64,000 nucleotides of DNA from Vibrio ponticus (GTDB taxonomy: Bacteria; Pseudomonadota; Gammaproteobacteria; Enterobacterales; Vibrionaceae), in contig NZ_AP019657.1 in the NCBI RefSeq assembly GCF_009938225.1, positions 1,674,001 through 1,738,000 on the forward strand, given 5' to 3'. Of the stretch, positions 1-64,000 are shown piece by piece. The notes beneath the pieces are model-generated. The model worked only from the letters and a program-made list of their open reading frames with translations, made no database searches and was not told the origin of the DNA. Both the position numbers and the translations under genes were made by a program. Positions within the stretch are counted from its first letter, which is position 1, and each line of letters opens with the position of its first letter.

Positions 1-980
1 GCGGTACTGGTGAAGGTGACGCGAGTGCTGACGGCGAAGGTCAAGACGAATTTGTTTTCCAAATTTCTAAAGACGAATATCTCGATATTCTGTTTGAAGA
101 TCTTGCACTGCCTAACCTAGACAAGACTCAAATCAACAAAATCACTGAGTGGAAAACCCATCGCGCAGGCTATCAAACCGCCGGTAATCCAGCCAACATC
201 GCGATTGTTAAGTCATTGCAGCAATCTCTTGCTCGACGCACAGCAATGACGGCGGGCAAACGCCGCATGATGAATGAGCTCGAAGCAGAGCTTGAACGCA
301 TTCAAAATCAAGAGCCCGCGCAACTTATCGAAGAACGACGCATTAAAGAAGAGATCGCTTCACTGCGCAAGAAAATTGATAGCGTGCCATTTATCGACAC
401 CTTCGATCTACGCTTTAAGAACTATGAGCGCCGCCCAATCCCTTCTAGCCAAGCGGTGATGTTCTGCTTAATGGACGTATCAGGCTCGATGGATCAGGCA
501 ACCAAAGATATCGCCAAACGCTTTTATGTTTTGCTCTACCTGTTCTTAACACGCACTTACGAAAACGTAGAAGTGGTGTTTATTCGCCACCACACTCAAG
601 CAAAAGAAGTCGACGAGCATGAGTTTTTCTATTCTCAAGAAACTGGTGGCACCATTGTTTCCAGTGCACTCAAACTGATGAATGAGATCGTTGCTGACCG
701 CTATCCAGTTGGTCAATGGAATATTTACGCGGCACAAGCATCCGATGGCGATAACTGGGCTGACGATTCACCGCGCTGTCGTGAGTTGCTGCAAGAAGGG
801 CTACTCCCTAAGTGTCAATATTACTCCTACATAGAGATCACACGACGTTCTCACCAAACCTTATGGCATGAGTACGAGAAGCTGGAAAACGCTTTCTCCA
901 ACTTCGCCATGAAGAATATTCGTAGCGTTGATGACATCTTCCCGGTATTCAGGGAACTGTTCAAAAAAGAAAACGCTTAG
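1..980 (+). CDS. yeaH: YeaH-like DUF444 protein, 5' truncated by window edge
   Basis: The frame is open from base 3 with no stop, so the gene starts before the window; about 325 C-terminal residues are present. The visible part begins with a Gly/Glu/Asp-rich stretch, then a charged helical segment, then a von Willebrand A-like region with a MIDAS motif (DVSGSMD, bases about 475-495). These are hallmarks of the DUF444 (YeaH/YhbH) family. In enterobacteria yeaH lies next to the PrkA-type kinase gene yeaG and is induced under starvation. Here ycgB follows after 9 bp, fitting a yeaG-yeaH-ycgB operon whose first gene would lie upstream. The molecular function is unknown. A TTG at 216 could be misread as a start, but the open frame upstream shows otherwise. 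Confidence 0.9.
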
Positions 981-989
981 GGAGGTACC

Positions 990-2528
990 ATGACAACAAA
1001 ATCAACAACGAAAAAAAGCGATAAGCTGTTGCCTGATGGTCCTGACTGGACGTTTGGTTTGCTAGAACGTTATCACGTTGAGATTAAGCGTGTGGCACAG
1101 CATTACAAACTCGATACCTATCCAAATCAAATTGAAGTGATTACTTCTGAACAGATGATGGATGCTTATTCGAGTATTGGTATGCCGATCAACTATAACC
1201 ACTGGTCGTTTGGTAAGAAATTCATCCAGACCGAGCAAGGCTATAAACACGGTCAAATGGGGCTTGCCTACGAGATTGTAATCAACTCCAACCCCTGTAT
1301 TGCGTACTTGATGGAAGAGAATACCGTCACCATGCAGGCATTGGTAATGGCTCACGCCTGCTATGGGCATAACTCGTTCTTCAAAGGCAATTATCTTTTC
1401 CAAGCGTGGACCGATGCTGGTTCGATTATCGACTATCTTCTGTTCGCTAAGAAATACATTGCCGAGTGTGAAGAAAAATACGGTGTCTCTGAAGTCGAAG
1501 AGTTACTCGATTCTTGCCACGCGTTAATGAACTACGGTGTTGATCGCTACAAGCGCCCGGAAAAAATTTCGATTGCGGAAGAAAAAAGCCGTCAAGAAGA
1601 AAGGGAAGCGTATTTACAGTCACAAGTTAACGATTTATGGCGCACTGTGCCAAAAACTGCTGATAAAGAAGAGAGTGAAAAAGTTCGCTTCCCAAGCGAG
1701 CCGCAAGAAAACATTCTCTATTTCATCGAGAAACACGCCCCACTGCTGGAGTCATGGCAACGAGAAATCGTGCGTATTGTGCGTAAAGTGAGCCAGTACT
1801 TCTATCCGCAAAAACAAACCCAGGTGATGAACGAAGGTTGGGCTACATTCTGGCACTACACTATTTTGAACCATCTCTACGATGAAGGCGTGGTTTCTGA
1901 GCGCTTTATTCTTGAGTTCTTGCACAGCCATACCAGTGTGGTGGCACAACCACCCTACAACAGCCCGTATTTTAGCGGTATTAACCCTTATGCGCTTGGC
2001 TTTGCGATGTTCCGCGATATTCGCCGTATTTGTGAAGAACCGACCGACGAAGATAAGGAATGGTTCCCAGAACTTGCTGGCAGTGACTGGTTAGAAGCGG
2101 TCCATTTCGCGATGCACAACTTCAAAGATGAAAGCTTTATCAGCCAATATCTGTCACCCAAAATAATCCGTGACTTCAAGTTGTTCTCGATCGTCGATGA
2201 CGATAGAAAGAACTATATCGAGGTCAGTCATATTCACGATGATATGGGCTACCGAGCGATTCGCGAAAAGCTTGCTGCGCAATATAACCTCAGCAATCTC
2301 GAACCAAACATTCAAGTGTTTAACGTCGATGTGCGTGGTGACCGCTCGATGACACTGCAATACGTGCCACACGATCGCATCCCATTGCATGATGGCTACA
2401 ACGAAGTGCTCAAGCACCTTTATCGTCTGTGGGGTTTTGATGTCATTTTAGAAGAGGTCAAAGAGTCTGGGAGACGTGAGATCATTGGCACTTGTCCGCA
2501 GCGCAATAATTACGACTCTGGCATTTAA
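990..2528 (+). CDS. ycgB: SpoVR family protein YcgB
   Basis: 512-residue protein of the SpoVR/YcgB family, matching the usual family length of about 510. The ATG at 990 follows a strong GGAGG (981-985), which fixes the start. Recognisable features are the early PDWTFG segment, an NYNHWSFGK motif, HACYGHNSFF, and NEGWATFWHY around residue 280, with conserved His/Glu residues that look metal-binding. The family is named after Bacillus SpoVR, needed for spore cortex formation. In non-sporulating bacteria its role is unclear but linked to stationary-phase stress together with YeaG and YeaH. It is the last gene of its operon, followed directly by a rho-independent terminator. Confidence 0.95.
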   Translation: MTTKSTTKKSDKLLPDGPDWTFGLLERYHVEIKRVAQHYKLDTYPNQIEVITSEQMMDAYSSIGMPINYNHWSFGKKFIQTEQGYKHGQMGLAYEIVINSNPCIAYLMEENTVTMQALVMAHACYGHNSFFKGNYLFQAWTDAGSIIDYLLFAKKYIAECEEKYGVSEVEELLDSCHALMNYGVDRYKRPEKISIAEEKSRQEEREAYLQSQVNDLWRTVPKTADKEESEKVRFPSEPQENILYFIEKHAPLLESWQREIVRIVRKVSQYFYPQKQTQVMNEGWATFWHYTILNHLYDEGVVSERFILEFLHSHTSVVAQPPYNSPYFSGINPYALGFAMFRDIRRICEEPTDEDKEWFPELAGSDWLEAVHFAMHNFKDESFISQYLSPKIIRDFKLFSIVDDDRKNYIEVSHIHDDMGYRAIREKLAAQYNLSNLEPNIQVFNVDVRGDRSMTLQYVPHDRIPLHDGYNEVLKHLYRLWGFDVILEEVKESGRREIIGTCPQRNNYDSGI

Positions 2529-2549
2529 TCGCTAGCCAGATTGGAGTGA

Positions 2550-2586
2550 AGGTTCATCCCCACCCCCAGGTGATGAACCTTTTTTA
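2550..2586 (+). terminator. Rho-independent terminator after ycgB
   Basis: A 9-bp perfect stem (AGGTTCATC 2550-2558 with GATGAACCT 2572-2580) is followed at once by a run of T. It lies 21 bp after the ycgB stop and between convergent genes. Confidence 0.88.
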
Positions 2587-2633
2587 TGTAATGGCTTTAA
2601 ATCGCTTTTTAAGACGCGTTATTTTAAATCGTC

Positions 2634-3266
2634 TTATTTTGAGTCGCCATAGCGCTCTAGGTAGAGAACCGTCGCCGCAGTGCGTGATGGCACCACCAGC
2701 TTTTTCAATAGGCTCTTCATGTGCACTTTGACTGTCGACTCGGAAATAAACAAATTATCGGCAATTTGCTTATTTCTCAAACCTTTCGCAACTTGACGCA
2801 AAATCTGCATCTCACGATCGGTCAAGGCATCAAAGATATCATCTTGATTCTCACGCTCAGCCAAATATTGCGCCACTTCTTTACTGTAGGCTTTGTCACC
2901 ATTGAGGCTATTTTTAAGCACTTCAATTAGCTCATCTGGCTCGGTATCTTTCAGCAGATAACCATCTGCGCCTGCTTTAACTAACGCGTCAATATCAGCC
3001 GCGCTGTCAGAGACAGTCAGGATCACGATATTGGCATCACAGTTATCTGCTCGGAGTGCGTTGAGCGTATCTAGCCCAGACATACCTTTCATATTCAAAT
3101 CAAGCAGAATCAAATCTGGCTCAACTTCGTGGTTCTTCGCCACCGCTTCTGCGCCCGAGGAGGCTTCAGCGATCACTTCAAATTCATCTTCGAAGCTTAA
3201 TAACTGGCTCAATCCTCGACGCATTAATGGGTGATCGTCGACAAGCATTACTCTACATTGTGTCAA
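2634..3266 (-). CDS. narP: Nitrate/nitrite response regulator NarP
   Basis: 210-residue response regulator of the NarL/FixJ class. The receiver domain (1-120) has the acidic pair D10-D11, the phospho-acceptor D56 in LLDLNMKG and a Lys in YLLKDTEPD. A LuxR-type helix-turn-helix fills residues about 145-205 (LTDREMQILRQVAKGLRNKQIA). It overlaps the 3' end of narQ by 14 bp, so the two are translationally coupled, and it faces the napF operon across the narQ promoter. NarP binds inverted heptamers spaced 7-2-7, and such a site lies upstream of napF. It could be called NarL, but the pairing with NarQ and the nap context favour NarP. Confidence 0.92.
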   Translation of the reverse strand: MTQCRVMLVDDHPLMRRGLSQLLSFEDEFEVIAEASSGAEAVAKNHEVEPDLILLDLNMKGMSGLDTLNALRADNCDANIVILTVSDSAADIDALVKAGADGYLLKDTEPDELIEVLKNSLNGDKAYSKEVAQYLAERENQDDIFDALTDREMQILRQVAKGLRNKQIADNLFISESTVKVHMKSLLKKLVVPSRTAATVLYLERYGDSK

Positions 3267-4977
3267 AGTCGTTATCCTTAGTTTTTGGATATTTTAGTTC
3301 TATTTCGCAGCCTTGTTGGCTCGCGGTTTTAATCGTCAGTTGACCATTTAGGCGGCTAGCGCGCTCATGCATGATCGACAAACCATAGTGGTTGATTTTG
3401 CTCTCTTGGCTCTCAATACCGACACCGTCATCAATCACTTTAATCGTGACCTCTTCATCACTCTCCGTACAGAAAACATCTATTTGGGTGGCATCAGCAT
3501 GCTTAATCGCATTGATCGTCGCCTCACGAATAAGCTGCAGCAAATGCACTTGCTGATGGGCATCCAGTTCAGCCGATGACAATTGGTTATTCAGTACAAT
3601 TTTAGCTTCAGTTTGCTCTTGAAGTTGTGACAGCATCTCTTTTAGAGAAGTATCAAAGTTGCCTTCTTTGATCGATAGTCTAAAAGTAGTTAATAATTCG
3701 CGTAGTTGAGTGTAAGCGCCTGATAAAGCGGAATCTAAATCACTAACTATGCCGTTTGTTTTGTCCAATTCCGAACTTTGCTCAAGCTTTTTCATCATAC
3801 GTTTGAGCAATGAAACTTGAATCTTCAAATAGGAAAGAGATTGGGCAAGTGAATCATGCAGTTCGCGGGCGATGGTTGCTCGCTCTTCGAGCAACAACAA
3901 CTGCTCTGATTGTCGTTGAGCTTGATTGTAGTAGACCGCTCGGGAAAGAATCCGTACAAAGTTATCAATCAAGTCTTGGTCCGGGCACGGTAGATACCAG
4001 TTCCAATACAGTGTACCCAATTCCAACCCGTCGAGAGTCAAGGTTCGGCTCGACAGATTCTTGTCTTGTAACTCACCTTTGGCTAATACCATCGGCTTCT
4101 CGTCGCCAGTGCCCACCTCGAGTTTTACTGCACTTACCCCCTCAATACTCACAATTTGCTGCAAGATCGCAGCAAAGTTATCAGGAGTAATTCTGGATGC
4201 CGTCAGCTCACTTGAAGACTTATACAGCACTTGTAGAGACTGATTGGCATGCTGGAGCTTATGGGTTTTTTCGTTGACTGCCTTTTCTAACCCATAATAG
4301 AGTTCGCCTAACTCTTTGGCGGTATTATTAAACGTTCGAGTGAGAATACCCATTTCATTGTCACTGACAACGTTGAGCTCGACATCAAAAGAACGCGACT
4401 TAATTTGTTCACTTGCGACCACCAATGCACGCAATGGATGAACAATCTCACGACGGACAAATAAGACGACAAACACGCTAGTGATTAAGATCCCACCTAA
4501 ACCAATCACACCAACCCAAGCAAGCTCAACTAACTTTTTCTCTGAAAAACCTTGCAGCTTAAAAACAAAGGCGTCGATTTGTGAAACAAACGAAGGAACT
4601 AGCATCAAGTATTGAGAACGCTGTTCACTGATGAGCACTTCCTTGAGCTCATGCCAACGCATAATCAGTTGGTAGTAGTCATGGGTAATATCTTCAGGCA
4701 CATCCCAATTTTGCAGTGCTTTCATCGAAGGCGAATAGATCGAGCGTTCAAATAAGAAAATATGTGAAGAAAAATCACTGGATTGCGATTGGATATCATG
4801 AGCCAGTCGATAGCTTTGCATCCGCATAGAGCCTGCGACATTGAGCGCTTCAGCATCATTCAAACTTGAGGCAAGTAACACGAACGCATAGCCAATCGTT
4901 GCTACCGAAAGTAGCACAATTAACGATAATGCCTTCGCAATCGTTCCCGTTACTGACTTTTTAATACTTTTTAACAA
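3253..4977 (-). CDS. narQ: Nitrate/nitrite sensor histidine kinase NarQ
   Basis: Inner-membrane sensor kinase that phosphorylates NarP in response to nitrate or nitrite. From the N terminus: a transmembrane helix, a periplasmic four-helix sensor with the P-box segment NVAGSMRMQSYR, a second transmembrane helix, a HAMP domain, a GAF-like cysteine-poor region, a HisKA_3 box (ARELHDSLAQSLSYLK, with the phospho-accepting His) and an HATPase domain (DDGVGI). An ATG at 5046 is in frame, but I chose the TTG at 4977. It has GAGG five bases upstream and gives 574 residues starting MLKSIKKSV, like E. coli NarQ (566). The longer form would add 23 residues. Confidence 0.9.
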   Translation of the reverse strand: MLKSIKKSVTGTIAKALSLIVLLSVATIGYAFVLLASSLNDAEALNVAGSMRMQSYRLAHDIQSQSSDFSSHIFLFERSIYSPSMKALQNWDVPEDITHDYYQLIMRWHELKEVLISEQRSQYLMLVPSFVSQIDAFVFKLQGFSEKKLVELAWVGVIGLGGILITSVFVVLFVRREIVHPLRALVVASEQIKSRSFDVELNVVSDNEMGILTRTFNNTAKELGELYYGLEKAVNEKTHKLQHANQSLQVLYKSSSELTASRITPDNFAAILQQIVSIEGVSAVKLEVGTGDEKPMVLAKGELQDKNLSSRTLTLDGLELGTLYWNWYLPCPDQDLIDNFVRILSRAVYYNQAQRQSEQLLLLEERATIARELHDSLAQSLSYLKIQVSLLKRMMKKLEQSSELDKTNGIVSDLDSALSGAYTQLRELLTTFRLSIKEGNFDTSLKEMLSQLQEQTEAKIVLNNQLSSAELDAHQQVHLLQLIREATINAIKHADATQIDVFCTESDEEVTIKVIDDGVGIESQESKINHYGLSIMHERASRLNGQLTIKTASQQGCEIELKYPKTKDNDFDTM

Positions 4978-5072
4978 CCGAACCTCGAATTGATATGACA
5001 ATATATTGCTAACCAGCTGATGACTAAATTTTAGCGCTAACGCCAATATGTGATCAAACCCAATCGAATTAG

Positions 5073-5086
5073 TTGATCTAAAACAA
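5073..5086. promoter_or_regulatory. FNR-like site between narQ and napF
   Basis: TTGATCTAAAACAA resembles the FNR consensus TTGAT-N4-ATCAA: left half-site perfect, right half one mismatch (AACAA). It lies about 130 bp before the napF ATG and 96 bp before the narQ start, upstream of the NarP palindrome. FNR plus NarP control of nap is known in gammaproteobacteria; use of this particular site is inferred. Confidence 0.5.
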
Positions 5087-5100
5087 ACTCCCTCCCTAAA

Positions 5101-5116
5101 TACCCCCTTGGAGGTA
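5101..5116. promoter_or_regulatory. NarP-type 7-2-7 heptamer pair upstream of napF
   Basis: TACCCCCTTGGAGGTA is two inverted heptamers separated by 2 bp. Each heptamer has one deviation from the TACYYMT consensus. NarP binds efficiently only to this 7-2-7 arrangement. It sits 102 bp before the napF ATG, next to the FNR-like site, as expected for nitrate-activated nap transcription. Confidence 0.68.
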
Positions 5117-5217
5117 TTTATACAAATGTGACAAATCCTACAATTTAATTATTGATAAATGAAAGGTTGTTAATGGCATTTGTAATTCCATTCAACCCTA
5201 ACTTGGATTTCCCCTGA

Positions 5218-5703
5218 ATGGTCGATCTGTCGAGAAGACGCCTCTTTACCCGCAACGTAGTGCGAGACGATGCAGTTCGCTTGCCGTGGTTAAGCTCGCC
5301 TGAACAGTTTACCGACCTATGCACTCAGTGCGGAGAATGCCTTAAAGCATGTGAAACACAGATCATTATAAAAGGTGATGGTGGATTCCCTCGAGTCGAT
5401 TTCACTATCGATGAGTGCACCTTTTGTTACCAATGTGCAGAAGCTTGCCCTGAGTCGTTATTTACTGACCAGCAAGAGACACCTTGGCAAGCGCGAGCGG
5501 CGATTAATGAACAATGCCTAGCGCAGCAAAATGTCGAATGTCGCTCATGTGGGGAGATGTGTGACAGCATGGCGATTCAATTTCGCTTAGAAGTCGGTCG
5601 AGTTGCACAACCTAACCTTGATTCGAATCTATGTAACGGGTGTGGCGCGTGTGTCGCAGTCTGCCCTACTTCATCTATCAATGTGAGCAATCGTGTCGCT
5701 TAA
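5218..5703 (+). CDS. napF: NapF, ferredoxin-type protein of periplasmic nitrate reductase
   Basis: 161-residue cytoplasmic iron-sulfur protein thought to help mature NapA before export. Cys groups: C35-C38-C41-C45, C67-C70-C73-C77, C108-C111-C115 and C139-C142-C145-C149, giving three to four 4Fe-4S sites as usual for NapF. The N terminus carries an SRRRLF arginine motif. It is the first gene of napFDABC and is transcribed away from narQP, so control by FNR and NarP is expected. The ATG at 5218 gives a normal family length. Confidence 0.95.
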   Translation: MVDLSRRRLFTRNVVRDDAVRLPWLSSPEQFTDLCTQCGECLKACETQIIIKGDGGFPRVDFTIDECTFCYQCAEACPESLFTDQQETPWQARAAINEQCLAQQNVECRSCGEMCDSMAIQFRLEVGRVAQPNLDSNLCNGCGACVAVCPTSSINVSNRVA

Positions 5704-5727
5704 CGCGCAGCAATAAGAGAGCAGAGA

Positions 5728-6033
5728 ATGCCCCGAAATGAAGTTCATATATCAAGTCTCATCGTCCACGTGGTGCCCGAGCACCTAGAAAGCGTGAAGG
5801 CGCAAATCGAGCAATTTGATACTGCTGAGATTTACGGTGATAGCCCTGAGGGCAAGATCGTCGTTGTCTTAGAGACTCAAAGCGAAGGTTTTATCACCGA
5901 CGTTATCGAAAAAATTAATAACTTTACGCATGTCGTCAGCACCGTCATGGTCTACCACCAGATCGAGCGAGACCTAGATGATGACCAAGCAAACACTGGA
6001 TCACAACATTCCCAAGTAGAGGGTGAAGTATGA
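5728..6033 (+). CDS. napD: NapD, NapA-specific signal-peptide chaperone
   Basis: 101-residue small cytoplasmic protein of the NapD family. It binds the twin-arginine signal peptide of NapA and holds back export until the molybdenum cofactor is inserted. The sequence has the family's alternating hydrophobic strands ([21 protein letters not shown]) and an acidic tail. It ends with a 4-bp ATGA overlap with napA, typical of translational coupling of a chaperone with its client. SD GAGAG lies just upstream. Confidence 0.95.
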
Positions 6034-8519
6034 AAATGACAAGACGTGCGTTTGTGAAAGCAAACGCAGCGGCATCAGCAGCAGCGGTCGCAGGTATCAC
6101 CTTACCTGCCTCAGCAACCAACCTGATTGCCAGCTCTGACCAAACAAAAATCACTTGGGACAAGGCGCCTTGTCGCTTTTGTGGTACTGGCTGTTCCGTT
6201 CTAGTTGGTACACAAAACGGTAAAGTTGTCGCGACACAAGGTGACCCTGAAGCTCCGGTAAACAAAGGTCTAAACTGTATCAAAGGCTACTTCCTGTCGA
6301 AGATTATGTACGGGCACGATCGTCTAACTCAGCCGTTGTTACGTATGAAAGATGGTCAGTACCACAAAGACGGAGAGTTCACCCCTGTCTCTTGGGATGT
6401 CGCATTTGATACGATGGCAGAAAAGTGGAAAGCCTCTCTAGAGAAGAAAGGTCCAACAAGCGTTGGTATGTTTGGTTCAGGTCAATGGACCGTGATGGAA
6501 GGCTACGCGGCATCAAAATTGATGAAAGCGGGTTTCCGTTCCAACAACATTGATCCTAACGCGCGCCACTGTATGGCTTCGGCTGTAGTAGGCTTCATGC
6601 GCGCCTTCGGTATTGATGAACCAATGGGCTGCTATGATGACTTCGAAAATGCTGATGCTTTCGTGCTTTGGGGTTCGAACATGGCAGAAATGCACCCAGT
6701 TTTATGGACACGCATTGCCGACCGCCGTTTAAGCCATCCACATGTAAAAGTAAACGTACTGTCGACCTACTACCATCGTTCATTTGAATTGGCGGATCAC
6801 GGCTACATTTTCACTCCACAATCTGACCTTGCGATTGCCAATTTTATTGCCAACTACATCATCGAAAACGATGCCGTGAATTGGGACTTTGTTAACAAGC
6901 ACACCAACTTCACTCAAGCAGATGTCGATATCGGTTACGGCTTACGTGATGATAATCCACTGCAAGTAAAGGCGAAGAATGCAAACTCAGGCAAGCTAAC
7001 CAGCATTTCGTTTGAAGAATACAAAGCGTCAGTTGCTCCATACACCGTGGAGAAAGCGTCTGAGCTTTCTGGTGTCGAACCAGAAAAATTAGTTGAACTG
7101 GCTAAGCAGTACGCCGATCCAAACACCAAAGTGATGTCGCTTTGGACCATGGGTATGAACCAGCATACACGTGGTGTATGGATGAATAACTTGGTTTATA
7201 ACATTCACCTACTAACCGGTAAGATTGCGACCCCGGGCAACAGTCCATTCTCGCTGACAGGACAACCATCAGCGTGTGGTACTGCTCGTGAAGTCGGCAC
7301 CTTTGCTCACCGCCTACCAGCGGATATGGTGGTAGCCAATCCAAAACACCGTGAAATCACAGAAAAAATCTGGAAACTGCCAGAAGGCACGATTCCACCA
7401 AAACCAGGCTTCCACGCTGTACTGCAAGACCGCATGCTGCATGATGGCGTACTGAACTGTTACTGGGTGCAATGTAATAACAACCTGCAAGCCGGTCCAA
7501 ACATTAACGAAGAACGTCTACCGGGTTACCGCAACCCTGACAACTTTATCGTTGTATCCGACCCATACCCAACCGCCACTGCGCAAGCAGCTGATTTGAT
7601 CCTACCTACAGCGATGTGGATTGAAAAAGAAGGTGCTTATGGTAACGCTGAGCGTCGTACACAAGCTTGGTACCAACAAGTTGAAACCGTTGGTGAAGCG
7701 AAATCAGACTTATGGCAGCTAATGGAGTTTTCTAAACGCTTCAAGATTGAAGAAGTGTGGCCGGAAGAACTGTTAGCGAAAGCACCTGAGCTGCGCGGCA
7801 AGACGATGTTCGACGTACTGTACCGCAACGGTAACGTAGACAAATTCTCAGTAGAAGAAGCTCGTGAGCTTAACGATGACGCACACCACTTCGGCTTCTA
7901 TGTGCAAAAAGGTCTATTCGAAGAGTACGCGACCTTTGGTCGAGGTCATGGTCACGACTTAGCGCCTTACGATGTTTACCACACTGTACGCGGTCTACGT
8001 TGGCCGGTCGTCGATGGCAAAGAAACCATGTGGCGCTTTAAAGAAGGCTCTGACCCTTATGCGAAAGCAGGCTCTGGTTGGGACTTCTACGGTAACAAAG
8101 ATGGTAAAGCGAAGATCATTTCAGCGCCATACGAAGCGCCACCAGAAGTGCCAGATAGTGAATTCGATATGTGGCTTTGTACCGGTCGTGTTCTCGAACA
8201 CTGGCACACCGGCACTATGACGCGCCGCGTACCAGAACTCTACAAAGCAGTACCAGATGCGGTGTGTTACATGCACCCAGATGATGCAAAAGCGCGTAAT
8301 GTTCGCCGCGGTGAAGAAGTGCTCATGTCAAACAAGCGTGGTGAGGTTCGTGTTCGCGTTGAAACGCGCGGTCGTAACAAACCACCACAAGGACTGGTAT
8401 TCGTTCCGTTCTTTGATGCGCGAATTCTGATCAACAAGCTGATCTTAGATGCAACTGACCCGCTGTCTAAGCAGACTGACTTTAAGAAGTGTCCAGTCAA
8501 GATCACTAAGATCGTTTAA
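6030..8519 (+). CDS. napA: NapA, periplasmic nitrate reductase catalytic subunit
   Basis: 829-residue molybdoenzyme that reduces nitrate to nitrite in the periplasm. A Tat signal (TRRAFVK, R5-R6) leads to a cleavage region near PASA. The 4Fe-4S ligands are C48, C51, C55 and C83; C181 in NARHCMASA is the expected Cys ligand to molybdenum. It is a bis-MGD enzyme of the DMSO reductase superfamily, and the length matches E. coli NapA (828). Start codon overlaps the napD stop. Electrons come from NapC through NapB, both encoded downstream. Confidence 0.98.
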
Positions 8520-8584
8520 CGCCATAACTGGTCGCGCTTAGCGCGACCACTATCAGAATTTAGCCTCACGGCGGAGAAGTTAAA

Positions 8585-9040
8585 ATGAAAAAACTAATGC
8601 TTGCCCTATTCGCAATTGGCGCCGTCATCAGCGGCAGCGTGTTTGCTGAATTAGACAACCCTGGTGGCACAGGTGGAGTTGAGTCGCTGCGCGGTGCAAC
8701 CTTACTAGAGGACACACGCCCAGCTGACGCATTCAAAGATTATCCTAAAGAGCATTCGGTCGATAGTAGCTATGTGTATCAACCACCATTGATCCCACAT
8801 GCCATTCGTAACTACGAAGTATCACTTAATGCCAATAAATGTCTGGCTTGCCATAGCTGGAAAAATGCTAAAGAGATGGGTGCGACTAAGATTAGCGTAA
8901 CTCACTATGTAAACCGCGAAGACGCAGTTTTAGCGGATATGTCCCCACGACGTTACTTCTGCTTACAGTGCCATGTACCTCAAACTGAGGCGGCGCCGTT
9001 AGTAGACAATGATTTCGAACGTGTTCAATCACTGAAGTAG
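8585..9040 (+). CDS. napB: NapB, dihaem cytochrome c subunit
   Basis: 151-residue periplasmic electron-transfer subunit that passes electrons from NapC to NapA. A Sec signal peptide (about residues 1-21, cleaved after VFA) and two CXXCH haem sites (C86-C89-H90 and C126-C129-H130) are visible. A GGAGAAG SD precedes the ATG. The 65-bp gap after napA has a short GC-rich inverted repeat (GGTCGCGC/GCGCGACC near 8530-8548), perhaps an mRNA stabiliser. Confidence 0.97.
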   Translation: MKKLMLALFAIGAVISGSVFAELDNPGGTGGVESLRGATLLEDTRPADAFKDYPKEHSVDSSYVYQPPLIPHAIRNYEVSLNANKCLACHSWKNAKEMGATKISVTHYVNREDAVLADMSPRRYFCLQCHVPQTEAAPLVDNDFERVQSLK

Positions 9041-9069
9041 ACAGAACACTAAGTTAACGAGGTTAATCT

Positions 9070-9648
9070 ATGAAATTATTAAAAGCGTTTTGGAAGCGAC
9101 TGACTCGCCCTAGTAAAGCCGCTGTCGGGGTAGTGTTATTTATGGGCTTCGCTGGTGGTCTCCTGTTCTGGGGCGCATTCAACACGGGCATGGAAGCAAC
9201 CAATACCGAAGAGTTCTGCTCAGGTTGTCATGCACCAATTGTTGAAGAAATCAAACCAACGATTCACTACTCTAACCGCTCAGGTGTGCGTGCTATCTGT
9301 TCTGACTGCCACGTACCGCATGAATGGACAGATAAGATTGTACGTAAGGTGCAAGCATCTAAAGAGCTATTTGCCCATTATGTGCTTAAAACCATTGATA
9401 CACCGGAGAAATTTGCTGAACGTCGCGGTCACTTAGCGGAACGAGAATGGGCGCGAATGAAGAAAAATGACTCGCTTGAGTGTCGTAACTGTCATGAATT
9501 TGAGTACATGGACTTTTCCGAGCAAGGCTCACGCGGTGCCAAACAGCACTCTACGGCGTTAGCAAATGGCGAGAAGACCTGTATCGACTGTCACAAAGGC
9601 ATTTCACACCATCTTCCTGACATGGAAGGTGTTGAAGGCTGGCAATAA
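9070..9648 (+). CDS. napC: NapC, membrane-anchored tetrahaem quinol dehydrogenase
   Basis: 192-residue NapC/NirT family cytochrome. One N-terminal transmembrane helix (about 17-38) anchors a periplasmic domain with four CXXCH sites: C50-C53-H54, C77-C80-H81, C138-C141-H142 and C171-C174-H175. It oxidises menaquinol or ubiquinol and passes electrons to NapB. The operon has no napG or napH, so this is the simpler napFDABC type that depends on NapC. Confidence 0.97.
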
Positions 9649-9662
9649 AAAAGGAGCGAGGA

Positions 9663-9800
9663 ATGAGTACACTTGAATCAGTAATCTGGCACATTCTTGG
9701 TTACAGCGCCATGCCTGTCATTATCCTTTCAGGTTTTGCTGTGGTTGCCGCCATCTGTATCTGGATTCTCTCGATGGGGAAAGATAAAGAGCTAGAGTAA
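9663..9800 (+). CDS. 45-residue single-span membrane protein at end of nap operon (TIGR02808-like)
   Basis: Short gene starting ATG at 9663 with a clear AAGGAGCGAGG SD (9651-9661). It encodes 45 residues: an amphipathic start (MSTLESVIWHILGYS), one hydrophobic span of about 22 residues (VIILSGFAVVAAICIWIL) and a charged tail (GKDKELE). From memory it matches TIGR02808, a tiny protein found beside nap genes in Vibrio and Photobacterium. It lies 14 bp after napC, so it is co-transcribed. It is not the usual NapE by sequence but may play a similar, unknown, membrane role. It is short enough to be missed by automatic annotation. Confidence 0.85.
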   Translation: MSTLESVIWHILGYSAMPVIILSGFAVVAAICIWILSMGKDKELE

Positions 9801-9860
9801 CACCTGACGAAGTTGTCGACTGACTTCGATTGGTGTATGCCTATCTACTCTAGTGATTAA

Positions 9861-9891
9861 AAAGCCAGCCTAAATTAGGCTGGCTTTTTTT
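9861..9891. terminator. Bidirectional terminator between nap operon and kdsB
   Basis: GCCAGCCTAA (9864-9873) pairs with TTAGGCTGGC (9875-9884), flanked by A-run and T-run on the two sides. It can serve the nap operon (+) and kdsB (-). Confidence 0.88.
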
Positions 9892-9911
9892 CTAGCTGTT
9901 CATCGTGCTGA

Positions 9912-10658
9912 TTAATGACCAAGAATCGCGCGAACCGCTTCTAAGTCTTCAGGCGTATCGACACCCGCAGCTGGCGCTTCACTAGCAACCGCAACGTGAA
10001 TTTTTTCACCATACCAAAGTACGCGAAGCTGCTCTAAACACTCAATTTTTTCTAGAGCACTCGGCTCCCAGTTAATGTAAGTGTTAATAAAACCTGCACG
10101 GTAAGCGTAAATACCGATGTGGCGCAGCAGTGGTTGAGCAATGGTGTTGTTATTGGCGAAATTGTCACGATCCCAAGGAATCGTTGCGCGGCTAAAGTAC
10201 ATCGCATAACCCTCTTTATCGGTCAGCACTTTCACTGCATTCGGGTTAAACACTTCCGCTTCATCGCTAATCTCAACCGCCAATGTTGCCATCGGAGCTT
10301 GGCTATTGGCTAAGTTGTCAGCCACTTGAGCAATGATTGACGGTGGGATCAATGGCTCATCACCTTGCACATTAACGATAATGTGATCATCCGCGATACC
10401 CATCACTTTGACAACTTCTGCCAAGCGTTCAGTGCCTGATTCATGATCTGGAGAGGTCATGCAAACTTGCGCGCCAAACGCTTTTGCCGCCTGCTCAACA
10501 CGCTCATCATCCGTTGCGATAATGACATTATCTGCGCCCGCTTGGATAGCCTGCTCATAAACCCACTGAATCATCGGCTTACCTGCGATATCCGCTAGCG
10601 GTTTACCCGGTAGACGCGTTGACTGGTAACGAGCGGGGATAACTACCGTAAAAGACAT
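9912..10658 (-). CDS. kdsB: 3-deoxy-manno-octulosonate cytidylyltransferase
   Basis: 248-residue CMP-Kdo synthetase. It activates Kdo with CTP for addition to lipid A in the inner core of LPS. The N terminus has the nucleotidyltransferase signature ([20 protein letters not shown]), then [11 protein letters not shown] and a C-terminal GVDTPEDLE motif, all typical. It overlaps the preceding ycaR by one base (TAATG), and ycaR overlaps lpxK, so msbA-lpxK-ycaR-kdsB form one envelope operon as in E. coli. Confidence 0.97.
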
Positions 10659-10837
10659 TATCTCCCCTCATCCATGCTCATTGTGCGTGCTTCTGGTTCA
10701 AGCAGCACAGGAATACCTTCTTTGATAGGATAGGCAAGGCGATCAGCCTTACAAATCAACTCTTGTTTATCTTTGTCATAAGTCAGTTTGCTTTTGCACA
10801 CTGGGCACGCAACGATTTCAAGCAGACGGTGATCCAT
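10658..10837 (-). CDS. ycaR: Trm112/YcaR family small protein
   Basis: 59-residue protein (ATG at 10837) beginning [18 protein letters not shown], with a CPVC pair (C11, C14), a third Cys at 29 and the KEGIPVLL segment typical of YcaR/Trm112-like proteins. It overlaps the end of lpxK by 20 bp and ends in a TAATG overlap with kdsB. In E. coli ycaR occupies the same place. Function unknown; relatives act as small partners of methyltransferases. Confidence 0.93.
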
Positions 10838-11825
10838 AATGTTCCTTTGTTTGTTTAATTCGTTCTAAAATGCGCTGTTCATCTTGCTGAGAAAATGACG
10901 CAGATACGGGCAAATACCACCAGTTTTCTTGCGTATAGTCAGAGCATTTTACCGCATCTTTTTCAGTCATAATAAGGTGTGTACCACGCGCAGCAAGCGC
11001 TGTTAATTGTGATACTTCGAAATCTTGGTGATCAGCAAACCCTTGGCTGTAAACTAGATCAGCACCTAGATGCTCCAAGGTGTTAAAAAATCGTGGAGGA
11101 TGACCAATACCCGCCATCGCCACTAAGCCTTTCAACTGACTTACCGGCATTTGCTCTGCGGTCTTTAAGTTGACCGCCAAGCTCGGTTGCAATGTCATCG
11201 CAACTTCATCCGCCAACGCCTTACCACCATTAGTGACAATAAAATCGACTTCCGCTAAGCGCTCTACTCCTTCACGGAGCGGTCCCAGCGGGATAAGCTG
11301 CTGATTACCAAAGCGACGTTTACCATCGACCACTGCAAACTCAATATCACGCTCTAGTGCGTAATGCTGCAAACCATCATCTGTGATGATGATATCTACA
11401 CCCAAAGGCAGCAACGCCTGTACTGCATTCGCTCGTACTGGATCGACGGCTACTGGCGCATTGGTGCGTTTATAAATCAGTTTAGGTTCATCACCACAAT
11501 GAGCTGTCGAAGTTTCAGCCCCAACAAGTAATGGGTAGCTCGGTGCTTTGGCACCATAGCCGCGAGAGACCACACCAGGCTTATAACCGAGCTCTTGAAG
11601 CTTCTCAACTAACCATATCACCACGGGTGTTTTACCATTCCCACCAGCAGTAATATTGCCCACGACAATCACCGGCACCGGTGCTCGATAGGCGATTTTC
11701 TTACCCTGCTGATAGCTTGCTCGACGAGAACGGCTAATTTTGCCAAACAGCTTACTGAGTGGCCACAATAGCGGCCACAGCAGATATTTTAATGGATGAT
11801 TCTCAAACCAGATTTTTTCAATCAC
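10818..11825 (-). CDS. lpxK: Tetraacyldisaccharide 4'-kinase LpxK
   Basis: 335-residue inner-membrane-associated kinase that phosphorylates the 4' position of tetraacyldisaccharide 1-phosphate to make lipid IVA. Motifs: N-terminal membrane-associated helix ([10 protein letters not shown]), Walker A-like [21 protein letters not shown] and the [11 protein letters not shown] motif. The start is GTG at 11825, three bases after the msbA stop, with a weak SD, which suggests translational coupling to msbA. The gene overlaps ycaR by 20 bp. Confidence 0.96.
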
Positions 11826-11828
11826 AGC

Positions 11829-13580
11829 TTAAGCACCAAATTGGATACGATGCAATTGAGAATAAGCACCATCTGCAATAGTAATTAATTCTTGGTGAGT
11901 GCCACGCTCAATAATCTCACCTTCATCAACCACTAAAATTTGGTCTGCTTTTTCAATCGTCGACAAGCGGTGAGCAATCACAAGCACAGTTTTGTCTTTT
12001 TGCAGCTCATCTAGTGCAGCTTGAATCGCTTTCTCAGATTCAGTATCCAGCGCAGAAGTCGCCTCATCGAGAATAAGCACTGGCGCATCACGCAATAGCG
12101 CACGAGCAATCGCGATACGTTGACGTTGACCGCCTGACAAACTTGCCCCATTTTCGCCAATCATAGTGTCTAAACCATCTGGCATTTTATCAATGAAGTC
12201 CATCGCATGAGCAAGTCGAGCCGCATGCTCAATTTGCTCGCGGCTGTATTTTTCAGTCGCCGCGTAGGCAATGTTATTCGCAATCGTATCGTTAAACAGA
12301 TGCACGTTTTGCGATACCAACGCGAAATGACTGCGTAAATTTGCCAAGGTGTAATCACGCACATCGTGACCATCAAGGCTAATCGACCCTGAATCTACGT
12401 CGTAGAAGCGGTTGAACAAATTAGCAATGGTACTTTTACCTGAACCAGAACGACCAACCAGAGCCAAAGTTTTACCTTGAGGAATGGTAAAAGAGACGTT
12501 ACGCAGGGCTGGTTTCTCTTTGCCTTGGTAAGTAAACGTAACATCTTTTACGTCCACAACACCTTGAATATTATTGGTTTCAAACTTACCGTTATCTTGC
12601 TCTGTTTCTAGGTCCATCAACGCAAACAAGGTTTGGCTTGCTGCCATACCGCGCTGAAAATCTGAAGTCACGTTAGTCAATGCTTTCAGTGGACGCATCA
12701 GACCAAACATCGCTGAGAACACCACGGTAAAAGTACCTGGAGTCAATGTGTCACGGATAGAGTCTACGCTAGCAAGGAACAGCACGGTTACAAGAGCAAT
12801 AGAAGCAATAAGTTGAATCACTGGGTTTGCAATAGCCTGAGCCGCGACCAGCTTCATTGACTGTTGGCGCATGCGGTTACTTACCGATTCAAAACGTACG
12901 CGTTCTACATCTTGACCACCGTAGCTTAATACCACTTTGTGACCTTTTAGCATCTGCTCTGCCGAAGAGGTTACATGCCCCATCGCATCTTGCATGTTCT
13001 TTGACACTTTTCTAAAGCGCTTAGAAACAAAACCAATCGCCCAAGCGACAATCGGAGCAACGACGATCAGAACCAATGAGAGTTCCCAACTGTTCCAGAA
13101 CATCAGCGTTAGCAGACCAATGATACTCGCCCCTTCACGAACAATACTGACTAACGCTTTACTCGTCGCGCCAGCAACTTGTTCTGAGTCATAGGTAATA
13201 CGAGAAAGCAAACCGCCTGTCGACTCTTTATCGAAGTAAGCCACAGGCATGTGCATGAATTGGGTAAAGATACTGCGACGCATCTGCATTACCACATTAC
13301 CCGAGACCCAACTTAGACAGTAAGTAGAGACAAAACCACTCAAGCCACGAACAATCATCATGCCAAAGATGATGAAAGGAAGAATTTTTAGGAAATCGGA
13401 CTCTGCATTACCAAAACCTTCGTCTAAAAGAGGCTTCAATAGAGAGACCATGTAAGTGTCAGCGATAGCGTTAATAACAAGCGCAATAACTGCCGCCGTC
13501 AAACCTAATTTGTATACGCGAATGTAAACCCACAAACGTTTAAAGGTTTGCAACGTAGTTTCATCTTGATTAAGAGACAT
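11829..13580 (-). CDS. msbA: Lipid A export ATP-binding/permease protein MsbA
   Basis: 583-residue ABC half-transporter that flips lipid A-core across the inner membrane. Six transmembrane helices fill residues about 20-310. The ATPase domain has Walker [10 protein letters not shown], the Q-loop SQNVHLF, signature LSGGQRQR, and Walker [13 protein letters not shown]. The length matches E. coli MsbA (582). It is the first gene of the msbA-lpxK-ycaR-kdsB unit and lies 33 bp after comEC on the same strand. Confidence 0.98.
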
Positions 13581-13613
13581 AGAATTGCTTTATTCTTTTT
13601 TACAATATTCTTT

Positions 13614-15911
13614 CTATTCTACTCGCTTACGCAGCATCTGCCTATACCAAGCCTGACCTTTCAATCTGCGCATTGTGCTAACTCGGATTCCATGATCGCT
13701 GATTACGCCTAAATATTCGACAGTGACCTGACCAGCACTGCCAGTATCCAACCATTCACTACCATGTTGTTGGTAGCGCGTTTTGACTTCTTTATTGGGT
13801 AACTTCCATCGCCCCAAATAGGCCGTCGATGCAATAGCCACCTCAGCATCAACAGCTGATACAAACTGCGCAAGTGAAGAGCTTTTACTGCCATGGTGCG
13901 GCACAATAACAACATCGCTTGCCAGTGATTCAGGTTGCCTAACTAAAGTCCATTCAGCAATCGACTCGACATCTCCGGTCAATAACAAACTCTGACCGCT
14001 CACTTGATCCGAGACCCGAACCACACAGGAATGGGGATTATAGGCCCGCTTGACTACCTGCGGTGGCCACAACACCTCGAAGTTGAGTTGTTGCCACGAC
14101 CACACTCTTCCGCTGACACATTGAGACGAAGAGGATTGAGGATGGATAAAGTGCTGACTGGTGATCAGTTCTACATCGGGATAAAGATTTAACAGCGAGC
14201 GCAAACCACCAGCATGATCACTATCAAAATGGCTGATGACAATCCTATCGAGTTGTAAACCTTGGCTATTAAGAAAAGGGACGACCACACTTTTGGCGTA
14301 ACTCCCGTCTTTCCACCCTGCCCCGGTATCATAAAGTATCGCGCGTTGACCGCGACTGATCACCACCGCCAAGCCATGCCCGACATCGAGGATATTAACT
14401 TGCCAAACGTCTCGATATCGAGGAATTGCCGCAATCATAACAAGCGTCATCAGCCCAACGACGACCATTTGAGGGCGTAAAAATCGGTATAGCAACACCA
14501 AACACACGGCGCACAACAAAAAAATGGCACTTTGACTGGATATAATCAACCAGCCCAAATGGCTATACTCGGCCGCCTTCATTACTGGCAATAAACTAAA
14601 GTCCGCCAATTCAAACAGCGCTTGGCTAAACGTAGGGAATAGCTCCGAAAATGGCAATAGCAATACCGCTGCCAGTATTAACGGAATCACCCAAAAACTA
14701 AACCAAGGCACAAACAGCAAGTTATACCCCATACTGGCAAGGCTTAGACCATTGAACATGATGGCAATGATTGGGCTCATCAATAAAATAAGCGCAATTT
14801 GTGAGATGATGACTTGCCGCCACTTCGCTTGAACAGAGCTTGCGGTAGAGATAATAAAAAATACCACGGCCACGGCAAAAATAGAGAGATAGAAACTGTG
14901 AGAGTACACGGCAAATGGGTCATAAAGAAGTAACCCCGCAACCATTAGCAGCCACTTGAATCGATAGCTGGTATGTATTTGTAGCGTACGTAATACCAGT
15001 AAAATAAGTAACAGAATCAAAGCTCGCTGAGTAGTAATAGAAAATCCAGCTAACCAAGCATAACCTACGGCGAGAAGCATGCCGCATAAAGGTAGTAGCC
15101 AGACTTGATTCACCCCTGCGCGAGAAAATTGGAACGCCACCCACCAAGCAAAACCAAACGCGACACCAATATGTAAACCCGATATCGCCACCAAATGACT
15201 GAGCCCACTTTGCTGCAACTGCTGCCACGTTTGCGGCGATAGATAAGCACGCTCACCAAAACCCAATGCAATCAATAGACCTTGGTTGGCATAAGAGTGA
15301 GTAAGCAAAAGAGCACGTGAAAAAAGTGATTGGCGAATAGAACCGTAACTGCGTACCAAAATGGCACTTTTCGCTTTTATCACTCCACTTGCTATTACTC
15401 GCTGGCTAATCGCGTATTTTTCGCGATCAAAACCAACCTGATTCAACACGCCAATAATGGGTTTTAGTTTAATTCTAGCGGTAACTTGATCATCCAATTC
15501 CAATACAAATGGGGCATTTAAATAGATCTTGGGGCGCGAAAAATAATCTAATTCCTTACCATTAATACGCTTAATCGTCACCACCCCTTGAAAGCCACGA
15601 TTTATTGGTTTAAAAAGACTGTCAACTTCGGCATTTATGGTAAAATCCGAACCGGCACTGAACAGGGTGTTCATTTGGTGGTGGAGTTGATTTACGCTCA
15701 CTGTAACTAAAAACAGCGCAGCCATCACCCCGCATCCCCATCTAAGCCATCTAAACTTAAAGCAAAGCAAGAGCCCAATAAGGCATGGAACTGACCAAAA
15801 CCACTCTGGCATTCGCGTCCAATAAGGAGTGGTTATGATGAGTATTGCGAACGACGACAACGTCCAATAATTAATAAAGAGAGTCATATCCCCGATGCCA
15901 AGAAAATTCAT
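13614..15911 (-). CDS. comEC: ComEC/Rec2-family DNA uptake channel
   Basis: 765-residue multi-spanning inner-membrane protein that moves single-stranded DNA into the cytoplasm during natural transformation. Order: N-terminal helices and DUF4131 region, the Competence domain with many helices (conserved GLSHLVAISGLHIG), then a metallo-beta-lactamase-like domain (NILDVGHGLAVV, SHFDSDHAGG, VPHHGSKSSS). Vibrio is naturally competent on chitin, so this fits. The start is uncertain: ATG 15911 overlaps the divergent gene by 17 bp; ATG 15887 would avoid overlap and trims 8 residues. It sits upstream of msbA, like ycaI in E. coli. Confidence 0.94.
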   Translation of the reverse strand: MNFLGIGDMTLFINYWTLSSFAILIITTPYWTRMPEWFWSVPCLIGLLLCFKFRWLRWGCGVMAALFLVTVSVNQLHHQMNTLFSAGSDFTINAEVDSLFKPINRGFQGVVTIKRINGKELDYFSRPKIYLNAPFVLELDDQVTARIKLKPIIGVLNQVGFDREKYAISQRVIASGVIKAKSAILVRSYGSIRQSLFSRALLLTHSYANQGLLIALGFGERAYLSPQTWQQLQQSGLSHLVAISGLHIGVAFGFAWWVAFQFSRAGVNQVWLLPLCGMLLAVGYAWLAGFSITTQRALILLLILLVLRTLQIHTSYRFKWLLMVAGLLLYDPFAVYSHSFYLSIFAVAVVFFIISTASSVQAKWRQVIISQIALILLMSPIIAIMFNGLSLASMGYNLLFVPWFSFWVIPLILAAVLLLPFSELFPTFSQALFELADFSLLPVMKAAEYSHLGWLIISSQSAIFLLCAVCLVLLYRFLRPQMVVVGLMTLVMIAAIPRYRDVWQVNILDVGHGLAVVISRGQRAILYDTGAGWKDGSYAKSVVVPFLNSQGLQLDRIVISHFDSDHAGGLRSLLNLYPDVELITSQHFIHPQSSSSQCVSGRVWSWQQLNFEVLWPPQVVKRAYNPHSCVVRVSDQVSGQSLLLTGDVESIAEWTLVRQPESLASDVVIVPHHGSKSSSLAQFVSAVDAEVAIASTAYLGRWKLPNKEVKTRYQQHGSEWLDTGSAGQVTVEYLGVISDHGIRVSTMRRLKGQAWYRQMLRKRVE

Positions 15912-16413
15912 AAAACGCTTTATGCCTGACCACGAAGTGATTAAGCGTCAAAAGGCACTAAAGGTTTTTGGCAATGTGCTTTATAACCCAAACCTATGGT
16001 GTCTGAACCGACGTTCAGCAGCTGGGGCATTCGCAGTTGGCTTGTTTATGGCATTTGTTCCACTACCAAGCCAAATGATCATGTCTGCAGGTCTGGCTAT
16101 TCTGTGTGGTGTAAATCTGCCGCTATCTGTCGCACTTGTTTGGGTCAGCAACCCTATTACCATGCCAGTGCTGTTCTACTTCGCCTATAAGATTGGCGCT
16201 TGGGTAATGCATGTCCCACCCCAACCTTTTCACTTTGAACTGTCTTGGGACTTTATCCTGCACCAAATGAGCACCATTGGTCCTCCGTTCTTGTTAGGCT
16301 GTATGATTTGTGGTGTGACTTCTGCCATGCTTGGCTACTTCGGTATTAAAGGTCTTTGGCGCTACTCAGTTGTTCGCAGTTGGCAAAAACGCCGCAGTCG
16401 CTTCTCTCGCTAA
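15895..16413 (+). CDS. DUF2062 membrane protein
   Basis: 172-residue protein of the DUF2062 family. The N terminus is basic (MPRKFIKRFMPDHEVIKRQK), followed by two or three hydrophobic segments (AGAFAVGLFMAFVPLPSQM, WVSNPITMPVLFYFAYKIG, PFLLGCMICGVTSAML). The NPITMPVLF motif is characteristic. Function unknown. It is divergent from comEC with essentially no intergenic space, so the two promoters must lie inside each other's coding regions or overlap. It is followed by a strong terminator. Confidence 0.9.
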   Translation: MPRKFIKRFMPDHEVIKRQKALKVFGNVLYNPNLWCLNRRSAAGAFAVGLFMAFVPLPSQMIMSAGLAILCGVNLPLSVALVWVSNPITMPVLFYFAYKIGAWVMHVPPQPFHFELSWDFILHQMSTIGPPFLLGCMICGVTSAMLGYFGIKGLWRYSVVRSWQKRRSRFSR

Positions 16414-16515
16414 ACGACGTTCACAATAAAGGGCGAGGCTTTGAACTGCCAATGGCGATAGTTAAATTTAACTGCCACTCGTAATAAAGAGAAAACCCGT
16501 TGAACGACAAGCATT

Positions 16516-16542
16516 AAAAAAGGACCATCCGGTCCTTTTTTG
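16516..16542. terminator. Bidirectional terminator between DUF2062 gene and lolE
   Basis: AGGACC (16521-16526) pairs with GGTCCT (16531-16536) with an ATCC loop, A-run before and T-run after. It can end both convergent units. Confidence 0.85.
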
Positions 16543-16567
16543 TTTTTCTGCATCTTATGCGGCAAGA

Positions 16568-17812
16568 TTACTTAGCGCTAAGTACCGCTGCTGGGTTTAG
16601 CTGACTGGCTCGAGAAGCCGGATACCAAGTTGCTAACAGACTCAAGACGATTGCGGTTATGGATACAAGTGCCACATCGCTGAACATAACCTGAGAGGGA
16701 AGGAAATCGACAAAGTAAATGTCACCAGACAAAAACTTATGATCAATTAAAGTCTCTAGTCCTTTGATTAAACTGGTCAAGTTAAGTGCAACTAATACGC
16801 CAATTAGGCTACCCACTACACTCCCTAGCACTCCAGAAAATACCCCTTGCCAGACAAAGATGCGTTTGACTAACCCATCCGTTGCCCCCATGGTGCGCAA
16901 AATCGCGATTTCTGCGGCGCGGTCTTTTACTGCCATCATTAGCGTTGAAACAATATTAAAACTCGCAACGCCGATAACGAGCACCATAACAAGGTACATA
17001 ATCGTACGAACTAATTGGATATCTCGATATAAGAAACCATACTTCTGTTGCCAACTGCGCAGATAAACATATTCGTTAAGAGTATTACCCACTTCTCTGA
17101 CGATATTTCTTGCATCGAGCACGTCGGTCACTTTGACCGCAACGCCAGTCACACCATTGCCGATTTTGGCGTAGCTCTGCGCATCTTGCAGAGGAACTAG
17201 CGCTAAATTATGGTCGATCTGCCCATTGAGTTTCAGTAAACCTGCGACTTGGACACGCACGCGTTTTGGTGTTTGAACTTGGCTAGTATTACCGGTCGAG
17301 GGAATCATCAAGGTGATATAGTCGCCTTGCTTAGCTTTAAGCAAATCAGCCACACCTTGTCCTAAAATGACTTGCTTTTCGCCAGCACGGAAATTTTTCC
17401 AACTGTCAGCATCAATAAATTGAGCGAGATTTGAAACGGCTGATTCTTTTGTCGGATCAACACCTTTCACTTCAATCGCTTTAAGTTGCTGACCTCGCTC
17501 AGCCAATGCGGTCAATTTAACATACGGAGCGGCAGCTTCAATTTTCGGATGCTGTTCAACATGCTCAATCATCCCTTGCCAAGTATCAATCGGTCCTCGA
17601 ACGCCTTCAAACTCACCATGTGCGATCACCGACAGAACGCGGTTTTTCAACTCGCGTTCAAAGCCATTCATTGCAGACAAGCCAATAATGATCACCGCAA
17701 CGCCGACAGCAATACCGATCGTCGAAGATAATGAGATAAAAGAGACCATCTTATTGCGCTGTTTTGCGCGACTAAATCTGCCGCCAATAAATAGCGAAAG
17801 TGAAGAAAACAC
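16568..17812 (-). CDS. lolE: Lipoprotein-releasing ABC permease LolE
   Basis: 414-residue membrane subunit of LolCDE, which extracts outer-membrane lipoproteins from the inner membrane and gives them to LolA. Topology: one N-terminal helix (about 25-48, following RAKQRNKMVSFISLS), a large periplasmic domain, and three C-terminal helices including the conserved LVIGVASFNIVSTL and YPASRASQLNPA. The GTG start overlaps the lolD stop (TAGTG), preceded by GGAGG. Last gene of lolC-lolD-lolE. Confidence 0.96.
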   Translation of the reverse strand: MFSSLSLFIGGRFSRAKQRNKMVSFISLSSTIGIAVGVAVIIIGLSAMNGFERELKNRVLSVIAHGEFEGVRGPIDTWQGMIEHVEQHPKIEAAAPYVKLTALAERGQQLKAIEVKGVDPTKESAVSNLAQFIDADSWKNFRAGEKQVILGQGVADLLKAKQGDYITLMIPSTGNTSQVQTPKRVRVQVAGLLKLNGQIDHNLALVPLQDAQSYAKIGNGVTGVAVKVTDVLDARNIVREVGNTLNEYVYLRSWQQKYGFLYRDIQLVRTIMYLVMVLVIGVASFNIVSTLMMAVKDRAAEIAILRTMGATDGLVKRIFVWQGVFSGVLGSVVGSLIGVLVALNLTSLIKGLETLIDHKFLSGDIYFVDFLPSQVMFSDVALVSITAIVLSLLATWYPASRASQLNPAAVLSAK

Positions 17813-18498
17813 TAAGCTCCCTCCACATTAACCAAGAGCCCGTCTTGCATGTGCAATTGACGATCCATTTTCGCAGCCAATTCGCCGTCATGCGTGACCA
17901 CTAAAAATGCAGTGCCCGACTCTCGATTTAACTCGCGCATCAAGTCGTAAATAGCCAGTGCAGTTTTGTGGTCGAGGTTACCCGTTGGCTCATCTGCCAG
18001 CACTAAATCAGGGCTGTTGACCAAGGCACGTGCTATCGCAACACGTTGACGTTCACCACCGGACAACTCGGAAGGACGATGATCTATACGATGTGATAAG
18101 CCCACTTTATCTAATAGTGCCTGCGCTTTCTGTTTCGCTTCGTTCACCTTCATCCCGCCAATCAATAGCGGCATCGCAACATTCTCTAGTGCACTAAAAT
18201 CCGCCAGCAAATGGTGAAACTGGTAAACAAAACCTAAGTGACGATTACGCAATTTTGCTTGCTTATTAGAACTCAGCTTGGAAAGCTCCTGCCCTAAAAA
18301 CGTCACTTGACCAGAAGTCGCATCATCTAGTGCCCCCAGCACATGCAAGAGCGTACTTTTTCCCGATCCTGACGTACCAATTATCGAAGCAAGCTCACCA
18401 CGCTTCAATTCAAAGCTGACGCCTTTGAGTACTTGAGTATCCAGCGCGCCCTCATGGTAAGTTTTGGTCACATCACGACACTGTAGAAGATCACTCAT
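17812..18498 (-). CDS. lolD: Lipoprotein-releasing system ATP-binding protein LolD
   Basis: 228-residue ABC ATPase driving LolCDE. Walker [10 protein letters not shown], signature LSGGERQR, Walker [12 protein letters not shown] and an H-loop VVTHD are all present. It overlaps lolC by 8 bp and lolE by 1 bp, so the three genes are translationally coupled. Confidence 0.97.
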
Positions 18499-19699
18499 AT
18501 CTTAACGCCTCAGCAGGTTTTACAGACGATGCTCGATAAGAAGGAAACAGAGTTGCCAGTAGGCTGAGCATCACAGCCAAAGTTACGACAACTAAAATTT
18601 GTACCGGATTAATCACCACTGGCAATGAGCCACCAACCGAGAACAATGCAATACCCGCACTCTCAAGTAGGCTATTGAGGTTGTTCGCCAGAAGTACGCC
18701 AAGCAGACCACCGATCAGCGCACCGACAATGCCGCTGCTCGCACCTTGCACCATAAAAATGCTCATCACTTGTCGATCGGTCATCCCTTGTGTTTTAAGG
18801 ATTGCCACTTCGGCTTGCTTCTCCATTACCACCATGATCAATGCTGAAATAATATTAAACGCCGCAACCCCCACAATAAGACCTAGCATGAGCCCCATCA
18901 TGTTCTTTTCCATACGTACAGCTTGGAATAGCTCACCACGTTGATCGCGCCAATCTTGCCATTTCCACCCTTGTGGTAATGGTTGTTGACTCAACTCGCC
19001 GACCACAAATGGGTCGTTGAAAAATAAGCGCCACCCAGTCATGGTTTGCTGATTAAAGCGCATCAATCTTGCTGCATCATCAATGTGAGTCAGCATTAAC
19101 TGTCCATCAACATCAGAACCCGTATTATAAATGCCTGCCACGGTAAAGATTCGCTGGCTAGGAATACGACCCAACGGCGTAAATTGGCTTGCACTGGTAA
19201 CCATCAAACGCACTTTGTCACCCGGTCCGATATCCATCGAGCGAGCCAGGGTGCTACCAACAAAGACTTGATAAGCACCAGACTTTAGCTGTGATAGACG
19301 ACCTGCAATCACATAGTTTTCAACTGGATCGTGGTCACTCGGTTTAATACCAATCAGCAAACCGGCACTCAGCTGTTTCGCGCTTTGAATCACTGCCTCA
19401 CCTTGCACGATCGGCTCTGGGTGCGCGGCAGTCGACATCGCCTCGATAAACTCAGGAGCTTGTTCGCTACGTGGTGTTTTACCATCATGTTGAGAGACTA
19501 TCGCTTGAGGAAGCACGCCTAATATGCGCCCTTTTAATTGCGCCTCGAAACCATTCATCACTGAGAGAACAGTGATCAGAGACATCACACCAATAGTGAT
19601 GCCAGCAGTCGACATATAAGAGACGAATCGGCTGAACCTATCACCGGAGCGCCCTCGAAGGTAACGCAAGCCGATAAAGGTCGACACTGGATGAAACAT
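18491..19699 (-). CDS. lolC: Lipoprotein-releasing ABC permease LolC
   Basis: Membrane subunit of LolCDE and the one expected to recruit LolA. 402 residues from the ATG at 19699 ([20 protein letters not shown]), which matches the E. coli LolC N terminus (MYQPVALFIGLRY). An in-frame start four codons upstream is less likely. One N-terminal helix, a periplasmic domain and three C-terminal helices. First gene of the lol operon; its promoter lies in the 165-bp gap shared with the divergent PilZ gene. Confidence 0.95.
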
Positions 19700-19863
19700 A
19701 AAATAAACCAAAACCTAATAATGGCGAATACTGTAACGATTAATTCAGATAGCTGATAGCCCTAAATTGCTATTTCGCGGTTAAAATTAGTAATTAACAA
19801 TGACATACCTTGATTAGTTGCTGTGTATGACGATAATCAGAACATCAACAAAAGGAAAAGTTC

Positions 19864-20430
19864 ATGTCCGACCAAGAATACTTTACTGTTCATCACCATA
19901 TGACCGTCAATGTCGAACCCTTGGCTGACGATTTTGCTTATCCCACTTTTGACCAATTTGCAGACGAAATTCCTGCTCCTTTTTTAGTTGCAAGTGAGTT
20001 TAGCTCACTCGACCAACTGAACGACGCCGCACGCGCAGAGCTGAAATCAAATGATTTCAAGCATGTCATTGCCCTACTTGATACTCAAAATGCCAAACTC
20101 AATCTTCTGCTAACCTTTATGTTATCGCAGCAAGATGATCCAAGTTACCGCCACCAAACCATTACATTTGGTGCAAGTCAGTTTAGCTACCATGCAAATC
20201 AAGCACTAGAGGTGGGGACAAAGGTACGTGCTAAACTGTTTCTTGACCACCCAGCAGCGGCAATATACTGCTATGGCGCCGTATTTAGCTGTACTGCTGA
20301 AGATGAGCAATTTACCATTACAGTAAAATATGATCTCTTACGCGACTTGGACCAAGATCTGCTCATCAAAGCAGCTCTTTATCAACAACAGAAACTTCTG
20401 CGCCAGCGCTCTCTGAATCGCGATAAATAA
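19864..20430 (+). CDS. PilZ-domain protein, degenerate (PlzB-like)
   Basis: 188-residue cytoplasmic protein with a good SD (AAAGGAAAAG) before ATG 19864. Residues 115-185 resemble a PilZ beta-barrel, but I find neither the RxxxR nor the (D/N)xSxxG motif needed to bind cyclic di-GMP. The place, between lolC and mfd, is that of the V. cholerae plzB gene as I recall it, whose product is also a degenerate PilZ. It ends 4 bp before mfd and is probably co-transcribed with it. Function unknown. Confidence 0.7.
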   Translation: MSDQEYFTVHHHMTVNVEPLADDFAYPTFDQFADEIPAPFLVASEFSSLDQLNDAARAELKSNDFKHVIALLDTQNAKLNLLLTFMLSQQDDPSYRHQTITFGASQFSYHANQALEVGTKVRAKLFLDHPAAAIYCYGAVFSCTAEDEQFTITVKYDLLRDLDQDLLIKAALYQQQKLLRQRSLNRDK

Positions 20431-20434
20431 AAAC

Positions 20435-23400
20435 ATGTCAAAACCATCATTACTCAATTTAGTTAATCCGCAAGGTGCTGGCGACAAAAAGCAGGTCGGC
20501 AACCTACCAGGCTCTGCATTAGCGTTAGCCATTGCTGAACTTGCTGAGCAGCACCAAGGACACACGTTGCTTGCAACACCGGATCCTCAAACTGCATTAA
20601 AATTGCAACAAGAACTTGAGCAATTCTCAAGTCAAACCGTCACCCTATTCCCTGATTGGGAAACATTGCCATACGACAATTTTTCACCGCATCAAGAAAT
20701 CATCTCGGATCGAATTGCGCGCTTATACCAGTTGCCAACACAAAATGAAGGCATCACGATAGTCCCTATTAGCACTCTATTGCAGCGTCAATCACCACGT
20801 GAATTCCTGATGCAGCATACGTTGATGGTCAAAACCGGCGACCTCTATTCACTCGATAAACTGCGCATGCAGCTTGAAAAATCTGGCTATCGTCACGCAG
20901 ATCAGGTTTTTGGTCCCGGTGAATACGCCAGCCGTGGCTCGATCATTGATCTCTTCCCGATGGGCTCTCGCGATCCATTCCGTATCGATTTCTTTGATGA
21001 TGAAATTGATACCATTCGCACCTTCGACCCTGAAAACCAACGCTCAATTGACGATGTGAGTGAAATTCGCCTGCTACCGGCTCACGAGTTCCCAACCAGT
21101 GAAGCGGCTATCGAAGATTTTCGCATTCGTTGGCGCCAGCGCTTTGAAGCGCGTCGTGAGCCTGAATCAGTCTATATGCAGGTAAGCAAAGGCACGTGGC
21201 CTGCCGGTATTGAATACTGGCAACCGCTGTTCTTTGAACAGACTGAAACCCTATTCGACTACATTGCCGATAACACGCAATTATTGACGGTCGGTAACAT
21301 TGAAGCCGCGATTGACACCTTCTTAACCGATGTCGACTACCGCTACGACCAACGTAAAGTAGATCCGTTGCGTCCATTGCTGCCACCGGACGAATTATGG
21401 CTTAAAAAAGACGAACTATTCAGCCAGTTTAAGCTGTTACCGCAACTTGCACTCTCTATTGAGCCTGTGAGTGAAAAGCAAGGTCGATTCAATCCAAACA
21501 TTTCGCCGCTGCCTGAACTGAAAGTTCAACATCAGAACAAAGAGCCAATGGCGGCATTGCGTCAATTCAGTGAAACCTACCATGGCAAGGTGATCTTCTC
21601 GGTAGAATCAGAAGGTCGCCGTGAAGCACTCCTTGAGCTCCTTCAACGGATCAAACTTCGTCCTATCGAGTGTGAAACATTCTGTGACGCGTTAGCCCAC
21701 AAAGAAAAATTCACGCTGGTGCTTGGCGCGGCGGAGCATGGTTTCCTGTATGGCGATGAGCAAATTGCTTTTATTTGTGAAAGTGATCTATTAGGTGATC
21801 GCGTTATTCAACGTCGCCGCAAAGATCGCAAAACCACCAACAGTGATGCGGTTATCCGTAACCTGGCGGAACTAAAACCGGGGCAGCCAGTGGTGCACAT
21901 CGACCATGGTATCGGTCGCTACCTCGGGCTACAAACCCTCGAAGCCGGCGGTATGACAACCGAATACGTCACGCTTGAATACCAAAATGAAGCCAAGCTT
22001 TACGTACCCGTTGCTTCTTTAAACCTCATCAGTCGCTACTCAGGTGGCGCAGAAGAGAGCGCGCCACTGCATAAACTCGGCGGTGAGGCATGGGCGAAAG
22101 CACGCCGTAAGGCAGCAGAAAAAGTACGCGATGTGGCAGCAGAATTGCTAGATGTGTACGCCAAACGTGAACTTAAACCGGGTTACAAGTTTGCACTCGA
22201 CCGCGGGCAATACGCGACCTTTAAATCAGGCTTTCCGTTTGAAGAAACCGATGACCAATCGACGGCTATCAATGCGGTATTGTCCGATATGTGCCAAGCC
22301 AAAGCGATGGATCGCCTCGTGTGTGGCGACGTAGGTTTTGGTAAGACTGAAGTGGCGATGCGTGCAGCCTTTGTTGCAACTGATAACGGCAAGCAAGTAG
22401 CAGTGTTAGTACCGACAACACTGCTTGCCCAGCAGCACTTCGAGAACTTCCGCGACCGCTTTGCCAACCTACCAATTCGTGTAGAAGTGTTATCACGCTT
22501 TAAAACCGCGAAAGAACAAAAACAAGTTCTGCAAGATATTGCCGATGGTAAAGTTGACCTAGTAGTTGGCACACATAAATTGCTTTCTAGTGATATCCAG
22601 TTCAAAGATCTTGGCTTGCTGATTGTTGATGAAGAACACCGATTTGGCGTACGTCAAAAAGAGAAAATGAAAGCGATGCGTGCGGATGTTGATATCCTAA
22701 CACTTACAGCAACGCCCATTCCAAGAACACTCAATATGGCAATGAGTGGCATGCGCGATCTCTCGATCATCGCGACACCACCAGCACGTCGTTTAGCGAT
22801 TAAAACCTTTGTGCGCCAACGTGAAGATGCAGTGGTACGCGAAGCAATTCTACGCGAAATCATGCGTGGTGGTCAGGTTTACTTCTTACACAACCAAGTT
22901 GAAACCATTGAAAAAGTCGCCGCGGATCTGGAAAAACTGGTTCCTGAGGCGCGCATAACGGTAGCGCATGGACAAATGCGCGAACGTGAACTCGAAAAGG
23001 TGATGAACGATTTTTACCACCAACGATTCAATTTGTTAGTGTGTACCACCATCATTGAAACTGGCATCGATGTTCCAACCGCGAATACCATTATTATGGA
23101 TCGTGCAGACCACCTTGGTCTTGCGCAACTTCATCAGTTACGTGGTCGCGTGGGACGCTCGCATCACCAAGCCTATGCCTACTTACTGACTCCTCATCCA
23201 AAAGCGATGACCAAAGATGCAATTAAACGCTTAGACGCCATTGCATCACTTGAAGATTTGGGCGCAGGCTTTACACTTGCTACCCACGACTTAGAAATCC
23301 GTGGTGCAGGTGAGTTACTAGGTGATGAGCAAAGCGGTCAAATTCAATCGGTGGGTTTCACACTCTATATGGAGATGCTTGAGCAAGCCGTCGAAGCACT

Positions 23401-23899
23401 GAAAGAAGGTAAAGAGCCTTCTCTCGATGATCTGCTGCGCGAGCAAACCGAAGTCGAGATGCGTATTCCAGCGCTGTTGCCTGATGACTACATCCCTGAC
23501 GTAAACACTCGCTTGTCAATGTACAAGCAAATCGCGAGCGTCGCGGACAAAGATGAATTAGACGGTTTGAAAGTCGAGCTAATCGACCGCTTTGGTTTAT
23601 TACCCGATGCAACCAAGAATTTACTTTCTGTTGCGGAACTGAAACTTTCAGCCGCTAAACTTAAAGTGAAGAAAATTGAGGCGCACGATAAGGGTGGATA
23701 TATTGAGTTCTATCCTGATGCTGACATAAATCCGATGTACTTGGTTAAACTGTTGCAGTCTCAGCCTCAAAAATTTGCAATGGAAGGACCGACTAAGTTC
23801 AAATTCACGCTACCATTAGTCGATAGGCGTCAAAGAATTCAGTTTGTTACTGACATGCTGGCAGAATTCCAGCAAAATTTATTACCAAAACAAAATTAG
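20435..23899 (+). CDS. mfd: Transcription-repair coupling factor Mfd
   Basis: 1154-residue DNA translocase that removes RNA polymerase stalled at lesions and recruits UvrA. Domains in order: UvrB-like N-terminal modules (FPDWETLPYDNFSPH), RNA polymerase-interacting CarD-like domain (GQPVVHIDHGIGRYLG, about residue 490), superfamily 2 helicase core with Walker A GDVGFGKTEVA (about 635), DEEH box (VDEEHRFG), motif VI QLRGRVGRS, and a C-terminal TRCF domain. Length matches E. coli Mfd (1148). Likely translated together with the upstream PilZ gene. Confidence 0.98.
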   Translation: MSKPSLLNLVNPQGAGDKKQVGNLPGSALALAIAELAEQHQGHTLLATPDPQTALKLQQELEQFSSQTVTLFPDWETLPYDNFSPHQEIISDRIARLYQLPTQNEGITIVPISTLLQRQSPREFLMQHTLMVKTGDLYSLDKLRMQLEKSGYRHADQVFGPGEYASRGSIIDLFPMGSRDPFRIDFFDDEIDTIRTFDPENQRSIDDVSEIRLLPAHEFPTSEAAIEDFRIRWRQRFEARREPESVYMQVSKGTWPAGIEYWQPLFFEQTETLFDYIADNTQLLTVGNIEAAIDTFLTDVDYRYDQRKVDPLRPLLPPDELWLKKDELFSQFKLLPQLALSIEPVSEKQGRFNPNISPLPELKVQHQNKEPMAALRQFSETYHGKVIFSVESEGRREALLELLQRIKLRPIECETFCDALAHKEKFTLVLGAAEHGFLYGDEQIAFICESDLLGDRVIQRRRKDRKTTNSDAVIRNLAELKPGQPVVHIDHGIGRYLGLQTLEAGGMTTEYVTLEYQNEAKLYVPVASLNLISRYSGGAEESAPLHKLGGEAWAKARRKAAEKVRDVAAELLDVYAKRELKPGYKFALDRGQYATFKSGFPFEETDDQSTAINAVLSDMCQAKAMDRLVCGDVGFGKTEVAMRAAFVATDNGKQVAVLVPTTLLAQQHFENFRDRFANLPIRVEVLSRFKTAKEQKQVLQDIADGKVDLVVGTHKLLSSDIQFKDLGLLIVDEEHRFGVRQKEKMKAMRADVDILTLTATPIPRTLNMAMSGMRDLSIIATPPARRLAIKTFVRQREDAVVREAILREIMRGGQVYFLHNQVETIEKVAADLEKLVPEARITVAHGQMRERELEKVMNDFYHQRFNLLVCTTIIETGIDVPTANTIIMDRADHLGLAQLHQLRGRVGRSHHQAYAYLLTPHPKAMTKDAIKRLDAIASLEDLGAGFTLATHDLEIRGAGELLGDEQSGQIQSVGFTLYMEMLEQAVEALKEGKEPSLDDLLREQTEVEMRIPALLPDDYIPDVNTRLSMYKQIASVADKDELDGLKVELIDRFGLLPDATKNLLSVAELKLSAAKLKVKKIEAHDKGGYIEFYPDADINPMYLVKLLQSQPQKFAMEGPTKFKFTLPLVDRRQRIQFVTDMLAEFQQNLLPKQN

Positions 23900-23932
23900 A
23901 AATTTCGGGGAAAAGTCCCCGTATATGGAGAT

Positions 23933-24718
23933 GTGATGAAAAAGCTGATCCCACTGCTTCTCTTCTTTGTTGCAATGCCAAGTTGGGCGGCGCGACAATT
24001 TGATATCGAAGTGATCATTTTTAAACGTGCAGTGGACGCGGAGCAAGTGACCGAATCTTGGCCTGATACTCTGCCACAAATTAGCATGGACAAAGTCGGC
24101 AGCTTTGGCGATAGCAACTATCGTGCGCGCAAAGGCGTACAAATGTTACCTCGTTCAAGCTACCAATTGGATAACGAAGCACAAAAGCTACGTAATCATG
24201 CTGGCTTTCAAGTATTAATGCACACGGCTTGGCGTCAAGGCGATAAAGGGCGTTTGTCCGCTCCTACCTTCCGCATCACGGGAGGCAAAGATTATTCTGC
24301 GCAGTTTAATCGTGATGGTTCACCAGTTGGTTCAAGCAATGAGTCGGTGATTGATGGTGTTAATGAGCAAACTATCTCTGGTCCACTTTATGAGTTAGAT
24401 GGAAAACTACAAATTTATGTAGAACACTATCTATACGCTGACGTTGAGCTTGATCTTAAAGAGCCAAGTGTTCGCGATGTTGTGCTAGAAGATCGTGACG
24501 TGCAGCTGGATGAGCAACCTTTAGTCAGCACAAATGGTGCGGCTACAACAGACACAGTGCAAGCTGGCTTAATGACGGAAGTCACCCCAACGGTACATAC
24601 GGAAGAGTTTCTTAAGAGCTACCGTATGGACCAAAAACGTCGTATGCGCAGTAGCGAAACTCACTTCTTAGATCACCCGTTAATGGGAATGATTATCCAA
24701 GTGCGCCGCGTCAATTAA
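23933..24718 (+). CDS. CsiV-like periplasmic peptidoglycan-binding protein
   Basis: 261-residue exported protein. A Sec signal peptide (MKKLIPLLLFFVAMPSWAA) is cleaved near residue 19. The mature start RQFDIEVIIFKR and the end HFLDHPLMGMIIQVRRV resemble the CsiV (former DUF2803) family. CsiV in V. cholerae binds peptidoglycan and is needed, with LpoA, for PBP1A activity. The position directly after mfd is shared with Shewanella and Vibrio relatives as I recall. SD GGAGATG precedes ATG 23933. Assignment rests on memory of the family pattern rather than an alignment. Confidence 0.75.
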   Translation: MMKKLIPLLLFFVAMPSWAARQFDIEVIIFKRAVDAEQVTESWPDTLPQISMDKVGSFGDSNYRARKGVQMLPRSSYQLDNEAQKLRNHAGFQVLMHTAWRQGDKGRLSAPTFRITGGKDYSAQFNRDGSPVGSSNESVIDGVNEQTISGPLYELDGKLQIYVEHYLYADVELDLKEPSVRDVVLEDRDVQLDEQPLVSTNGAATTDTVQAGLMTEVTPTVHTEEFLKSYRMDQKRRMRSSETHFLDHPLMGMIIQVRRVN

Positions 24719-24747
24719 TCGCATCTTGCAAAACAGATACTGACTCA

Positions 24748-24779
24748 AACGCCCAGCTCTTTAGTTGGGCGTTTTTTTA
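24748..24779 (+). terminator. Terminator after csiV-like gene
   Basis: AACGCCCA (24748-24755) pairs with TGGGCGTT (24766-24773), followed by a T-run. Confidence 0.9.
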
Positions 24780-24826
24780 TTAATCCTTTATACTTTCTTT
24801 TCTGTAAGTGATTGTTCGTAGATAGT

Positions 24827-25366
24827 ATGAGCCCTGATTATCAAATCATTACACCGGAATTTGTGCTGCGCTTAATTGATGCAGAAGAAAATGAAGAACT
24901 GCGTGCATTAGTCGCCCACTCCCCTAGCCTTCATCAATGGATTGAGTGGTGTCACCCTGCGTTTAGTATCGAAGAAGCAGACCGCTTTTTACTGTCAACC
25001 CGACTCAATTGGGTCAAAGCGGATGCTTATGGTTTCGGTATCTTTCGTCGTAGTGATGGGTGTCTGATTGGCATGGTCGCCATCAACGAACTCTACCACA
25101 CCTTTAATATGGCCAGCCTTGGCTACTGGTTAGCGGATGGGTTTCAACACCAAGGTTATGGCTGTAAAGCGCTCTCCGCTCTGTGCGAGTTTTGTTTTGA
25201 TATATTGAAGCTGACGCGTTTAGAGATTGTTTGCGATCCCGACAACCATGCCAGTCAGAAACTTGCGATAGCATGTGGAGCAAAATTTGAAACGCTCGCG
25301 GCCAACCGTTTTCTGTTTAATGGTAAGCCCAAGCAAGGCGCAGTTTATTCGATCATTCCTGACTGA
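24827..25366 (+). CDS. GNAT acetyltransferase, RimJ/RimL-like
   Basis: 179 residues from ATG 24827 (MSPDYQIITPEFVLRLIDAEE); a TTG 15 bp earlier is in frame but less likely. It follows the RimJ/RimL pattern: N-terminal VLRLIDAEE strand, SIEEADRFL, GMVAINEL, ASLGYWLADGFQHQGYGCKAL as the acetyl-CoA loop, and LEIVCDPDNHASQKLAIACG. Relatives acetylate ribosomal protein N termini or small amines; the substrate here cannot be told. Stand-alone gene with its own terminator. Confidence 0.85.
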   Translation: MSPDYQIITPEFVLRLIDAEENEELRALVAHSPSLHQWIEWCHPAFSIEEADRFLLSTRLNWVKADAYGFGIFRRSDGCLIGMVAINELYHTFNMASLGYWLADGFQHQGYGCKALSALCEFCFDILKLTRLEIVCDPDNHASQKLAIACGAKFETLAANRFLFNGKPKQGAVYSIIPD

Positions 25367-25388
25367 CAACCGCGAGTCCTAGATAGCA

Positions 25389-25415
25389 AAAGAGCTCCCT
25401 GAAGAGCTCTTTATC
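25389..25415. terminator. Terminator between acetyltransferase and ndh
   Basis: AAAGAGCTC (25389-25397) pairs with GAGCTCTTT (25404-25412) around a 6-nt loop. The stem is symmetrical and lies between convergent genes. Confidence 0.75.
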
Positions 25416-25437
25416 TTTATCGCTTTAGCACTAGGAA

Positions 25438-26727
25438 TTAGTGCAGTTTTAGATTTGGTCGCAGTACGCGGTTAATGCGTCCCATTAATACAATCAATGC
25501 TGTCTTAAACACACCGTGCAGCGCCATTTGGTGCATGCGGTATAGCGAAATATACACCACACGCGCAATACGCCCTTCAATCATCATCGAACCTTTGGTT
25601 AGGTTACCCATTAGGCTACCAACGGTTGAGAAGCGGCTAAGTGATACAAGCGAGCCTTTGTCTTGATATACATACGGCTTCAACTCACGATTGGTCAGCA
25701 TTGCCACAATGTTACCAAACGCGCGGCTTGCCATTTGGTGTGCCGCTTGAGCGCGTGGTGGTACGAATGAACCGTCAGCTTGGGTACATTGTGCCAAGTC
25801 GCCAATCACAAAGATGCTGTCATCACGCGTTGTTTGCAGCGTGTCTTTCACCACTAGCTGGTTGATACGGTTGCTTTCAAGACCGCCGATTTCTTTCATA
25901 AAATCAGGCGCTTTAATACCCGCTGCCCACACCATAATTTGCGCAGGGATCTTTTCGCCGTCTTTCGTGGTCAAGCCATCTTTATCCGCCTGAGTAACCA
26001 TAGTCGCAGTACGAACATTCACACCTAACTTGGTCAACTCTTGATGAGCCGCGCCAGAAATACGCGGTGGTAGAGCAGGTAGAATACGCTCGCCGGCTTC
26101 AATTAGGTTAACGTTAAGCTTGCTTGAATCAAGATCGCCAAAGCCATAAGTACGAAGCTCTTTTACTGCGTTATGCAGTTCAGCAGACAGTTCTACACCG
26201 GTTGCGCCTGCGCCAACGATCGCGATATCTACCGTACCTTGGCCATTTTTCGCATGCAGTTTCAAAAACTCGTTGTTCATGTTGGTGCGGAAACGGTGTG
26301 CCTGCTCAGGGCTATCGAGGAAGATACAGTTTTCACGGACGCCCGGAGTGTTAAAGTCATTCGATGTTGAACCAATTGCTAGTACCAACACATCGTACTC
26401 TAGCTCACGCGCTGGCATGAGTAACGCACCTTGCTCGTCTTTCAACTCAGCTAGTTTGATCGCTTTACGCTCACGATCGATATCTTCTAAGCTACCAAGT
26501 TGGAAATCGAAATGATGGTTTTTAGCGTGTGCGCGATAGCTTAATGCGTCCACACCTTCATCCAATGAACCAGTCGCGACTTCGTGCAACAGAGGCTTCC
26601 ACAAATGACTCGCTTTGCGATCAACCAAAGTTACCTTTGCGCGACCTTTACGACCAAGAGTTCGACCTAATTTAGTTGCAAGCTCAAGACCGCCTGCGCC
26701 GCCACCTACTACGATAATTCGTGTCAT
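25438..26727 (-). CDS. ndh: NADH dehydrogenase type II
   Basis: 429-residue peripheral membrane flavoprotein that passes electrons from NADH to quinone without pumping ions. FAD motif [14 protein letters not shown] near the N terminus; NAD-binding [13 protein letters not shown] around residue 170; FVIGDLAQ near residue 300 closing the FAD site; and a C-terminal amphipathic segment ([14 protein letters not shown]) that binds the membrane. E. coli ndh is repressed by FNR, and a perfect FNR consensus lies upstream here. The ATG is preceded by GAGGACAG. Confidence 0.96.
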
Positions 26728-27110
26728 AGCAACTGTCCTCTAAAATAAAAAAACGAAAAATTATTGGTTCCAAGCTCGCTTGGATAAAGCCTGCAACAAA
26801 GCAGACCGATTAAATTTTTTTGGGTTACACGCATCGAATGCGTTAGAGGTTCTCTCAGTAAACTACGTGATTGGATAAAAGCTCGCGCTTAGCGAGTATG
26901 CATCAACACACTCAAAACATGTGCTAACCTGCATAATTTGGGCAAGTTTTTTACTCACTCTCAATTTTTTTTGATATTTATCAAATTATTTTTATGCGAC
27001 TCATTATATAGAGCAAATTTAGCGACGCAACAAGAGAATGCAGTAAATTCATTAGAAAATGTATGGGATTATGTAATCAAAGATTTAATTTCTCAGTTTT
27101 AAAGCATAAA
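26728..27110 (-). other. Long ndh upstream/leader region with hairpins
   Basis: No gene is seen here. Read on the minus strand towards ndh it has an AT-rich promoter zone with the FNR box (26971-26984), then short hairpins: CTCGC/GCGAG near 26890-26905, ACGCAT/ATGCGT near 26828-26842 followed by an A-run, and CCAAGC/GCTTGG near 26770-26783. If transcription starts near the FNR box, the leader would be about 200 nt long and structured. Confidence 0.5.
26971..26984. promoter_or_regulatory. FNR box upstream of ndh
   Basis: TTGATATTTATCAA is a perfect match to TTGAT-N4-ATCAA and a perfect palindrome. It lies 244 bp before the ndh ATG. FNR represses ndh in E. coli, so repression during anaerobiosis is the expected role. 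Confidence 0.75.
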
Positions 27111-27136
27111 AAAACGGCACCCTAAGGTACCGTTAC
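27108..27136 (-). terminator. Terminator after ycfP
   Basis: On the minus strand, AACGGTACC and GGTGCCGTT form a 9-bp stem with one mismatch, followed by seven T. It lies 32 bp after the ycfP stop. Confidence 0.82.
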
Positions 27137-27167
27137 TCTGTTGCATGCTGATAAATCTCGCGATCGT

Positions 27168-27710
27168 TTAGTCAGCTTGCTTAAATGCCTTCATCGCCTG
27201 AAGATGCTGAGAGATCTTCTTAAACTTATGCGTCTGTGTATCGTCCCAAACAATGTCATAATATGCCTTGAGCTCATTAGCCGTATCTTCATTGTTATGG
27301 ATTTCATCTTGCTTAGAAAGAATCACCATACAACGCTGGCTGTTTTTGTTACGGAACTCTGCGACACATTTGGTTGCGATATCTTCGTACTCTTCAGGGC
27401 GATCAATTCGACCTTGCATATTGCGTTCAGGGTGTAAATTAGGGTTAAAAATAACCTGTTTGATGCCACACAAGAAGCCAATACGCTCAGACCAATATCC
27501 ACCAAGACCAACGCCACAAATGATTGGATTTGGATCGTCAGACTGTTCGATAACTTTGTGAACTTCTTTTAATAGATGCTGCATATCATGCTTGGGATGC
27601 AGCGTACTGTAGTTGATGAATCGAACGTCGTCGTCAATAAACTGAAGTTGAAGAACCTTCTCGTGGTTACCCGGGCTGGTACTATCAAATCCGTGTAAGT
27701 AAATAATCAT
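27168..27710 (-). CDS. ycfP: YcfP family alpha/beta-hydrolase-fold protein (UPF0227)
   Basis: 180 residues, very close to E. coli YcfP throughout ([61 protein letters not shown]). It has an alpha/beta-hydrolase fold with the LHGFDS oxyanion strand, but the nucleophile elbow reads GVGLGG, so the usual Ser is Gly. E. coli YcfP shares this, so it is a family trait and the protein may not be a hydrolase. Function unknown. Gene order ycfP-ndh is as in E. coli. Confidence 0.93.
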
Positions 27711-27862
27711 ATTTAATCCCCGATTTAACTGCAGGCCTGTTGTTAAGACTAGTTCGGTTTAACTAACTGAATAGCAACAAGCACAGTTAAATCTAACACG
27801 AAAGCTAGGGTTTTAAAGGGCTAGAAGAAACATTCTCAGTATCGATCTGTGAAACAGTGATC

Positions 27863-28717
27863 TCACGTGCAAAACTGCTGTTTTAATTGTTCAGCTTGAT
27901 GGAGGTAGTAGTCGTCTCCCCAAAGCTGAAATGCTAACAGATACCAAAGCATTGCCATCATATTCGCCCTAGGACGCCAGGCGCGAACCCCTTCAAACCA
28001 ATCATCAATTCCCTCTAGATTGCGGCTCTGGCAATAACGCTGAATCGCAGCCATTTCATCCACCCCTGCTACATCAATACTCAAACAGAGATCCAAGCGA
28101 GGATCACCGATTGTGGCATATTCCCAATCGATGATTTGCAGTTTATCGGTCCCTTGCACCATGTTGTAACCCGCCAAATCAAAATGACACAACGTATGCC
28201 CCACATCTGCCAGACTTGGGGCATTGCGCCACTCACGATAAACCATCTCATAGTCTTGAGTTTTGAGCTCTGGCTTAAGCTGCATCCAGTAATGATCAAC
28301 TCGAGCAGTAAAATTAAATGGCGCGACAGGCAAACGAGCAGTAGACAACTGATGAACGGCGACTAACGCTACGAGCAATTGCTCAAAAGAGAGGGTCTCG
28401 GTCAGAGAATCACCGGCAAGCCACTCCACCAGTAAGCCTTTGTCACAGATAAACACGGCTTGAGGGCTTAGCCCAGAATCATGGATTGCGGACAGAATTT
28501 GATATTCTTGAAAACGGGAAATTGAAAAGGCTTGAGTGATTGGTGTAGTCGGACGCCAAACATAAGCATTGCCATTGGCAGCAACAACTTTCCAACAGCG
28601 ATTGGTTAACCCCCCGGTTAAGGTCTGAGCATAATCAGGGGGAACAGTGAAGAAACGCTCTAAAGCGGTTAAAGAATTGTCTAACTGACATGCTTCACGC
28701 CATGACATTCGCGCCAT
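27863..28717 (-). CDS. thiK: Thiamine kinase ThiK-like phosphotransferase
   Basis: 284-residue protein with an aminoglycoside phosphotransferase/choline kinase fold. The Brenner motif HFDLAGYNMVQ supplies the catalytic Asp and metal-binding Asn; IDWEYATIGDPRLDL supplies the second metal-binding Asp. ThiK (YcfN) phosphorylates thiamine for salvage. Assignment rests on fold and on the hinT-ycfL-lpoB-thiK order shared with E. coli. The start at 28717 has AAGGA upstream. The 150 bp after it hold no gene, although nagZ sits there in E. coli. Confidence 0.82.
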   Translation of the reverse strand: MARMSWREACQLDNSLTALERFFTVPPDYAQTLTGGLTNRCWKVVAANGNAYVWRPTTPITQAFSISRFQEYQILSAIHDSGLSPQAVFICDKGLLVEWLAGDSLTETLSFEQLLVALVAVHQLSTARLPVAPFNFTARVDHYWMQLKPELKTQDYEMVYREWRNAPSLADVGHTLCHFDLAGYNMVQGTDKLQIIDWEYATIGDPRLDLCLSIDVAGVDEMAAIQRYCQSRNLEGIDDWFEGVRAWRPRANMMAMLWYLLAFQLWGDDYYLHQAEQLKQQFCT

Positions 28718-28743
28718 ATAACGTTCCTTCTACTGGTTTTTAC

Positions 28744-29334
28744 TTATAGGCCAAGGAAGCTCTTAGATTCTTGTTTACGAATCTCAGTTTCATCAGCCCA
28801 TTCAATTAGACCCGTTTCCAGATCCATCAAACGCATCGTCATTTTGTAGTAAACGTCTTTGTCGCTACCTGCACTTTTCGCGATGCTTGATAGGTTACCG
28901 TACAGCATGTACTGAGCACCGACCATTTTACCGAATTGAATTGCGTTGCTTTGATTGACTAACTCGTCATTGTTCTGGAAGTTAAGTTGATCACGCACCG
29001 CTTCTACACGCCCCATATCGACGAAACGGAACTTACCAGAATTCAGCATCTTGGTACTAATCGTGTCAGTAATCGACTCTGTATCAATATGTTCACTGGT
29101 TTTGTTCTTCACTCGCTCAACAAAAACGATCGGACGAGAGTCACGTGTAATCGCCGCTACCGAGCCAGATTGCAACATGCTATCAACCATTTCACCAGCG
29201 ATTGTTTGGAGATCGGTAGAGCCGAAATCAATTGTCGTGGTTTCCACAGCTTGTGCATCACCATAGCTAACTTGGTTAGAACAACCACCCAAAACAACAG
29301 CAAGACCAAGCAGTGCAATAACACTTTTATTCAT
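28744..29334 (-). CDS. lpoB: Penicillin-binding protein activator LpoB
   Basis: 196-residue outer-membrane lipoprotein with lipobox LGGC (Cys18). LpoB reaches through the periplasm to stimulate PBP1B. The C-terminal domain (SRPIVFVERVKNKTSEHIDT, GAQYMLYGNLSSI, GLIEWADETEIRKQ) matches the LpoB/YcfM family. Its linker is short and less Pro-rich than in E. coli LpoB. It lies between ycfL and thiK as in enterobacteria. Confidence 0.9.
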   Translation of the reverse strand: MNKSVIALLGLAVVLGGCSNQVSYGDAQAVETTTIDFGSTDLQTIAGEMVDSMLQSGSVAAITRDSRPIVFVERVKNKTSEHIDTESITDTISTKMLNSGKFRFVDMGRVEAVRDQLNFQNNDELVNQSNAIQFGKMVGAQYMLYGNLSSIAKSAGSDKDVYYKMTMRLMDLETGLIEWADETEIRKQESKSFLGL

Positions 29335-29392
29335 TCTATGTTCCTTAATTTTTAATAGATTTGACTAAGCCCTTTAGAACTTAGTTCCTGTA

Positions 29393-29779
29393 TTAATCGT
29401 TGTTATTTCGAATTTGCACTCTAAATTGAGTCGCATTTGGATTGACCGATACCTCGGAAATAGACAGGGTCTCTTCACCACGAACGATAAGACGTCGCCA
29501 GTTACCAGGCTTAGTCACTTCAAGACCTTGACCATCGTACCAATAGAAGCGGTACAACAAGTCTAAATCTGAGCTGATATTACTGCTTAAGCTAACAATA
29601 CCTTGCGTATGCCCATCAACCGATGTGGTTGTAATATCATTAATGGTCAAACTGCGTGACATTGAGTCATTAGCAAACAGTACCTTTTGAGTATCACCAT
29701 CAATTCTTAGCCCAGACGTGTTGGTTGAACACCCTGCAATCGCTAAAATTGATAAGATCACTAAAACGAATTTCTTCAT
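29393..29779 (-). CDS. ycfL: YcfL family lipoprotein
   Basis: 128-residue predicted lipoprotein (lipobox IAGC, Cys17). Segments such as LLYRFYWYDGQGLEVTKPGNWRRLIV fit the YcfL family (DUF1425). Function unknown, but it always travels with lpoB. Its ATG overlaps the stop of the COG3014 gene by one base, so the two are coupled. Confidence 0.85.
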   Translation of the reverse strand: MKKFVLVILSILAIAGCSTNTSGLRIDGDTQKVLFANDSMSRSLTINDITTTSVDGHTQGIVSLSSNISSDLDLLYRFYWYDGQGLEVTKPGNWRRLIVRGEETLSISEVSVNPNATQFRVQIRNNND

Positions 29780-31170
29780 TACAATCTTCCTAGTTGCTTA
29801 TGCCACACTGTAGCATTGTTTCCTTGACGAGATAGCCAAACCAGAGCGGTGTTACCTTCCGCAAGGTTAAACTGGTAAGACTGTCCCCCAATATCCAAAC
29901 GTTGCTGACCTTCATCAACCATTACGCTACTCGCATAGACAGCGGCAGGTAATGTTTGCCAGCTACGTGTGTCTGGTTGCTCTGTCAGCGTGTTCCAGAC
30001 ATTAAAAATTAAGTTACCAACATCATCGCCACGAGCAGCTTCTTTGCGCACCTGATCTTTTGCCACGACACGCAGAGCTTGGCGAATAATGATGTTCGGC
30101 ATCCGTTCAGACAAATCTTGCTGTGCCATAAGATTAACATCGGCCAGTAGTTCATTTGGCACTGATTGCTGATTTAACCTAAGCGGCGAAAAAGTCGCTA
30201 AGTTCGCTGATGGATAATAAGGTAACGCTAAAGAGTACAACGCCCCATTGCCACGACTGTCATAAAGAGGTAAAGATAACTTCCACCCCTGCATCGCTTC
30301 GACCGTATCCTGCTCTTGCAAAATAATCACACGTGCTTTGCCGGATTGATTCGCTTGTGCCTTACCATAACGTTTTTCCAGCATGCGCAAATCGTCACTC
30401 ATTCCTAAACGACGGGCTGCACGCATAGTACTGTCAATAACGGCGCGGTTATCTGGCATCACTGCCAACGCTCGTCGGTAGTCAACATACGCGCTGTTCA
30501 AGTCACCATCCGCTTCATATAACAACGCTGATAAATACATCAAATAGGCATTTTGTACTGCTTGCAGTTTTTTTCCCGCATCAGGATATTGCGCTAATAC
30601 GCTGCCAATGTTAGGTGTTAAGCCTTGCGATTCCATTTCAGATTGCGCTGCTTCAAGTTGTCTTTCTCGCTCTGCCCTTGCCTGCTCTTGCACTTGGTTA
30701 GCTCGGCGCATTTCCACTAACGCATCATCTAGCTTATTTTCTTTGACGTAATTTAATCCTAAGTATAGATGGAGGAATCCGAGCTCATAATCGGCGGGAT
30801 AATAGATATTTAAGTTATCATTGACCGCTAGTGCACCAATGCTCGTCGCGGTATCCGTGATTGAAACGGTCGCCTTATCTTGCTCTTTACGTACCGCTTG
30901 GTCACTCAGTTCTAACGAACTCAAACTCTGCTGATCGTTATTATTGAGCAGATAGACGCGTCCACGTTCAAAATTATCAAGAATGTCCCCAGCAATTCCG
31001 TCTGGCAATGCTTGCTCTGCCGCTGAATAATCACCGCGCTTGACTGCTTGATAAACTTCTTGGTTCTGCGCGCTATAGTGACTAAATAAATTGCCAGCCG
31101 AAAAGTTTGCACACGCAGTTAATTGTAAAGCGCTAATCGTTAGCACGACGAGTCGAATAGCTTTGTTCAA
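29779..31170 (-). CDS. COG3014-type TPR-containing lipoprotein
   Basis: 463-residue predicted lipoprotein (lipobox LTAC, Cys20). The N-terminal half is helical and TPR-like (GFLHLYLGLNYVKENKLDDALVEMRRANQV, AYVDYRRALAVMPDNRAV; each shown only in part as repeats); the C-terminal half is beta-rich. It heads the unit COG3014-ycfL-lpoB-thiK. The role is unknown; position suggests a link with peptidoglycan synthesis at the outer membrane. Confidence 0.82.
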   Translation of the reverse strand: MNKAIRLVVLTISALQLTACANFSAGNLFSHYSAQNQEVYQAVKRGDYSAAEQALPDGIAGDILDNFERGRVYLLNNNDQQSLSSLELSDQAVRKEQDKATVSITDTATSIGALAVNDNLNIYYPADYELGFLHLYLGLNYVKENKLDDALVEMRRANQVQEQARAERERQLEAAQSEMESQGLTPNIGSVLAQYPDAGKKLQAVQNAYLMYLSALLYEADGDLNSAYVDYRRALAVMPDNRAVIDSTMRAARRLGMSDDLRMLEKRYGKAQANQSGKARVIILQEQDTVEAMQGWKLSLPLYDSRGNGALYSLALPYYPSANLATFSPLRLNQQSVPNELLADVNLMAQQDLSERMPNIIIRQALRVVAKDQVRKEAARGDDVGNLIFNVWNTLTEQPDTRSWQTLPAAVYASSVMVDEGQQRLDIGGQSYQFNLAEGNTALVWLSRQGNNATVWHKQLGRL

Positions 31171-31199
31171 TCCGCACTCCGAAATTCTTAATGGTTATT

Positions 31200-31231
31200 A
31201 AAAAGCACAACCATCGGATTGTGCTTTTTCG
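31200..31231 (-). terminator. Terminator after hinT
   Basis: AAAAAGCACAA and TTGTGCTTTTT form an 11-bp stem around an 8-nt loop. It lies 33 bp after the hinT stop and separates it from the lipoprotein operon. Confidence 0.85.
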
Positions 31232-31262
31232 CTTTATAACTATAGACTGTGTTCAGCCTGAA

Positions 31263-31613
31263 TTAGTTCATTAGCAATGGGCCTAATGGCGCACCGCCGA
31301 CTAAATGCATATGAATATGGTACACTTCTTGACCGCCGTGGGCGTTACAGTTCACGATCAAACGGTAACCATTTTCAGCGATACCTTCTTCTTGAGCAAT
31401 TTTCTTTGCCACCGTAAACATTCGACCCATAGCCAATTCATCATCCGCTTCGACGTCATTCACTGTCGGGATTAATTTATTTGGGATGATTAGGATATGT
31501 TTTGGAGCACGAGGGTTGATATCACGAAATGCAGTGACTAGGTCATCTTGATAAACAACATCTGCTGGGATTTCTTTACGAATAATTTTACTAAAAATAG
31601 TCTCTTCAGCCAT
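31263..31613 (-). CDS. hinT: HIT-family purine nucleoside phosphoramidase HinT
   Basis: 116 residues from ATG 31613 ([20 protein letters not shown]), chosen because GGAG lies 6 bases upstream and the N terminus is the same as E. coli HinT; an ATG four codons earlier is in frame. The histidine triad reads HIHMH near the C terminus. It hydrolyses adenosine 5'-monophosphoramidates. Head gene of the block shared with E. coli hinT-ycfL-lpoB-thiK. Confidence 0.95.
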
Positions 31614-31893
31614 GCTGAACTCCATGATTAATTAACCTAACTGAATGGTATACATAAACAGCCAAATTGTAACTTAGGCACTTCTTTGCAGCTATTTAGG
31701 TATATGACGAGTATGCGTCATGCGTCACTAAATCACAATTAAAAACAGCGACACATAAGATTGACGATTCTGAAAACTACATGCGACCAAGTTATTTTTG
31801 TCTTGTGCGTCATAAAACGTGTGTCTCGATATGAAAACAGTTGTCCGAATTCTGATATTTTTTACTGCAAATAAACAAATAAAGGAGAGATCT

Positions 31894-33885
31894 ATGAAGG
31901 GCTCAGTGATCAGGCGCATGTACGCTGGCTTTGCATTGATCATATTCATGTTTGCTGTCTCAACGATAATGGCGTTGCGCGGCATGGAACAAATACACGT
32001 GAATTTTGCAAGCGTGACCAACACGTCGCTGCCGTTGGTGTCTCTATCAAACCGTACAAACGTGGCTTTGCTGTCTGCCGATAAACTGTTTAAAGATTAT
32101 CTTACTACTCAAAGTTTTGAGCGCATGGATACCATCCGAGCCCAATTCGAAGAGGCAAAGACTTACTATGATGACAGTTTGAAAGAGCTTGAAGCTGCCA
32201 GTGCGAATGACCCTGAATTGATCGCTCGCGTTGAAGAAGTAAAGCAAATTGAGCTGCGTTACTTTGCAGCTGCAGATTCAGCGATGGATAACTATCGCAA
32301 TATGTTTGCCGCACAAGAGCAAGTTCAACTCTCGACACGCCAATTCCAACGTCTGCACTCTGAACTGAGTGCGGGAATGAAAGAGTACGTTGAAAAACAA
32401 GACAATATTGTCGTCAAAGTAATGTCGCGCAGTTACTTTGAAAAGCTTAAAGATGCTGAGGTGATTACGTCTGATGCTTTAGCCAGCAGTGATACTGAAG
32501 CGGTTGCCAAAGCGGTGGCGAAAAACAAAAAAGCCGTTACTCACCTTAACTACGCGTACAGTGGTTTAACCACGCAAATGCCGTCATTGAAAGATGAATT
32601 TGATGCCTCTGTTGCCCAATTCTCAATCGATATTGGTCAGAAAGGTGGTGTTCTCGATCAACACAACAATTATCTCACTGAACGTAAAGCGTTGTATGAA
32701 AACATTGCCAACTTAACCAAGGAAGTTGACACCTCACGCTCACTACTTAATTCGTTTAGTGAAACAGCTCAAGCAAGTCTCAATCAGTCACTTAGTGAAG
32801 CTGGCAGTGTGTATGATTCTGGGCTAGTTCGTTCGATTTTCATGTGTATTGTGATTGTTGCCCTAGCGGCAGGTATTGGCTATCACATTGCCCACAGCGT
32901 ACGTAATCCGTTGACTCGTATTCTAAAGACGCTGGAAGCGCTAAGCGATGGTGATATGACTCAGCGTATCGACATTCGTTACAACAACGAATTTAGTCGT
33001 GTTAGTGGACACATCAATACCTTGGCCGATAACCTGCATGATATTCTGGTCAAACTAAACCAAGCCTCTGATAACCTGACTCACACAGCCAACACTAACC
33101 AACAGACCTTGTCGAGCGCACAAAGTCAGTTAAACCAGCAGCGTCAGCAAACCTCTAGTGTGGCAACTGCGATGAACCAGATGCGTCAATCGGTCGAAGA
33201 AGTAGCACAAAGCGCGCAAGGCTCTTTGCAGATGGTTGAACAGGTCGAGGTAGCCTCTGAGCAAGGTCGCCAGATCATGAGTACCAATATCACTACCATC
33301 AATCAGCTTGAAATGCGCCTGACTGAATCCGTTGACGCGGTGAAAGAGCTACAAACCATGAGCAGTCAGATCGGCACCATCTTAGATGTGATTCGTAATA
33401 TTGCTGAACAAACCAACTTACTCGCACTTAACGCTGCGATTGAAGCGGCCCGAGCTGGGGAGCAAGGACGAGGCTTTGCGGTAGTAGCCGACGAAGTACG
33501 AGTACTTGCCCAACGTACCACCGAATCAACCTCTGAAATCGAGAAAATGATTGCCGCGCTACAAAGCAGCTCTAGCTCTGCCAACAATGTCATCCAAAGC
33601 TGTATGAACGACATGACGTTAACGGTTGACCAGGCGTCTGATGCCAACAGTGCGATGGAAGAGATTCAATCACTGATTATTCAAATCACTGAGATGAGTG
33701 GGCATATTTCCAGTGCTTGTACTGAGCAAAACAGTACTACCGCGGCCATTGCGCAAAGTGTGGAAGAAATCAATGAGATTGCTGATTCGAGTTATCGAGC
33801 CATGGCAGATATCGCGGAAACCAGTAACGACCTCACCAATTTAGCCAATCAACAAGGCAATTTAGTCCATCGGTTTAGGCTATAA
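31894..33885 (+). CDS. Methyl-accepting chemotaxis protein
   Basis: 663 residues from ATG 31894 ([17 protein letters not shown]), chosen over upstream starts because AAAGGAGAG precedes it. TM1 at about 10-30, a long periplasmic helical sensor domain of about 270 residues (helical bundle type), TM2 ([22 protein letters not shown]), HAMP, then the signalling domain with the hairpin-tip motif [20 protein letters not shown] and [14 protein letters not shown]. The ligand cannot be told. There is no C-terminal NWETF-type pentapeptide. Stand-alone gene with its own terminator. Confidence 0.95.
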
Positions 33886-33910
33886 ATGTCAATTTCCGGC
33901 TAAATAATTG

Positions 33911-33950
33911 AACAAGGGCGATTAAATTAGTTAATCGCCCTTGTTTTTTA
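33911..33950 (+). terminator. Terminator after chemoreceptor gene
   Basis: ACAAGGGCGATTAA (33912-33925) pairs with TTAATCGCCCTTGT (33931-33944), followed by a T-run. Confidence 0.93.
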
Positions 33951-34034
33951 TAGACCTGAACATTATATGGTTACTAAGGCTTGCTGTGTTTTACCTTAGT
34001 ACCCCGTTTTGCAAGCCAACCATGAGGAAAAGCT

Positions 34035-35204
34035 ATGGCAATTCATGTTGGCATAATTGACCAAGATCCAATTCGTTTGGTCACACCATTATTAGATAAT
34101 AGAACCCTCAGTCAGCACATTGTGTTCATTGGGATAGATGCGCAAAAAGAGATGTATGAGCGCCTACACAGCGTGTTGGCAAAACGCCAAATCACCTCAG
34201 AATTTTTTGAAATACCTAACGTCGCTAATACGTCACGAATCAAACAAGCCGTCATTCAATTGGCTGATGAATTAAAATCCAGAGGCGGTGCGATAAAACT
34301 CAATGCAAGCTGTGGTTTACGTCATCGTTTGTTATCGGTCTACGAAGTTTTCCGTAGCTATCATTGGCCTATCTTTGTTGTGGAACCAAACAGTGATCGC
34401 CTGTGCTGGCTCTACCCCGAAGGTCGTGAAGATACGCAAGTAGAAGACTTAATCACCATTGACGATTATCTGACCATCTTCGGTGCTCGCGGTGAGTTTG
34501 CCGAGCATAATATCCCTCCTCAGCTTGATAAAAAGCTCTATGAACTTGGTGAACGTTGGGCAAGCAATGCCCTAGAGTTAGGCCCTGGTCTCGCTACCCT
34601 CAACTACCTTGCAACCACCTGCCGTAAAGAACAACGTTTGGATGTTGAACTGTCTGAAAAGCAGCAAGGCTATCGTGAACTCAACATGCTTCTCTCTGAT
34701 CTCGTCGAAGCGCAAATCGCAACCTACGAGAACGGTATTTTGACTTTTGCGAGTGAGGAAGCACGTCGCTTCTCCAATGGTGAGTGGCTTGAAACTTTAG
34801 TCCACAGTACCGTACGTCAAATTCAACAAGATATGCCGACCATTCAAGACCACTCGCTGAATGTTCAGGTTTACCGCCAGCTAGGTGAACGTGAAGTACG
34901 TAATGAACTGGACGTGGCGTCTGTGGTCAATAACAAGCTGCACATCATCGAATGTAAAACCAAAGGCATGCGTGATGACGGGGATGATACGCTTTACAAG
35001 CTAGAATCACTGCGTGACCTATTAGGTGGCCTGCAAGCTCGCGCAATGTTAGTCAGCTTCCGCCCGCTACGTTATAACGACATCACCCGCGCAGAAGATC
35101 TTGGTCTGGCACTGATTGGTCCTGACGAGCTTAAAGATCTGAAAACTCATCTTGCCCAATGGTTTGATGAAGCTGGCGGCTCAGAGGATTGCTCTGACTG
35201 CTAA
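34035..35204 (+). CDS. DUF1887 protein: CARF-like sensor plus PD-(D/E)XK nuclease (VC1899-like)
   Basis: 389 residues. An N-terminal Rossmann-like domain (1-about 150; HIVFIGIDAQKEM, IKLNASCGLRHRLL, WPIFVVEP) resembles CARF domains that bind cyclic oligoadenylate. A middle winged-helix-like segment (about 165-240) follows. The C-terminal domain has a PD-(D/E)XK site: E250 or E253, D293 in NELDVA, and E306-x-K308 in IIECKTKG. It closely resembles V. cholerae VC1899 (PDB 1XMX), the DUF1887 family that includes the cA4-activated nucleases Card1/Can2. No cas gene or CRISPR array is in the window. The usual TGG-type CARF motif is replaced by NASCGLRHRL, so the ligand may differ. SD GAGGAAAAG precedes the ATG; a terminator follows. 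Confidence 0.88.
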   Translation: MAIHVGIIDQDPIRLVTPLLDNRTLSQHIVFIGIDAQKEMYERLHSVLAKRQITSEFFEIPNVANTSRIKQAVIQLADELKSRGGAIKLNASCGLRHRLLSVYEVFRSYHWPIFVVEPNSDRLCWLYPEGREDTQVEDLITIDDYLTIFGARGEFAEHNIPPQLDKKLYELGERWASNALELGPGLATLNYLATTCRKEQRLDVELSEKQQGYRELNMLLSDLVEAQIATYENGILTFASEEARRFSNGEWLETLVHSTVRQIQQDMPTIQDHSLNVQVYRQLGEREVRNELDVASVVNNKLHIIECKTKGMRDDGDDTLYKLESLRDLLGGLQARAMLVSFRPLRYNDITRAEDLGLALIGPDELKDLKTHLAQWFDEAGGSEDCSDC

Positions 35205-35228
35205 CTTAACCATACCAAATAACACGCA

Positions 35229-35260
35229 TAGCCTCGCCTTAGCGGGGCTATTTTGTTTTT
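35229..35260 (+). terminator. Terminator after DUF1887 gene
   Basis: TAGCCTCGC and GCGGGGCTA pair (one T-G wobble) around CTTA, followed by TTTTGTTTTT. Confidence 0.85.
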
Positions 35261-35274
35261 GACCTTGGTCAAAA
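35257..35274. promoter_or_regulatory. Perfect 18-bp palindrome upstream of norR
   Basis: TTTTGACCTTGGTCAAAA: 8-bp arms around a TT centre, 85 bp before the norR ATG. It resembles the TTTGACC-N2-GGTCAAA signal I recall for HcpR, a CRP/FNR-family regulator that controls hcp in other bacteria, and it is also close to FNR-family half-sites (TTGAC-N4-GTCAA). The binding protein in this organism is unknown. Confidence 0.55.
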
Positions 35275-35298
35275 GGACATCAGTTATAAACTCGCCAC

Positions 35299-35315
35299 GA
35301 TGTACTTTTGACATC
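35299..35315. promoter_or_regulatory. Putative NorR box in the norR promoter
   Basis: GATGTACTTTTGACATC contains GT-N7-AC with matching outer bases (GATGT-N7-ACATC), the same pattern as the boxes upstream of hcp. It ends 43 bp before the norR ATG, suitable for autorepression. Confidence 0.55.
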
Positions 35316-35358
35316 ACCTTGCTAGCATAGCGACTCTTTTATCAATAAGAGCTTCGAT

Positions 35359-36885
35359 ATGCCTTCAAACGTTGAACAAACTCTCCTGAATATTGCCCTT
35401 AACTTGAGTTCCAATTTAACCAGTGAAGAGCAGTATCAGCACTTAGTCGAAGGCATCAGTCAGGTCTTCCCTTGCGATGCCGCTGCACTGTTTATTCTTG
35501 ACCAACAAGGCTTTCTTACGCCGGTTGCCGTTAAGGGCGTCTCTCAATCAATACTAGGCCGTCGCTTCTTCCCTAGCGCGCACCCTCGCCTACAGCAAAT
35601 CATGCAGAGCAAAACTCCGGTTCGTTTTGACGCAAACTGCGCCCTGCCTGACCCATTTGACGGCGTGATGCTAACCACCGAACAGACAATTGATGTACAT
35701 GACTGTCTCGGTTGCAGCCTCTACGTAGAAGGTCAGCTCGTCGGTGTACTCACCATGGATGCACTGACCGTTGGCGCCTTTGACCAGCTTGACCCTGTAA
35801 TGGTCGATACTTTTGCGGCACTGACTGCCGCCACACTGCGCAACATTGCTCAATTCAAAGCACTTAAATCACAAAACCGCAAGCACCGCTCTGTGACTCA
35901 AACCCTGATCCAACAAGCGAGAACTCAACAAGGCGACATGGTTGGTCTTAGCCCTCAGTTTGAAAAACTGAAAAGCAACATCGCAACCGTCGCAAAGTCC
36001 GACTTTGCGGTGTTAGTTTGGGGGGAAACTGGCACTGGCAAAGAGTTAGTGGCGCACAATCTTCATGCACAGTCCCATCGAGCCGATAAACCAATGATCT
36101 ATGTAAACTGCGCCGCTCTGCCTGAAGGGCTCGCCGAAAGTGAGTTGTTCGGTCATGTTAAAGGCGCATTTACCGGTGCCAATAGTCATCGTTCTGGCAA
36201 GTTTGAACTCGCCGATGGTGGCACCATTTTCTTAGATGAGATCGGTGAGTTACCTTTGATTTTGCAAGCTAAACTGCTGCGCGTGATCCAACAAGGTGAG
36301 TTACAACGGGTGGGCAGCGATCAACATCTAACCGTGAATGTGCGTATCATCGCCGCGACCAACCGCAAACTTGAAGAAGAAGTCGAACAAGGACGCTTTC
36401 GAGCCGACCTGTACCATCGTCTCAATGTTTTTCCGATCCATGTTCCGCCACTGCGCGAACGTGATGGCGACATTGCAGTGCTGTCTGGTTATCTGCTCGA
36501 GAAAATGCGTAGCCAATTCAATGCCCCAAACTTACATGTGCACCCTAAGGCGTTACAAGTACTGGAGTCTCAACCTTGGCACGGCAACGTTCGTGAACTA
36601 GAACATAGCTTAACTCGTGCAGCTTTACACGCGATCCAAAACGAGCAAACAACGATTCAATTACACCACTTTGACGATGTGAAAAACGATACTGATGTAA
36701 AAAACACATCACAGTACTTCCCTGCCACCAGCCAACCGATGCGCGCGCTGGTCGAACTTTATCAAAAAGATTTGATTGCTCATGCTTTAGACCAATCGAA
36801 CAGTACTTGGTCGCAAGCAGCGGACTTTCTCCAAATGGACCGCGGTAACCTCTATCGTATGGGCAAAAAGCTCGGTATCAAATAA
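35359..36885 (+). CDS. norR: NO-responsive sigma-54 activator NorR
   Basis: 508-residue enhancer-binding protein. N-terminal GAF domain (about 20-170), which in NorR holds a mononuclear iron that binds NO; AAA+ domain with Walker A GETGTGKE (222-229), the sigma-54 loop GAFTGA (269-274) and Walker B GGTIFLDE (287-294); C-terminal Fis-type helix-turn-helix (STWSQAADFLQMDRGNLYRM). Length matches E. coli NorR (504). The target is probably hcp-hcr just downstream, which has NorR boxes and a sigma-54 promoter. No norVW lies here, unlike E. coli. Confidence 0.95.
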   Translation: MPSNVEQTLLNIALNLSSNLTSEEQYQHLVEGISQVFPCDAAALFILDQQGFLTPVAVKGVSQSILGRRFFPSAHPRLQQIMQSKTPVRFDANCALPDPFDGVMLTTEQTIDVHDCLGCSLYVEGQLVGVLTMDALTVGAFDQLDPVMVDTFAALTAATLRNIAQFKALKSQNRKHRSVTQTLIQQARTQQGDMVGLSPQFEKLKSNIATVAKSDFAVLVWGETGTGKELVAHNLHAQSHRADKPMIYVNCAALPEGLAESELFGHVKGAFTGANSHRSGKFELADGGTIFLDEIGELPLILQAKLLRVIQQGELQRVGSDQHLTVNVRIIAATNRKLEEEVEQGRFRADLYHRLNVFPIHVPPLRERDGDIAVLSGYLLEKMRSQFNAPNLHVHPKALQVLESQPWHGNVRELEHSLTRAALHAIQNEQTTIQLHHFDDVKNDTDVKNTSQYFPATSQPMRALVELYQKDLIAHALDQSNSTWSQAADFLQMDRGNLYRMGKKLGIK

Positions 36886-36904
36886 CTGCTCTCCCTTGAT
36901 TCAG

Positions 36905-36946
36905 CGATGTAATAAAGACAACGTCAACGATGTCTTTATTACATCG
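36905..36946. promoter_or_regulatory. Two NorR boxes forming a 16-bp inverted repeat upstream of hcp
   Basis: CGATGTAATAAAGACA (36905-36920) is the exact reverse complement of 36931-36946, with a 10-bp spacer. Each arm holds GT-N7-AC: GT 36909-36910 to AC 36918-36919, and GT 36932-36933 to AC 36941-36942, centres 23 bp apart. A weaker third match (GT-N7-AA) starts at 36958. The second box is the full GATGT-N7-ACATC. In RNA the repeat could also fold as a terminator-like hairpin for norR, but no T-run follows. Confidence 0.7.
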
Positions 36947-36997
36947 AAACATTATCAGTCAAAGACAAAAACACTTTAATATCAATAAGATAAAAAC

Positions 36998-37013
36998 TGG
37001 CACACTCCGTGCT
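36998..37013 (+). promoter_or_regulatory. Sigma-54 promoter of hcp-hcr
   Basis: TGGCACACTCCGTGCT: GG at 36999-37000 and GC at 37011-37012 have the exact -24/-12 spacing of sigma-54 promoters, and TGGCAC matches the -24 consensus. The transcription start would fall near 37024, about 96 bp before the hcp ATG, with the NorR boxes about 60-110 bp upstream. Confidence 0.75.
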
Positions 37014-37119
37014 CTATAGCGTTCATCAAAACTCGCTAACCACCTATACAGCGCCAATACGTGCTTAAGTGGTCGGTTAAGCCAATGAATAACTATTACG
37101 AGTAAACTGGAGTATCACT

Positions 37120-38778
37120 ATGTTCTGTATTCAATGTGAACAGACAATTCAAACCCCAACCATTAAAGGCTGTTCATTCACACAAGGTATGTGTGGAAAA
37201 ACATCGGAAGTTTCAGATCTACAAGACGTTCTGGTTTACACCCTACAAGGCGTTTCTTACTGGGCTGAGCAAGCTCGCGCATTCAACATTATTAATGCTG
37301 AAATCGACACTTGGGCACCACGCGCATTTTTTGCCACATTAACCAATGTTAACTTCGACCCTGAGCGTATTCTTGAATTTACCAATCAAGCAGCGCAATA
37401 CAAGGCCGAGCTTAAGCAGCAAACCCTTGCAGCAGCAGCTCTCAACAATGTTGAACTTGAAGCTGCACCTCAAGTCGCCGAATTTGAACTACCAGCAGAC
37501 GCCGCAGAAATCCTCGCTTTTGCCCCTCACGCTGCGGTTAACCGTGGTAAAGAACAAGTAAGTGAAGATGTCATTGGTCTGCGTTTATTGTGCCTTTATG
37601 GCTTAAAAGGTGCGGCGGCTTACATGGAGCATGCTCGTGTCCTTGATCAGACTGACGCTGCCATTCATGCCCAGTTCCACAAAATCATGGCATGGTTAGG
37701 TACTGAGCCTACCGATCTTAATCAGCTACTTGAGTGTTCGATGGAAATCGGCTTGATGAACTACAAAGTGATGGAGATGCTTGATTTAGGCGAAACCGCG
37801 ACTTTTGGTCACCCAGCACCAACAGCAGTCAATGTAAAACCAGTCAAAGGCAAATGTATTCTAGTATCAGGTCATGATCTGCATGATCTCGAAAAAATCC
37901 TCCAGCAGACCGAGGGCAAAGGCATCAACGTTTACACCAATGGTGAAATGCTGCCAGCACACGGCTACCCAGAACTCAACAAGTACCCTCACCTAGTGGG
38001 TAACTATGGTAGCGCTTGGCAAAACCAACAGAAAGAATTTGCCAACTTCCCTGGTGCGATTGTGATGACGTCAAACTGTTTGCTTAACCCAAATGTAGGT
38101 CAATATGCTGACCGTCTATTTACGCGTAGCATCGTAGGTTGGCCAGGTGTAAGCCATATTGAAGGTGATGATTTCTCAGCAGCTATTGAAGCGGCACTGG
38201 CTGCGCCAGGCTTCCAACACGATGAAATCGAACAAATGATCACGGTTGGATTTGGTCGCAACGCACTCATGAACGCAGCACCGGCGGTAATCGACCAAGT
38301 GAAACAAGGTAACATTCGCCACTTCTTCCTCGTTGGCGGCTGTGATGGTGATAAATCAGAACGCAGTTACTACACCGATTTCACCGCCAACGCACCAGAA
38401 GATACCCTTATCTTGACTCTTGCATGTGGTAAGTTCCGCTTCAACAAAAACCAATTCGGTGACATCAACGGTATCCCTCGCCTACTCGATGTTGGTCAAT
38501 GTAATGATGCCTATTCAGCAATCCAACTTGCGCTTGCACTGGCTAAAGAGTTTGACTGTGACATCAATGAGCTGCCACTAACACTGGTTCTATCATGGTT
38601 TGAACAAAAAGCGATTGTGATCCTACTGACGCTATTTGCTCTTGGCGTTAAAGGCATTTACACCGGTCCTACCGCGCCTGCGTTCTTGACCGACAACCTA
38701 TTGGCAATCATTCAAGAAAAATTCGATATGCGTGCAATCAGCACCGTCGAGAATGACCTACAGACCATCCTAGGTTAA
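37120..38778 (+). CDS. hcp: Hybrid cluster protein (hydroxylamine reductase/NO reductase)
   Basis: 552-residue cytoplasmic Hcp. The N-terminal cluster ligands are C3, C6, C18 and C25, the spacing of enterobacterial Hcp; later Cys/His/Glu residues ([28 protein letters not shown]) bind the hybrid 4Fe-2S-2O cluster. Hcp reduces NO or hydroxylamine and limits nitrosative damage during anaerobic nitrate respiration. Length matches E. coli Hcp (550). It is expressed from a sigma-54 promoter with NorR boxes, followed by hcr. Confidence 0.97.
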
Positions 38779-38796
38779 CTGTAATCACTGCCACGT

Positions 38797-38834
38797 CTGC
38801 CATCTTGCGAGTCATTGATTGTCGCAGATGGCAG
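38797..38834 (+). other. Hairpin between hcp and hcr
   Basis: CTGCCATC-T-TGCGA (38797-38810) pairs with TCGCA-GATGGCAG (38822-38834): 13 bp with one bulged T and an 11-nt loop. A U-rich but interrupted tail follows. It could be a leaky terminator or an mRNA 3'-end stabiliser that sets hcp above hcr. Confidence 0.6.
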
Positions 38835-38863
38835 ATTCTTTTGTTTGTTATTTGAGATTCCCC

Positions 38864-39946
38864 ATGCCAGCCAATACTCTTGTTGCTAACCCACCACGCT
38901 ATCCTGCTACCTTACGCTGCATTGAAAAATGGTTCGAAACTGATGATTGTGTTTCACTATTACTCGCCGGTGCAGACGACCACCAATTTGATTTTAAACC
39001 CGGTCAATTTGTGACTTTGGGCGTCAATATTGGCGATTCGACCGAGTACCGAGCTTATTCCATTAGCTCCTTACCGGGACAGTCATGGTTACAACTTACG
39101 GTAAAGCGAGTCGAAGGTGGCAAGGTATCCAATTATATCGTTGACCAACTCGCGGTTGGCGAGCAAGTTGAGTGCTTAGCGCCTGCAGGAGAGTTTAACA
39201 ATATTGACTGCCCGCCTATCAGCGTAGAGGGCAAGCGTAAAGCACTGCTTATCAGTGCAGGCTGCGGAATTACGCCAGTATTCGCCATGGCGCAAGCGTG
39301 GCTAGCAGAGGAGAATAGTGGCAGTGAGACAGATATTACTTTTCTCCATATCGCGCGCAATATCGAACAAACCATTTACTTCAATAAGCTTAAAGCTCTT
39401 GCAGCAAACCACGCCAATTTTAATTTACAGCTGCTGTTAAAAGAGGCTCAAGAGAGTGATTATCCACAAGGGCGCCTGTCGGCTGAATGGCTTGAAACTT
39501 TGGTTGCAGACTTTAAACAGCGCAGTGTTTATCTTTGCGGACCAAACCAGTTCATGCTTGATACGGCGAGTTATCTTGAGCAACTCGGATATGAAATGAA
39601 CCATTTCCATCAAGAAAGCTTCACTCCGACAGCGACTGAATCTAATCAAGCTCACAACGCGAACAATGAAGTTGATGGTAACAATGATGTCAATATTGAA
39701 CTTCCATCATTGGGACAAAGCCTACAAGCAAGCCGAGGCACGTTGTTAGCCGATGCACTAGAGCAAGGTGGTGTGCCAATCATTATTGCTTGCCGCAGTG
39801 GCATCTGTGGCTCTTGCAAATGTAAGGTGAAAGTGGGTCAGGTAGAGAGCAGTAGCCACTCTCCATTAACCGAAGAGGAAATCGCGCAAGGTTACGTATT
39901 GGCTTGTTCGTCTACACTCAACGATGACGTAACGATTGAACTGTAA
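38864..39946 (+). CDS. hcr: Hcp reductase Hcr (NADH oxidoreductase)
   Basis: 360 residues from ATG 38864 (MPANTLVANPPRYPATLRC); a TTG 45 bp earlier is in frame but lies within the intergenic hairpin. FAD domain motif EYRAYSISS, NAD-binding region with SAGCGITPVFAMA and CGPNQFMLD, then a C-terminal plant-type 2Fe-2S ferredoxin domain (CRSGICGSCKCK, last Cys in LACSS). It passes electrons from NADH to Hcp. Order hcp-hcr is as in E. coli. Confidence 0.94.
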   Translation: MPANTLVANPPRYPATLRCIEKWFETDDCVSLLLAGADDHQFDFKPGQFVTLGVNIGDSTEYRAYSISSLPGQSWLQLTVKRVEGGKVSNYIVDQLAVGEQVECLAPAGEFNNIDCPPISVEGKRKALLISAGCGITPVFAMAQAWLAEENSGSETDITFLHIARNIEQTIYFNKLKALAANHANFNLQLLLKEAQESDYPQGRLSAEWLETLVADFKQRSVYLCGPNQFMLDTASYLEQLGYEMNHFHQESFTPTATESNQAHNANNEVDGNNDVNIELPSLGQSLQASRGTLLADALEQGGVPIIIACRSGICGSCKCKVKVGQVESSSHSPLTEEEIAQGYVLACSSTLNDDVTIEL

Positions 39947-39956
39947 TCCTACTATT

Positions 39957-39998
39957 TAAACACAAACGCTCATCGAAATGATGAGCGTTTGTGTTTAT
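39957..39998. terminator. Bidirectional terminator between hcr and fadR
   Basis: AAACACAAACGCTCATC and GATGAGCGTTTGTGTTT form a 17-bp stem around GAAAT between convergent genes. Confidence 0.9.
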
Positions 39999-40010
39999 TT
40001 GCTTGAGCGA

Positions 40011-40850
40011 TTAGCAATCATCTTCAGTGAAGTTTGTTGGCAGCGTCGTTTTCATTTTCTGCCAGATCTGTCCACTTTCAATACCATAGTGGCGCACTAA
40101 CACAGGGATACTCTCGCGGTTACCCGACTCACACACTTCTAGTAGGTTACGATAGAACTGTAATGCAAGCTCGCGCGCTTCAGGGTTAGAGAAGTAGTAG
40201 CTACCCACACGATCATACAGTTTTCTTAAACCATTGAAGATCAGACCGTAAATTTGATTGCCTGAATGGAAAGCTAGGCGCTGAAACAGCATGTAGTCAT
40301 ATAAATTGAAGGTTTTCGCAATCAAAATCTGCTCGCGCTTGAGCGGATCTTTCTCACCATCATCTTTAATTTGCTGTTTAATTTTCTCCGCATATGGCGA
40401 AGATTGCATGAATTGTTCCCACGACTCGGCATTAACCAATGCTTCACAAGAATCAATCACATTCTTGATGGTGCGCTCCGAGTTCTCTTTATTCGCTTTG
40501 AATGCATAACGCATAAAGATAGGGCTGATATTAGTTCGTGCTGCAAGCAAATCTTCAACGATAGAAGTCGCGTTGTCGGCATCGAGTGTCATCAAGGTAT
40601 CTAGAATATGTAAACCTGACGTTTCCATAAACTGGTTTACCTTAGTTGGCTTTCCGTGCTGAATAGTCAGCCAGCCATCTCGCGCTAAACGTTGCAGTAC
40701 TTCACGTAACGTTGTACGTGTCACACCAATCAGCTCTGAAAGCTCGCGTTCAGCTGGAAGAATGGAACCTGGAGGGAAGCGCCCTTTCCAAATACTCTCA
40801 ATAATGTATTTTTCTGCAAATCCTGCAGGGCTCTTTGCCTTAATGACCAT
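40011..40850 (-). CDS. fadR: Fatty acid metabolism regulator FadR
   Basis: 279-residue GntR-family regulator. Winged helix at the N terminus ([30 protein letters not shown]) and an acyl-CoA-binding C-terminal domain. It represses fad degradation genes and activates fabA/fabB; acyl-CoA releases it. E. coli FadR has 239 residues; the extra 40 (around [20 protein letters not shown]) correspond to the insertion in V. cholerae FadR that gives a second acyl-CoA site. Divergent from nhaB, as is usual in Vibrio and E. coli. Confidence 0.96.
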
Positions 40851-41486
40851 TAAATTGCGTCCAATATTCTATTTATTAGGGGGTTCAGAATTACTCATCA
40901 TACCACTAGTTATTACTTATCGGAAACAAGCTGATAGTAAAGTTCTCGCAAAATAAAAATAGAGTAATAACACTAATTTTAATCTCAATGAGACACGCAG
41001 ACTCGGGGTAGACAAAAGCAAAAAATAATAATTTTCTTCTGTTTTGTGCAATCTAAGTTCCCACCAGCATTAGTCCAAATGGTAAATCTTAGTTTTCAAA
41101 ACTCACAATCTTTGTGTGCTTATTGTACAAAATTTGTGAAGTTTGGACGAATTTTTAATCATTTCGCTTCTTGTGAGAAAGAAAACACAATTTCTTACAA
41201 CTCATATGATATGGTTAGCGTTCTTTGATCGCGTTTTACGAATGAACACGCAAAGTGAACTTTCGAAAGAAACATATTAATTGACTCTATTTCAAGGGGT
41301 AGTAGAGTTTGCGACAAAGTTTTGGAGTGCTTGTCATTCTCAAGGAGTGACTTGGCAAGCTGCATAACCTTTCAAGGGTGTTGTCTTACCGAGTTAACAT
41401 AATTTCGAATAATATCCATAGCCACCGCAAAATATGATGTGGGGGCTGTGCGGTATTTAATTGGAACAAAAAAGAGTAGTCGAATC
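40851..41486. other. 636-bp fadR-nhaB intergenic region
   Basis: No gene is supported; short open frames here lack SD sites. The fadR side is AT-rich. The nhaB side has a likely 5' leader with a possible pseudoknot (see separate entry). I see no convincing FadR operator. Confidence 0.5.
41420..41454 (+). other. Possible H-type pseudoknot in nhaB leader
   Basis: ACCGCA (41424-41429) pairs with TGCGGT (41449-41454); AGCC (41420-41423) just before it can pair with GGCT (41444-41447) inside the loop. The order gives a pseudoknot 32 nt before the nhaB ATG. Short helices, so this is only a suggestion. Confidence 0.3.
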
Positions 41487-43073
41487 ATGCCAATGTCTCT
41501 CGGAAATGCGTTTATCAAGAACTTTCTTGGTAAAGCGCCAGACTGGTACAAAGTCTTAATCATCGCTTTCCTTATTATCAACCCAATCGTCTTCTTTTTC
41601 GTCGACCCGTTCGTCGCTGGTTGGTTGTTAGTTGCGGAGTTTATTTTCACCCTTGCTATGGCACTGAAGTGCTACCCACTACAACCGGGTGGTCTACTTG
41701 CCATTGAAGCTGTTGCTATTGGCATGACAACGCCAGGGCAAGTGAAACACGAACTCGTGGCAAACATTGAAGTACTACTACTGCTGGTATTTATGGTTGC
41801 AGGTATCTACTTTATGAAGAGCCTACTGCTGTTTATCTTTACTAAGATACTGCTAGGCATCCGTTCTAAAGTACTGCTTTCAATGGCTTTCTGTTTTGCA
41901 GCTGCGTTCCTTTCAGCGTTCCTAGACGCTCTGACTGTAATCGCGGTTGTGATTAGCGTTGCGGTAGGCTTCTACGCGATTTATCACAAAGTAGCTTCTG
42001 GTAACCCGATTGGTGACCATGACCACAACAACGATGAAACCATTTCAGAACTGACTCGTGATGATTTAGAGAGCTACCGCGCTTTCCTACGTTCATTACT
42101 TATGCACGCAGGTGTAGGTACCGCGCTAGGTGGCGTAACCACCATGGTTGGTGAGCCACAAAACCTAATCATTGCCGATCAAGCAGGTTGGTTATTTGGT
42201 GAGTTCCTAATTCGCATGGCACCAGTAACGCTGCCGGTATTCTTCTGCGGTATCATTACTTGTGCACTGGTTGAGAAATTCAAAGTGTTCGGCTACGGCG
42301 CAGAACTGCCTGATGCTGTGCGTCAAATCCTGGTTGATTTCGATACTGAAGAGCGCAAGACACGTACTAACCAAGACGTAGCTAAGCTATGGGTTCAAGG
42401 TGCAATCGCGGTATTTTTGATTGTCGCATTGGCAATGCACTTGGCGGCAGTTGGTCTCATCGGTCTTTCAGTAATCATCCTAGCGACAGCATTCACAGGT
42501 GTAATCGAAGAGCACTCAATGGGTAAAGCGTTTGAAGAAGCGCTACCGTTTACTGCACTTCTGGCGGTGTTCTTTGCCGTAGTAGCGGTAATTATCGACC
42601 AGCAACTATTTAAGCCAGTGATCGATGCGGTACTTGCAGTAGAAGATAAAGGCACACAGCTTGCGATGTTCTACGTAGCAAACGGCTTACTTTCAATGGT
42701 ATCTGACAACGTATTCGTAGGCACGGTATACATCAACGAAGTAAAAGCAGCACTGATCGATGGTGTTATCACTCGTGAACAGTTTGACCTACTAGCCGTT
42801 GCAATCAACACCGGTACTAACCTACCGTCTGTAGCAACACCAAACGGTCAAGCAGCCTTCCTATTCCTGCTGACTTCAGCACTCGCACCATTGATTCGTC
42901 TATCGTACGGTCGCATGGTGATTATGGCTCTGCCATACACGATTGTACTTGCACTAGTAGGTTTAGCCGGCATCATGTTCTTCCTAGAGCCTGCCACTGC
43001 TTGGTTCTATGATATGGGCTGGATTGAGCCACATGTTGGTGGTGTTGTTGAAGCTGTTTCTGGCGGACACTAA
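41487..43073 (+). CDS. nhaB: Na+/H+ antiporter NhaB
   Basis: 528 residues from ATG 41487 ([20 protein letters not shown]); the N terminus matches V. cholerae NhaB ([15 protein letters not shown]), so upstream in-frame starts are rejected. About 12 hydrophobic helices; conserved segments [20 protein letters not shown] and [18 protein letters not shown]. It expels Na+ in exchange for H+ at the inner membrane, important in a marine organism. A terminator follows. Confidence 0.97.
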
Positions 43074-43106
43074 TTTTTCTACTTGATTAGGAAACTAATC
43101 CAAGCT

Positions 43107-43137
43107 AAAAAGCTCTGAACAATCAGAGCTTTTTTTA
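43107..43137. terminator. Terminator after nhaB
   Basis: AAAAAGCTCTGA (43107-43118) pairs with TCAGAGCTTTTT (43123-43134), with more T after it. Confidence 0.9.
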
Positions 43138-43158
43138 TTTCTGAACAAGGACAGAATT

Positions 43159-43677
43159 TTGAACTTTCTAGCAACGTTAAAGAGCTTTTCACAAAGCCGT
43201 CTTTCATGGGCTATCTTACTTGGCTTCATCGTCTTCTTTGAAGCTTGCGCCCTATTCTTCCAACACGTTATGGAACTGCCACCTTGTGTCATGTGTATTT
43301 ATGAGCGTGTCGCGATGATGGGCATCGGTGGCGCAGCAATCATTGGTCTGATTGCGCCACAAAATGGCGTGGTGCGCTGGGTAGGCTTAGGTGCATGGGG
43401 TTATAGCGCCTATCGCGGTCTAGAACTCGCTCTAGAGCACGTTGACTATCAATTTAACCCATCACCATTCGCAACCTGCGATCTATTTGTACGCTTCCCT
43501 GAGTGGGCGCCACTTAACAAATGGGCGCCTTGGATGTTTGAAGCTTACGGTGACTGCTCGAAAATCGTTTGGCAATTCCTAACGCTTTCAATGCCACAAT
43601 GGTTGGTGGTGATTTTCGCGGCTAACTTGGTGGCATTGGCGGTGATCGTTGTGTCGCAATTTGCAAAAAACAAATAG
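43159..43677 (+). CDS. dsbB: Disulfide bond formation protein DsbB
   Basis: 172-residue four-helix inner-membrane protein that reoxidises DsbA using quinone. Redox pairs: C43-C46 (CVMC) and C107/C133. Start is TTG at 43159, with AAGGA eight bases upstream and no better ATG nearby. Positioned right after nhaB, the same arrangement as in E. coli nhaB-dsbB. Confidence 0.95.
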   Translation: MNFLATLKSFSQSRLSWAILLGFIVFFEACALFFQHVMELPPCVMCIYERVAMMGIGGAAIIGLIAPQNGVVRWVGLGAWGYSAYRGLELALEHVDYQFNPSPFATCDLFVRFPEWAPLNKWAPWMFEAYGDCSKIVWQFLTLSMPQWLVVIFAANLVALAVIVVSQFAKNK

Positions 43678-43712
43678 TCCTCGCACGCTAAACGTTAATG
43701 ACTTGGCTGCAA

Positions 43713-43748
43713 GAATCATAGGCAAATGATATGACTAGCCTATGATTC
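43713..43748. repeat. 11-bp inverted repeat after dsbB
   Basis: GAATCATAGGC (43713-43723) and GCCTATGATTC (43738-43748) are exact reverse complements around a 14-bp spacer. No T-run follows. It may be an mRNA end structure or an operator. Confidence 0.6.
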
Positions 43749-43764
43749 TGATTGTGCGCAATAT

Positions 43765-43790
43765 AAAGGGTTGGCAATTGCCAACCCTTT
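43765..43790. terminator. 26-bp perfect palindrome, likely bidirectional terminator
   Basis: AAAGGGTTGGCAA at 43765-43777 is followed at once by its exact reverse complement (43778-43790). It lies between the convergent dsbB and DUF1349 genes, with A/T at both ends. Confidence 0.75.
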
Positions 43791-43814
43791 ACTGTTTAGT
43801 GCCAAGACTTTTGC

Positions 43815-44420
43815 TCAACTGCCGTCTCTAAAATTGCTAATCGTATTCGACCCCAATTGAATATGACTAAATTCAATTTCCGCGCCATCCACAAACGGCG
43901 CTTGTGCCGCAACCCCAACCTGCAGTGTTTCTCGCCAGTTGATGGGAAACTTCCTCACAAATCGCCAAACCTTGCCATCTAAGCTGTAATGGAACGCTAT
44001 CAGGTCGCCTTGTCTTATTACCCTTAAATGACAATGAGCAGACGCTAAACACTCGTTGTTGGTATCATCAGACCAAGTGTTGGTGACCACAGAAACAATT
44101 GAGATCCCATCGTCTGCGCATCGCTCAATACAGAGTTTTGCCCAATGTTCCTCGTCGCTGCGAATCATTAATGCACCAGCGTCATACTTTCCTACCAGCA
44201 GGCAATGCACTTCAGCTTGCAAGCAAAAATCACCCTCAACTTGGGTAAAATAAAAGCTCGCATTGTCAACGACCGTTGAATTGTAAGAGCGAATAAAATC
44301 GGTTTGAGCAAAGGGGCGAATGGTGATGCCATTTTCGTCCAATTGGTAGTGCTTGGGTGGGTTTAACCACTTAAAATCATCGGCAATACTGTTTTCTAAA
44401 ATCATAACGTTAACTGTCAT
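43815..44420 (-). CDS. DUF1349 concanavalin-like protein
   Basis: 201 residues. Beta-rich sequence with DNASFYFTQVEGDFCLQAEV, YDAGALMIRSDEEHWAKLCIE and a regular pattern typical of DUF1349 (YesU-like, concanavalin-type jelly roll). No signal peptide, so cytoplasmic. Function unknown; the fold often binds sugars. An ATG five codons in (44405) is also possible. The next gene upstream on the same strand is the Hpt-like gene, 15 bp away, so they are probably co-transcribed. Confidence 0.8.
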   Translation of the reverse strand: MTVNVMILENSIADDFKWLNPPKHYQLDENGITIRPFAQTDFIRSYNSTVVDNASFYFTQVEGDFCLQAEVHCLLVGKYDAGALMIRSDEEHWAKLCIERCADDGISIVSVVTNTWSDDTNNECLASAHCHLRVIRQGDLIAFHYSLDGKVWRFVRKFPINWRETLQVGVAAQAPFVDGAEIEFSHIQLGSNTISNFRDGS

Positions 44421-44435
44421 CTAACCAAGTTGGGG

Positions 44436-44963
44436 TTACTCAACAACTAACTTGGATACGTAAGGGATATTTCTCAGCTGGTCTTGCCAAGGCAGTCCAT
44501 AGCCAACCAAAAGGTCATCATTCTCCATCACATAGGCGTGATGCTGAGTCACAGGAATGTCGACACGACCAGGTTTGACAAACAGTGTCGCGATGGATAG
44601 AGAGTTTAAATCGAACTCTTGCTGCAAAAAGTGAGCGATACGTTTCATGGTGCCGCCAGACTCAATCGCATCATCAACCAAAATAACATTACGCCCAGTT
44701 AAGGGGATGTTTTGGTGAAAGACAATCTCAGAGCTGTTATTTCTATCTCCTGGTGTATGCGGACAAGAGATGTAATCCATGCTGATATCAAATGTCAGTT
44801 CACGCACTAAATCGGCGGTAAACAGTATTCCACCGGGTACCACGCTGACGATCACCGCATCCTGCCCAGCAAAGCGTTGATTTAACTGCTGAGCAACTTG
44901 ACTCACGCCCACCTTGATTTGCTCCTGACTCAGAACCAAATCGCCAATATATTGCTTACTCAT
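44436..44963 (-). CDS. Hpt-like phosphoribosyltransferase
   Basis: 175 residues from ATG 44963 (MSKQYIGDLVLSQEQI), chosen for AAGGA upstream; an in-frame start 18 bp earlier is weaker. The PRPP loop reads VILVDDAIESGGT, and the DDLLVGYGLPWQDQLRNIPY segment matches hypoxanthine phosphoribosyltransferases. Divergence from E. coli Hpt in the substrate region suggests a paralogue, so the base it uses is uncertain. Divergent from the LysR gene. Confidence 0.82.
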   Translation of the reverse strand: MSKQYIGDLVLSQEQIKVGVSQVAQQLNQRFAGQDAVIVSVVPGGILFTADLVRELTFDISMDYISCPHTPGDRNNSSEIVFHQNIPLTGRNVILVDDAIESGGTMKRIAHFLQQEFDLNSLSIATLFVKPGRVDIPVTQHHAYVMENDDLLVGYGLPWQDQLRNIPYVSKLVVE

Positions 44964-45135
44964 CTCTGTTCCTTTCACCATCGTTTGTTGCAGTGATAGC
45001 CAAACGCAATCGCCAAGATCATCTTATGATTGAGATATCGTCAAACATGACATCACTACTAGTTCGCTGACATATTGCCTCAGAGACTTGATATAAATAA
45101 AATAGATTTATTGTATTTAAATATCTAATTATTCG

Positions 45136-46026
45136 ATGCTAATTCACCTTGCTAGCCACCTACCCTATTTCTCTGCTGTTGCGCGTCACTTAAGCTTTTC
45201 CAATGCTGCGGACGAGTTGTCGATCTCCCAATCTTCCGTCAGCTATCAAATCAAGAACTTAGAAGACAAACTTGGCTTTAAACTGTTTCTTCGAGGACAA
45301 GGAAGCAAGGTTGAACTGACAGCAAAAGGCATGGCGCTGTATCAAGAGTATGCCGCGCTCGAGCGCAACTTCAATCAGGTGGTGGCTGACACGCAATTAA
45401 GTAACACGCGAACTCATTTAGAAATGACGGCTCCGTTAGACTTGGGCATTAAATTGCTCACACCTGCGCTAGCGCAACTCGAAGCGGATCAATTGATTGT
45501 GAACTTAGATTTAACCGATGAGGTTATCGAGCTTAAGCGAAGTCGTTTTGACTTCTCAATCCGCAATAAAACCGATGAAAGTGGGCTGGAATATATTCCT
45601 TTAGTCTCACTAAAAAACATCTTGGTGTGCAGCCGTCACTATTCTAGCAGCAATCAGATTTCTGCCTTTGAACACATCAACGACAGTCACCGCTTAATCG
45701 TCAGAAACCCGCTAAGAAGTAATACTTGGGAGCAACTGTTTCAGCAATATGGACAGAGTTTCCACCAGCATAGCAATATGCAGGTGATCAATAACAGCTT
45801 CGGAATTTATCAAGCCATCGTAGCAAATGCCGGTATCGCGATATTGCCTGAGTACTTCGTCGATGAAACCAACCATCAGCAGCTCTATCTCTTTGATGAG
45901 CCACTCAACGAAACCCAGTTCTACCTCGCCTTTCAACCTTCTTATGTCGCCAAGAGATGGGCTGACCGCATCAAGAGTACTATTTTAAACTCGATAGAAG
46001 ATAGAAAGCGTTTTGTCTTGCAATAA
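45136..46026 (+). CDS. LysR-family transcriptional regulator
   Basis: 296 residues. N-terminal winged helix (HLSFSNAADELSISQSSVSYQIKNLE truncated here as a motif) followed by a periplasmic-binding-like effector domain, as in GcvA/AmpR-type LysR proteins. LysR proteins often control the divergent neighbour, here the Hpt-like/DUF1349 pair. Effector unknown. Confidence 0.88.
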   Translation: MLIHLASHLPYFSAVARHLSFSNAADELSISQSSVSYQIKNLEDKLGFKLFLRGQGSKVELTAKGMALYQEYAALERNFNQVVADTQLSNTRTHLEMTAPLDLGIKLLTPALAQLEADQLIVNLDLTDEVIELKRSRFDFSIRNKTDESGLEYIPLVSLKNILVCSRHYSSSNQISAFEHINDSHRLIVRNPLRSNTWEQLFQQYGQSFHQHSNMQVINNSFGIYQAIVANAGIAILPEYFVDETNHQQLYLFDEPLNETQFYLAFQPSYVAKRWADRIKSTILNSIEDRKRFVLQ

Positions 46027-46053
46027 AAAACGCAGGAAATTCCTGCGTTTTTC
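46025..46053. terminator. Terminator between LysR gene and ftsK
   Basis: AAAAACGCAGGA pairs with TCCTGCGTTTTT around AAT, between convergent genes. Confidence 0.88.
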
Positions 46054-46089
46054 TTGATACCAAATTGGACAATCTGGTACTGGTTTTGA

Positions 46090-49000
46090 TTAGTTCATAT
46101 CCCGCCCAGGAGCAGGAGCCAGTACTTCACGGTTACCGTTATGCCCTGGCGCACTGACAATACCTTGAGCCTCAAGTTGCTCGACGATACGAGCAGCACG
46201 GTTGTAACCAATCTTAAAGCGGCGCTGCACACCGGATACTGAACCTCGACGTGACTGCACCACGTGCTCCACTACTTGATCAAAGAGTGGATCAACGTCT
46301 TCGTCTGCTTCCATGGTTTCACCCGGCAGTAAGCTCTCTGGACCTTGGTCACCACTGATGATCTCTTCGATATAGTTTGGCTTACCACGCGCTTTCCAGT
46401 TGTTTACCACCGCATGTACATCATCATCCGACGCAAACGCACCATGCACACGAATGGTATGACTTGAGCCCGGAGGTAGGTAAAGCATGTCACCCATACC
46501 AAGTAGCGATTCCGCACCACCTTGGTCAAGAATGGTACGCGAGTCAGTCTTAGTTGATACCGTAAACGCGACACGAGTTGGGATATTGGCTTTAATCAAA
46601 CCAGTAATAACATCCACCGAAGGACGCTGAGTAGCAAGAATTAAGTGAATACCCGCTGCACGCGCTTTTTGCGCCAAGCGTGCAATCAGCTCTTCAACTT
46701 TCTTGCCCACTACCATCATCAAGTCGGCAAATTCATCCACCACAACAACGATGTATGGCAATTTCTCAAGTAGTGGCGCTTCAGGGTCCATACTGTCGCC
46801 CGGTTGCCACAATGGATCGTGGATCGGATGTCCAGCTTCTGCTGCCATCTTCAACTTGTCATTAAAGCCTTTAATGTTACGTACACCTAACGCCGACATC
46901 AGTTTGTAACGACGCTCCATCTCGCCCACACACCAGCGCAGTGCATTAGACGCATCTTTCATGTCGGTTACCACTTCCGCAAGTAGATGTGGAATACCTT
47001 CATAAATTGAAAGCTCCAACATTTTCGGGTCGATCATGATAAAGCGCAGATCTTCCGGTGATGCCTTATACAGCATACTCAAGATCATCACGTTCACACC
47101 CACCGACTTACCGGAACCTGTGGTACCCGCAACCAGCACGTGTGGCATCTTCGCGATATCAGCAATTACAGCTTCACCCGCGATGTCTTGACCTAATACC
47201 ACCGTTGTTGGCGACTTAGCCTCCGCAAAGGTTTGACTACCGACGACATCAGAGAAGTAAACCGTTTGACGGCTCATATTCGGTAACTCAAGACCCACAT
47301 AAGGTTTACCCGGAATAACCTCAACCACACGCACCGCCATCGCAGAAAGCGAACGCGCTAAGTCCATAGAGAGACTTGAAATGCGGCTTACTTTTACCCC
47401 TGGCGCTAGGTCTAACTCAAATCGAGTGATTACCGGACCAGGGAAGATATCCACTACCGTTGCTTGAATCTTATAGTCTGCCAGTTTTGACTCAACTAAA
47501 CGTGCGATCGCCTCAAGTGCATCACGATCGATAAAGTTCTCGCGCTTCTCCGGATGGTAAAGCAGATCCAGTGTGGGCAACGGTTCGGTTGGTTTCGGTA
47601 AGTTAACTTCTTGCTGAACCAAGAATGGGTTCTGCTGCGCCACCACTTTGGCTTGTGCATCTGCAACCATTGACTGGAACGCCGCAACGTCTTGATCACT
47701 GTCTTGTTCAATTTCTTCGATAAACGGCTCTTGCTCAACGACTGGTGCAACGGGTGCTTGCTGATATGACACTTCTGAAACCGTATCAATTTCAACTGGC
47801 GGTAACTCTTGCGCTGGCTGTTGAACAAACGCCTGTTGAGTGTCATCTTCAGCGACATCAAATGAACTAATGACAGGTTCAACATGCGAGCTATCTGGCT
47901 CTACTTGCTGACTAATTTGCTCTAACGTTGCTGAATCGATTAGTGGTTGAAGCTCTTCCTCGGTGTTATTCCATGGCAGATCATCGATTGGATCAACTGC
48001 CGCAGGTTGATGTTCAACTGGTGTGTGTTGCTCATGAAGTTGTGACGGTGGCGCTTGCTCGTCTACAGCGGCAGTCGCAACAGACTCATTTTGCCAGTCA
48101 GCAAAATTCTGCTCTGCCATATCGTTTGAGTTAAATGCATCTTCTTCTAACTGCTCGATAGTGGCATCTAACTGACGAGTGCGTTCAATTTGATTACTTG
48201 GTTCAGGGGCAATCTCTGGTGCCGCTGCTACCACTGGTTCGACATAAACAGGTGTTGTCGCCATGACTTCTGCCACAGGCTCAGATTCAACGTGTAAACT
48301 GCTCGGCTCACTCACTACGTCGTGAACTTGCACGTCAGAGTTGGCCACCTGAGCGTTAACCGTGTGAGCGGCACTGGTCGCAGCGATGGCTGTCGCACTC
48401 TCCGGCATATGGATGTTATAACGTCTTGGCTCCGCAGAAACGGGAGGAACATCCTCGTCATTCGAAATATCACGACGTTGTGGTTGTGGGTAGTCCTCTG
48501 CATTTTTGAGCTCTGGTTCCATAAGCTCATCGCGCTCGCCACGGATAGCGTTCACTGCGCGAGTAAAGAGTTTAATCGCGAGCTCACCTAAAGTATCAAC
48601 GATGCTCAACCAAGAGATACCCGTCAATAGAGTGAAACCCGCCCCCCAAAGGAAGAGCAGTACTAAGGTTGTACCAAGAACATTCAGCGTTGGTAAAGCC
48701 AAACTCGTCAATACATCCCCAATTACGCCGCCGGATGAAAAATACCAAATGTCATCAAAGTTGATATCAGCGAGACCACAACTGGTCAGGATAAGAATGG
48801 TTAAACCCAGCAGGCGAGTTCCCCATAACATCAAGTCAAGAGGTTCATCTTCACCACGCTTACGTAGCAATACCCAAGCAGCAAAAGTAATGATGACCGG
48901 TAAGCTGTAAGCCAAAGAGCCAAAGCCAAAAAACAGGGTATCAGCAAGCCAAGCGCCTGTTGCTCCGCCTAAGTTTGCAATATCGCCAGCCCATGCCGTT

Positions 49001-49182
49001 TGTGACCAAGACGGATCGGCAGGATTAAATGAGAGTAACGCGATTGAAAGGAATAGCGATCCAAGAAATACGATGATCAAGCTGCATTCTTTCAAACGCT
49101 CAGGTCCTGTTAGTCGAGAAGATAGAGCCTCTTCTCCAGTCTTGATTATTGTTTCGATTTTATTGCTGTTCTTCTTGAACAT
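46090..49182 (-). CDS. ftsK: DNA translocase FtsK
   Basis: 1030 residues from ATG 49182 ([13 protein letters not shown]); a TTG two codons earlier is in frame. Four or five N-terminal transmembrane helices tie it to the divisome; a long Pro/Gln/Glu/Val-rich linker (about 230-550) follows; then the RecA-like motor with Walker [13 protein letters not shown] and Walker [13 protein letters not shown], and a C-terminal gamma winged helix ([18 protein letters not shown]) that reads KOPS. It pumps DNA and activates XerCD at dif. The lolA gene that follows ftsK in E. coli is absent; a convergent LysR gene is there instead. Confidence 0.97.
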
Positions 49183-49204
49183 AACCAACTTATCTTTAAT
49201 AGAA

Positions 49205-49243
49205 AAAAAATAGCCCGAGAGGCAATGCCACTCGGACTATAGA
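49205..49243 (-). terminator. Terminator after lrp
   Basis: On the minus strand TAGTCCGAG-t-GGC and GCC-t-CTCGGgCTA form an imperfect long stem followed by a run of eight T. It ends lrp before ftsK. Confidence 0.8.
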
Positions 49244-49428
49244 TTTAACCATATCAAGGTCAAAAACCCAATTGTCTAACGTCAGAATATGGGAAGGATT
49301 TTACTCTGAAACGTTATTTCATTCGATTCGAGTGAGCTTGTGCCAGAAAAGAACCAAGTTGACAGACCTTTTCAATCCCAAATCGGTCAACTCAAAGTTT
49401 AAAAGCGGCTCACCCTGAATCAAATCGA

Positions 49429-49923
49429 CTAGCGAGTTTTGATAACGAGTTGGTTGGTTTGTTTCACTTCTTCCATAACTACGTATGTACGGGTGTCGTT
49501 AACACCAGGTAGACGCAGTAGTGTATCGCCTAGCAATTTACGGTATGCACCCATATCTGCTACGCGAGTTTTTAATAGGTAGTCAAAATCACCCGATACT
49601 AAATGACACTCTTGGATATCATCCAGTTTTTGCACTGCTGTATTGAACTGTTCAAATACGTCTGGCGCACCGCGATTTAACGTAATTTCAACAAATACCA
49701 GTAGTGATGCATCTAGGTATTGAGGGTTAAGGAGTGCGGTATAACCCGTGATGTAACCTTGACGCTCTAATCGACGTACACGCTCAAGACATGGCGTTGG
49801 TGAAAGCCCCACGCGCTTAGAGAGTTCAACGTTTGAAATACGACCATCTTTCTGTAATTCGTTAAGAATATTACGGTCAATACGGTCTAGATCCTTAGAC
49901 GGCTTCTTATTGTTGTCTGCCAT
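49429..49923 (-). CDS. lrp: Leucine-responsive regulatory protein Lrp
   Basis: 164-residue global regulator. N-terminal helix-turn-helix (LDRIDRNILNELQKDGRISN and ELSKRVGLSPTPCLERVRRL) and a C-terminal RAM domain that senses leucine/alanine. Same length as E. coli Lrp and very similar. Divergent from ald, so it probably controls ald in response to alanine. Confidence 0.97.
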   Translation of the reverse strand: MADNNKKPSKDLDRIDRNILNELQKDGRISNVELSKRVGLSPTPCLERVRRLERQGYITGYTALLNPQYLDASLLVFVEITLNRGAPDVFEQFNTAVQKLDDIQECHLVSGDFDYLLKTRVADMGAYRKLLGDTLLRLPGVNDTRTYVVMEEVKQTNQLVIKTR

Positions 49924-49986
49924 TTTTTATTCCACCTTATTACTTCCTTGCAAATATATATACTACATCTTTTAAATATTTAGCAA

Positions 49987-50003
49987 CAAATGTTAAACAT
50001 TTG
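49987..50003. promoter_or_regulatory. 17-bp palindrome between lrp and ald
   Basis: CAAATGTT-A-AACATTTG lies midway between the divergent lrp and ald genes in AT-rich DNA. It could be an Lrp or other regulator site; it does not closely match the E. coli Lrp consensus. Confidence 0.45.
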
Positions 50004-50079
50004 CTTTTATACTAGATATTAACTCGACAATACTACCCCACACATAGTCATTACAACCAAAATATAATGAGGAGTCAGG

Positions 50080-51204
50080 ATGATCATTGGCGTACCTAAA
50101 GAAATCAAAAACCATGAGTACCGTGTTGGCATGATCCCAGCGAGCGTTCGCGAGCTAGTGTCTCAAGGTCACCAAGTTGTTGTTGAAACCCAAGCCGGGG
50201 CAGGCATTGGATTCTCTGACGATGATTACATCGCTGTAGGCGCATCCATTCTTCCTACTGCTGCTGACGTTTTTTCGAAAGCAGAAATGATTGTTAAGGT
50301 CAAAGAGCCTCAAGCTATCGAGCGTTCAATGCTTCGAGAGGGACAGATTTTATTTACTTATCTGCACCTAGCACCAGATTTTCCACAAACTGATGAGCTA
50401 ATCAAGAGCAAAGCCGTCTGTATAGCCTATGAGACTGTAACAGATAATATGGGTCGCCTGCCACTTTTAGCGCCAATGTCTGAAGTTGCGGGTCGAATGT
50501 CGATACAAGCTGGCGCGCAAACATTAGAAAAGTCTCATGGAGGTCGAGGCCTTTTGCTAGGCGGGGTTCCGGGCGTTGAGCCAGCCAAAATTGTTGTGAT
50601 CGGTGGTGGCGTTGTTGGTGCAAATGCTGCACGTATGGCAGTAGGTTTACGTGCCGATGTAACAATTTTAGATAGAAATATTGATACACTTCGCAAATTA
50701 GACGAAGAATTCCAAGGTCGCGCCAAAGTCGTTTATTCAACCGAAGATGCGATTGAAAAACATGTACTTGAGGCTGATCTCGTGATTGGCGCTGTACTGA
50801 TCCCAGGCGCAGCCGCACCTAAACTGGTCACCAAAGCACATATTTCTAAGATGAAACCTGGTGCTGCGGTCGTCGATGTCGCCATTGACCAAGGTGGCTG
50901 TTTTGAGACATCACACGCAACAACTCATGCAGACCCAACTTATATCGTCGATGATGTCGTGCACTACTGTGTCGCGAACATGCCAGGTGCAGTAGCACGA
51001 ACCTCTACTTTTGCTCTAAACAATGCAACATTACCTTACATTGTTAAGCTCGCAAACAAAGGTTATCGCCAAGCATTGCTCGACGACAAAGGCTTCTTAG
51101 AAGGACTCAATGTGATTCACGGTAAAGTCACATGCAAGGAAGTAGCCGAAGCTTTTAATCTTGATTACGTAACGCCTGAAGACGCGATTGCTATGCATAG
51201 TTAA
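50080..51204 (+). CDS. ald: Alanine dehydrogenase
   Basis: 374-residue NAD-dependent enzyme converting L-alanine to pyruvate and ammonia. N-terminal [20 protein letters not shown], substrate-site KVKEPQ, and the Rossmann motif [16 protein letters not shown] (about 170-185). SD GAGGAG precedes ATG 50080. Lrp-type control is likely given the divergent lrp gene. Confidence 0.97.
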
Positions 51205-51703
51205 AAAGCGAAACGCAAAACATGAATGTTTTGCTACGGATTACGGAACGTAAAGCGCAATTACGCTTTACTACGGAGACGAGAACGCAGCGAGTTAACT
51301 CGCTGCTACGGATAAAAAAATCGTTACTCCAACCGTTTTATTTGTTCTTGTTTTTCTCACAGCGTAGCGTTTTGTAGCTCAGCACTTGTTGCTGAGCGTT
51401 CCCGCATCTCAAACTAAAAAGGGTCGGCAAACGCCAACCCTTTCGTTTATTCGTGTTTTTCTCACAGCGCAGCGTCCCGTAGCTCGGCACTTGCTGCTGA
51501 GCGTTCCCGCATCGCAAACTAAAAAAGGTCGGCAATGCCGACCCTTTCATTTGTTCGTATTTTTCTCGCAGCGCAGCGTTTCGTAGCTCAGCACTTGTTG
51601 CTGAGCGTTCCCGCATCCCGACTCCCGAAGCAACGCTTAGCGTTGCGTTCTCGACTCTCAATTCTCAATTCCCGCAGTGAGGCGAAGCCGAACGGTCCCC
51701 CTG
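51205..51703. repeat. Intergenic cluster of seven related hairpins
   Basis: Between ald and yfbV are seven stem-loops, most bounded by GAACG on one side and TACGRA on the other, with different stem sequences. Plus-oriented: 51215-51234, 51250-51271, 51287-51306. Minus-oriented: 51377-51397, 51482-51502, 51586-51606, 51630-51646 (this last ends TTCGG). Flanks are conserved while arms vary together, so the structure seems to be maintained. No protein gene is supported here. Confidence 0.8.
51337..51627. repeat. Tandem repeat of ~105 bp, nearly three copies
   Basis: Units begin at about 51337, 51441 and 51545; the CTCRCAGCG landmark recurs at 51356, 51461 and 51565 (105 and 104 bp). Each unit has the GCTCAGCA hairpin; the first two also hold a GGGTCGGCAA hairpin (51421-51440 and 51527-51545). 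A 107-codon open frame on the minus strand (51338-51661) is only the repeat read in frame. Confidence 0.85.
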
Positions 51704-52156
51704 CTAAAACCATCTCTCTAAAGAGGTCTTATCCAACTGGCGAAATGCACGATTCAGCAGCTGCGCAAGCTCTTTGTAGCGTGGGCGTGATTTCATTGGC
51801 TCAAGCGCAAAACCACTTTCGATGATCTTTTGGTGCAGTTCACGATACCAACCGGCTAATGCTGGCGGCAATTGCGTGTTTGAACGGTTCCCTAGCCACC
51901 ACATACCTTGAATCGGCATACTGATTGCGAATAGAGCCACAATCACTGCCTGTGGTAATGCTTGGTAGTTAGTAAATGCCATTTGCGTTAACACGCTGAT
52001 GGCCGCAACCGCTGGCATTACTTTCATGCCAAAGCGTGTCGCTTTGATGATACGTTGCTCTGGGAATAGTGGAGCAAGTTCTTTGCGCATCGGCCAAGTA
52101 TCCATGTACTTTTGTCCGTCACGCAAACTGTGAACGATACCGACTTTATTATTCAT
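51704..52156 (-). CDS. yfbV: YfbV family inner-membrane protein (UPF0208)
   Basis: 150 residues with two transmembrane helices (about 45-90: [18 protein letters not shown] and [22 protein letters not shown], each partly shown) and the N-terminal [18 protein letters not shown] typical of YfbV. Function unclear; E. coli YfbV affects chromosome domain structure near the terminus. Divergent from ackA, as in E. coli yfbV-ackA-pta. Confidence 0.93.
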
Positions 52157-52625
52157 AATACTCTCTCACTTCCAATTCAGGGCGTTCGAACTAAAAAAGA
52201 GTTGAAAGATTCAACTAATCGCGTAAAAATTTGACTAAAGTTAATATTCTTTCAAAATTTTTTTGTTATATTGCTTTATTATCGCTATCCTTTGCAGACC
52301 CTCAATCTCATTGTTGCTCTTATTTACAATTTAGGCAACTCTGAGAGACATCTGCAAGGATTGCACAAGTTGATTGCTTGGTAAAGCAACCTCTTTTTAT
52401 ATACGGATTTAAAAGTTTTTTAGTCACAAGTAGTACGCAGCTGATAAAAGGCTCGACTATTCTTGTGATAAATTTTCATCCTAACTGATTTTGATATCTA
52501 CGGTGATGAGAGCAGAGCTTAGCTCGTCGATGAGGTTCACAGCTATTGTTGTGAGCCTTTTTCCAATGAGTTCGCTTTGTGTTTTATTGCCCACGATATT
52601 TCAGACGATAAACAGGTAGTCATAC
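52157..52625 (+). promoter_or_regulatory. 469-bp ackA promoter/leader region
   Basis: No gene is seen. The first half is AT-rich (promoters for yfbV and ackA). The second half probably forms a long ackA leader with a terminator-like hairpin at 52533-52562. I found no clear FNR box. Confidence 0.5.
52533..52562 (+). terminator. Terminator-like hairpin inside ackA leader
   Basis: AGGTTCACA (52533-52541) pairs with TGTGAGCCT (52550-52558, one G-U) around an 8-nt loop, followed by TTTT. It lies 63 bp before the ackA ATG, so it may act as an attenuator. Short sequences before it (GAGC/GCTC) could form an alternative fold. Confidence 0.5.
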
Positions 52626-53822
52626 ATGTCTAAGCTAGTATTAGTTTTAAACTGTGGTAGTTCTTCTCTTAAATTTGCTGTTGTTGATGCAGAAACTGGT
52701 GCTGAGCACCTAACCGGTCTTGCTGAGTGTCTTGGTCTACCAGAAGCTCGTATGAAATGGAAACTTGATGGCAAGCACGAAGCTCAACTAGGCGAAGGCG
52801 CAGCTCACGTAGAAGCACTATCTTTCATGGTAGAAACTATTCTTGCTTCTAAGCCTGAGCTTAAAGCTAACCTAGGCGCTATCGGTCACCGTATCGTACA
52901 CGGTGGCGAGCAGTTCACTCAATCTGCACTTATTACTGATGAAGTTCTAAAGGGTATTCAAGACGCTGCGACTTTCGCACCTCTTCACAACCCTGCGCAC
53001 CTTATCGGTATCGAAGCTGCGAAAGTAAACTTCCCTGGCCTACAAAACGTTGCTGTATTTGACACTGCGTTCCACCAAACTATGCCTGAAGAGTCTTACC
53101 TATACGCTCTACCGTACAACCTGTACAAAGAGCACGGCATCCGTCGTTACGGCATGCACGGTACTTCTCACCTATTCATCACGCGTGAAGTTGCAGGTCT
53201 ACTAAACAAACCAGTTGAAGAAGTTAACATCATCAACTGTCACCTAGGCAACGGCGCATCTGTATGTGCAATCAAGAACGGTCAATCTGTAGATACTTCT
53301 ATGGGTCTAACTCCTCTTGAAGGTCTAGTAATGGGTACTCGTTGTGGTGACATCGATCCTGCGATCATTTTCCACCTACACGACGCACTAGGTTACTCTG
53401 TAGAGCAAATCAACAACATGCTAACTAAAGAGTCTGGCCTACAAGGTCTAACTGAAGTGACTTCAGACTGTCGTTTCGTTGAAGACAACTACGGTCAAAA
53501 AGAAGAAGCAACTCGTGCAATGGACGTGTTCTGTCACCGTCTAGCTAAATACGTAGCAGGTTACACAGCTTCTCTAGAAGGTCGTCTAGACGCAATCACT
53601 TTCACTGGCGGTATCGGCGAGAACTCTGGCCCAATCCGTGAGATGGTTCTTAACCGTCTAGCTATCTTCGGTATCGAAGTAGACAGCGAAGCAAACCTTA
53701 AAGCGCGTTTCGGTGGTGAAGGCACTATCACTACTGCAAACAGCCGCATCCCAGCAATGGTTATCTCTACTAACGAAGAGCTAGTTATCGCTGAAGACAC
53801 TGCTCGTCTAGCAGGTCTGTAA
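52626..53822 (+). CDS. ackA: Acetate kinase AckA
   Basis: 398 residues. Converts acetyl phosphate + ADP to acetate + ATP (reversible). Motifs [12 protein letters not shown] at the N terminus, [20 protein letters not shown] mid-protein and [10 protein letters not shown] near the C terminus. Codon use is strongly biased (CTA/CTT for Leu, GGT, ACT), pointing to high expression. Forms an operon with pta. Confidence 0.98.
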
Positions 53823-53958
53823 TTGACTCCACTGGCTAGCCTTTGGGCTGGCCAGTATTTTCTAAAAATAGAAATTTAGGGGCTCAACTCCTATTCCATG
53901 AACTCTTCAAGGAATACGTAATTGAGCTTTTAATCCAATAATGTAAGGTAATTAGTCG

Positions 53959-56124
53959 ATGTCTCGTACTATTATGCTTATCCCTACTAGCGCTGGTGTT
54001 GGTCTTACTAGTGTTAGCATGGGTGTTCTTCGCACTATGGAGCGCAAGGGCGTTAAAGTTTCTTTCTACAAGCCTATCGCACAGCCACGTTCTGGCGGCG
54101 ATCAGCCTGATCTAACTTCTACTATCGTTGGCGCAAACAGCGATATGCAGATCGGCACTCCAATGCAAATGTCTGTTGCTGAAAGCCTAATCGGTAACGA
54201 CAACATGGATGAGCTTCTAGAAACTATCGTTGAACGTTACAACCAAATCAACAAAGATGCGGACGTAACACTTATCGAAGGTCTAGTACCAACTCGTAAG
54301 CACCCATTTGCAAACCAAGTGAACGCTGAAATCGCGGCAACTCTTGGCGCAGAGATCGTACTTGTTGCGACTCCTGGTCTAGATAACCCAGCTCAGCTTA
54401 AAGAACGTATCGAAGTAGCATGTTCTAACTTCGGCGGTACTAAGAACAAAAACATCTCTGGTGTAATCATCAACAAGCTTAACGCTCCTGTTGACGAAGC
54501 TGGTCGTACTCGTCCAGATCTATCAGAAATGTTTGACGATGCAGACAGCGCACAAACTAACGAAATGAAAGTGATGGAAATCTTCAACACTTCTCCAATT
54601 CGTGTACTTGGTTGCGTGCCTTGGTCAATCGATCTAATCGCAACTCGCGCGATCGACATGGCTCAACACCTAAATGCTGACATCATCAACGCTGGTGACA
54701 TCGCGACTCGTCGCATCAAGAGCATCACGTTCTGTGCACGTTCACTACCAAACATGATTGAGCACTTCAAACCAGGCTCTCTACTTGTTACTTCTGCTGA
54801 CCGTCCTGACGTTATCGTTGCAGCGGCACTAGCAGCAATGAACGGCGTAGAAATCGGCGCAATCCTATTGACTGGCGGTTACGACATCCCTCAAGAAATT
54901 GAAGGTCTATGTAAACCAGCATTCGATACTGGCCTACCTATCTTCAAAGCACAAGGTAACACTTGGCAGACGTCGCTGAACCTGCAAAGCTTCAGCATCG
55001 AAGTTCCAGCTGACGATAAAGAGCGTATCGAGTTCATCAACGATCACGTTGCAGGTCACATCGACGGCAACTGGATCGAGTCTATGACTGAAGGCACTCA
55101 GAAGTCTCGTCGTCTAAGCCCACCAGCATTCCGTTACCAGCTAACTGAATTCGCTCGTAAAGCGGCTAAACGTATCGTTCTTCCTGAAGGTGACGAGCCA
55201 CGTACAGTTAAAGCTGCGGCTATCTGTGCTGAGCGCGGTATCGCGGAATGTGTGCTGTTAGGTAACCCAGACGAAATCCGTCGCGTTGCTGCACAACAAG
55301 GCGTTGAGCTAGGTGCTGGCGTAACTATCATCAACTCTGATGAAGTACGTGAAAACTACGTTGCTCGTCTAGTTGAGCTACGTGGCTCTAAAGGTATGAC
55401 TGAAGTAGTGGCTCGTGAGAAACTACAAGATTCAGTATTCCTAGGCACAATGATGCTTGAGAACGACGAAGTTGACGGCCTAGTTTCTGGTGCTGTTCAC
55501 ACTACGGCGAACACTATCGTTCCTCCGTTCCAAATCATCAAGACTGCACCTGATGCGTCAATCGTATCTTCTGTGTTCTTCATGCTACTACCTGACCAAG
55601 TACTGGTTTACGGTGACTGTGCGATCAACCCAGATCCAACAGCTGAACAGCTTGCTGAAATCGCTATCCAATCTGCTGACTCTGCAGCAGCATTCGGTAT
55701 CGAACCACGCGTAGCAATGATCTCTTACTCTACTGGTGAATCTGGTAAGGGTGCAGACGTTGATAAAGTACGTGAAGCAACTAAGCTAGCTCAAGAGAAA
55801 CGTCCTGATCTAATCATCGATGGTCCTCTACAGTACGACGCAGCAATCATGGAAAACGTAGCAGCTTCTAAAGCTCCTAACTCTCCAGTAGCTGGTAAAG
55901 CAACTGTATTCGTATTCCCAGACCTAAACACTGGTAACACGACTTACAAAGCAGTACAACGCTCAGCAGACCTAGTTTCTATCGGTCCAATGCTGCAAGG
56001 TATGCGCAAGCCAGTTAACGACCTGTCTCGTGGCGCTCTAGTAGACGATATCGTGTACACAGTAGCACTAACTGCGATCCAAGCAGATCAAGCTGAACAA
56101 GCTCGTGAAAAAGCAGTTAACTAA
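53959..56124 (+). CDS. pta: Phosphate acetyltransferase Pta (long form)
   Basis: 721 residues. N-terminal P-loop-like dethiobiotin synthetase fold (about 1-220), a DRTGG domain (about 225-340) and the C-terminal PTA catalytic domain (about 395-715). Makes acetyl phosphate from acetyl-CoA. The three-domain form is that of E. coli (714 residues) and is allosterically regulated. Same biased codon use as ackA. A terminator follows. Confidence 0.98.
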
Positions 56125-56145
56125 TTAACGCGCTTTTCGATATAC

Positions 56146-56173
56146 AAACCCTCGCCTCGGCGAGGGTTTTTTA
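56146..56173 (+). terminator. Terminator after pta
   Basis: AAACCCTCGCC pairs with GGCGAGGGTTT around TC, with a T-run. Confidence 0.92.
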
Positions 56174-56181
56174 TTGCCGGT

Positions 56182-56346
56182 TATACCAATCAGGATAAGT
56201 AAGTGGTCAGAAAATTGCGCAAGAAAAATCGCTTAGAACTAGGCGCAGATTGCCGCTAACTAGTTATTCTAATTACAAAATCTGCAACAACGTTATCAGC
56301 GATTTTAATCAGCAAGAATGCTCAAAGACTTATGCTGATTGGTATT
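56182..56346. repeat. MITE-like palindromic element
   Basis: The ends TATACCAATCAGGATAAG (56182-56199) and, reversed, AATACCAATCAGCATAAG (56329-56346) are 16/18 identical inverted repeats. Inside, AAAATCGCT/AGCGATTTT and CGCAGATT/AATCTGC pairs extend the palindrome, so about 165 bp can fold on itself. It encodes no protein. Many Vibrio and Photobacterium genomes carry intergenic repeats that begin ATACCAATC, from memory. It lies between the pta terminator and the MgtC gene. Confidence 0.7.
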
Positions 56347-56354
56347 ATTCTCAC

Positions 56355-57629
56355 TCAAGCCATCACAACCAACACCGCCCCACCCGAAAGCACGCAACCA
56401 ATCATTACCGGTGCAACTTTTGACCATAGCGCTTTGTTGCCGATACTGACCACCATCCCCATTTTGACAATGGTATTAACTGAAGCGGCAATAAAAATCC
56501 CTAGAGCCGCAGTCTGCACGCTTAATGTTTGTGTACTTTGTCGCCCTAGCGCAAGTGAGATAGCATCCACATCAGTAATGCCTGAAAGCGCAGCCAAAAT
56601 CAAAGTACCCGCGTTACCAAACCAATCCGACAATGCGTGGCTTAACAACATGATCACCGCCAGCACCACGCCAAAGAATAGCGCTGATTGAAGTGCCAAC
56701 GGGTTGGTTTTCTGATTTGGCTGTTCAACGGTTTCAATCTTACTGCTGCGCCAGATCCACCACGCCGGCAAATAGAGCGCCACCATCATCACTAACACAA
56801 TCGGCCAAAGTATTTTGACCAATTGTGGATTCAGCACCGACAAAACAATCAATAAACGTGGAAACATGGTGCCGCAACTAAGCAAGATACCGCTGGCGAG
56901 TAGCGGGCTAATATTGGCTTGTTCTCGCGACAAGTGAGAAAACTGCAGAGTCAATGCCGTCGAGGAGCTAAGCCCGGCAAACACCGAGGTAAACAAAATG
57001 CCTCGTTTAGTGCCACCAATCTTAATCGCAAAATAACCAACGAAAGAGATACTGGCGATCAGTACCACCATCCACCAGATCTCATAGGGATTAAGGGCAT
57101 TCCATGGACCATAGGTTTGATTTGGCAGTAGCGGCAACAGCACTATTGAGATAAGTAATAAACGTAACGCGGCATCGAGTTCGTACTCTTGCAGCTTTTG
57201 CAGTGCTTGGTGCAGTTCTTTCTTGTTATCTAGGACGACAGCCGTGATCACCGCTGCCGCGGCGGCTAAAACGGCTTCGCCTGACACCGCTAATGTGCCA
57301 AGGACGAATGTGACAATTAAACTCACCACACCAGTAATACTAATATCTTCACTTTTCTTCTGTTGGATAACAAAAGCAATGCAAGCCAGTATCACCAAAG
57401 CGATCAGAGCAAAGCCAATCAGTAACGGAGAGTAATGAGCCGCGAGAATACCCACGAGACCGCCGAGTAGCCCAACCAAGGAGAATGTGCGGATGCCAGC
57501 GACTCGACTGCCCTCAACGCTATTACGCATCACCCAACCACGCTGAGTACCAACGATAGCACCGAGTAGTAAAGCGATAAACAGATTCCAAATGGTATGC
57601 TCTTGAGCAACGAAATTCGTTAGTTCCAT
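56355..57629 (-). CDS. MgtC/SapB family membrane protein with DUF4010
   Basis: 424 residues, about 12 hydrophobic helices. The N-terminal part (1-140) has MgtC hallmarks (FIALLLGAIVGTQRGW, SRVAGIRTFSLVGLLGGL); the rest is DUF4010 (ALSGITDVDAISLAL, ASVNTIVKMGMV). Function unknown; MgtC relatives help survival at low Mg2+. It is a stand-alone gene with the MITE-like repeat 8 bp after its stop. Confidence 0.88.
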   Translation of the reverse strand: MELTNFVAQEHTIWNLFIALLLGAIVGTQRGWVMRNSVEGSRVAGIRTFSLVGLLGGLVGILAAHYSPLLIGFALIALVILACIAFVIQQKKSEDISITGVVSLIVTFVLGTLAVSGEAVLAAAAAVITAVVLDNKKELHQALQKLQEYELDAALRLLLISIVLLPLLPNQTYGPWNALNPYEIWWMVVLIASISFVGYFAIKIGGTKRGILFTSVFAGLSSSTALTLQFSHLSREQANISPLLASGILLSCGTMFPRLLIVLSVLNPQLVKILWPIVLVMMVALYLPAWWIWRSSKIETVEQPNQKTNPLALQSALFFGVVLAVIMLLSHALSDWFGNAGTLILAALSGITDVDAISLALGRQSTQTLSVQTAALGIFIAASVNTIVKMGMVVSIGNKALWSKVAPVMIGCVLSGGAVLVVMA

Positions 57630-57830
57630 AATTCACCTCGCGTCAGCAAAATGATTGATGTTGATGACAAATCTAACCACTCACAAGATTCATTTTACTC
57701 TGGTATACGTATTTAACTGTGAATTAATCAGTAGATTACCAATCGTATATACACCAGTTGCTCGATTTGATTGGCGTGTCACTCAATTATTGACCACAAT
57801 AATAGTATGTGTTTTAGCGAGGAGATCGAA

Positions 57831-58082
57831 ATGGAAAACGAGCTAGATCCGACCAAAGTATTGCAAGCGTATGAGTGTGTGATGAACAACGGCACACCAA
57901 CTGAATTTGGCAAGATATATGAGGGGGTCGAAGCCTTCTCCGACTATGACGGCTATAACGTTTTCTTGCGCGGCAATGGCGTTGAATTAAAAGTAGGTTT
58001 CCACAACACCTATCATTTAGAGTACGACCAAGAGCACCTACGCGATAGCTTTCTAAAAAAAGTGGCGATGCTCGCCAAGTAG
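57831..58082 (+). CDS. Small cytoplasmic protein, DUF3081-like
   Basis: 83 residues from ATG 57831, chosen because GGAG lies nine bases upstream; longer in-frame starts lack an SD. Core motif GTPTEFGKIYEGVEAFSDYDGYNVFLRG, given here in part as TEFGKIYEGVEAFSDYDGY, resembles the DUF3081 family as I remember it. Acidic, no signal or membrane segment. Function unknown. Confidence 0.6.
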   Translation: MENELDPTKVLQAYECVMNNGTPTEFGKIYEGVEAFSDYDGYNVFLRGNGVELKVGFHNTYHLEYDQEHLRDSFLKKVAMLAK

Positions 58083-58103
58083 CCACCTTAGTGGTGATTG
58101 CAG

Positions 58104-58137
58104 ACAAAAAAAGCCCCGCAAATGATGACGGGGCTTC
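58104..58137 (-). terminator. Terminator of dmsABC operon
   Basis: AAGCCCCG (58111-58118) pairs with CGGGGCTT (58129-58136). The T-run is on the minus strand, so it serves dmsABC. Confidence 0.87.
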
Positions 58138-58173
58138 GCTTGATGTTCGCTTTAATGGCTAAACACCCAGTAT

Positions 58174-59019
58174 CTACATACCTGCTGTCATGTGCATGCC
58201 GTAAAACACGCCACGACCAATCAGTTCAGACACCACGATCAATGCAAATGCAATCGCCATTGGCGCAGCAGTAATCGGAGTGCGGCGCACGACTGGCAGT
58301 AACCATAGCGCGATACCTGCTGATAGCAGCGCTAAACGAGTGGTTTGCAGTGAACTGTAATCTGGCACAACGGATAGTGCTGCAGCAACACTAGTTTCAA
58401 TCGCACCTAGGTGTGCGGTTAATTGCATTACCAAGATCGCCACGGCAAATAGACCAATCAAGCCCATCGCAGGCAGTACTTTATCAGCCGCTGAATTATC
58501 ATGGTTTGCTACAGAAAGTAGCAACTGCGCTAGAGCCGTACCGCTGACAAGCATGGTAACAACAAACGCTGCAGGTGTGAGTGATGTATACCAAGTTGGT
58601 ACAGTATCAATCATGTACACCATTGCCATTGCGTACATAAACACAATGCCAACCACCATTGCACCAATCATCAGCGCTTTACGAATCGCTTCGCTGCCTT
58701 TGTCTAGTACAGACAGTAGCCAGAACAGACCGCCTAGTGCGAAGAATACGCTGCCTGATGCGATTTCATTCGATAGCCAAGAGCTGCCAACCATGTTTAA
58801 CGCATTCATTGCGCGCAGTGGGCTACCCAAGTGCATGATAGAAGCAAGGAAACCCAAGCCCATCACCGCCCAAAGACCAAACATCGCTTTATGCAGGCGC
58901 TCTTCAGCACCGGTTGAAAGCTGCTTGGTCAAAAGCATCGTCGCTAATACTAAAAACGCACCTACAGAGGTTTGTGCCAATACCGTGAAAACGATAAGTG
59001 GCCATTCATGCCATGCCAT
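58174..59019 (-). CDS. dmsC: DmsC-family membrane anchor of S-oxide reductase
   Basis: 281 residues from ATG 59019 (MAWHEWPLIVFTVLAQTSVG), with AAGGAGG upstream lying inside the end of dmsB. About eight transmembrane helices. It oxidises menaquinol and anchors DmsAB in the membrane. DmsB stop and DmsC start are separated by one base. Confidence 0.93.
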   Translation of the reverse strand: MAWHEWPLIVFTVLAQTSVGAFLVLATMLLTKQLSTGAEERLHKAMFGLWAVMGLGFLASIMHLGSPLRAMNALNMVGSSWLSNEIASGSVFFALGGLFWLLSVLDKGSEAIRKALMIGAMVVGIVFMYAMAMVYMIDTVPTWYTSLTPAAFVVTMLVSGTALAQLLLSVANHDNSAADKVLPAMGLIGLFAVAILVMQLTAHLGAIETSVAAALSVVPDYSSLQTTRLALLSAGIALWLLPVVRRTPITAAPMAIAFALIVVSELIGRGVFYGMHMTAGM

Positions 59020-59020
59020 A

Positions 59021-59635
59021 TTACACCTCCTTCGGGTTAGCCAAGAAGCCTGTGGTGTCTCCACAAGGACGTGCATGGCGGTTTGGTTTAATGACGATAT
59101 TTGGTTGAGTCAGTGACGCTGGCGGTAGCGGCGCGACTTCGGCATTGGTGCCGTATTTCGCACGCAGCTCATCGATAGGACCAAACTCCAATGCACGCAG
59201 TGGACAAGAATCCACACATACTGGGTTCAAACCTTCAGCGACACGCTCGTAACAGCCATCACACTTAGTCATGTGACCTTTTTCTTTGTTGTACTGAGGA
59301 GCGCCGTAAGGACAAGCCATTGAGCAGTACTGACAACCGATACACTTGTCGGTGTCAACTACGACAAAGCCGTCTTCACGCTTGTGCATGGCACCACTTG
59401 GGCACACTTTAGTACACGCTGGGTTGCTACAGTGGTTACACGCAACCGACACGTAGTAAGAGAACACATCTTGGCGCCAAGTACCGTTATCTTCTACCCA
59501 GTTACCACCTGCGTATTCATACACACGACGGTAGTTACGACCTACATCTAGGTCTTTGTTGTCTTTACAAGAAAGCTGACACGTTTTACAACCGGTACAC
59601 TTGCTTGAATCAATATAAAAGCCGTATTGTTTCAT
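59021..59635 (-). CDS. dmsB: DmsB iron-sulfur electron-transfer subunit
   Basis: 204 residues with four 4Fe-4S sets: CTGCKTCQLSC (C13-C23), CNHCSNPACTKVCP, CIGCQYCSMACP and CDGC...CVDSCP. Carries electrons from DmsC to DmsA. Length matches E. coli DmsB (205). It begins 9 bp after dmsA. Confidence 0.96.
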   Translation of the reverse strand: MKQYGFYIDSSKCTGCKTCQLSCKDNKDLDVGRNYRRVYEYAGGNWVEDNGTWRQDVFSYYVSVACNHCSNPACTKVCPSGAMHKREDGFVVVDTDKCIGCQYCSMACPYGAPQYNKEKGHMTKCDGCYERVAEGLNPVCVDSCPLRALEFGPIDELRAKYGTNAEVAPLPPASLTQPNIVIKPNRHARPCGDTTGFLANPKEV

Positions 59636-59644
59636 GGTTTAACC

Positions 59645-62092
59645 TTATGCCTTCTTCACCAGTTGAACTTCTACTAAGTTGGTATGCTGAGGGTTACCCT
59701 TAGCCAGCGGACTTGGACGATGAGTCGTCAATACGTTAATACAGCCGCCTTTATCCACCTTGTTCTTATCTGGTGCGTACCATGCACCCTCGCCTAGCGC
59801 GACGACACCTGGCATCATACGTGGCGTCACTTTCGCTGGGATATGCACTTCACCGCGTTCGTTGAAGATACGGATCAAATCACCATTTTCGATGCCACGC
59901 TGCTGCGCATCCAATGGGTTAATCCACATCTCTTGGCGAGCGGCTTCCTTGATGATGTCAACGTTGCCGTAGGTTGAGTGACAACGTGCCTTATAGTGGA
60001 AACCGGTCAATTGCAGTGGGAATTGATCACGCTTCTTCGAGTCCCAACCATCAAAAGTTGACACATAGATTGGTAGCGGGTGAATCACTTCATCTTCTTG
60101 CAGTTCCCAAGTCGCCGCGATATTCGCTAGACGCTCTGAGTAGATCTCAATCTTGCCAGAAGGCGTACCCAATGGATTGTTTTCTGGATCTTCACGGAAT
60201 GCTTTGTAAGCCACATAGTGACCGTTTGGATCGCGACGCTTGTAGATACCAAGCTTGCGCATAGTTTCAAAATCAGGCAGCGTAGGATCTTGCTCACGAG
60301 TCAATGCGTAAAGGTGACGTAGCCAACCTTCTTGATCGCGACCTTCGGTAAACTGCTCACCCACACCCATGCGTTTCGAAATCTCAGAACAGATCTCGTA
60401 GATACCTTTCGCTTCAAACTGCGGCTCAATCGCTTTATCAGCGAAGATAAAGTAAGGCATGTTCGCTGCTTTTGTATCCATACAGAAGTCAGCTTGCTCT
60501 GATGTAGTTAAGTCAGGCAGTACGATATCCGCGTATTTCGCCGATGAAGTCATGTGGTTATCAATCACCACAATTAACTCACACGCTTTGTCATCTTGCA
60601 GGATTTCATGCGTCTTATTGATATCAGAATGCTGGTTGATGATACAGTTACCTGCGTAGTTCCAAATCATCTTGATTGGTACGTTCAACTGCTCAACGCC
60701 ACGGATACCATCGCGTGTTGCCGTCATTTCAGGACCACGCACAATAGCATCTGTCCATAGGAACATCGGAATCGACGCTTTCACTGGGTTCTTTAAGGTT
60801 GGGAAACGCACAAATGGGATGTTGTAATCCGATTCACGAGCACCAGTACCACCACCATTGATACCTACGTTACCTGTAAGTAGTGCAAGCATAGCGATGG
60901 CACGTGCCGCGATTTCACCGTTCGCAGTACGCTGTAGACCCCAGCCTTGCAACACTGCACAAGGTTTGGTTGAGCCAATCTCACGCGCTGTTTTGATGAT
61001 GGTATCCACTGGGATACCGGTAATTTGCGCAGCCCACTCAGGCGTCTTCGCAATACCATCAGGACCTTGACCTAGAATGTACGACTTGTAATCGCTTTTC
61101 GCTGGTGCTGACGCTGGTAGCGTTTTCTCATCGTAACCAACACAGTATTTATCTAAGAAAGGTTGATCGACTAGGTCTTCCGTGATCATCACGTAAGCCA
61201 TCGCCGCGATAAATGCCGCATCAGTACCTGGACGAATTGGAATCCACTCGTCTTCACGACCACCTGCCGTGTCCGTGTAACGAGGGTCAATCATGATCAT
61301 ACGAGCTTTTGAGCGCTCTTTAGATTCCATCAAATGGTGAATAAGACCACCACCTGACATACGCGTTTCTGCTGGGTTGTTACCGAACTGAACAATTAGC
61401 TTAGTGTTCTCAAGATCTGAGAATGAGTTACCGTAAGCCCAACCGCCACCGTAAGTGTAATCAAGACCTACCGTGATTTGCGCCGTAGAGTAATCACCGT
61501 AGTGGTTTAAGTAACCACCGCTTAGGTTCATCATACGAGCGATTAGCGAGCTACCTGGAGGCCAAGACTTCGTTACTGTGCCACCAAGCGTACCGGTACC
61601 GTAGTTGAGGTAGATTGCTTCGTTACCGTGCTCTTTGATGATGCGCTTCATATTATTAGCGATTTCATCGTACGCTTCTTCCCAACTGATGCGTTTGAAT
61701 TTACCTTCACCACGCTTACCGACGCGCTTCATTGGGTACTTCAAACGGTCTGGGTTGTAAACGCGACGGCGCATTGAGCGGCCACGTAGACATGCGCGCA
61801 CTTGGTGGTTACCGTACACATCGTCACCGGTGTTATCGGTTTCCACCCACTTAATTTCGCCATCAACAACGTGCATACGTAGTGGACAACGGCTACCGCA
61901 GTTTACGGTACACGCACTCCAAACTACTTTTTCTTCGATCGCTTCATTAGTGGCAGCAGCAACAGGGCTTGACTTAAAAGGGAGTGAAATTGCGCTGGCC
62001 GTCGCAGCCAGTCCACCGACGGCTGTCGAAGACTTGATAAAATCACGTCTCGTAAAGCCACCGGTCATTAATGCTTTCAGTGTATTTTTCAT
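59645..62092 (-). CDS. dmsA: DmsA-type dimethyl sulfoxide reductase catalytic subunit
   Basis: 815 residues from ATG 62092 (MKNTLKALM); an ATG five codons earlier lacks an SD. Tat signal FTRRDFIK (R15-R16). Cluster motif CTVNCGSRCPLR with a fourth Cys before LRGRSMRRRVYNPDR. The HYGDYSTAQ segment holds the expected Ser ligand of molybdenum, typical of DMSO/TMAO reductases rather than the Cys of NapA. Reduces DMSO, TMAO or other S/N-oxides in anaerobic respiration. Confidence 0.95.
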   Translation of the reverse strand: MKNTLKALMTGGFTRRDFIKSSTAVGGLAATASAISLPFKSSPVAAATNEAIEEKVVWSACTVNCGSRCPLRMHVVDGEIKWVETDNTGDDVYGNHQVRACLRGRSMRRRVYNPDRLKYPMKRVGKRGEGKFKRISWEEAYDEIANNMKRIIKEHGNEAIYLNYGTGTLGGTVTKSWPPGSSLIARMMNLSGGYLNHYGDYSTAQITVGLDYTYGGGWAYGNSFSDLENTKLIVQFGNNPAETRMSGGGLIHHLMESKERSKARMIMIDPRYTDTAGGREDEWIPIRPGTDAAFIAAMAYVMITEDLVDQPFLDKYCVGYDEKTLPASAPAKSDYKSYILGQGPDGIAKTPEWAAQITGIPVDTIIKTAREIGSTKPCAVLQGWGLQRTANGEIAARAIAMLALLTGNVGINGGGTGARESDYNIPFVRFPTLKNPVKASIPMFLWTDAIVRGPEMTATRDGIRGVEQLNVPIKMIWNYAGNCIINQHSDINKTHEILQDDKACELIVVIDNHMTSSAKYADIVLPDLTTSEQADFCMDTKAANMPYFIFADKAIEPQFEAKGIYEICSEISKRMGVGEQFTEGRDQEGWLRHLYALTREQDPTLPDFETMRKLGIYKRRDPNGHYVAYKAFREDPENNPLGTPSGKIEIYSERLANIAATWELQEDEVIHPLPIYVSTFDGWDSKKRDQFPLQLTGFHYKARCHSTYGNVDIIKEAARQEMWINPLDAQQRGIENGDLIRIFNERGEVHIPAKVTPRMMPGVVALGEGAWYAPDKNKVDKGGCINVLTTHRPSPLAKGNPQHTNLVEVQLVKKA

Positions 62093-62150
62093 AGGACAAC
62101 TTCTCATTGGTTGTGAGAAAAGACTCTGTGGTCTTTTGCAGTCCCCCTTT

Positions 62151-62166
62151 TACCCCTTAAGTAGTA
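62151..62166. promoter_or_regulatory. NarP 7-2-7 site upstream of dmsA
   Basis: TACCCCTTAAGTAGTA: left heptamer a perfect TACYYMT, right heptamer one mismatch from AKRRGTA, spacer 2. It lies 59 bp before the dmsA ATG. Nitrate repression of dms is well known in E. coli. Confidence 0.62.
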
Positions 62167-62175
62167 AGGTTAATA

Positions 62176-62189
62176 TTGCGCTCAATCAA
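62176..62189. promoter_or_regulatory. FNR-like site upstream of dmsA
   Basis: TTGCGCTCAATCAA: right half perfect (ATCAA), left half TTGCG instead of TTGAT. About 84 bp before the dmsA ATG, upstream of the NarP site. Confidence 0.45.
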
Positions 62190-62400
62190 CATTTTTTCCG
62201 TGCTACTCAAAATCTCACCCATCCAGTTTCATAAATGAGATCTTGGTCATATTTTTGAACTAGTTAACATAATTTGAAATATTTAATCGAAATAGTTCGC
62301 ATTATTAAATGAACACTATTGCATTTAATTTTTGACTAAACGCATTTATTTCAGATTTTGAAGCGGGTATGCTCGGCAAAAACCTAACGCAGTTTTATTT

Positions 62401-62985
62401 ATGCCATACGAAATTACGCTTTTTCGCCTATTAGGCGGTCTATTTTACTACTCTCCTCACTCTGAAGATGGTCAAAACATCTTAAATGCATTTGCGACAC
62501 AAGATGACGAGTTATTAACAAATCTTGCAAAACTCGCGAAGGACGTTGCCAGTGACACTCTAGAAGCCGACTACTTCAATTTGTTGCAAGGTAGCGGTGA
62601 TATGCCTTGCCCACCATGGGGATCGGTATACTTAGATAAAGAGAATGCGCTATTTGGTTCTTCAACCATTGAGTATCGTGAATTTACCCGCCAACTCGGT
62701 ATGGAGTGTGATACGGGTTTGCGTGAACCAGAAGATCATATCGGCTTAATGCTCATGCTGGTGTCACTGCTGCTTGAGCAAGATAAGCGTGCAGAAGCGA
62801 ATCAACTGATTAGCCAGCACTTGATGCCATTCGCACCAATCATGCTAACTGGTATGCAGAAACACGCCGACACGGAATTTTATCGCCAACTGGCTGCATT
62901 CACTTTTGCTTGGCTCCATTTCTACTGCGAAGAACAGCAATTGCAAAGCGCAGAACGCCGCAATTATTGGCAAGAGGCAGAGTAA
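62401..62985 (+). CDS. TorD/DmsD-family molybdoenzyme chaperone
   Basis: 194 residues, all-helical, with the family motif EPEDHIGLML (about 120-129). TorD-family proteins bind Tat signal peptides of DMSO/TMAO reductases and keep them ready for cofactor insertion. The neighbour dmsA is the obvious client. No clear SD precedes ATG 62401. The stop overlaps the next start by one base (TAATG). Confidence 0.9.
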   Translation: MPYEITLFRLLGGLFYYSPHSEDGQNILNAFATQDDELLTNLAKLAKDVASDTLEADYFNLLQGSGDMPCPPWGSVYLDKENALFGSSTIEYREFTRQLGMECDTGLREPEDHIGLMLMLVSLLLEQDKRAEANQLISQHLMPFAPIMLTGMQKHADTEFYRQLAAFTFAWLHFYCEEQQLQSAERRNYWQEAE

Positions 62986-63521
62986 TGAAACCAGACAGTA
63001 TCGAACTAGCTATTGAGCTTAATGAAATGAACAGCAGTCGCCGTGGTTTCTTTCGTGCTGTCTCACGAGGCGTGACACAATCGATTGAAGAACCGCAGGC
63101 GGTGATTAACGCTTCTCGCCCTCTCGGAGCGGTTGAAGAAGAGTTATTTAACCGCCTATGTAATCAATGTGGTGATTGCGTTACCGCATGCCCGCAAGGC
63201 GTACTAAGCATGCAGGCAAATGGTCCAATCATGGATCTCAGCCTCAATCACTGCAACTTTTGTACTGAATGTATTGCAGTTTGTCCTACTCAAGCATTGA
63301 ATATGCTAAACACGACAGATACCGGTTGGCGACCAACATTCAGCCAAAGCTGCAATGCTCGTCTATTTGGAAACTGCCAAGAGTGTGTCGATGATTGCCC
63401 TAAACAAGCGCTGACACTGCTCGATAACGACACACCAACACTTCACGATAACTGCAACGGTTGTGGCGAGTGTCTTGCCAGTTGCTATATTGGCGCGATC
63501 ACCCTAGTCGAAAAACGCTAG
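62985..63521 (+). CDS. NapF-like 4Fe-4S ferredoxin linked to dms
   Basis: 178 residues from ATG 62985 (MKPDSIELAIELNEMNSSRRG), coupled to the chaperone gene (TAATG; AGAGG upstream). Four Cys sets: C59-C62-C65-C69, C90-C93-C96-C100, C123/C131-C134-C138 and C157-C160-C163-C167. It resembles NapF (window 5218-5703) with an SSRRGFFRAV arginine motif near the N terminus. It may help mature DmsA as NapF does for NapA; that role is inferred. Confidence 0.88.
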   Translation: MKPDSIELAIELNEMNSSRRGFFRAVSRGVTQSIEEPQAVINASRPLGAVEEELFNRLCNQCGDCVTACPQGVLSMQANGPIMDLSLNHCNFCTECIAVCPTQALNMLNTTDTGWRPTFSQSCNARLFGNCQECVDDCPKQALTLLDNDTPTLHDNCNGCGECLASCYIGAITLVEKR

Positions 63522-63574
63522 GTCAGCGTTTTTACTTGGCTTAGATTCGGCTAACTAGCAAAAATCAGATAAGA

Positions 63575-63602
63575 AAAAGCCACCGCAAATGCGGTGGCTT
63601 CT
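63575..63602. terminator. Terminator between ferredoxin and RND pump genes
   Basis: GCCACCGC (63579-63586) and GCGGTGGC (63591-63598) pair around AAAT; A-run on the left serves the minus strand best. Confidence 0.85.
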
Positions 63603-63626
63603 CTTTTCCGTCTGTCCCGATAAGGT

Positions 63627-64000
63627 TTATTGCTCTACTTTGACTCTAAAAAAGAGAGCATAAAATAACGGAATGACCACCAGAGTGAGGATAGTTGCGA
63701 ATAGCAAACCAAACATAATAGTTACCGCCATACTCTTAAAGAACGGGTCAATAAGTAGCGGAGCCACACCTAAGATGGTAGTCAATGCCCCCAGTAAAAC
63801 TGGGCGCGCACGGCTCGTCGCCGCATCGATAATCGCAAAGTACGGCAGTTTACCTTGCGCTATCTCAACATCGGCTTGATCCACTAGCACGATGGCGTTT
63901 TTCACCATCATACCTATCAAGCTGAGGAAGCCTAAAATTGCCATAAACTCAAATGGCGTTTGGAATACAATCAAGCCAACGGTCACGCCAATCACTGCTA
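63627..64000 (-). CDS. RND efflux pump inner-membrane protein, C-terminal fragment
   Basis: About 123 C-terminal residues; the gene runs off the window end (frame open to base 64000). Hydrophobic helices with FLSLIGMMVKNAIVLVDQ, SRARPVLLGALTTILGVAPL and VVIPLFYALFF are typical of the last helices of AcrB/HAE1-type transporters. The substrate cannot be judged from this piece. Confidence 0.9.
   Translation of the reverse strand, partial: AVIGVTVGLIVFQTPFEFMAILGFLSLIGMMVKNAIVLVDQADVEIAQGKLPYFAIIDAATSRARPVLLGALTTILGVAPLLIDPFFKSMAVTIMFGLLFATILTLVVIPLFYALFFRVKVEQ

Follow-up and report, generated by a model that had tools for sequence, protein, structure and literature searches.

Can2 (7BDV) and Card1 (6WXW) sit with type III CRISPR systems and respond to cA4. 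What, then, could a protein with the same CARF and PD-(D/E)XK domains and the same catalytic set do in Vibrio ponticus, where its gene lies among housekeeping genes? The gene in question was found in a 64-kb stretch of the V. ponticus genome, hereafter the window. By the account of the 2021 Can2 paper, its nearest solved relative, VC1899 (1XMX), counts among the earliest CARF proteins to be studied by structure; the paper leaves its role open, describes it as an orphan CARF protein and suggests a degenerate enzyme cast adrift (PMC7969007). In that paper, VC1899 left supercoiled plasmid neither nicked nor degraded, its RNase activity was very low and unregulated by cA4, and the cA4-binding residues of Can2 are missing from it (PMC7969007). 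The 2020 Can1 paper describes cA4 as modelled into VC1899 with few clashes (PMC6981274). Makarova and others noted that the VC1899 family has members outside CRISPR contexts, of which one is clustered with Ter genes (e.g. Daci_4198, PMC4012209). A literature search that left most subscription journals outside its reach returned no title or abstract start with VC1899 control or heat shock as its subject.

Domain architecture of the window protein

The preliminary description of this locus had assigned the Can2/Card1 architecture, and profile searches bear this out. The 389-residue protein belongs to the DUF1887/PF09002 family, with its endonuclease domain well above the curated Pfam cut-off (Card1_endonuc, PF09002; 212 bits against 26.4). 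The PADLOC profile CARF_PDDEXK spans the whole protein at 489.9 bits. CARF_Card1 (PF23400) scored 18.6 bits at residues 11–145, under its cut-off of 24.6; the N-terminal CARF domain is assigned by homology, through CARF_PDDEXK and the end-to-end alignment with 1XMX, Can2 and Card1. In phmmer searches with the 389-residue protein, VC1899 (1xmx) was the nearest solved protein, aligned over residues 1–383 (E 3.4e-217), followed by Can2 (7bdv, E 3.2e-29) and Card1 (6wxw, E 6.3e-6). D293 and E306-C-K308 of the nuclease site stand where they had first been placed. By homology, 34035–35204 encodes a Can2/Card1-type protein with CARF and PD-(D/E)XK domains, which has the following features:

34035..35204, + strand: open reading frame of the VC1899 orthologue (CARF, middle domain, PD-(D/E)XK); ATG start, 389 aa, intact
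34035..34484, + strand: CARF domain, residues 1–150; weak PF23400 match and profile alignment to 1XMX, 7bdv and 6wxw
34059..34076, + strand: pocket strand-1 motif D9-x-D11-P-x-R14; identical in orthologues, sites taken from the Can2 paper
34302..34328, + strand: pocket strand-4 motif NASCGLRHR, residues 90–98; a TGGTK-type motif often stands here in CRISPR-linked relatives
34485..34748, + strand: middle domain, residues 151–238; 35 positions invariant in all 105 orthologues
34749..35183, + strand: PD-(D/E)XK nuclease domain, residues 239–383; PF09002 match at 241–378
34905..34958, + strand: catalytic residues E291, D293, E306 and K308; identical in all orthologues, other copies and CRISPR-linked relatives compared

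The start of the protein, GIIDQDP, is reminiscent of receiver domains. A receiver domain at this place was rejected, as Pfam gave no Response_reg match at E up to 1.

The neighbouring genes, named by reading, are a chemoreceptor, norR and fadR, in agreement with the housekeeping surroundings first described. A PADLOC scan of ten window neighbours yielded no strong defence match, eight being without any match at E 1e-5; a HIT-family neighbour matched ThsC weakly, and the NorR-like neighbour matched the RtcR profile over residues 170–507 only, which is the AAA+/HTH part. The block next to the gene in the window (hinT-like and others) recurs beside it at three more Vibrio loci for which long flanks were compared. 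Other genera have different neighbours, with a frame read as uridine phosphorylase convergent to the gene in several loci, and a partner gene that accompanies the CARF nuclease was not observed among the genera compared. The norR/hcp neighbourhood was dropped as a functional clue, being absent by BLAST beside the orthologue in the other-genus loci compared. A viral contig search, reaching close relatives only, gave no match.

CRISPR and cyclase partners

The absence of CRISPR, noted at the outset for the window, extends to the genome as far as profile searches go. No CRISPR array was seen in the window when direct-repeat families of ≥22 nt with copies within 120 nt were sought. The sole such family comprises three 105-nt copies at 51326–51639, arranged in tandem (100, 87 and 77% identity) and corresponding to 35 codons each if translated. 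The whole V. ponticus genome gave no match to Cas1 and none to the type III-D Cas10 profile PDLC01415. Its five Cas10-palm matches (22–28 bits) all fall in proteins that score 113–143 bits to GGDEF, and we found no linkage of the gene to type III CRISPR or cas10 in this genome. The genome search for cas10 and CD-NTase genes that the preliminary description had proposed added one SMODS match under the cut-off (21.4 bits against 26.5), in a 256-aa nucleotidyltransferase (L178, 1642–2409; C1 near 922.6 kb) that may be an unrelated small nucleotidyltransferase.

A cyclase encoded elsewhere in the cell had been proposed as the partner of the nuclease. Taken as a general partner, this idea fits poorly with the census of 296 Vibrionaceae genomes. 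Cas10 occurs in at least 13 of them, seven at about 100 bits by PF22335 and six others, a disjoint set, by PADLOC PDLC01415; this count is a lower bound, as Cas10 proteins scoring in the GGDEF range are missed. One genome (G013) was missed by both profiles although type III genes adjoin its second copy of the nuclease gene, and three with 41–51 bits (G037, G293, G210) were left out of the count. A census by PF22335 alone was discarded: it matches 253 of the 296 genomes plus E. coli, because it cross-matches GGDEF proteins. SMODS exceeds its cut-off in 22 of the 296. As recognised Cas10 and SMODS genes occur in a small minority of genomes, neither a Cas10 nor a SMODS CD-NTase can be the general partner; the census covers these two groups of cyclases. 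Among cyclic dinucleotides, c-di-GMP is a possible candidate ligand.

A core gene of Vibrionaceae

An orthologue is present in 290 of 296 Vibrionaceae genomes and in 12 of 13 genera, in keeping with the earlier suggestion of a core Vibrio gene. Four of the six genomes without an orthologue are small (1.0–2.6 Mb). In an order-wide sample of 394 genomes, 45 gave a match, 34 inside Vibrionaceae and 11 outside. Three orthologues (L050, L055 and L056, in G057, G084 and G016) are split into two pieces by a stop or a frame change, real or from assembly; the split copies suggest a dispensable gene that is occasionally lost.

Eight of 27 re-examined genomes, picked to include those with several matches, carry an extra copy elsewhere. 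Six of these extra copies (G113, G268, two in G202, G013 and G099) are less than about 32% identical and lie beside type III CRISPR genes, among others Cas10, Cas7-III-D or Csm3, RT-Cas1 and Csx16-CARF. A CRISPR-linked relative and the core gene can thus coexist in one genome. Separate CRISPR-linked CARF-PD-(D/E)XK genes by type III genes, in addition to a core copy, were observed for L073, L074, L075, L076, L077 and L078; two of these loci hold reverse-transcriptase parts, with RT-Cas1 in L075. In two type III-D loci (L068 and L070, in G368 and G438), the CARF nuclease is separated from cas10 by viperin-like (pVip) and LeoA/LeoBC-like genes. On contig C2 of G286, a second orphan copy (L060; L080, 8247–9407) is 58% identical and lies close to TerD and TelA genes. 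It resembles in this respect the published Ter-cluster genes, which are non-CRISPR members like the window gene, although the core copy in the window is not near Ter genes.

Our tree covers 62 of 136 distinct rows. In it, 33 core copies and the second copies L059 and L060 form one clade (support 97/99), at whose base sits a 41% identical copy from G001 (100/100). Long branches make the way in which the remaining lineages join uncertain. Homologues without an apparent Cas gene nearby, neighbours being judged by reading, occur in Pseudoalteromonas, Shewanella, Kangiellaceae, Thalassotalea, Beggiatoa and an Acidobacteria MAG. The Sedimenticola copy retains NATGGTK and adjoins csm1 and a RAMP gene. 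We read the window gene as a vertically inherited, CRISPR-free core gene of Vibrionaceae.

An intact catalytic site and a different CARF pocket

Conservation was compared in 105 distinct orthologue sequences (61–100% identity), in another 17 copies that are orphans or second copies, and in 14 CRISPR-linked relatives. The latter are defined by Cas genes nearby (L062, L067–L070, L072–L078, L097 and L168), the linkage of L067, L069 and L072 resting on a Cas10 palm of more than 100 bits. E291, D293, E306 and K308 are identical in 105/105, 17/17 and 14/14 sequences respectively. Loss of the catalytic residues in relatives, which would have spoken against a nuclease, is therefore not seen in any of the 105 orthologues.

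The pocket presents a different picture. Ser19, Thr42, Lys99 and Tyr118 of the Can2 cA4 pocket correspond to Asp9, Ile34, Arg96 and Val115, so that the window protein lacks these four cA4-binding residues; arginine for lysine is the sole similar substitution. Where Can2 and Card1 have the pocket serine and lysine, all 105 orthologues have D9 and R96, together with D11 and R14. Lysine at site 96 is found in 8 of the 14 CRISPR-linked relatives and in none of the orthologues, and arginine in 16 of the 17 other orphan or second copies; at site 9, 8 of the 14 CRISPR-linked relatives have serine. The orthologue VC1899 shares the catalytic residues and almost the whole pocket with the window protein; at site 34 it has Asp and the window protein Ile. 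The Can2 paper reports a negative cA4 test for VC1899 (PMC7969007), which, unlike the response of Can2 and Card1, goes against activation by cA4.

When orthologues were thinned to 47 rows of less than 92% mutual identity, V115 and Q334 were invariant, L95 and P118 each stood in 46 rows and Q10 in 38, and site 34 was variable. The pocket sites had been chosen from the structure comparison of the Can2 paper (PMC7969007), independently of conservation. Conservation is higher at the nine that lie in the CARF domain than at randomly drawn CARF sites (P 0.014; 0.00075 minus site 34). A very divergent member from G001, a 2.6-Mb genome (L058/L082, the 41% copy), has an altered pocket with NASCGHRK, Tyr115 and Glu118. 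The middle domain holds 35 positions invariant in the 105 orthologues, 11 of which recur in seven or more of the 14 CRISPR-linked relatives. Among 5460 sequence pairs, the 77 whose dS lies between 0.3 and 1.2 gave a median dN/dS of 0.021. These patterns indicate that the CARF pocket of the core clade is remodelled and fixed, that the middle domain is unusually fixed within this clade, and that the gene is under strong purifying selection and kept, not decaying.

A putative sigma-32-like promoter outside Vibrio

The short sigma-32 consensus is given as TTGAA / CnATnT (PMC9866376). A first scan of known boxes found strict sigma-32-like sites in 8 of 105 orthologue upstreams; base shuffles averaged 0.0. 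We then scored upstreams with a weighted sigma-32 consensus, whose full-length weights are untrained. Scores of ≥17 were reached by 43/105 orthologue upstreams compared with 11/717 control upstreams of other genes from the longer loci, and the two best carry the exact form CTTGAAA-N14-CCCCATAT. At ≥18 there were 35 sense and 0 antisense sites in the 105 upstreams, and none of the 43 high-scoring sites overlaps another frame of ≥120 aa. As calibration, 17 groES upstreams scored 15.0–17.5; a heat-shock gene therefore need not score high, and 15–16 proves nothing.

The sites are unevenly spread over the family. Scores of ≥17 occur in 41 of 56 non-Vibrio orthologues and in 2 of 49 from Vibrio. Related genomes inflate these counts, 37 of the 105 being Photobacterium or g8. 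The last 150 nt are distinct in 103 of the 105 upstreams; after thinning to <92% protein identity (47 rows), 18/24 non-Vibrio and 1/23 Vibrio upstreams still reach 17. With genus names behind g-codes inferred, the high scorers comprise 36 of 37 Photobacterium (33 named, 4 in g8), 2/2 of g6 (Thaumasiovibrio) and 1/1 each of g7, g12 and g13. Enterovibrio (16.5, 16.5), g3 (16.5, 15.5), Salinivibrio or g10 (16.0, 16.0), Aliivibrio or g11 (14.5–15.5, seven rows), g5 (14.0) and one Photobacterium (14.0) stay under 17. One Vibrio upstream (L004) reaches 17 at –55, inside the 5'-UTR hairpin region described below and off the shared place.

None of the 14 CRISPR-linked relatives reaches 17 (range 12.5–16.5), and among the 17 other orphan or second copies the second copy of G286 alone does (L060, 18.5). 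The promoter is thus a Vibrionaceae-clade feature at most. Genome-wide, the strict pattern has three sites in G113 and two in G007, one in each lying at the CARF-nuclease gene, and none in G042; in V. ponticus it occurs once, 364 bp before a frame read as trigger factor. The reversed pattern, as control, occurs 0, 1, 0 and 1 times in G113, G007, G042 and V. ponticus. Patterns for LexA, CRP, FNR, Fur, ArgR, PhoB, sigma-54, NorR and PurR were each found in 0 or 1 of the 105 upstreams, so these nine regulators have no shared box there. Outside Vibrio, these site counts make a transcriptional link to sigma-32 probable.

The upstream region in Vibrio

Three features precede the gene in the window:

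33911..33945, + strand: terminator-like hairpin past the chemoreceptor gene; inverted repeat reported on the minus strand only, plus-strand T-run by reading
33940..33968, + strand: putative promoter CTTGTTT-N14-CATTATAT; spaced like the sigma-32-like sites outside Vibrio, with a weak consensus match
33978..34017, + strand: 5'-UTR hairpin GGCTTGC...GCAAGCC of the Vibrio clade, just downstream of the putative promoter

The window upstream scores under 17. Of the 105 orthologues, 85 retain the spacing CTTG-N21-ATNT, most of Vibrio included (shuffles: mean 3.0, maximum 8), as do 15 of 20 further Vibrio loci; one of the 20 scores 17 at another place. In the Vibrio clade, CTTGTTT merges with the T-run behind the chemoreceptor terminator; in the window, the 3' arm of the hairpin and the T-run after it contain the CTTG of the –35-like box. 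Part of the CTTG-N21-ATNT conservation in Vibrio may belong to the terminator. A sigma-70 scan found no site in the window upstream stretch. The promoter appears to have diverged in Vibrio proper, where a heat-shock-type site is ambiguous, the window included.

For the 5'-UTR hairpin, 18 selected Vibrio upstreams show six predicted pairs, each unchanged in 15–18 of the 18. The changes comprise five one-sided and no two-sided ones, and two rows break three pairs. Rfam gave three matches far under the gathering score, which we take as chance.

Possible roles of the core CARF nuclease

The gene is near-universal in the family, its cutting site is intact, its pocket is fixed in a different form and, in many genera outside Vibrio, its promoter looks heat-shock-like. 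Thus, it may serve the stress response rather than CRISPR. Our preferred reading, to which we give about an even chance, is a CRISPR-free CARF nuclease with an ancient link to heat shock and a trigger other than cA4, its nuclease activity being predicted. Misfolded proteins would act through sigma-32 to raise the level of the enzyme. The dimer would then bind an endogenous non-cA4 ligand in its CARF pocket, perhaps a nucleotide or the ends of broken RNA, and in the ligand-bound state the PD-(D/E)XK domains would cut specific RNA or DNA. For the broken RNA ends, RtcR offers a parallel: its CARF domain binds tRNA fragments, namely 5' tRNA halves with a cyclic phosphate (PMC7790460). Like the window protein in this proposal, RtcR employs a CARF domain outside CRISPR, in an RNA-damage response; in contrast, its CARF domain is fused to AAA+ and HTH parts, and it is a transcription activator, not a nuclease. 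The most likely activity would be nucleic-acid cutting under stress once the non-cA4 ligand fills the pocket, where we infer ligand, substrate and catalysis alike. Several points weigh against this reading: the rarity of high-scoring sites in Vibrio, the near absence of nuclease activity in VC1899, the variable site 34 and the incomplete conservation of Q10, the few clashes of cA4 when modelled into VC1899 (PMC6981274), and the split copies.

The Can2 paper's view, a CRISPR effector cast adrift as a degenerate relic with residual activity and no current role, could draw on the weak RNase of VC1899, not regulated by cA4, its lack of DNase activity (PMC7969007) and the few split copies. However, a gene kept in 290 of 296 genomes, with catalytic residues in 105/105, a dN/dS of about 0.02 and a conserved pocket and upstream site, makes decay very unlikely. 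The preliminary description had suggested a nucleotide-triggered defence or stress nuclease that works with a cyclase encoded elsewhere; in the defence version, a cyclic oligo- or dinucleotide from another part of the cell would switch the enzyme on. The fold and family of Can2/Card1 agree with such a role, and CD-NTases and Cas10 do occur in some genomes. GGDEF diguanylate cyclases in V. ponticus would make c-di-GMP available, and stress control and defence could be compatible, as phage infection can perturb protein folding. Yet few genomes have a recognised Cas10 or SMODS gene, VC1899 did not respond to cA4, and V. ponticus, without Cas1 or a PDLC01415 Cas10, offers GGDEF cross-matches and a single sub-cut-off SMODS match. 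With no strong defence match among the ten window neighbours and no viral contig match among the close relatives reached, we regard this explanation as improbable; the sequences lean rather towards stress control, by way of the sigma-32-like promoter in genera other than Vibrio.

A further alternative, a special substrate or a scaffold role, seems unlikely as well. The middle domain, with 35 invariant positions of which just 11 are common to half of the CRISPR-linked relatives, would suit a special substrate, and the heat-shock-type site is weak in Vibrio. Against this, a scaffold has no obvious need for a fixed charged pocket (D9, D11, R14 and R96 in 105/105), and the genera compared show no repair or RNA-processing neighbour, as judged from reading and from BLAST against the window.

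A bolder form of the heat-shock reading can be offered tentatively: a CRISPR second-messenger effector re-wired into the heat-shock response, that is, a CARF nuclease of the sigma-32 regulon with a new endogenous ligand (e.g. stress-broken RNA ends) and a new D-x-D-P-x-R / SCGLRH pocket. In the papers cited, VC1899 is treated as a single orphan; here its orthologues form a core gene of the whole family, possibly linked to sigma-32. What is new, as far as sequence comparison reaches, is a sigma-32-like promoter before most of the orthologues outside Vibrio. Together with the constraint on the core gene and its fixed alternative pocket, this moves the VC1899 family from "orphan, maybe degenerate" to a directly testable question. 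If the heat-shock reading is true, an immune-effector fold would have been taken into the general stress response, and the ligand would act as a signal for a CARF domain that is not part of CRISPR, a use for which RtcR is the precedent (PMC7790460).
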